A stretch of DNA of 33,605 bases from Gemmatimonadota bacterium. Its GTDB lineage: Bacteria > Latescibacterota > UBA2968 > UBA8231. The stretch lies in the NCBI GenBank assembly GCA_002712305.1, contig PATE01000010.1, forward strand, positions 1 through 33,605, read 5' to 3'. Position 1 is the stretch's first letter. Every line of letters starts with the position of its first letter. Below are positions 1 to 33,605 of the stretch, piece by piece. A program made the translations under genes and the position numbers. The notes beneath the pieces are model-generated. The model was not told where the DNA came from. It worked only from the letters and a program-made list of their open reading frames with translations, and did not search any database.

Positions 1-2
1 AG

Positions 3-251
3 TTGCCCCCCAATCCGAACATCGACGTCCTCCGTAAAGAAGCCCGCCACCTCTTGCGCGCTTTTCACAGCGGCGACGCCGAGGCGACTCGGTCTGTCGA
101 GGCGCACGCAGAACATCTACCCCCATCCTCAACGTCCTTTTCTCTGCGCCATGCCCACCAGGTTGTGGCGCGTTAACACGGTTTCACCCGTTGGCAAGCC
201 CTACGCGAGAGCAGCACTTTGCTTGATCGTGAACTCGTAGGATTACGGTAA
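3..251 (+). pseudogene. C-terminal part of a short helical domain (ankyrin-protein N-terminal-like 'NPNxDxLRKxAxxLLRAFxxGD...ARExGFxxW') interrupted by TAA at 174-176
   Basis: Frame from nt 3 reads LPPNPNIDVLRKEARHLLRAFHSGDAEATRSVEAHAEHLPPSSTSFSLRHAHQVVAR*HGFTRWQALRESSTLLDRELVGLR*. The conserved motif continues in the same frame after the stop. Left end is cut by the window. Confidence 0.5.
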
Positions 252-351
252 AAGGATCCATTGTGAAGACTGATGCTGTGATCCATGGCCAAGAAGAAGA
301 ATGTTGGGCCTTGCAGAAACCACAGTTTGGCGCAGTTTTAGGAGAACGTGT

Positions 352-427
<76 letters not shown>

Positions 428-445
428 CTTTTTTTCAGGACGTCA

Positions 446-480
446 GGGGTCTCTGGCTCGAGTCAGAGACCCCTTCCTTT
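446..480 (+). terminator. Rho-independent terminator after tRNA-Lys
   Basis: GGGGTCTCTG-GCTCGAGT-CAGAGACCCC (10 bp perfect stem) followed by a T-rich tract TTCCTTTTTC. Confidence 0.85.
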
Positions 481-504
481 TTCGATCTACGCTTGATCGT
501 CGCC

Positions 505-816
505 TCAGGGTGCGTCAGGAACGGCGGCACTTCCACTGATTGCAGCACTCACCCAGTCCATGAGCCCGAAAACGGCCAGCAAGTAGGGTGTCAGGAACAG
601 GAAAAGGAGCATCTGTGCCAGCCTGCGACGCTGGCGCAGCTTTCGTTCGATGTCAGGGGCTCCCGCGGCTCGCTCAGCGGCGGTGGAGAGCAGAATCCGA
701 TTCCACACCGTCAAATAGGCGACGGTGGCTGAGGCTCCGATGAGAATATGGAGAGCACTTTCGAGCACGTAGAGACTCGTTCCTATTTGTCCAGGACGAG
801 GTCCCGGCACCAGCAC
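505..816 (-). CDS. Small hypothetical membrane protein (two hydrophobic segments)
   Basis: 103-aa ORF ending just before the terminator and overlapping the end of the upstream PhyH gene. Start uncertain. Confidence 0.5.
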   Translation of the reverse strand: MLVPGPRPGQIGTSLYVLESALHILIGASATVAYLTVWNRILLSTAAERAAGAPDIERKLRQRRRLAQMLLFLFLTPYLLAVFGLMDWVSAAISGSAAVPDAP

Positions 817-1583
817 TGCGCACGCTCTGAGAGCGTCTCAAAGAGGTCAGGGGGCATACACGGTGCTAGTTCGCCCGGTCGTCGGAACCAGGGCGCATAG
901 TAACCGACGCTCGTCATGACCCGCGTCTGCTGCGACGTATTGGCCGTGCCTCCATGCCAGGTTCGTACATCCCGAATCAACGCCGCCCCCGCTGGGGCAC
1001 GCACGATGGACTGACGCATCCACTCCGGCTCCTGCTCAAGCGCCGGGGGCCGCTGCCGATTTCGTTGTGTGCAAGCGACGAACCGAGTTGCACCATTCTC
1101 TCGTGTGAAATCGACCATGGGAAAGTTGGCCACGATGAAGGGCGTCGGTAGGTCGGCCAGAACGATTCGCTGTTCGGGGTCGTTGAGACAGTCACCGATG
1201 TCGGAGTGCAGGTGCTGGATCTTGGCGCCGGGCAAGCTGTAGTCGCCACCTGCACCAGAGCAGACGAAATCCTCGCTCTCCCAGATGGCTGTTACGACAT
1301 CGACGACCGGGTCCAGTTCCACAAGCTGCGCCCACTCCGGGTGCTGAATCTGCTGGCCAAAGCTGTAGCGGGCGAATCCGCGATTCGCCTCTTCCAAGGC
1401 AATCGCCCCCGTCTGCTCGCCCACGACACGGTCAGCCCCTTGGCGGGCGAATTGCAGTTCGTCGGCCGTTAGTGCATCGGCGAGCAAGACAAAACCATCT
1501 CGTCGAAAGATCTGGACGGCTCTTTCGACTTCGCCTGCTGTTACCACTTCGAAATTGGCGAGCTGCTCAGTCATCGTAGCCAT
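783..1583 (-). CDS. Phytanoyl-CoA dioxygenase (PhyH) family Fe(II)/2OG oxygenase
   Basis: 266 aa, RDGFVLLADAL N-terminus, HSD (HxD) iron ligands, and WHGGTANTSQQTRVMTSVGYY distal His/Arg region. Confidence 0.85.
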   Translation of the reverse strand: MATMTEQLANFEVVTAGEVERAVQIFRRDGFVLLADALTADELQFARQGADRVVGEQTGAIALEEANRGFARYSFGQQIQHPEWAQLVELDPVVDVVTAIWESEDFVCSGAGGDYSLPGAKIQHLHSDIGDCLNDPEQRIVLADLPTPFIVANFPMVDFTRENGATRFVACTQRNRQRPPALEQEPEWMRQSIVRAPAGAALIRDVRTWHGGTANTSQQTRVMTSVGYYAPWFRRPGELAPCMPPDLFETLSERAQCWCRDLVLDK

Positions 1584-1592
1584 AGAGGGCTA

Positions 1593-2879
1593 TTACCACC
1601 TTGTGGATTGGAAAGCCCAGCCGGGCTCGATCTTCTGCATTTCGATCTCATCGTCACGATGAGTCAGTCCGCACTTCAGATACTGTTCATGCTGCTTCGC
1701 AAGAGCCTGGCGATCCAACTCGACGCCGAGGCCAGGCCCTTCGGGAATGGCCAGACAACCTTCATCGAATTCGAAGCGGCCCCCCACGACCACCTCTTCC
1801 GACTGCCAGGGATAGTGGGTGTCGACGGCATAAGTCAGATTCGGAACGGCCGCGGCCAGGTGGGTCATCGCGGCCAGACTGATGCCTGCGTGGCTGTTGG
1901 AGTGCATGGACAGCCCTCGGTCAAAGGTGCTGCAGAAACGACCGAGTTCGACGGAGGCCCTGAGCCCTCCCCAGTAGTGGTGGTCGGCGAGAATGATATC
2001 CTCCGATCCTAGTCGCACGCTGCCGGGCAGGTCCTCGAAACCGGTGGTGCACATGTTGGTCGCCAGGGGGATGTCGACCTTCTCTCGTACAGCCGCCATC
2101 CCTTCCTGGCCCCTGGCTGGGTCTTCGAAGTATTCAAGGAGCCCCTCCAGTTCCTTGCCCCAGCGTATGGCTGTCTCTACCGACCAGACTGCGTTCGGGT
2201 CCAATCGCAGAGGCACATCAGGGCCGAAGGCGTCGCGCAGGGCCCGGATGCAATCGACTTCGATGGACGGATCGAGGGCTCCCCCTTTCAGTTTCACCGA
2301 CTGGAACCCAAAGGCCTCACACATGGCCTGGGCTTGAGCGACGATGTCGTCGGGTGTCAGGGCCTCGGCTTGGCGTCCGGCTGCCCATCCGGAGGCTGCC
2401 GGATCGGTTCCGAATTCCAGTTCACCACCGGCGCCCTCGTGCTTGAGGAACAGATAGGCGGAGAACGGAACGCGGTCGCGTGCGCGGCCCCCGAGCAGAT
2501 CGACAACCGGGCGATCAGTCGCCTTTCCCACGAGGTCAAGACAAGCCACCTCAAGAGCGGAGAACATGTGAACGAGTTTGCGCTGATCCCAGGGCTGCGT
2601 CCCACGCTGATCGCCACTGTCAGCGCCATAGCGACTCTCCAAGGCCTCCCACAGCCGTGTGGTTTCGTACGGACTGCAGCCGACGACGACCTCCGCCGCC
2701 GAGAGCAGCGCCTGCCGCGTGTCCTCGCTTCCGGGAATCTCGCTGATGCCACTGATCCCGTCCTCGCTGACTAATTCGACGACGATTCGCAACGCATAGG
2801 GTGCGTGCAGGCCTGCGGCGTTGCGCAGTGGGGGATCGCTGATCGCGATAGGAGTGACATTCAGCTCGCGGATCTTCAA
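1593..2879 (-). CDS. Enolase-superfamily (mandelate racemase/muconate lactonizing; glucarate dehydratase-like) enzyme
   Basis: LKIRELNVTPIAISDPPL start; SVKLKGG, RLDPN, YFEDPA, PLATNMC and HSNSHAGISLAAMTHLAAA motifs. Start assigned to TTG 2879 with GGAGA upstream; the listed ORF extends to 3356 but overlaps an opposite-strand gene. Confidence 0.85.
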   Translation of the reverse strand: MKIRELNVTPIAISDPPLRNAAGLHAPYALRIVVELVSEDGISGISEIPGSEDTRQALLSAAEVVVGCSPYETTRLWEALESRYGADSGDQRGTQPWDQRKLVHMFSALEVACLDLVGKATDRPVVDLLGGRARDRVPFSAYLFLKHEGAGGELEFGTDPAASGWAAGRQAEALTPDDIVAQAQAMCEAFGFQSVKLKGGALDPSIEVDCIRALRDAFGPDVPLRLDPNAVWSVETAIRWGKELEGLLEYFEDPARGQEGMAAVREKVDIPLATNMCTTGFEDLPGSVRLGSEDIILADHHYWGGLRASVELGRFCSTFDRGLSMHSNSHAGISLAAMTHLAAAVPNLTYAVDTHYPWQSEEVVVGGRFEFDEGCLAIPEGPGLGVELDRQALAKQHEQYLKCGLTHRDDEIEMQKIEPGWAFQSTRW

Positions 2880-2955
2880 AGGTGGTCTCCGGCGCGGGAT
2901 GGGTGTGAGGGAGCGACATATTGTGTTATTTTCGATGCATGCGGGCAATAGGCAT

Positions 2956-3369
2956 ATGGACAACGGGCCTGGGCGATGTGTTCCAGCAAGGACGATCTTG
3001 AAGACCGGCGGAGGGTCTCTCGTCTTTCTTCTCGCTGCGGGAGTTCTGCTCACCTCAGCCCTGGCCGGTGGACAAATTTGGGCCATCACGGGGTCCGTTG
3101 ACGCGGGGGTGCTGTCCGGTGTTTCTGTCGCAGCGGTCATGGCAGTGGCAGCACGCGCGTTGTACGGCCAGATCAGCAGAGCGGGACGCAAGAAGATGTT
3201 CGCATCGGTAGAGGAGTTGCAGGATGGGGAATTCGTCGAGATTCGAGACCCCATGGAGGACAGTGCACGAACCGTGGTCACGACCAAGGCCCAGGAGCGC
3301 CCCGACCGAGTGGCGGAATCGCTTCGCTCCATAATGTCGACGAAGAACAAACCCACCAGGAAGCGCTGA
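2956..3369 (+). CDS. Hypothetical membrane protein
   Basis: Hydrophobic segments SLVFLLAAGVLLTSALA and VLSGVSVAAVMAVAAR with a charged C-terminal tail. ATG 2935 is an alternative start. Confidence 0.6.
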   Translation: MDNGPGRCVPARTILKTGGGSLVFLLAAGVLLTSALAGGQIWAITGSVDAGVLSGVSVAAVMAVAARALYGQISRAGRKKMFASVEELQDGEFVEIRDPMEDSARTVVTTKAQERPDRVAESLRSIMSTKNKPTRKR

Positions 3370-3418
3370 CAGGATATGTCTGACGATGGGAAGTGGGAGT
3401 CTGGGGTCTGAGTTGATC

Positions 3419-4777
3419 ATGAGAATGATGCTGGCCATGGCCCTTTTGCTGGTTTGGGGCTCATTTTCGCTCGCGCAAGAGCACCTGCATCTGACGACGA
3501 CGACGGCCATCGAACGTGCCATGGAACACAACGAGTCGGTCTTGATCGCCGGGAGTCAGCGACGGGGGGCACGTCATCGTCTTCGCGAAGCAAGAGCGGA
3601 CGGCCTTCCTTCGCTCGATGCAAACTTCAACTATACACGAAACTGGCTTCTTCCGACGTTCATCTTTGCCGATCAGATCGTCAAGATTGGCAGTGACAAC
3701 AACCTCACAGGTGCACTGACCCTTCGTCAGCCTCTGTACACAGGAGGGCGGGTTCGAGGTGGCCTTCGGCGCGCACGGCACGAAGCCGCTTCGAGCAAGC
3801 AGGGGCAGCGTCTCATTCAGCAGCAGATCGCGGCCCAGGTGGAAGTGGCCATCTACGATCATCTGCTGGCTGCTGAGATCCTCGAGGTCAATCGCATTGC
3901 CCTCGCCCGTGCCCGGGCGAATCTTCAGCAGGTGTCGGCACTACACCGCGTGGGACAGGCAAGTGAGTTTGATCTGACGCGGGCTCGCGTGCAGGTGTCG
4001 ACGGCAGGCGCAGATTCGGTGGCCCGCGCCAGCCAGTTCGAAGTGGCCGAGATGGCTCTGAAGGACCTGATCGGCGTGTCTCTTGGCCAGCAGATCGTCC
4101 TGGATGCACAGTTCCGGCAGCGTACCTCTTTGCCGACGCATGATCTGCAAGGACTCATCGAAACCGCTCAGAAGCGCCGTCCCGAGCTGAGGCAGTGGCG
4201 GGAGCTGATCAACGCACAACGAGGGGCCATGTCCGTCGCTCAGGCGGGTGGGCGCCCAAATCTCGATCTGGTGGCCAATGGGCAGATGCAGTTTCAGGAC
4301 GATGCCATCGCAGATGCGACGGACTCAGATCAATGGCGACGCAGTTGGTTTACCGGTGTTGTGCTCAGCATCCCTCTCTTCGACGGACGGCGGGCGCACG
4401 CACAGACGGCGCAGACAAAGCAGCAGATTCGCCAACTGAAGCTCGAGCAGGTGCGCACGGTTCGCACGATCGAACGACAGGTGCGCCAGGCACTTCTCGA
4501 TCTACGCGAAGCACAGGGACGGTTGCGTGCGCGACAGGGGTCGGTAGGTCAGGCGCAGAAGGGATTGCAGGACGCTGAGACCCGCTATCGCACCGGGAGT
4601 GGTCGTCAGTTGGAAGTCCTGGATGCCCAGTTGACACTCGTCGAGGCTGAAACCGAGTCCGCCAGGGCATACCGAGATCAAGCGGCTGCCCTGGTCGGGC
4701 TCGAACTGGCCGTTGGTACCGTGGCAGAACAGGGCAACGGGGACAGCCGATCGAGGTCGGCTGATACAGAGCCATAG
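3419..4777 (+). CDS. TolC-family outer membrane efflux protein
   Basis: Signal peptide MRMMLAMALLLVWGSFSLAQ; repeated helical TolC features (NYTRNW, LRQPLYTGGRVRGGLRRARHEA, VVLSIPLFDGRR, YRTGSGRQLEVLDAQLTLVEAE). Confidence 0.9.
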   Translation: MRMMLAMALLLVWGSFSLAQEHLHLTTTTAIERAMEHNESVLIAGSQRRGARHRLREARADGLPSLDANFNYTRNWLLPTFIFADQIVKIGSDNNLTGALTLRQPLYTGGRVRGGLRRARHEAASSKQGQRLIQQQIAAQVEVAIYDHLLAAEILEVNRIALARARANLQQVSALHRVGQASEFDLTRARVQVSTAGADSVARASQFEVAEMALKDLIGVSLGQQIVLDAQFRQRTSLPTHDLQGLIETAQKRRPELRQWRELINAQRGAMSVAQAGGRPNLDLVANGQMQFQDDAIADATDSDQWRRSWFTGVVLSIPLFDGRRAHAQTAQTKQQIRQLKLEQVRTVRTIERQVRQALLDLREAQGRLRARQGSVGQAQKGLQDAETRYRTGSGRQLEVLDAQLTLVEAETESARAYRDQAAALVGLELAVGTVAEQGNGDSRSRSADTEP

Positions 4778-4785
4778 GGACAGGT

Positions 4786-5916
4786 TTGATCAACCCCACC
4801 AGCAGCACGACGGTGCCTGCAGGCTTGTCTCCAGGCAGCCCCACACAAGCCCATATCGATGAGGCGCGATTGCAGGAGGCTTACTCGCTCGTGAGCAGTT
4901 GGGTTGCCGAGGGCAACGCATCAGGAGCTGTCGTGGCAGTCGCGCGAGGCGGCTATTGCCTGGAACCTCAAGCATTCGGGACTCGTCGTTGGCGACAAGA
5001 CGCGCGCCCTATGGCGGCTGACGATGTTTTCCTGGTGGCATCGGTCACGAAACCGGTTACCGCCGCAGCCCTCATGCTGCAGGTCGCCGCGGGTCGAGCA
5101 CGACTGATGGATCGAGTCGGCGATTATCTGCCCGAATTCACCGGTGACGGGCGCGAGTCGATCCTGCTCCAGCACCTGTTGACGCACACCTCGGGGCTCC
5201 CTGACATGCTCGAGACCAACGATCAACTGCGGATCGAACACGCGGATCTTTCCCGATTCGTTGAAGGGGCGTGCAGAGCGCCTTTGTTGTTTGGCGCCGG
5301 TGAGCGTGTCAGCTACCAGAGCATGGGTACGCTGCTGGCCGGTGAGATCGCGGCTGTTTTGTCCGGTCAATCTCTGCCGGAACTGATGGAGACAGAGCTG
5401 TTCGCACCTTCGGGGATGTCGAGCACGATCCTCGGCTACGACCCGAGGTTGGATGATCGCGTCGTTGCCGTCGATCTGCCGGACGGCGTCGAGCAGGAGT
5501 CCGATTGGCACTGGAACAGCGATTACTGGAGGTATCTGGGCGCGCCCTGGGGAGGAATGCACGCCAGTGCCACCGATCTGCTCGGCTGGCTTGAACTGTT
5601 TCTGCGCGCGGGGAAACAGGATCGCGATCAGGTCGTGGATGCCTCCCTCTGCGGCCAGATGTCAATCGATCAGACCGGCCAAGTGGTTGGACTCAACGAC
5701 ACCGACCGACTGAGCAATCGCTGGGGGTTGGGCTGGCGCATCGGTGCCTGGGGGGAGATGGGCTCCAAGCAGAGCTTTTCACATGGTGGCGCCACTGGCA
5801 CGTTGGTCGGCGCAGACCCGTCCACGGGGCTCAGTTGTGTTTTGTTGAGTACACGCCCCGGCGCTCCCTTAAGTGAGTTTCTCTCGGCGATTCAGCGTGC
5901 AGTACTCACGGAATGA
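4786..5916 (+). CDS. Serine hydrolase, class C beta-lactamase/penicillin-binding family
   Basis: SVTK (SxxK), HTSGLPDM and YQSMG, C-terminal FSHGGATGT. TTG start preceded by GGGACAGG. Confidence 0.88.
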   Translation: MINPTSSTTVPAGLSPGSPTQAHIDEARLQEAYSLVSSWVAEGNASGAVVAVARGGYCLEPQAFGTRRWRQDARPMAADDVFLVASVTKPVTAAALMLQVAAGRARLMDRVGDYLPEFTGDGRESILLQHLLTHTSGLPDMLETNDQLRIEHADLSRFVEGACRAPLLFGAGERVSYQSMGTLLAGEIAAVLSGQSLPELMETELFAPSGMSSTILGYDPRLDDRVVAVDLPDGVEQESDWHWNSDYWRYLGAPWGGMHASATDLLGWLELFLRAGKQDRDQVVDASLCGQMSIDQTGQVVGLNDTDRLSNRWGLGWRIGAWGEMGSKQSFSHGGATGTLVGADPSTGLSCVLLSTRPGAPLSEFLSAIQRAVLTE

Positions 5917-5953
5917 CGGTTGCTCGACGAACCCCTCAAATGACGACTGAACA

Positions 5954-7174
5954 GTGATGACAGATCAACGGAACTTCAAGGTTCGCGCTTCACACTGCGA
6001 CCATCGAGCCTCCGAGGACGAGATCCTCGAGACCCTTCGACGGACAACTGCGCCACTGTCGCGCTCGTGGGAACGTTTGGAGAAGGCAGGGCGCATTGTG
6101 CTGAAATTCAACATGATCAAGGCGCCCGGCGGTGTGATGTATTATGCGGGGCGTCGACGCGAACTGGTTGACGATGCGTTCTGCCGTGCGACACTCCGCT
6201 TACTCAGAGAGCGTACGAGCGCAGAGCTGATCGCCACCGACACCTATCCCTATGGCAACGGGCATGTGACACCCGACGATTTCAACTACCGCTACCTGTT
6301 AGATGAGTTCGGTGTCCGTTATGTCGATTCGAACCTGCCACCCTTCAAGACCTTTGACGTACCCGGTGGCGGATGCATGTTCGATCGCTATGTACTGAAT
6401 GAGGTATTCTCCGAAGCTGATGAAGTGGTGTCCGTCGCGAAGATGAAGAATCATGCCTTCATGGGTGTCACCCTTACGCTGAAGAATCTGTTCGGTCTGC
6501 CCCCGATGATTCCGCCGCAGGGGCGCACACGCTCCTACTATCACCATCTTATTCGACTATCCTATGTCCTGCCCGACCTCGGCATGATCACCGATCCCTG
6601 TCTCAACATCGTTGACGCGCTGACGGGACAGAAGTGGCGCGAGTGGGGCGGCGACGGACGGATCTGTGACACGATGCTGGCAGGCGACCATCCCGTTGCC
6701 ACGGATGCCTGTGGCACGCGCTTGATGGGACACGATCCGCAGAGCGATTGGCCTGTGCCTCCCTTTCGTCGTGATCGAAACCATCTGCTGATCGCCGCCC
6801 AGCACGGGTACGGGAGTGTGGATATCGATCAGGACGTCGACTTTGAGTCTGAGGTCGAGGGACCACTGGCCGATTTCGATTCCGAGGAAACCGACTCAAG
6901 TGCAACGGTCGCCAGTTGGAGACGCACAACCTGTGAGCAGGGGCTGATCTATCAGGACAAAGCAAGAGAATTCTACGACCAGTATCGCGGGCAGTATATC
7001 TACTTGCAGGATGGTGAGGTCGTGTGGAATGGAGAGGACCCGAGGAATCTCGGAAGCCGACGGCAACTCAGCGGAGAGCGAAAGAACTCAGCCCTCTGGC
7101 TGAAGCTCGTGGATCCAGATGAGACAGAAGGCGAAGTCTTTGGCGCCTACGAGGAATGCCTGACGGCGGCATGA
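5954..7174 (+). CDS. DUF362 domain-containing protein
   Basis: VLKFNMIKAPGG, SVAKMKNHAFMGVTLTLKNLFGLPP, LNIVDALTGQ and GDHPVATDACGTRLMG resemble DUF362 proteins. Confidence 0.8.
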   Translation: MMTDQRNFKVRASHCDHRASEDEILETLRRTTAPLSRSWERLEKAGRIVLKFNMIKAPGGVMYYAGRRRELVDDAFCRATLRLLRERTSAELIATDTYPYGNGHVTPDDFNYRYLLDEFGVRYVDSNLPPFKTFDVPGGGCMFDRYVLNEVFSEADEVVSVAKMKNHAFMGVTLTLKNLFGLPPMIPPQGRTRSYYHHLIRLSYVLPDLGMITDPCLNIVDALTGQKWREWGGDGRICDTMLAGDHPVATDACGTRLMGHDPQSDWPVPPFRRDRNHLLIAAQHGYGSVDIDQDVDFESEVEGPLADFDSEETDSSATVASWRRTTCEQGLIYQDKAREFYDQYRGQYIYLQDGEVVWNGEDPRNLGSRRQLSGERKNSALWLKLVDPDETEGEVFGAYEECLTAA

Positions 7175-7182
7175 GGGATCAC

Positions 7183-7911
7183 ATGGAGGCGCTTGGAATC
7201 GACATCGGCGGTACGGGGATTAAAGGGGCGCCGGTCAATACCGTGACGGGCCAGCTGCTGACTGAGCGTTATCGGCTGCCCACACCCCAGCCCGCAACCC
7301 CGGAGGCCATGACCGAGACGGTCCACCAAATCGTCGAGTACTTTGACTGGAAGGGCCCCGTGGGAGCGGGGTTCCCTGCCATCATTCACCAGGGCGTAGC
7401 CAAGTCTGCTGCCAATATCGACCCGTCATGGATTGGCCGAGACGTGCGCGCCATGTTCGAGGATGCCTGCGGGTGCCCGGTCACCGTTCTCAACGATGCA
7501 GATGCGGCGGGAACTGCAGAGGTTCGCTTCGGCGCAGGTGCGGGGCGTGATGGGGTCGTGCTGGTGCTGACACTGGGGACGGGAATTGGTTCGGCCCTGT
7601 TCACCGACGGGCACTTGGTGCCGAACACAGAGTTTGGCCACATTGAGATCGGTGGCAAGGTGGCCGAAACTCGAGCAGCCGATAGTGCCCGGGAGCGTGA
7701 AGAGTTATCGTGGAAGAAGTGGGCCCGACGCCTCGATCGTTATCTTGATCGCCTGGTCTTCTATCTCTCGCCCGAGATGATTATCATCGGTGGGGGAGTG
7801 AGTAGAAAACACGAGAAATTCCTGCCGCTCCTAACGATCGATGCCCCTATCGAACCGGCGCAGTTGCGCAATCAGGCGGGCATCATCGGCGCCGCAGCAG
7901 CAGCGATATAG
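7183..7911 (+). CDS. ppgK: ROK-family polyphosphate glucokinase-like kinase
   Basis: [19 protein letters not shown] phosphate motif; [79 protein letters not shown] are typical of PPGK. Confidence 0.85.
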
Positions 7912-7994
7912 GGCATCTGTGTGCGTTGAAAAGTGTGACGCCACCCACGTCGCTGATTACCTTTTGATCATCCATTTGCGAACCAGAGAGAATC

Positions 7995-8396
7995 ATGCTC
8001 AGAGGTGACAAGGAACTGATCGTCGTCGGGGATCGTGTGTTGCTGCGACTCGACGAGCAAGAACAGCGCACAGAGGTGGGGCTCTATCTGCCACCAACTG
8101 CGTTGGAAAAGGAAAATGTGCAGAGCGGGAGGGTCGAGGAAGTCGGTCCCGGCATTCCACTGCCTCCGAAGACGGATGATGAGGATGTTCCCTGGGCCGA
8201 AGGTGGGGAGCAGATGCGCTACATCCCGCTGCAGCCTCAGAAGGGGGACCATGCGATCTTCACAAAGAAGGATGCAGTGGAGATCAAGTTCGACCACGAG
8301 AAGTACGTTGTCGTGCCGCACGGTGCCATTCTTGTATTGGTGAGGAATACGGGATTGCTCGATGGCCCCACGTTGCTGACGCCCGACGAGAACTGA
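7995..8396 (+). CDS. Divergent GroES-like co-chaperonin family protein
   Basis: VVGDRVLLRLDE...GLYLPPTALEKENVQSGRVEEVGPG...IKFDHEKYVVVPHGAILVLV matches the GroES fold pattern with an altered mobile loop and an insertion after VGPG. Confidence 0.75.
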   Translation: MLRGDKELIVVGDRVLLRLDEQEQRTEVGLYLPPTALEKENVQSGRVEEVGPGIPLPPKTDDEDVPWAEGGEQMRYIPLQPQKGDHAIFTKKDAVEIKFDHEKYVVVPHGAILVLVRNTGLLDGPTLLTPDEN

Positions 8397-8446
8397 CCCT
8401 GGGCAACGCACGGCTAACAGGCGCTCTCGACGTTCGCGTACAAGAG

Positions 8447-8482
8447 AAAGGGCCCCACCTCGCATCGAGGTGGGGCCCTTTT
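8447..8482. terminator. Bidirectional rho-independent terminator between convergent GroES-like gene and ctaF
   Basis: AAAGGGCCCCACCTCG-CAT-CGAGGTGGGGCCCTTTT near-perfect long stem with T-runs on both strands. Confidence 0.9.
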
Positions 8483-8521
8483 CGATTCTCTTTCGGGATC
8501 TGTCGCGCTGCGACGTATCGA

Positions 8522-8877
8522 TTATTGAATCAGGAAGGGGATACCTTGGTCATCCCAGCCTCGCGAGACGTAGTCCTGCATCGTCAGTGCGAACAGAATC
8601 AGCAACCAGAAGAAGCCTGATCCAGCGAACACCCACATCAACGGCGTATTGTATCGCACGTGCATGAAGAAGAGCACGACGAGGCTCGCCTTGAAGATGG
8701 CAATGGCGAGCGCGACAGGCGTGTTGAGCGGCCCAAGTTCGAGAAAACCAACGGCCACTGTGATCGCCGTGAAGATGAAGAGACACGAAATCACGGAGAA
8801 GTAGACCCGCATGGGGACGATATGGGGCTCGTGCTGCCCGTGCTCGCCTTGATGGCTGTGGTCGGGTGCGTGGGCGC

Positions 8878-8881
<4 letters not shown>
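8522..8881 (-). CDS. ctaF: Cytochrome c oxidase subunit IV (prokaryotic type)
   Basis: [11 protein letters not shown]...[46 protein letters not shown] overlap with upstream subunit III. Confidence 0.88.
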
Positions 8882-9534
<653 letters not shown>

Positions 9535-9654
9535 GGACCGTCTCCCACCTCAATCTGTGCGCCTCAAGTCCTGTTGTTGTCGTCACTGTCATCGTAGGGT
9601 CAGGTGTAGTGGTTGGTGATGAGCTTCGAAGCCATCAGGCGATAGTGCCCGTCG

Positions 9655-11310
<1,656 letters not shown>

Positions 11311-11346
11311 TGCGTCATGAACCTTGCTGTGTCGATGCGCCAGTCA

Positions 11347-12285
11347 CTACTTGGCCGCCTCGCTCAAAGACTTGATATAGGTAATCAGCTGTAGCAGGGT
11401 CTCTTCGGAGATCTGCCCCTGGAAAGTCGGCATAATGGGTTGGTATCCGTTGACGATACTGGACGTGGGTCGAAGAATCGACTCACGGATATAAGCCTCG
11501 TCAGCGACGACGACTTCTCCCGACGCCAACTGAACTGGTTCGCCGTAGACACCCGTCAGGGTCGGTCCACGACCGCCCGATTGACTCTTGTGGCAGGTCG
11601 CACAGCCGAGTTGCTCGAAGTGCCGCATCCCTGCTTCGACCATGCTCTCTCCCGCGGCGCCGCCACCGAGCCAGTTCTGATAGTCTTGCTCTTCCATGAC
11701 CACGACACGGCCGATCATCGTCGAATGCTGGGTGCCACAGTATTCCGCGCAAAAGAGGTCGTATTCACCAACCTTCGTCGCCTCGAACCACATTGTATTG
11801 TAGCGACCTGGAACGACGTCGCGCTTGGTGCGGAAGGCTGGTATCGAGAACGCATGGATCACGTCTTCAGACGTCATCGTCAGTCGAATGGGTGTGTTTA
11901 TCGGTACATGCAACTCATTGATTTCGCGCTTGCCTTCCGGGTGTTGCACCTTCCACATCCATTGTTTGCCAACGACATACACGTTGAGTGCGTCTGCTGG
12001 TGCTCGATACATGCGGAAGAACATATCAGCCCCGAGCGTAAACACGCCCATGCAGATGAAGAAGGGGATGATACTCCAGGCGAGTTCCAGTGGTAGAGAG
12101 CCATGGATCGGCTTCGGTCTCTCATCATCTGACTTGCGTCGGTACTTGATGACGAAAAAGATGATGACCGCGACGATGGCCACCGTGAAGAACACGCTGA
12201 TCGCCACCAGCAGGAAATAGAGAAGGTCTATCTGCAGGGCGAAGGTCGAGGCAAGCTCGGGATGTAAGGAAAAGTCCTTGGACAT
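11347..12285 (-). CDS. ctaC: Cytochrome c oxidase subunit II with fused cytochrome c domain (caa3-type)
   Basis: CuA motif CAEYCGTQHSTMIG; C-terminal CATCH heme c site. Confidence 0.95.
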   Translation of the reverse strand: MSKDFSLHPELASTFALQIDLLYFLLVAISVFFTVAIVAVIIFFVIKYRRKSDDERPKPIHGSLPLELAWSIIPFFICMGVFTLGADMFFRMYRAPADALNVYVVGKQWMWKVQHPEGKREINELHVPINTPIRLTMTSEDVIHAFSIPAFRTKRDVVPGRYNTMWFEATKVGEYDLFCAEYCGTQHSTMIGRVVVMEEQDYQNWLGGGAAGESMVEAGMRHFEQLGCATCHKSQSGGRGPTLTGVYGEPVQLASGEVVVADEAYIRESILRPTSSIVNGYQPIMPTFQGQISEETLLQLITYIKSLSEAAK

Positions 12286-12313
12286 CTTTTTGGGTCGGTC
12301 CTTATGCCCCCGG

Positions 12314-13174
12314 TTAGTTCAGATGGGGGGCCGGTGGTGATGGATTGGCGTGCGACAGGGCTTGCTGTCGGCGATCACGTCGGATCGTGCTGATGATCAA
12401 ACCGGCAAGGACAGCCACGGTCAGGCCGCCAGCAACGCGCAGAGTGTTCATAATGACGAGACCATACTTGCCCGTCGTCGGGTCATACTGGTAGCAGAGC
12501 AACAGCAATTCGTCGACAGGACTTCCGATCGTGTGCTGCGCCGCCTCCATCAGAGAGAATCGCAGGTCCTTGGGCGAGTATTCGACCCCGTAAAGATAGC
12601 GGGCGATGCGGCCCTCCGGCGTCAGCACCATAATCCCGCTGGCGTGGATGTAATTGTCCGTCTCGGCGTCATACTCGTACTTGAACCCGACCGACTCGGC
12701 GAGTGCATCGATCGAGGCTTGGTCACCCGTGAGAAAGTGCCATCCGCTCGCGGCACCGTCACGACCATAGCCGCCGATGTATTCCCTCTTCTTGCCTGCG
12801 GCCAAAGCCGAGGTCTCACCGGGATCGATACTTACGGTGAGGACGTCGAAATCCTGCCCGATGTTAAAATCGACGACACGCAAGCCTCTCAGAAGTCCAT
12901 TCAGAACCTGCGTGCACAACATAGGGCACTCGTAGTAGGCGAGGGACAGAATGACCGGTCTGTCGTTCACCAGCTGATCCAAGCGAACCATGCTTCCCGT
13001 CTCATCCCGAAAACTCAGTCCGAGAGGAACCTGGGCGTCGAGCTTCTGCTCGATACCAATACCGTCCCCGACCGAATCATCAAGGGGTTGCGCCGTCGCA
13101 GAGAAGGCACATCCCACCAGAAGGCCGCCAGAAAAGAGAAGATGTGATAGGCGTGTCTGCATCGCTTTCGGCAC
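12314..13174 (-). CDS. SCO1/SenC-family copper chaperone
   Basis: VILSLAYYECPMLCTQVLNG (CxxxC), SIDPGET, HASGIMVLTPEGRIARYLYGV. Confidence 0.92.
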   Translation of the reverse strand: MPKAMQTRLSHLLFSGGLLVGCAFSATAQPLDDSVGDGIGIEQKLDAQVPLGLSFRDETGSMVRLDQLVNDRPVILSLAYYECPMLCTQVLNGLLRGLRVVDFNIGQDFDVLTVSIDPGETSALAAGKKREYIGGYGRDGAASGWHFLTGDQASIDALAESVGFKYEYDAETDNYIHASGIMVLTPEGRIARYLYGVEYSPKDLRFSLMEAAQHTIGSPVDELLLLCYQYDPTTGKYGLVIMNTLRVAGGLTVAVLAGLIISTIRRDRRQQALSHANPSPPAPHLN

Positions 13175-13575
13175 TATTGGCTAGCCGCTCCCGTTCCCGT
13201 TTTCACGGGGAGTCCTCTTTCGGCCAGCAGATCCATAGCACGATCGACGGGGATCGTAGCGATTCCCGCCTCTGCATCGAGCGTGTAGTTGTTCAGTGCA
13301 GCGTCCTCCACGGCCTTTTGTGCCAGACGCACCCGCGGTGTATCAATCTCAAGCAGGGGCTCAGACATCGTCTCAACACGCGTCGCGGTGAGGGGATGGG
13401 GCTCGCCCTGCAGCAGAGGCTGATAGTACTGGAGGACCTTGAACAGTACGACAATGCCGACGAAGGACACGATGACTAGAACCGCCATCGCAATGCCAAT
13501 CTTTGCCAGAGGACCTGCTGGCGCATCGCTAACTTCATGACCTGCCTCGATGGAGGCCGTGGACTGCTCAGCCAT
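13174..13575 (-). CDS. Small single-TM protein embedded in the ACIII/caa3 cluster
   Basis: MAEQSTASIEAGHEVSD...IGIAMAVLVIVSFVGIVVLFKVLQYY...IPVDRAMDLLAERGLP; start overlaps ActF stop; alternative ATG at 13584. Confidence 0.75.
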   Translation of the reverse strand: MAEQSTASIEAGHEVSDAPAGPLAKIGIAMAVLVIVSFVGIVVLFKVLQYYQPLLQGEPHPLTATRVETMSEPLLEIDTPRVRLAQKAVEDAALNNYTLDAEAGIATIPVDRAMDLLAERGLPVKTGTGAASQ

Positions 13576-14806
13576 GGTGTCCATGCTCCTGTGCCTCGGC
13601 GGCAAGTGCGCCATAGTCGAACCTGGGATCGTTGCTTGGTACCAAGGGCCGCTTCTTGAGCTGGCCAAAGAAGAAAAAGACCCAAATGCCACCCAGACCG
13701 ATGGGTGCTGCCAGGTCGAGCCAGTGCGGGGTGAGTGCCACCGACTGCAGCACGCCTCCATCATGATCGCGGAAGGCGGGTGCGGTAATCCAGTAGAGGT
13801 CGACGAGTCGCATGAACATCAGCCCCGAAGCGACGACGATCAGAATTCGAAGGTGGGACTTCACGCGACTGGAAAGCAGTAGCAGGAAGGGAACGGCGAA
13901 ATGGAAGCCGATCAATGCGTACCCCAGATACAGCCAGCCGCCCTGAAGACGCGTGTAGTACCAGGTGATCTCTTCAGGCAGATTGCCTGACCAGATGATC
14001 AAGAGTTGTGAGAAGGACGTATAGGCCCACAGCATCACGAATCCGAGCATCATCGTACCCAGGTCGCGAAGCCGTTCATTTGTCAGCAAGACATCGAGAG
14101 GCTGATGTTTCGACAGAGGCACGCCCACAAGGGTCATGAAGGCCCAGGTCATCAACGCCATACCCAGGATGTAGATGGCGCAGAAGATGGTCGAGAACCA
14201 GTGCGGCTCCAGCGACATGAGCCAATCTGTTCCGGCAAAGGTCCCCAGCAGCGAAAGCAATACAATGCCGGGGCCCGACAAGATTTGCATCCTGCGCGTG
14301 GGCCAGGTTTCCTGTGTTTGATCCTGCTGAACCGACCAGCGAGTCAACAACATCGCCATCGCGGTCCAGATGGCGAAGTAGGCCACATAACGAATGATGA
14401 AGAACGTGCTGTTGAGATAGGGGAGCTTGTGGGTCAGCACCTCGTCGTTGGCCACTGCCTCGGTGTGCGTCCAGGGGAACAGGTCGTGCATCCCTGCGAG
14501 GATGGGCAGTCCCAGAATGAACATCACGGGCATCGTCGAGGCGCCGGCCTCCAACATGCGGCGGATGGCGAATCCCCATCGGCCGCCACCCAGATGGTGA
14601 ATCATCAACACGCCCAGGCATCCCACCGGCATGCAAACCCAGTAGGTAAATCCGAGCAGGTAGGACTCGAAGAACTGTTGATGATCGGTGAGATAGCCGA
14701 ACACGGTGGCGGCGATGCCGATCAGGCCGATGGCGAGTGCACGACGACGGTAGCCGTCGAATCGGGGCGCCAGGGCCTCGCTATGACGTTGGATCTCCTC
14801 GATCAT
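13568..14806 (-). CDS. actF: Alternative complex III subunit ActF (membrane quinol-binding, NrfD-like)
   Basis: 412-aa polytopic membrane protein following ActE in the canonical ACIII order. Confidence 0.85.
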   Translation of the reverse strand: MIEEIQRHSEALAPRFDGYRRRALAIGLIGIAATVFGYLTDHQQFFESYLLGFTYWVCMPVGCLGVLMIHHLGGGRWGFAIRRMLEAGASTMPVMFILGLPILAGMHDLFPWTHTEAVANDEVLTHKLPYLNSTFFIIRYVAYFAIWTAMAMLLTRWSVQQDQTQETWPTRRMQILSGPGIVLLSLLGTFAGTDWLMSLEPHWFSTIFCAIYILGMALMTWAFMTLVGVPLSKHQPLDVLLTNERLRDLGTMMLGFVMLWAYTSFSQLLIIWSGNLPEEITWYYTRLQGGWLYLGYALIGFHFAVPFLLLLSSRVKSHLRILIVVASGLMFMRLVDLYWITAPAFRDHDGGVLQSVALTPHWLDLAAPIGLGGIWVFFFFGQLKKRPLVPSNDPRFDYGALAAEAQEHGHHG

Positions 14807-15414
14807 TGGAGCTGTCTCTGGTCCTCAGCGGGCAACTCGTCGTAGGCCGCTTCTTGGCTGAACTGCAGGGCGCGGATGTAGGCGGCGACGGCCCAACGGT
14901 CATTGACCGGAATCCGCGATGCGTAGCTGAACATCGACCCGAAGCCGTTGGTGATGACGTCGAAGTAATACCCAATCGCGGCGTTTCGGAGACGATCTTG
15001 ATGGAGCGACGGCGGCTGCTTCAGACCCCGCTGCACGACGATGCCGTTTCCACTTCCTGTTCGGTCGTGGCAAGGGGTACAGTAGATGTTGTACCGCTGT
15101 TGGCCCCGTTCTAGAAGAGCACGATTGAATTCGATCGAAGGCGGTAGGGTGGTTGCCAACTCACCACTCACCTTGCCCTCATACAGATGCGTGTCGAGTC
15201 GCAATCCACCTCGGGCGACGGTACCTTCGATCGGCGCCCGTGACGTCAGACCATCCTTGAAAAATGTGGTCGCCTCGTGCGCCTCGTATTTCTCCTGGTC
15301 ATACATCCGCTGTCGGAGATCGCAACCGGCTGCAGATAGAACCGTGGCGAGTGCCACAACGGTCACGATGACCCGGTTTGTCACACGGCTGGACTGTCGT
15401 ACGATTTGCGTCAT
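14803..15414 (-). CDS. actE: Alternative complex III subunit ActE (monoheme cytochrome c lipoprotein)
   Basis: Lipobox LSAAGC; one CTPCH heme site in YNIYCTPCHDRTGSGNG; start ATG 15414. Confidence 0.88.
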   Translation of the reverse strand: MTQIVRQSSRVTNRVIVTVVALATVLSAAGCDLRQRMYDQEKYEAHEATTFFKDGLTSRAPIEGTVARGGLRLDTHLYEGKVSGELATTLPPSIEFNRALLERGQQRYNIYCTPCHDRTGSGNGIVVQRGLKQPPSLHQDRLRNAAIGYYFDVITNGFGSMFSYASRIPVNDRWAVAAYIRALQFSQEAAYDELPAEDQRQLQ

Positions 15415-15415
15415 G

Positions 15416-15964
15416 TCAGGCTTCGACCTCGGACACTTTGACAGGCCCCAAGCTCTGCAGGAAGGACCTCGTTCCCTCTGTCTCATACTGAGGATCTGTC
15501 GATTCCACACAGAGAAAGAAACGGTCTTGGCTCGCACGCTCGAACTCAGGCACGTTGAAGACCGGATGATAAGGCTGGGGCAGGCGATTGAGCACGATCA
15601 GCGCAACCACTGTTCCCACTGCGGCGAAAAGAATCGTGGTCTCGAAGGTCACCGGGATGAACATGGGGCCACTGAAGTGAGGTCGGCCACCGATGTTGAT
15701 CGGATACTCGATCATGTGAACCCAGTATTGAAGGGCGAATCCGGCGAGCCCACCGATGACGCCACAGATGAAACTGATGACGGCAATATTGGTCTGCGGA
15801 AATCCGATCGCCGCACCCAAACCGTGTACCGGAAGCGGCGAATAGGCATCGAGTCGCCGGTAGCCCTCGCCGTACGTCTTCTGCGCGGCGGCGAGCAGTT
15901 CGTCGGGTGTCTCGAATTCGGCCATCAGGCCGTGAGCCCCATTCCCTGTAGAGGTGTCGTTCAT
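15416..15964 (-). CDS. actD: Alternative complex III subunit ActD (DUF3341)
   Basis: MNDTSTG...MAEFETPDELLAAAQKTYGEGYRRLDAYSPLPVHGLGAAIG; two TM segments. Start ATG 15964. Confidence 0.88.
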   Translation of the reverse strand: MNDTSTGNGAHGLMAEFETPDELLAAAQKTYGEGYRRLDAYSPLPVHGLGAAIGFPQTNIAVISFICGVIGGLAGFALQYWVHMIEYPINIGGRPHFSGPMFIPVTFETTILFAAVGTVVALIVLNRLPQPYHPVFNVPEFERASQDRFFLCVESTDPQYETEGTRSFLQSLGPVKVSEVEA

Positions 15965-15972
15965 ACGATCTC

Positions 15973-17349
<1,377 letters not shown>

Positions 17350-17449
17350 AGTCGTCTTTTATAGCTCTCGGTGGTTGGTATTGACGGGGTGTTTCCACAC
17401 GCCGCGGCTCAATCTTGGTGCTCGACAATGCCTAAACGGTGGTACGTCA

Positions 17450-20599
<3,150 letters not shown>

Positions 20600-20604
20600 G
20601 TCTG

Positions 20605-21261
20605 TCAAAGGTGGCAAACCGAGCAATCAGTGAGCTGCGACACGCGTACGTCGTATTCCTCGACCAGTTGAAGACCCTGGGCCTCCTGGTCTGCCGGAGG
20701 TGTCCAATGCACGTCGAACACGCGTTCCCGGGGACGGATGTGCTTTTCTGGATTACGATGGCAATCCAGGCACCATTCCATATTCAGGGCGTTTTCAACC
20801 CAGACGAGGGGCATCTCGTTGATCGCACCGTGACAGCTGGTGCATCCGATCCCTTTGGCGATATGGATATTGTGCCGGAAATAGACAAAATCGGGCAGGT
20901 CGTGAACCCGGTTCCACTGGAGGGGCTTCTCGTCTCGCCACGCAGTGCGAATGGGCTCGAGATTCGGTGCCTCGGTCCAGATGAGCGAATGACATGTCAT
21001 ACAGGTCTCGACGGGGGGAATACCCGCAAAGGCAGACTCCTCGACCGAGGTATGACAATATCGGCAGTCGATCCCGATGGCCTCGACGTGATGCTTGTGG
21101 CTGAAGGGCACTGGTTGGTCAATCGCAACACCAACTTCACTGACATAGTCGATACGATTGATGTTCAGAAGTATGCTGAACAGCAGCCCCGTCACGCCGA
21201 TGACGGCAATGATGGAGAACCGTGCAAGCCAATTGCTACTGCGATGAAAAACCTGCGCCAT
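20605..21261 (-). CDS. actA: Alternative complex III subunit ActA (pentaheme cytochrome c)
   Basis: Five CxxCH sites (CRYCH, CMTCH, CTSCH, CLDCH, CSVCH) after an N-terminal TM segment. Confidence 0.93.
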   Translation of the reverse strand: MAQVFHRSSNWLARFSIIAVIGVTGLLFSILLNINRIDYVSEVGVAIDQPVPFSHKHHVEAIGIDCRYCHTSVEESAFAGIPPVETCMTCHSLIWTEAPNLEPIRTAWRDEKPLQWNRVHDLPDFVYFRHNIHIAKGIGCTSCHGAINEMPLVWVENALNMEWCLDCHRNPEKHIRPRERVFDVHWTPPADQEAQGLQLVEEYDVRVSQLTDCSVCHL

Positions 21262-21565
21262 CTACGCACACACTCACGGATGGTCACGTCCTTCGGTGGG
21301 ACACCTCAGGACCGTGGTCGCCTCATTCCAGGCGGTGGTCAGGTCTGTCGTTCGAAGGGAGGAAACCTGCGATAGGGGGAGGGGCGGAACGTCCCGGTCA
21401 CATCGTGAACCGCCCTGAGCAGGCCTCTCAGCAAATCAGGTCAAAAAAAGTAGGAGGGTGGTTGAGGGAAGTCAATACGAGAAAATGACTGTTGTAAAAA
21501 AAAAGAAACTGAAGTCCGATCTAAAGGTCACAGAACACAAAGTCAGTCCTCGCATCTTCGGTTTC

Positions 21566-21594
21566 TTGACCCTGTCTGGGCCGCCTTCTATCAT
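21566..21594 (+). promoter_or_regulatory. Sigma-70-like promoter candidate for tRNA-Arg
   Basis: TTGACC - 17 nt - TATCAT, 76 nt upstream of the mature tRNA. Confidence 0.4.
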
Positions 21595-21670
21595 TCAATC
21601 TTCTCTCGATTTCTGCCGATACTGGGTAACAGGGGCATCATGGCCCCGACCCACGCCGAGCCCCACATTT

Positions 21671-21747
21671 GCCCCCGTAGCTCAGTCGGATAGAGCAACA
21701 GATTCCTAATCTGTGGGTCGCAGGTTCAAGTCCTGTCGGGGGTACCA
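21671..21747 (+). tRNA. tRNA-Arg(CCT), CCA encoded
   Basis: GCCCCCG/CGGGGGT acceptor, anticodon stem ACAGA-TTCCTAA-TCTGT, T-loop GGTTCAAGTCC, 3' CCA. Confidence 0.93.
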
Positions 21748-21863
21748 ACTTGGGTCAGTCGATATCGGGTGGTCCCTTAGTTATTGTTAGACAATTAGTT
21801 AACGTCTATGTCCGAACGACGACTCCATAGCTTTTTGCGCGCTGTGGGGAGAGGGCCCACGAG

Positions 21864-22506
21864 GTGACCGAGGCCGAACAACCGCCTGTCGATCCTGAGT
21901 TTCAGCAGAGCACTCCGGCTCCCGTCATCGTTCCGACAGAGGAGGTGGAGGAGTGTCTCCGCCTGCATCGAGAGCGGGTTGAATCGAAGGGCAAGGAAGG
22001 GGAACGAGTCTCGTTCTATCGCGCCGTGCTGACCGATGCCTATCTGCAGGGCGCCGATCTTCGAGGTGCAGATTGTCAGCCAGGCCATCCTGCAAGGCGC
22101 CGAACTGAAGAACGCGAATCTGTTCAAGGCCAACTTCTCCGAAGTTAATCTCAAGGGCGCCAGTCTGCAGCGGGCGAAGTTGCGCGAAGCGAATTTCACC
22201 GGTGCTCATCTGATATAGGCCAGTCTTCAGGAAGCAGATCTACGGGAAGCCATTCTGCAGCGCGCCGACCTGTGTGATGCCGATCTGCGAGAGGCGAATC
22301 TACAGATGGCGCAGGTGCAAGACGCGAAGATGGCTGGTGCCGAGTTGGACGGGGCCATGCTGGAGAAAGCGGACTTTCTCGATGCCCTCGGTCTGACGGC
22401 TGATCAGGTTCAAGGGGCTGTCATCGACGCACGCACTCGGTGGCCCACCTCTCTGAGAGATGAGGTCCGGTTCGAATCAGAAGGTGAAACAGTCTCCGCG
22501 GACTGA
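21864..22506 (+). pseudogene. Pentapeptide-repeat protein gene disrupted by a frameshift (~22071) and an in-frame TAG (22216-22218)
   Basis: Frame 1 of reading: ...AVLTDAYLQGADLRGAD; continues in the next frame as VSQAILQGAELKNANLFKANFSEVNLKGASLQRAKLREANFTGAHLI*ASLQEADLREAILQRADLCDADLREANLQ... Confidence 0.8.
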
Positions 22507-22518
22507 CTCCGCAGGATG

Positions 22519-23787
22519 CTAGCTCTTCAGGGAGACCAACCCCTCTTCGCCCTCACTTCGAGCGATTACAGCGGCACCGCAACTGTCGCTCCAGACGTTG
22601 ACGGTCGTGCGGCACATGTCCAGCACGCGATCGACGGCAAGGATCAGCCCCACGCCTTCCAGGGGGAGCCCAACGGCTGTCAGGATGACGGAGATCATCA
22701 CCAACCCGGCCATGGGAATCCCCGCCGCACCGATGGAGGCCAGCAACGCCGTAACAACCACCAGGCCCTGCTGCAGGATGGTCAGTTCCACCCCGTACGC
22801 TTGAGCGATGAACAAGGCTGCCACACACTCATACAGTGCGGTGCCATCCATATTGACGGTCGCCCCGAGGGGGGCGACAAAGCTGGTCACCCGATTGGAC
22901 ACGCCCGCACGATTCTCTAGCGAGTCGAGGGTCAGCGGCAGCGTGGCCGATGAAGATGAGGTCGAGAAGGCTGTGAGCAACGCTGGAGACATGGCCTTGG
23001 CGTGCAGGATTGGGTGTAGCTGCCCAACGCTACGCAGCAGCAATGGCAGGGTGACGCCGGCATGGATGAGCAATCCAAGGAAGACAGTCAGGGCATACAA
23101 GCCCAGTCCGGCGAATACGTCGAGCCCTGTGCGCGCCACCGTCCTGCCTACGAGGGCGAAGATGCCGAGGGGGGCAAAGGCCAGGATGAAGTGGGTTACC
23201 TTCATCATGACGGCAAAAGAGCTCGAGAAGAACGCTTCCAGTGGTTCGCGCTGGGCTTCAGGCAATCGAGTGATAAACGTGCCGAACAGCAGAGCGAAGA
23301 CGATGATCTGCAGCATGTTCCCTTCTGCCATGGCGGCGATGGGATTGCTTGGCACCAGATCTAGCAGAAGTCGCACCAAGGCAGACCAGGGCGAATCGCC
23401 GAAACGATCCATGGATGACGCGAGCCGATCCGGCTGATCGGCCAGACCGAGGTCGACGCCAACGCCAGGTTGGGTCAGATTTACCAGGACCAGGCCGGTG
23501 ACGATGGCCAGCAGACTGCTCATGGTATAGTAGATGAGGGTTTTGCCACCGAGGCGTCCCACCCCGTCGCCGCCACCGAGTCCAGCGACACCGCAGATGA
23601 TGGAAGTCATGATCAGGGGCACGATGACCATGCGTAGACCTTTGAGAAAAAGGTCACCCATGAAGTCGACGGATGTTACCACATCCGGAATCAGGAGGCC
23701 GGCGCCGGCGCCGAGAATCAGGGCAGCCAGGATTTGCCAATGCAGCGCCAGCCGAAAGATAGATCTGGACATGGTTTGCTCGCTCAA
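22519..23787 (-). CDS. Dicarboxylate/amino acid:cation symporter (DAACS, GltP/DctA family)
   Basis: STSSSSATLPLTLDSLENRAGVSNRVTSFVAPLGATVNMDGTALYE is the family signature. Confidence 0.95.
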   Translation of the reverse strand: MSEQTMSRSIFRLALHWQILAALILGAGAGLLIPDVVTSVDFMGDLFLKGLRMVIVPLIMTSIICGVAGLGGGDGVGRLGGKTLIYYTMSSLLAIVTGLVLVNLTQPGVGVDLGLADQPDRLASSMDRFGDSPWSALVRLLLDLVPSNPIAAMAEGNMLQIIVFALLFGTFITRLPEAQREPLEAFFSSSFAVMMKVTHFILAFAPLGIFALVGRTVARTGLDVFAGLGLYALTVFLGLLIHAGVTLPLLLRSVGQLHPILHAKAMSPALLTAFSTSSSSATLPLTLDSLENRAGVSNRVTSFVAPLGATVNMDGTALYECVAALFIAQAYGVELTILQQGLVVVTALLASIGAAGIPMAGLVMISVILTAVGLPLEGVGLILAVDRVLDMCRTTVNVWSDSCGAAVIARSEGEEGLVSLKS

Positions 23788-23968
23788 CCAGAGTCAATGT
23801 TATGGAGTCAGTGGCGAAGCTAAGCGGCTGGCTCCCACGTGGGCAAATGGTTGGCGGCCCAACACATGCCACGATGCCGAGAACCGCACGAACCCGATCT
23901 CGATACGAGCAGTTCCGACACGACCTTCCAGCAGTCCAAGACCGGCTACCAGAAGTGACGAGGAGAGG

Positions 23969-25405
23969 ATGACGCAGATCAGAGTCTACGATACACCCCG
24001 AAGACAGAAGGTCGACTTTGAGCCGCTGGAACCAGGGAAGGTCCGCATGTACAGCTGCGGACCGACGGTGTGGGACTACGCCCATATCGGAAACTTCCGT
24101 GCCTTCTTGTTCCCCGACGTACTGAAACGATATCTGCAGTATGCTGGCTTCGAAGTAGAGCATGTGATGAACCTGACAGATGTCGATGACCGCATCGTGA
24201 ATCAGGTCAACGAGCGTGGCACCGATATCGACACGTATGTACAGACCTACATCGACGGGTTCTTCGACGACCTGGATCGGCTTGGCATCCAGCGAGCAGA
24301 TCGTTATCCACGGGCGACTGAGCATGTTGGCGAAATGGTCGAACTCATCGAGCGCCTTGTGGAGCAGGGCGCAGCGTATGAACGGGGTGGCTCGGTGTAT
24401 TTTGCGATTCAGTCCTTCGCATCCTACGGCCAGTTTGCCCATCTGGATCTGACGGGAATGCAGGACGGTGTTCGCATCGACAGCGACAAATACGACAAGG
24501 AACACGTGCGGGATTTTGTGTTGTGGAAGGCGTGGACCGAGGCCGACGGCAACGTCTCGTGGCCGTCTCCCTTTGGCCGTGGACGACCCGGCTGGCATTT
24601 GGAATGCTCCTGCATGTCCATGAAGTATCTGGGGAATACCTTCGACATCCACACGGGTGGTGTGGACCTGATTTTTCCACATCATCAGAACGAGATCGCC
24701 CAGAGTGAGGCTTCGACGCATCAGCCCTTCGTGCGGTATTGGATGCACAACGAATTCGTCAACATCGATGGCACCGGGATGTCCAAGAGTGAAGGCAACA
24801 ACGTTCGCTTACAGGACATTGGCGACGACGAGACGATCCAGTCCTATCGCTATCTGGTTGTGACGTCTCACTATCGGACGATTCTGAATTTCACCGACGA
24901 AGCGCTGAACGCGGCGCGGTCTGCTCGGCGCCGGCTCAATCGTTTTGCCGAGAGGCTGGCGGCCGCGGCAGATGATCCAGGTGCGGTGGCGGCAAGCGAT
25001 GGGACTGGTGGCTGGTCGCAACGTGTCCAAACTGCGGAACGCGACTTTCGAATCGCCCTCGACGACGATCTGAACACGCCCCGTGCGATGGCCGCTGTTT
25101 TCGGGCTCGTCGGTGAGGCAGAGAAGTCGCTGTCTGCCGAAGATCTCGTTCCGGTGGACGCGCGGGCGATCCTCTCCTTTTTCGAGGCCGCAGACGGGGT
25201 GTTGGGGTTTCTCGCCGAGCGCGACGCAGCGAATCTCGAAACGTCGGTGGAACTGACACCAGAACAGCGGCAGCGCCTCGATCAGCGGCAGGCTGCTCGC
25301 GAGCAAAAAGACTGGGCACGTTCCGACGAATTGCGCGATCAGCTGGCCGCGGAGGGCATCGTGGTGACCGACGGACCCGATGGTCAGCAGTGGTCGATGG
25401 GGTAA
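23969..25405 (+). CDS. cysS: Cysteinyl-tRNA synthetase
   Basis: MYSCGPTVWDYAHIGNFRAFLFPDVLKRYL; FDIHTGGVDLIFPHHQNEIAQSEA; GMSKSEGN. ATG 23969 with AGGAGAGG upstream; the longer listed ORF extends into intergenic DNA. Confidence 0.97.
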   Translation: MTQIRVYDTPRRQKVDFEPLEPGKVRMYSCGPTVWDYAHIGNFRAFLFPDVLKRYLQYAGFEVEHVMNLTDVDDRIVNQVNERGTDIDTYVQTYIDGFFDDLDRLGIQRADRYPRATEHVGEMVELIERLVEQGAAYERGGSVYFAIQSFASYGQFAHLDLTGMQDGVRIDSDKYDKEHVRDFVLWKAWTEADGNVSWPSPFGRGRPGWHLECSCMSMKYLGNTFDIHTGGVDLIFPHHQNEIAQSEASTHQPFVRYWMHNEFVNIDGTGMSKSEGNNVRLQDIGDDETIQSYRYLVVTSHYRTILNFTDEALNAARSARRRLNRFAERLAAAADDPGAVAASDGTGGWSQRVQTAERDFRIALDDDLNTPRAMAAVFGLVGEAEKSLSAEDLVPVDARAILSFFEAADGVLGFLAERDAANLETSVELTPEQRQRLDQRQAAREQKDWARSDELRDQLAAEGIVVTDGPDGQQWSMG

Positions 25406-25587
25406 CCGCCGTTTGCTGAGGCTGATTCCGACAGGGTGTATGAGTGGTCGAACTTGCTGAGCCGCAACGAGTAAGCACTCATCTTTCTTGACTTTCGGGG
25501 CCTCCACGAGCTTCTTTGTGGGAGCCGCTGGACGGGTTGCTCTGACAGCGATCCGTCCGCCTCCTCTTTCTTCTGCGATTAGGCGAG

Positions 25588-26028
25588 ATGACTGGCGAGA
25601 CCAGCTATCTATCCTCTGCTCTGCGATCAGAGTTGTGGTCGGCTCTCGGAGACCGTCTGCGTAGCGGCGGCGCCCTGTGCACGAATGGGGATTCCCTCGA
25701 TTCCCTTTGCGAGATCTACGAGGAGATCACTGGTGAGGTGGCACCGGACCTGGTTCGTGATGAGATCCGCGAGATGGTGGTGGCCGTAAATGAGGCCCAT
25801 CCCGAGACCTATCTTGCCAATGGTGTGCAGATTGGTCGGGTCGAAATGCGAGTCGCTGGTAGTTCTCGTCGCATTCCGACAAAGATCATGCCCGATCCCG
25901 AAGATCCTGAAAAGATGTGTATCGCCAATCGTGACTCCGATTCCGGCGAGGTCGTACCAGCCAATCGGCGTGGTGCGATTCGATATATCGAAAAGAGCCG
26001 CGACGACTCCTGGCGCGAAGGGCGCTGA
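25588..26028 (+). CDS. Hypothetical protein, first gene of a coupled three-gene operon
   Basis: 146 aa, immediately followed by GTG start of next gene (TGAGTG). No family recognised. Confidence 0.75.
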   Translation: MTGETSYLSSALRSELWSALGDRLRSGGALCTNGDSLDSLCEIYEEITGEVAPDLVRDEIREMVVAVNEAHPETYLANGVQIGRVEMRVAGSSRRIPTKIMPDPEDPEKMCIANRDSDSGEVVPANRRGAIRYIEKSRDDSWREGR

Positions 26029-27471
26029 GTGGCTGGCGACACGGCCTCCCACCCTGGCGTCGTATCACACCCCGCAACAATCGAACAGCTCAGCTTCGTG
26101 GGCTCCTGGCGTTGGAGGATCTTACCGGATTCGGTCTCCAACGCATTTCAGGACATCCTGCGTGCGGTCACCGACGAAACCGACCTCGCATCTGTAAATG
26201 AAGCGACGGCAGGTCTGATCGAGTGCCTTCAATTGTGTGGCCAGCCGTCCCTGCCGGATCTGTGCGTGGAGCGGCTCTTGAGCGACGACAGTCACCCCTT
26301 CGTCGTCGCCCTATCGCGTGACGAACATCCGGCTCCGCAGACACGACAGCTTTTCAGATATGATTTGAGACGTCTGCAGCTGCTCGCTCAGTCCCCGTGG
26401 ATTGAGTGGGTGACCAAGGCTGGGGTCGATTGGCTCAGTGCGTCCGTGGCGGACATTGAAAGGCAGGCGCCGGACTCGAACCATGCTCCCTGGCACCCCC
26501 ATGCGGCACGAGATCGCCTGAGCCAGTCCCTGGCAACCGCCGATGACTGGGGAGATCTCGTGGAGGATCTCGAGACCTTCTGGCGGCGTTTTGGTTGTGG
26601 CCAGCGGCAGGGAATCGTTGCCTATCGTCTCGAAGAGCACGCGGGGAAGGCGAGGCTGCGAGCGATCGAGAAATTCGATGCCTTCCCTATGGACTGGCTT
26701 CAATTCGAGTCGAGTCGTATCGGGGTAATCGAAGACAATACGCGATCGTTGCTGACGAACGACGAGGCGTCGAATGCGCTGATCTGGGGACCCAGAGGCT
26801 GCGGCAAGTCAACGCTGATCCGCGCCCTGGTGGGGCGCTACTGGGATCAAGGGCTGCGTGCAATCGAGATTCCTTCTGCCTCCTACGGGCAGTTGCCGGC
26901 CCTCTTCGATCTGGTCCGCCATCGCCCTGAGTCCTTCATCGCCGTGTTGGACAACATCGCCCTCGAACCACAGGATCCGGCACACCGAACGCTGGCGAGT
27001 CTGCTCGATGGCGGACTCGAACAGAGTCCTGCGAATCTCGTCTTCTACGCTACGTCCAACTACAAGGATCTGGTCGACCGGCACGGCGAACGGCCTGGTG
27101 GACCTCCTGCACAACAAGCTGATGCGGCAGTGGCGGCACGACTCGGCGGCGCCACAGAGCCGACCCTGGACGCGTACGATCCCCAAGGGCTGCAGAGACT
27201 GGATGAACGGAGGGCGCTGGACGATCGGTTCGCACTGAAGATCTTTATCGATCTGCCTACTCAGTCACAATACGAGAAGATCCTGCATGCCTATGCGCAA
27301 CGCGCGGGATTGACCGAATCATCCCAGGACCTGGTGGCAGACTTCCGCATCTGGCGAATGCGCCACAACCACGATCTGGTCGGTGGGCGCACGGTCAGGG
27401 ACTACGTCCGATACCGGGTCGCTGAGCGTGACAGGGATGACGCCGTCCGCCAGGAAGCCAAGGGCCCGTGA
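26029..27471 (+). CDS. DUF815-like AAA ATPase with unknown N-terminal region
   Basis: Walker A GPRGCGKST (26788-26814), VLDNIALEP, NLVFYATSNYKDL, LDDRFALKIFIDLPTQSQYEKILHAY match DUF815 pattern. Confidence 0.8.
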   Translation: MAGDTASHPGVVSHPATIEQLSFVGSWRWRILPDSVSNAFQDILRAVTDETDLASVNEATAGLIECLQLCGQPSLPDLCVERLLSDDSHPFVVALSRDEHPAPQTRQLFRYDLRRLQLLAQSPWIEWVTKAGVDWLSASVADIERQAPDSNHAPWHPHAARDRLSQSLATADDWGDLVEDLETFWRRFGCGQRQGIVAYRLEEHAGKARLRAIEKFDAFPMDWLQFESSRIGVIEDNTRSLLTNDEASNALIWGPRGCGKSTLIRALVGRYWDQGLRAIEIPSASYGQLPALFDLVRHRPESFIAVLDNIALEPQDPAHRTLASLLDGGLEQSPANLVFYATSNYKDLVDRHGERPGGPPAQQADAAVAARLGGATEPTLDAYDPQGLQRLDERRALDDRFALKIFIDLPTQSQYEKILHAYAQRAGLTESSQDLVADFRIWRMRHNHDLVGGRTVRDYVRYRVAERDRDDAVRQEAKGP

Positions 27472-28496
27472 ACCTCGACGCTTACTCCGAATTGCGGCAG
27501 GATGTAGAGAGCCAGTCCGTGAGGTCCATCAAGAGATTCCTCGACTACGGCAAGCGTGTCCGCCAGGACACAGGCCTCGATGAGATGATGCAGTGGATTG
27601 GTCGGGTATTGCACGACACGGATCAAGTGTATTCGCAGCAGGAGCGGGCGCAGGCTTTCATCGTCGGAGCTTGTGAATGGCTGGCCCGCCGTTGGCAGCT
27701 CGACCCTGGTCAAACGGCGGCGATGATCACCGTGATCGGAGACGTTGACCGAGTCCGACTGCTCCGATTACTCGTCACCGAGCACGATCCCGAACGACGT
27801 CAGGGATTGCAGCAATCTTTCCGGGACACTGATGCAAAGCTGGCAGGCTGGATCGAGGAGCGGGCTCTCCACGAAGACCCCCAAGATGAGGTCGATCTGG
27901 TGCATGAGGCGCCATTCCTACGATTCGTTGAGTCCCTGGAGCAGGTCGATCCACTCGTCGCCGACGGCGGCGACGATTTGGCAAAGGAGCTCGAGGAAGC
28001 CGAACAGCAGAAGATCCGTTTGGGAAGAGAACTGGAGGCTGCAAGCGAACGTGCTGAACGTGCGGTCCAACGACTGGAGTCGCTGGAAGAAGAAGCCAAG
28101 GGGCTGCGCAAGAATCTGCGCGATGAACGAGAGAATGGCGACAAGCTGCGTCAGGAGCGGACCAAGCGAATCAAGTTCGAGCGCGACGCACGGGAGGCGG
28201 GCACGCAGTTGCAGCGGCTGAAAGAAGAGTACGTCAAGCTGGATCAGCGCCTGCGGGAGTCGGTTCGCCGGCAGGGGAGCAAGAACCCGCCACTGCTGGA
28301 CCAGCTTCGTCAGATGTCGCCGGAGGATCTTTTAGGGGTTACGCAGCGCTCGGACGACGACATCGGTCAGGCGCGACGTCGATTAGCCAGTGTCTTCCAT
28401 TCCGATCGCGCAGCTCAATTGCCACCATGGGTAGCGGACCTCTTCGATCATCTACTCGGCCTCGTCAACGCGGCCTGCGACAAGGCGCGAAAGTAG
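27468..28496 (+). CDS. Coiled-coil protein with C-terminal J-domain-like region (HPD replaced by HSD)
   Basis: GTGA overlap with AAA gene; coiled coil about residues 165-270; C-terminus PEDLLGVTQRSDDDIGQARRRLASVFHSDRAAQLPPWVADLFDHLLGLVNAACDKARK aligns by eye with J-domains. Confidence 0.8.
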   Translation: MNLDAYSELRQDVESQSVRSIKRFLDYGKRVRQDTGLDEMMQWIGRVLHDTDQVYSQQERAQAFIVGACEWLARRWQLDPGQTAAMITVIGDVDRVRLLRLLVTEHDPERRQGLQQSFRDTDAKLAGWIEERALHEDPQDEVDLVHEAPFLRFVESLEQVDPLVADGGDDLAKELEEAEQQKIRLGRELEAASERAERAVQRLESLEEEAKGLRKNLRDERENGDKLRQERTKRIKFERDAREAGTQLQRLKEEYVKLDQRLRESVRRQGSKNPPLLDQLRQMSPEDLLGVTQRSDDDIGQARRRLASVFHSDRAAQLPPWVADLFDHLLGLVNAACDKARK

Positions 28497-28506
28497 AACG
28501 ACTGTC

Positions 28507-28560
28507 GTACACGAGATGAGCCCGTGTTCCTCGTCAGGAATACGGGCTCATCTCGTGTAC
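28507..28560. repeat. Long near-perfect inverted repeat / hairpin (24 bp stem, 6-nt loop)
   Basis: GTACACGAGATGAGCCCGTGTTCC-TCGTCA-GGAATACGGGCTCATCTCGTGTAC; only one G.T pair; no adjacent T-tract. Confidence 0.9.
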
Positions 28561-28699
28561 CGTCTGCGGTCGCTATCGCCGCTCCCTCCAGGGGAGGAGC
28601 CATCGCCTCGGTTGGAACGTCGTTTAGCGACTCGCGAAATCTCAATGACAGTGGGTGTTGTTCACAGCATAGGTGCCTTACCAGATCGGTCGCCCTGTC

Positions 28700-28954
28700 T
28701 CAGGCGGCACGACCCATCATCTGATCAAGCCTTCGAGAGATCTGCGAAAGAGACAGACCTTCTGTCACTCGCATCTCGTGGATGAGGTGTTTGAGTAGAA
28801 TCACCTCAGCCATGTCGTACAGATCCTTGTTCCCGAGACAATCGGCAACCTTCAGTAGACCTTTCGACTTGTATTCCCGCATCTGATGAACGGACTTCCC
28901 AAACAGGCGAGCCGCATCCTCGATACCGATCAGCTTTGTCTTGCGCGCTGCCAT
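28700..28954 (-). CDS. MerR-like HTH transcriptional regulator, short
   Basis: GIEDAARLFGKSVHQMREYKSKGLLKVADCLGNKDLYDMAEVILLKHLIHEMRVTEGLSLSQISRRL; AAGGAG Shine-Dalgarno upstream of ATG 28954. Confidence 0.75.
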   Translation of the reverse strand: MAARKTKLIGIEDAARLFGKSVHQMREYKSKGLLKVADCLGNKDLYDMAEVILLKHLIHEMRVTEGLSLSQISRRLDQMMGRAA

Positions 28955-29052
28955 AGATAAAGACCTCCTTGTCTTTACGTGACACGTGCGGGGAGCTGTT
29001 ACCATGTAATACTAAGAATATCGGCGAATCAGGAGGGCTCTTGAGTCCTAAT

Positions 29053-29436
29053 TCAATCTTTTCGCTCGAGAAGCTCCACTTCGTACCCATCCGGGTCGTC
29101 GATGAAGGCCATTTTCATGCCTTCAGGGAATGATTCTCTCCAATCGCCTGGCCAGATCTCCAGTCCAGCCTTATCGAGTTTGTCACAGAATGCGATCAGA
29201 TCGGGCACACCGATGGCGAAGTGCATCAAGTCTTCGGGAACCTTCAGATCGTAATCGGCGGACCAGGTCAGTTCGAGAGTGTGCGCATTTCCCGGCAATT
29301 CCAGGTGCGCCACGTGATTGCCAGCGGGCGACTTGTCGGTAAGACTCTTAACCTCGAAACCGAGATGCTCACAATACCAGTTGATGGACCGATCGAGATC
29401 ACCTACGCGAATGCGTGTGTGCAGGAGATGGTACAT
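29053..29436 (-). CDS. gloA: Lactoylglutathione lyase (glyoxalase I)
   Basis: MYHLLHTRIRVGDLDRSINWYCEHLGFEV, HLELPGN, HFAIGV, AFIDDPDGYEVELLE. Confidence 0.92.
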   Translation of the reverse strand: MYHLLHTRIRVGDLDRSINWYCEHLGFEVKSLTDKSPAGNHVAHLELPGNAHTLELTWSADYDLKVPEDLMHFAIGVPDLIAFCDKLDKAGLEIWPGDWRESFPEGMKMAFIDDPDGYEVELLERKD

Positions 29437-29552
29437 GTGTGTCCTCACCAAGGAGAGAGTGGTCCGACGAGATCGATCACGGTTGCCGGCAGGGGGGACT
29501 TGCCTATGTTCTGGGCCTGCTTCGGGAACCGGTGGACGATGACGCCGAAGGG

Positions 29553-29588
29553 GCAAACGAAAACGGCCACCCCATCTGGGGCGGCCGT
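29553..29588 (-). terminator. Rho-independent terminator downstream of tRNA-Leu (minus strand)
   Basis: Minus strand ACGGCCGCCCC-AGAT-GGGGTGGCCGT followed by TTTTCGTTT. Confidence 0.75.
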
Positions 29589-29665
29589 TCTGCGCGGGCC
29601 CTCATCAGATGATCCGACCAAGATCTGACGAGTTGATCTGGTCAGTTGATCTGGGGCGCTGAATA

Positions 29666-29752
29666 TGGTGCCGATGGAGGGACTCGAACCCCCACGGGGA
29701 TACCCCCACTACGCCCTGAACGTAGCGCGTCTACCAATTTCGCCACATCGGC
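29666..29752 (-). tRNA. tRNA-Leu(CAG), CCA encoded
   Basis: Reverse complement GCCGATGTGGCGAAATTGGTAGACGCG CTACG-TTCAGGG-CGTAG, long variable arm, T-arm, CATCGGCACCA. Confidence 0.94.
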
Positions 29753-29769
29753 ACTTTTGTCAGAGCAAG

Positions 29770-29799
29770 AACATAACCTACCTCTCTGGATAGCGTCAA
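29770..29799 (-). promoter_or_regulatory. Sigma-70-like promoter candidate for tRNA-Leu
   Basis: Minus strand TTGACG - 18 nt - TATGTT, just upstream of tRNA-Leu. Confidence 0.5.
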
Positions 29800-29838
29800 G
29801 AAAACGTGGTCACAGAGAGGGTGTGAAGATCGAGAGAA

Positions 29839-30339
29839 ATGGCCAAGAAGGGCAGTCCTGCGACAGCCGATTCAAGCGGCACAAAACTGATTGCCCAGAA
29901 TCGCCGTGCACGGCATGACTACGAGATCATCGACACCTTCGAGGCGGGGATCGCGCTCCTTGGGACGGAGGTGAAGGCCCTGCGCGAGGGCAAGGCCAGT
30001 CTCGGCGAGGGCTATGCACGACTGGATCGCGGGGAGGCCTTTCTTTACAGCGTACACATCGGTCACTGTGCGGGGGGTAATCGTTTCAATCACGATCCGG
30101 AACGAGCCCGGAAACTTCTGCTTCACCGTTGGGAACTACAACGTCTAATCGGTAGCACGGAGGAAAAGGGGCTGACCCTGATTCCTCTGCGCCTGTATTT
30201 TCGGCGCGGACGCGCCAAGGTTGAGGTGGGCGTGGCTCGCGGGAAGCGACACTTTGACCGACGGCACGACATCGCCAAGAGAGATGCCGACCGCGCCGTC
30301 GAGCGTGCCCTGGCCAACCAGCGAAGAGATGCCGACTGA
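29839..30339 (+). CDS. smpB: SsrA-binding protein SmpB
   Basis: NRRARHDYEIIDTFEAGIALLGTEVKALREGKASLGEGYARL, LIPLRLYFRRGRAKVEVGVARGKRHFDRR. Confidence 0.96.
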   Translation: MAKKGSPATADSSGTKLIAQNRRARHDYEIIDTFEAGIALLGTEVKALREGKASLGEGYARLDRGEAFLYSVHIGHCAGGNRFNHDPERARKLLLHRWELQRLIGSTEEKGLTLIPLRLYFRRGRAKVEVGVARGKRHFDRRHDIAKRDADRAVERALANQRRDAD

Positions 30340-30340
30340 C

Positions 30341-31183
30341 ATGTCGAGTGAACCGACCGCCGCTGGCGCAACAGGTCGTGTGCCCTGCCTGCAGTGTGGA
30401 GGGCACGGGGTCATCTACAACCCTCACGTCGAGGTAGGACGCTTCGGGCACCTAGAGATCTGTACATGTGTCCAGTGCCAGTGTGGGGGGATCGCTCCTC
30501 ATATGTATTGGGACGAACAGTCTCAGCGTCGCTGGTGTGACTGCGCCACGCCTCGGCGCCGACTTGCTCACGTGAAGGATCTGTTTCGCCAGGCGGAGAT
30601 CCCTACGCGGTTTCGCTACAAGCTGAGGGACGATTTCTCCACGACAGGCCCCGACGGCAGTTCTCTGGATGTGGCGGCCCGTGTGAGCCCCATTCTGCAA
30701 TACCTGACAGCACTCGTGGATGATGATCGGGACCCTTCTCGAGGCTATCTCCTCCACGGCCCCCCGGGGACGGGGAAAACACTGCTCAGCTGTATCATTC
30801 TGAACGAATTGCTTCTTTATCGGGCTCGTCCGGGACGGCTTATCAACTTGTCTCGCAAGTTCTTCCAGCAGTTGCGTGACACATTTTCGCAAGACAGCGA
30901 GCAGTATGGGCGCAGCTTCCAGATCATGGACGAAATGTGCAACATCCCCTACCTGGTGCTCGACGATTTTGGTGTTCAGCGCGGCACCGAGTGGGAGACA
31001 GAAATGTTGTACGATCTGATCGACGCCCGGTACGGGGAGGAGAACTTCACGGTAGTTACCACCAATCAATCGATGGAGGAGATCGAGAAGATTTCGGGGG
31101 GGCGCATCCTGTCGAGGTTGGTGGAGATGTGCTACGTGGTTCCCATGACGGGGCAGGACTACCGCCAATACATGATCAACTAA
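30341..31183 (+). CDS. DnaC/IstB-type ATPase (putative replicative helicase loader) with Cys-rich N-terminus
   Basis: YLLHGPPGTGKTLLSC Walker A, YLVLDDFGVQRGTEWETEMLYDLIDARY Walker B/sensor, TTNQSMEEI; N-terminal CLQC, CTCVQCQC, CDC. ATG 30341 directly after smpB stop. Confidence 0.85.
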   Translation: MSSEPTAAGATGRVPCLQCGGHGVIYNPHVEVGRFGHLEICTCVQCQCGGIAPHMYWDEQSQRRWCDCATPRRRLAHVKDLFRQAEIPTRFRYKLRDDFSTTGPDGSSLDVAARVSPILQYLTALVDDDRDPSRGYLLHGPPGTGKTLLSCIILNELLLYRARPGRLINLSRKFFQQLRDTFSQDSEQYGRSFQIMDEMCNIPYLVLDDFGVQRGTEWETEMLYDLIDARYGEENFTVVTTNQSMEEIEKISGGRILSRLVEMCYVVPMTGQDYRQYMIN

Positions 31184-31197
31184 CCGATAGGAAGCCA

Positions 31198-31920
31198 TTG
31201 CCTACCCGTCACGACGGCCGAGCCGTCAGCGACCTTCGCCCGGTTCATATCGAACCTGGACACATCAATACAGCTCCCGGGTCTGTACTGATCCGTATGG
31301 GCGAGACCCACGTGATCTGCACGGTCTCGGTAGAGGAACGGGTCCCTCCCTTCCTGGCGGGCACAGGGAAGGGGTGGTTGACGGCCGAATATGGAATGTT
31401 GCCAGGCTCTTCTCCTCGGCGGATCGCAAGGGAAGCCTCCACGGGCAAACCGAATGGCCGCACTCGGGAGATCCAGCGTCTCATCGGACGCAGCCTTCGA
31501 GCTGCTGTCGATCTGGAACGGATCGGTGAGCGAACGTTGTACGCCGACTGCGATGTGATCCAGGCGGATGGGGGGACACGAACCGCCTCGATCACGGGCG
31601 CTTTCGTGGCCCTATCGTTGGCCTGCCGACGTTTGCAGGAGGATGGCCTGCTTGACCAGTCGCCCCTGTTGGGTCCGCGATTGGCGGCGATCAGTGTCGG
31701 CATCGTGGAGGGCGTCGAAATGCTGGATCTGTGTTACAGGGAAGATGCCGCAGCCGAGACGGATATGAACGTGGTCATGCTCGAAGGCGGCGGGATCATC
31801 GAAATCCAGGCGACGGCCGAACAGGCGCCCTTTGATCGCCGCCAAACAGAGCAACTAATGGACCTGGCAGAGGCGGGGATAGGGCACCTCCACGCGGCCC
31901 AGGCCGACGCTCTTGCGTAG
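31198..31920 (+). CDS. rph: Ribonuclease PH
   Basis: GSVLIRMGETHVICTVSVEERVPPFLAGTGKGWLTAEYGMLPGSS, RTREIQRLIGRSLRAAVDL, DCDVIQADGGTRTASITGA. TTG start at 31198 with AGGAAG upstream. Confidence 0.95.
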   Translation: MPTRHDGRAVSDLRPVHIEPGHINTAPGSVLIRMGETHVICTVSVEERVPPFLAGTGKGWLTAEYGMLPGSSPRRIAREASTGKPNGRTREIQRLIGRSLRAAVDLERIGERTLYADCDVIQADGGTRTASITGAFVALSLACRRLQEDGLLDQSPLLGPRLAAISVGIVEGVEMLDLCYREDAAAETDMNVVMLEGGGIIEIQATAEQAPFDRRQTEQLMDLAEAGIGHLHAAQADALA

Positions 31921-31986
31921 CGGTAAGTGTCTGGTTTCTTTCCGGTTACCGGTGATACGACGGATTGAAAGAGGCGCTTTTAGGCC

Positions 31987-32016
31987 TTGACAGGTCGGCG
32001 GGGCCACGCATATGTT
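31987..32016 (+). promoter_or_regulatory. Sigma-70-like promoter candidate for the sigma factor gene
   Basis: TTGACA - 18 nt - TATGTT, about 80 nt upstream of ATG 32095. Confidence 0.45.
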
Positions 32017-32094
32017 TGGCAACCCCGCAACGGTGCACCCGCCCGGCTGCCGAGGTGATGTTTTCGGCGGCCACTGAAGGAAAGGCGAGAGCCG

Positions 32095-32958
32095 ATGGCA
32101 GAAGCCCAAGCTAAAGCTTCCTTCTGGGACATGGACGACTCCCTCGGATCCTACCTTGGGGAGATCGCAAGCTCCAAACCTCTGTCCTCCGCCCAGGAAG
32201 TCGAGCTCGCACAGCGGATCAAGCAGGGCGACGAGGCGGCCCGCAATGAGTTGGTCGAAGCCAACCTGCGATTCGTCGTCGGCGTCGCCAAGCAATACCA
32301 GAAACGCGGGGTCCCATTGGCTGATATGATCAGTGCGGGGAATATGGGGTTGATCACGGCCGCTGAACGCTTCGACGAGAATCGTGGCTTTAAATTCATT
32401 TCCTATGCCGTGTGGTGGATTCGCCAGGCCATCCTGCAGACGCTGGCTGAGCAGTCGCGCACGGTGCGGCTGCCGCTGAACAAAGTCGGACTGCTCTACA
32501 AGATTTCGAAGGCATCGAGACAGCTGCGGCAGCAGCGCGCCGATGACCCGGCACCTGAAGAGATCGCCGCGGCCCTAGATGTGTCGGTGGAAGAGGTCAA
32601 GGAAACGATGTTGTGCGGGCGTTCGGTTCGCTCGCTGGACGCCACTTTCCGCGAAGAGGAAGCCCACTCCCTTCTGGATGTGATTCCCGATGATCGGCAG
32701 GAATCGCCAGAGATCATGGTGATGAAGGGATGTCTTCGTGGCCAGATCGATTCCGTTCTCGGCGACCTCGTAAATCGTGAGGCCGAGATCCTCAAGTTGT
32801 ATTTCGGTCTTGATGGTGAAGAGCCGATGACGCTCGACCAGATCGGCAAGCGGTATGGTCTGACCCGTGAGCGGGTCCGACAGATCAAGGAGAAGGCGCT
32901 GGACCGCCTGCGACACCCCATTCGCTGCGATCAGTTGCGCACCTACAGTCGGGCCTAA
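32095..32958 (+). CDS. rpoD: RNA polymerase sigma-70 family factor (RpoD/SigA type, short form)
   Basis: NLRFVVGVAKQYQKRGVPLADMISAGNMGLITAAERFDENRGFKFISYAVWWIRQAI (region 2), region 4 MTLDQIGKRYGLTRERVRQIKEKALDRLRHP. Confidence 0.93.
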   Translation: MAEAQAKASFWDMDDSLGSYLGEIASSKPLSSAQEVELAQRIKQGDEAARNELVEANLRFVVGVAKQYQKRGVPLADMISAGNMGLITAAERFDENRGFKFISYAVWWIRQAILQTLAEQSRTVRLPLNKVGLLYKISKASRQLRQQRADDPAPEEIAAALDVSVEEVKETMLCGRSVRSLDATFREEEAHSLLDVIPDDRQESPEIMVMKGCLRGQIDSVLGDLVNREAEILKLYFGLDGEEPMTLDQIGKRYGLTRERVRQIKEKALDRLRHPIRCDQLRTYSRA

Positions 32959-33030
32959 ACCACCCGGCGCCTTGGAGTAGGCTTGCCGAACGTTCTTGCC
33001 TGTTTGGGAAGCGTAGGTTAGCCAGGCCAA

Positions 33031-33050
33031 CAGTGCCGTCCCCGGCACTG
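33031..33050. repeat. Short hairpin downstream of the sigma gene
   Basis: CAGTGCCG-TCCC-CGGCACTG, perfect 8 bp stem; weak terminator at best because no T-tract. Confidence 0.5.
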
Positions 33051-33179
33051 CGTTGTTCCCCGGTCGACCCCATCGATCGGTGGTCTTGGTCCCATCCTCC
33101 CCAAGGCGAGCCTCTCGTGAGGACCGCCGACCGTCATCCACGGTGCGTCAAGCACTGTGTGTGACCCCCGTACTCATCG

Positions 33180-33386
33180 GTGACCGATGTGGGTCACGAT
33201 GGGGATCAATCGATATATATCAACGAGGGGAATCGACCCGTGCCTGCTCAAGCTGTGGAGGAGGAGCTGTTGCGCTCCATCGAGGAAGTGGAAGACCGGA
33301 TCAAGGTTTTTCGAAACCGAGTCCGGGCTGTGTTGGCATCGGCACAGACAGACGGCACCGAAGAGGGTGGTGACGACGCCGTCTGA
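33180..33386 (+). CDS. Small hypothetical helical protein (68 aa)
   Basis: GTG start; AVEEELLRSIEEVEDRIKVFRNRVRAVLASA amphipathic helix; followed by a strong terminator. Confidence 0.5.
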   Translation: MTDVGHDGDQSIYINEGNRPVPAQAVEEELLRSIEEVEDRIKVFRNRVRAVLASAQTDGTEEGGDDAV

Positions 33387-33438
33387 ATACTGGTGGACAT
33401 AGGGTTACCTGTGCGTCAGGTGGCCTCACTCACTGATA

Positions 33439-33480
33439 GAGGGGGATGGCATGGGTCATGTCATCCCCCTCGTCTGTTTG
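33439..33480 (+). terminator. Rho-independent terminator-like hairpin
   Basis: GAGGGGGATGGCATG-GGT-CATGTCATCCCCCTC (15 bp with one G.T), then GTCTGTTTG. Confidence 0.75.
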
Positions 33481-33605
33481 AATCTACCCTCTCAGAGTGC
33501 TACTTTAATAGGTCCCCTTGTCTGTTAACAATCCGCTGTGCCGAATTACCGGCCAGCGACTTCTTCTCTGCAGGCCAACCTGCCCATGCTCAGTGACGAA
33601 GAACT

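Follow-up and report, generated by a model that had tools for sequence, protein, structure and literature searches.

The DNA analysed here (33,605 nucleotides, hereafter the window) comes from a Latescibacterota-type MAG and carries a three-gene operon in which a DUF815 AAA+ ATPase gene lies between a gene for a shortened copy of a larger protein and a gene for a coiled-coil protein with a J-like C-terminus. The reading that we prefer, tentatively and with less than even confidence, is that of an AAA+/J-like remodelling module, specific to this lineage, in which the gene-1 component has been damaged in the present genome. The locus offers candidate partners for a DUF815 ATPase, an inherited operon and a new domain architecture; moreover, close relatives with and without these genes provide a natural comparison, by which function becomes testable. 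The relatives are MAGs labelled as Candidatus Latescibacterota or, by their depositors, as Gemmatimonadetes/Gemmatimonadota. The features discussed are as follows.

25588-26028, plus strand: gene 1, 146 aa, internally deleted member of a ~617-aa family
25822-25831, plus strand: deletion junction in gene 1, an imperfect 10-bp direct repeat GGYGTSCAGA, here GGTGTGCAGA (nucleotide comparison)
26029-27471, plus strand: gene 2, 480 aa, GTG start abutting the gene 1 stop, DUF815 AAA+ ATPase
26071-26598, plus strand: N-terminal helical domain of gene 2, residues ~15-190, no family match
26788-26814, plus strand: Walker A GPRGCGKST of gene 2, residues 254-262, conserved
26935-26955, plus strand: Walker B region of gene 2, FIAVLDN-like, catalytic position Asn309
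27468-28496, plus strand: gene 3, 342 aa, GTG start overlapping the gene 2 stop, coiled coil with J-like C-terminus
27960-28277, plus strand: coiled-coil region of gene 3, residues ~165-270, many weak coiled-coil profiles
28332-28493, plus strand: J-like segment of gene 3, residues 289-342, with HSD at 28398-28406
28700-29005, minus strand: MerR/HspR-like protein, 101 aa, converging on gene 3

An inherited operon with a DUF815 ATPase and a J-like partner

The three reading frames and both junctions of the preliminary description were recovered at the same coordinates: the stop codon of gene 1 directly precedes the start of gene 2 (TGA then GTG, 26026-26031), and genes 2 and 3 overlap as GTGA (27468-27471). 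A sister genome of the same genus (G001) has the order cysS-gene 1-gene 2-gene 3, as in the window, with contacts at the same positions (TGA then ATG between genes 1 and 2, ATGA between genes 2 and 3), indicating that the genes owe their close packing to inheritance and not to chance. In other genera the contact between genes 2 and 3 is either a TTGA overlap (G007, G013) or a short gap. The three-gene operon is thus real. Upstream of the cysS-trio region, the window also carries alternative complex III-like genes (17450-21261, minus strand), which encode a multihaem cytochrome and a fused molybdopterin/iron-sulphur protein; gene 2 of G018 and G015 has these genes as its neighbours. On its other side, a DnaC/IstB-type ATPase that may be a helicase loader is encoded at 30221-31183 (plus strand), between smpB and rph in the relatives read there.

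As described earlier, gene 2 is a DUF815-like AAA protein. It matches DUF815 (PF05673) over residues 197-465 with 158.2 bits against a curated cut-off of 23.8 (E 2.6e-46), whereas its first ~196 residues match nothing; this N-terminal domain is all-helical in an AF2 model (mean pLDDT 78). Walker A, the sensor-1 Asn and the DRF arginine are kept, and the DD pair that closes Walker B in the 10 alphaproteobacterial DUF815 proteins compared is replaced by DN, as in 21/21 homologues of this bacterial family. AAA+ proteins with Asn in place of the catalytic Walker B acid are predicted to hydrolyse ATP weakly. Judged from these motifs, ATP hydrolysis in the gene 2 family may be slow or absent. Foldseek searches with the AF2 model of gene 2 returned AAA+ matches led by YjoB, then proteasomal ATPases, Bcs1, spastin and TRIP13. 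Bacteria and archaea commonly encode DUF815 ATPases, which occurred in 10 of 14 control genomes; in the literature searched, two papers name DUF815, each just in passing, as a gene label. New here are the N-terminal domain of this DUF815 AAA+ protein and its candidate partners, which are restricted to one lineage.

Gene 3 had been called a coiled-coil/J-like protein, which both kinds of evidence bear out. Profile searches gave coiled-coil-type matches only, and a profile-profile comparison placed the C-terminus over helix II and the HPD loop in J domains of its own phylum (29 columns, probability 92). The hhalign score of this segment was 36.7, the best of 40 column shuffles reaching 17.3. DnaJ (PF00226) gave no match in the window gene 3 at E<=10, and the best homologue (G003, E 0.053) stayed below the cut-off; we therefore call gene 3 J-like and do not file it among J-domain proteins. 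HPD is intact in 4/10 homologues (G003, G007, G013, G019), while the window and five others have HSD, so that classical stimulation of Hsp70 is doubtful here. It should be noted that the J-like domain of Magmas/Pam16 can regulate a J protein-Hsp70 pair even though it lacks HPD (PMC8605242).

Pfam, NCBIfam, PADLOC, PHROGs and the literature searched yielded no named system that covers the trio. Anti-phage models of PADLOC gave just weak P-loop and coiled-coil matches over the operon; an anti-phage system finds no support in PADLOC or PHROG matches, and a viral origin was rejected since no relatives of gene 2 were found among viral contigs. The profiles of the three genes do not resemble one another, and shared ancestry of the three with FliG was likewise dismissed by profile comparison.

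Gene 1 as a shortened copy of a larger family

The 146-aa product of gene 1 proved not to be an independent small protein: its residues 1-86 and 73-146 correspond, with 77% identity, to opposite ends of a single 617-aa protein of G001 (L058:4210-6063). The alignment shows a single in-frame loss of 471 residues, equal to 1,413 bp, and in G001 the 10-bp repeat GGYGTSCAGA of the junction borders the missing segment on either side. Full-length members begin with a helical region, followed by a variable linker, a second helical region in the centre and, at the C-terminus, a domain of ~70 residues; of these the window gene 1 keeps about half of the N-terminal helical domain (residues 1-78) and the complete C-terminal domain (residues 79-146), beta-rich in the AlphaFold2 model, the three regions thus not all being present.

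The earlier statement that gene 1 belongs to no recognised family is correct, and the absence of database matches follows from its being an internally deleted copy of a larger protein. Pfam, NCBIfam and PHROGs gave nothing, the one PADLOC match was sub-significant (Cas2e, E 0.016), and the full-length family has no Pfam match either. No recognisable DNA-binding or signalling domain was seen in gene 1. Its fold gave no Foldseek match, with a model of low confidence (pLDDT 59, from an alignment of five sequences), and no PDB sequence match. An intein-like insertion of ~470 aa in the relatives was rejected, because the middle region is also part of the full-length proteins encoded at unlinked loci.

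The retained ends of gene 1 show a dN/dS near 0.1 relative to G001, compared with about 0.18 for gene 2 (Nei-Gojobori; dS is high and the values are approximate). This low ratio means that the deletion is recent, that the short form is functional or that the assembly is in error. The last option, in which the true gene is full-length and the MAG joined distant stretches, concerns gene 1 only and is compatible with any of the readings of the trio; we hold it to be unlikely. The strong constraint on both ends is what one would expect of a gene intact until now, and several gene-1 paralogues of this MAG do lie at contig ends. However, the repeat is merely ~10 bp long and imperfect, probably too short to collapse a usual k-mer assembly, the missing middle was not found elsewhere in this MAG, and further paralogues are likewise frame-broken or without their middle (G000:C109:14761-15608, C48:11148-11558, C93:21-778 and C29:3163-3606). 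Overall, members of the gene-1 family seem to be in decay in this genome, the smaller of the two (4.8 Mb versus 7.1 Mb in the sister genome); the copy linked to groESL, split over two contigs, looks intact.

Distribution, lifestyle and neighbouring loci

The gene-1 family, often in several copies, was found in 15 of the 64 genomes searched across the phylum, all from one taxonomic family. Within the latter, 13 genomes carry gene 3, each together with gene 1; gene 1 alone is present in two incomplete genomes, and ten genomes have neither. Gene 3 is hence confined to genomes with the gene-1 family (13/15 versus 0/10); three further gene-3 matches, near E 1e-4 and over short stretches only, were discounted. 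Gene 2 is kept in 9/10 genomes lacking genes 1 and 3, indicating that it has a role of its own. The operon architecture assigned to the trio stands, but not the trio as an obligate unit, since gene 2 stands alone in these nine relatives. Mapped on the gene-2 tree, presence or absence needs two changes, forced by the starred branches, so that joint loss, or gain, occurred at least twice. A single clade (support 97/96) unites the trio-linked gene-1 copies of three genera, indicating that the linkage is old.

The distribution of FliG is exactly that of the gene-1 family (15/15 with, 0/10 without), and receiver-domain matches number 19-116 in genomes with the family versus 7-19 in those without. 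Co-loss of genes 1, 3 and the MerR genes thus goes with loss of motility and signalling. As it tracks FliG and receivers, co-loss cannot alone show that genes 1 and 3 act together, and a shared lifestyle may explain it; the phyletic pattern fits a motility or signalling programme equally well as protein remodelling. Several genomes without the module bear names suggesting sponge hosts, an origin that the literature searched did not confirm. FliG itself is full-length (all three checked have the N, M and C domains), multi-copy and dispersed in this MAG (G000), in G001 and in other f1 genomes, with 10 FliG_C matches here and 19 in the sister genome; the FliG loci read (L067, L199-L204) lie outside flagellar clusters.

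Two MerR genes accompany genes 1 and 3 in their distribution. The 101-aa MerR-like protein that converges on gene 3 has a close copy in 12 genomes and in 0/10 of those without genes 1 and 3. It is 79-95% identical among genomes with genes 1 and 3, far more conserved than the adjoining operon, which suggests a tightly constrained DNA-binding role. A second protein, MerR2, carries a receiver domain and is encoded one gene away from dnaK; its distribution parallels that of genes 1 and 3, with one partial match in G002.

Chaperone genes also adjoin parts of the module at other loci. A gene-1 paralogue stands head-to-head with groES-groEL in 11 genomes, this one included, making the family an unlabelled multi-copy family adjoining chaperonin genes. 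In G018, G015 and G020, which lack the family, the short-chain dehydrogenase gene of that locus and groES are direct neighbours, and no gene-1 match was found in the flanking DNA of the otherwise syntenic locus. G003 has gene 3 in a row with genes for MerR, a Cpn10 protein, FliG and FapA. No CIRCE or HAIR operators were detected in the upstream regions scanned, of groES (L158, L107, L110, L114, L118, L119, L121-L124, L179-L181) and of dnaK (L186, L187, L193, L194). Upstream of groES we observed up to three 15-bp palindromes resembling TTCTCAWWWTGAGAA, which occur with or without the module. Moreover, promoters of the sigma-54 type (TGGCAC-N5-TTGCW, most with 0-1 mismatch) precede groES and, wherever it was seen, dnaK; all five genomes checked for it carry the sigma-54 gene. 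Such promoters on heat-shock genes are worth a separate study.

Given these associations, a doubtful but serious alternative is a regulatory or signalling module of a free-living flagellated lifestyle, in which the gene-1 family, the MerR-like and the MerR-receiver proteins control motility and stress genes, while gene 3 and the DN-type AAA+ protein act as an ATP-gated scaffold or switch, not as a motor. The exact match with FliG, the higher receiver numbers, the receiver domain of MerR2 and the Walker B DN of gene 2 all point this way, as do an HTH-receiver protein encoded directly upstream of a gene-1 copy in G007 and G019 and histidine kinases near other copies. It leaves the J-like end of gene 3 unexplained, however; gene 1 has no recognisable domain of a regulator that binds DNA or signals, and the groES palindromes are independent of the module, with nothing similar found upstream of the trio.

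Rather unlikely, in our view, is that the three genes are neighbours without a shared complex, gene 2 being a housekeeping DUF815 ATPase and genes 1 and 3 accessory genes of motile lineages co-transcribed by chance. The retention of gene 2 where genes 1 and 3 were lost would fit, and so would the gene-1 copies of genus g4 and of G013, found on contigs other than those of genes 2 and 3, and the gene 3 of G003, which has neither gene 1 nor gene 2 beside it. Yet the overlap at the start of gene 3, seen in two genera, and the single clade of trio-linked gene-1 copies in three genera both argue for selection on the arrangement. With Walker B DN, the HSD motif and the confounding effect of lifestyle, the signalling-scaffold reading and that of unrelated neighbours stay alive.

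A candidate remodelling module and its nearest known systems

The remodelling reading, which we still prefer, is favoured by the DUF815 AAA+ nature of gene 2, which keeps Walker A, the sensor-1 Asn and the conserved Arg residues, and by the AAA+ matches of its predicted structure. The apparent J-like end of gene 3 and the inherited overlap of genes 2 and 3 add to this, together with the old linkage of gene 1 and the restriction of gene 3 to genomes with the gene-1 family. Moreover, the gene-1 copy at groESL, cleanly missing there in family-less genomes, MerR2 near dnaK and the neighbourhood of gene 3 in G003 (MerR, Cpn10, FliG, FapA) link these genes to chaperone loci. Against it speak gene 2 kept alone in nine genomes, the DN of Walker B and the HSD motif, the tracking of FliG and receiver number by genes 1 and 3, and the lack of mutual similarity among the three profiles; the groESL adjacency may also be mere inherited synteny. 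The protein-remodelling role proposed in the preliminary description is one that we, too, only infer.

In such a module, gene 2 would form an AAA+ ring whose helical N-terminal domain docks an adaptor. Gene 3, made from the overlapping start, would be this adaptor, its J-like end meeting the Hsp70 system or mimicking that contact. The multi-copy gene-1 family (~617 aa), whose copies adjoin groESL and two-component genes, would supply clients or client-recruiting subunits, and the window gene 1, minus 471 residues, would probably act at most via its intact C-terminal domain. The module might work inside a stress/motility programme of the free-living members. The reading frames and their overlaps, the AAA+ domain, the J-like similarity, the deletion in the assembly, the paralogues and their neighbourhoods and the common pattern of presence and absence were observed; that the products form a complex, act as adaptor and clients or have any link with motility is what we infer. 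In a bolder version, which we regard as distinctly unlikely, Latescibacterota would possess a dedicated AAA+/J-like machine, with an entirely new multi-copy client family, for the servicing of flagella or signalling complexes. Such a system, with its HspR-like and MerR-receiver regulators spread across at least four loci, would have been lost as a whole on at least two occasions.

Among known systems, HspR/MerR regulators share the small MerR DNA-binding fold with the 28700-29005 product, although the latter scores 20.3 bits against HspR (NF047375; cut-off 105) and the HAIR operator of HspR was not found upstream of groES or dnaK. Classic-clade AAA proteins (YjoB, Bcs1, TRIP13, spastin) have the AAA+ core fold in common with gene 2 (Foldseek E about 1e-5), but the likeness is confined to that core (TM about 0.3 over the whole query), the N-terminal domain is not shared, and gene 2 has Asn at the catalytic Walker B position. 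Closer are DUF815 proteins (PF05673), which share with gene 2 Walker A, the sensor-1 Asn (YATSN), the DRF arginine and a C-terminal-proximal GR(T/S/V)A; gene 2 differs in its additional helical N-terminal domain of ~196 residues, in DN for DD and in a longer stretch from sensor 1 to DRF. The pattern LLG-x(n)-RRRFAxxFHPDR of gene 3 falls on helix II and the HPD loop in J-domain proteins, from which gene 3 is set apart by its position below the Pfam cut-off, by HSD in the window and by a segment that ends a coiled coil; for the loss of HPD, as in the window gene 3, Pam16/Magmas offers a precedent (PMC8605242).
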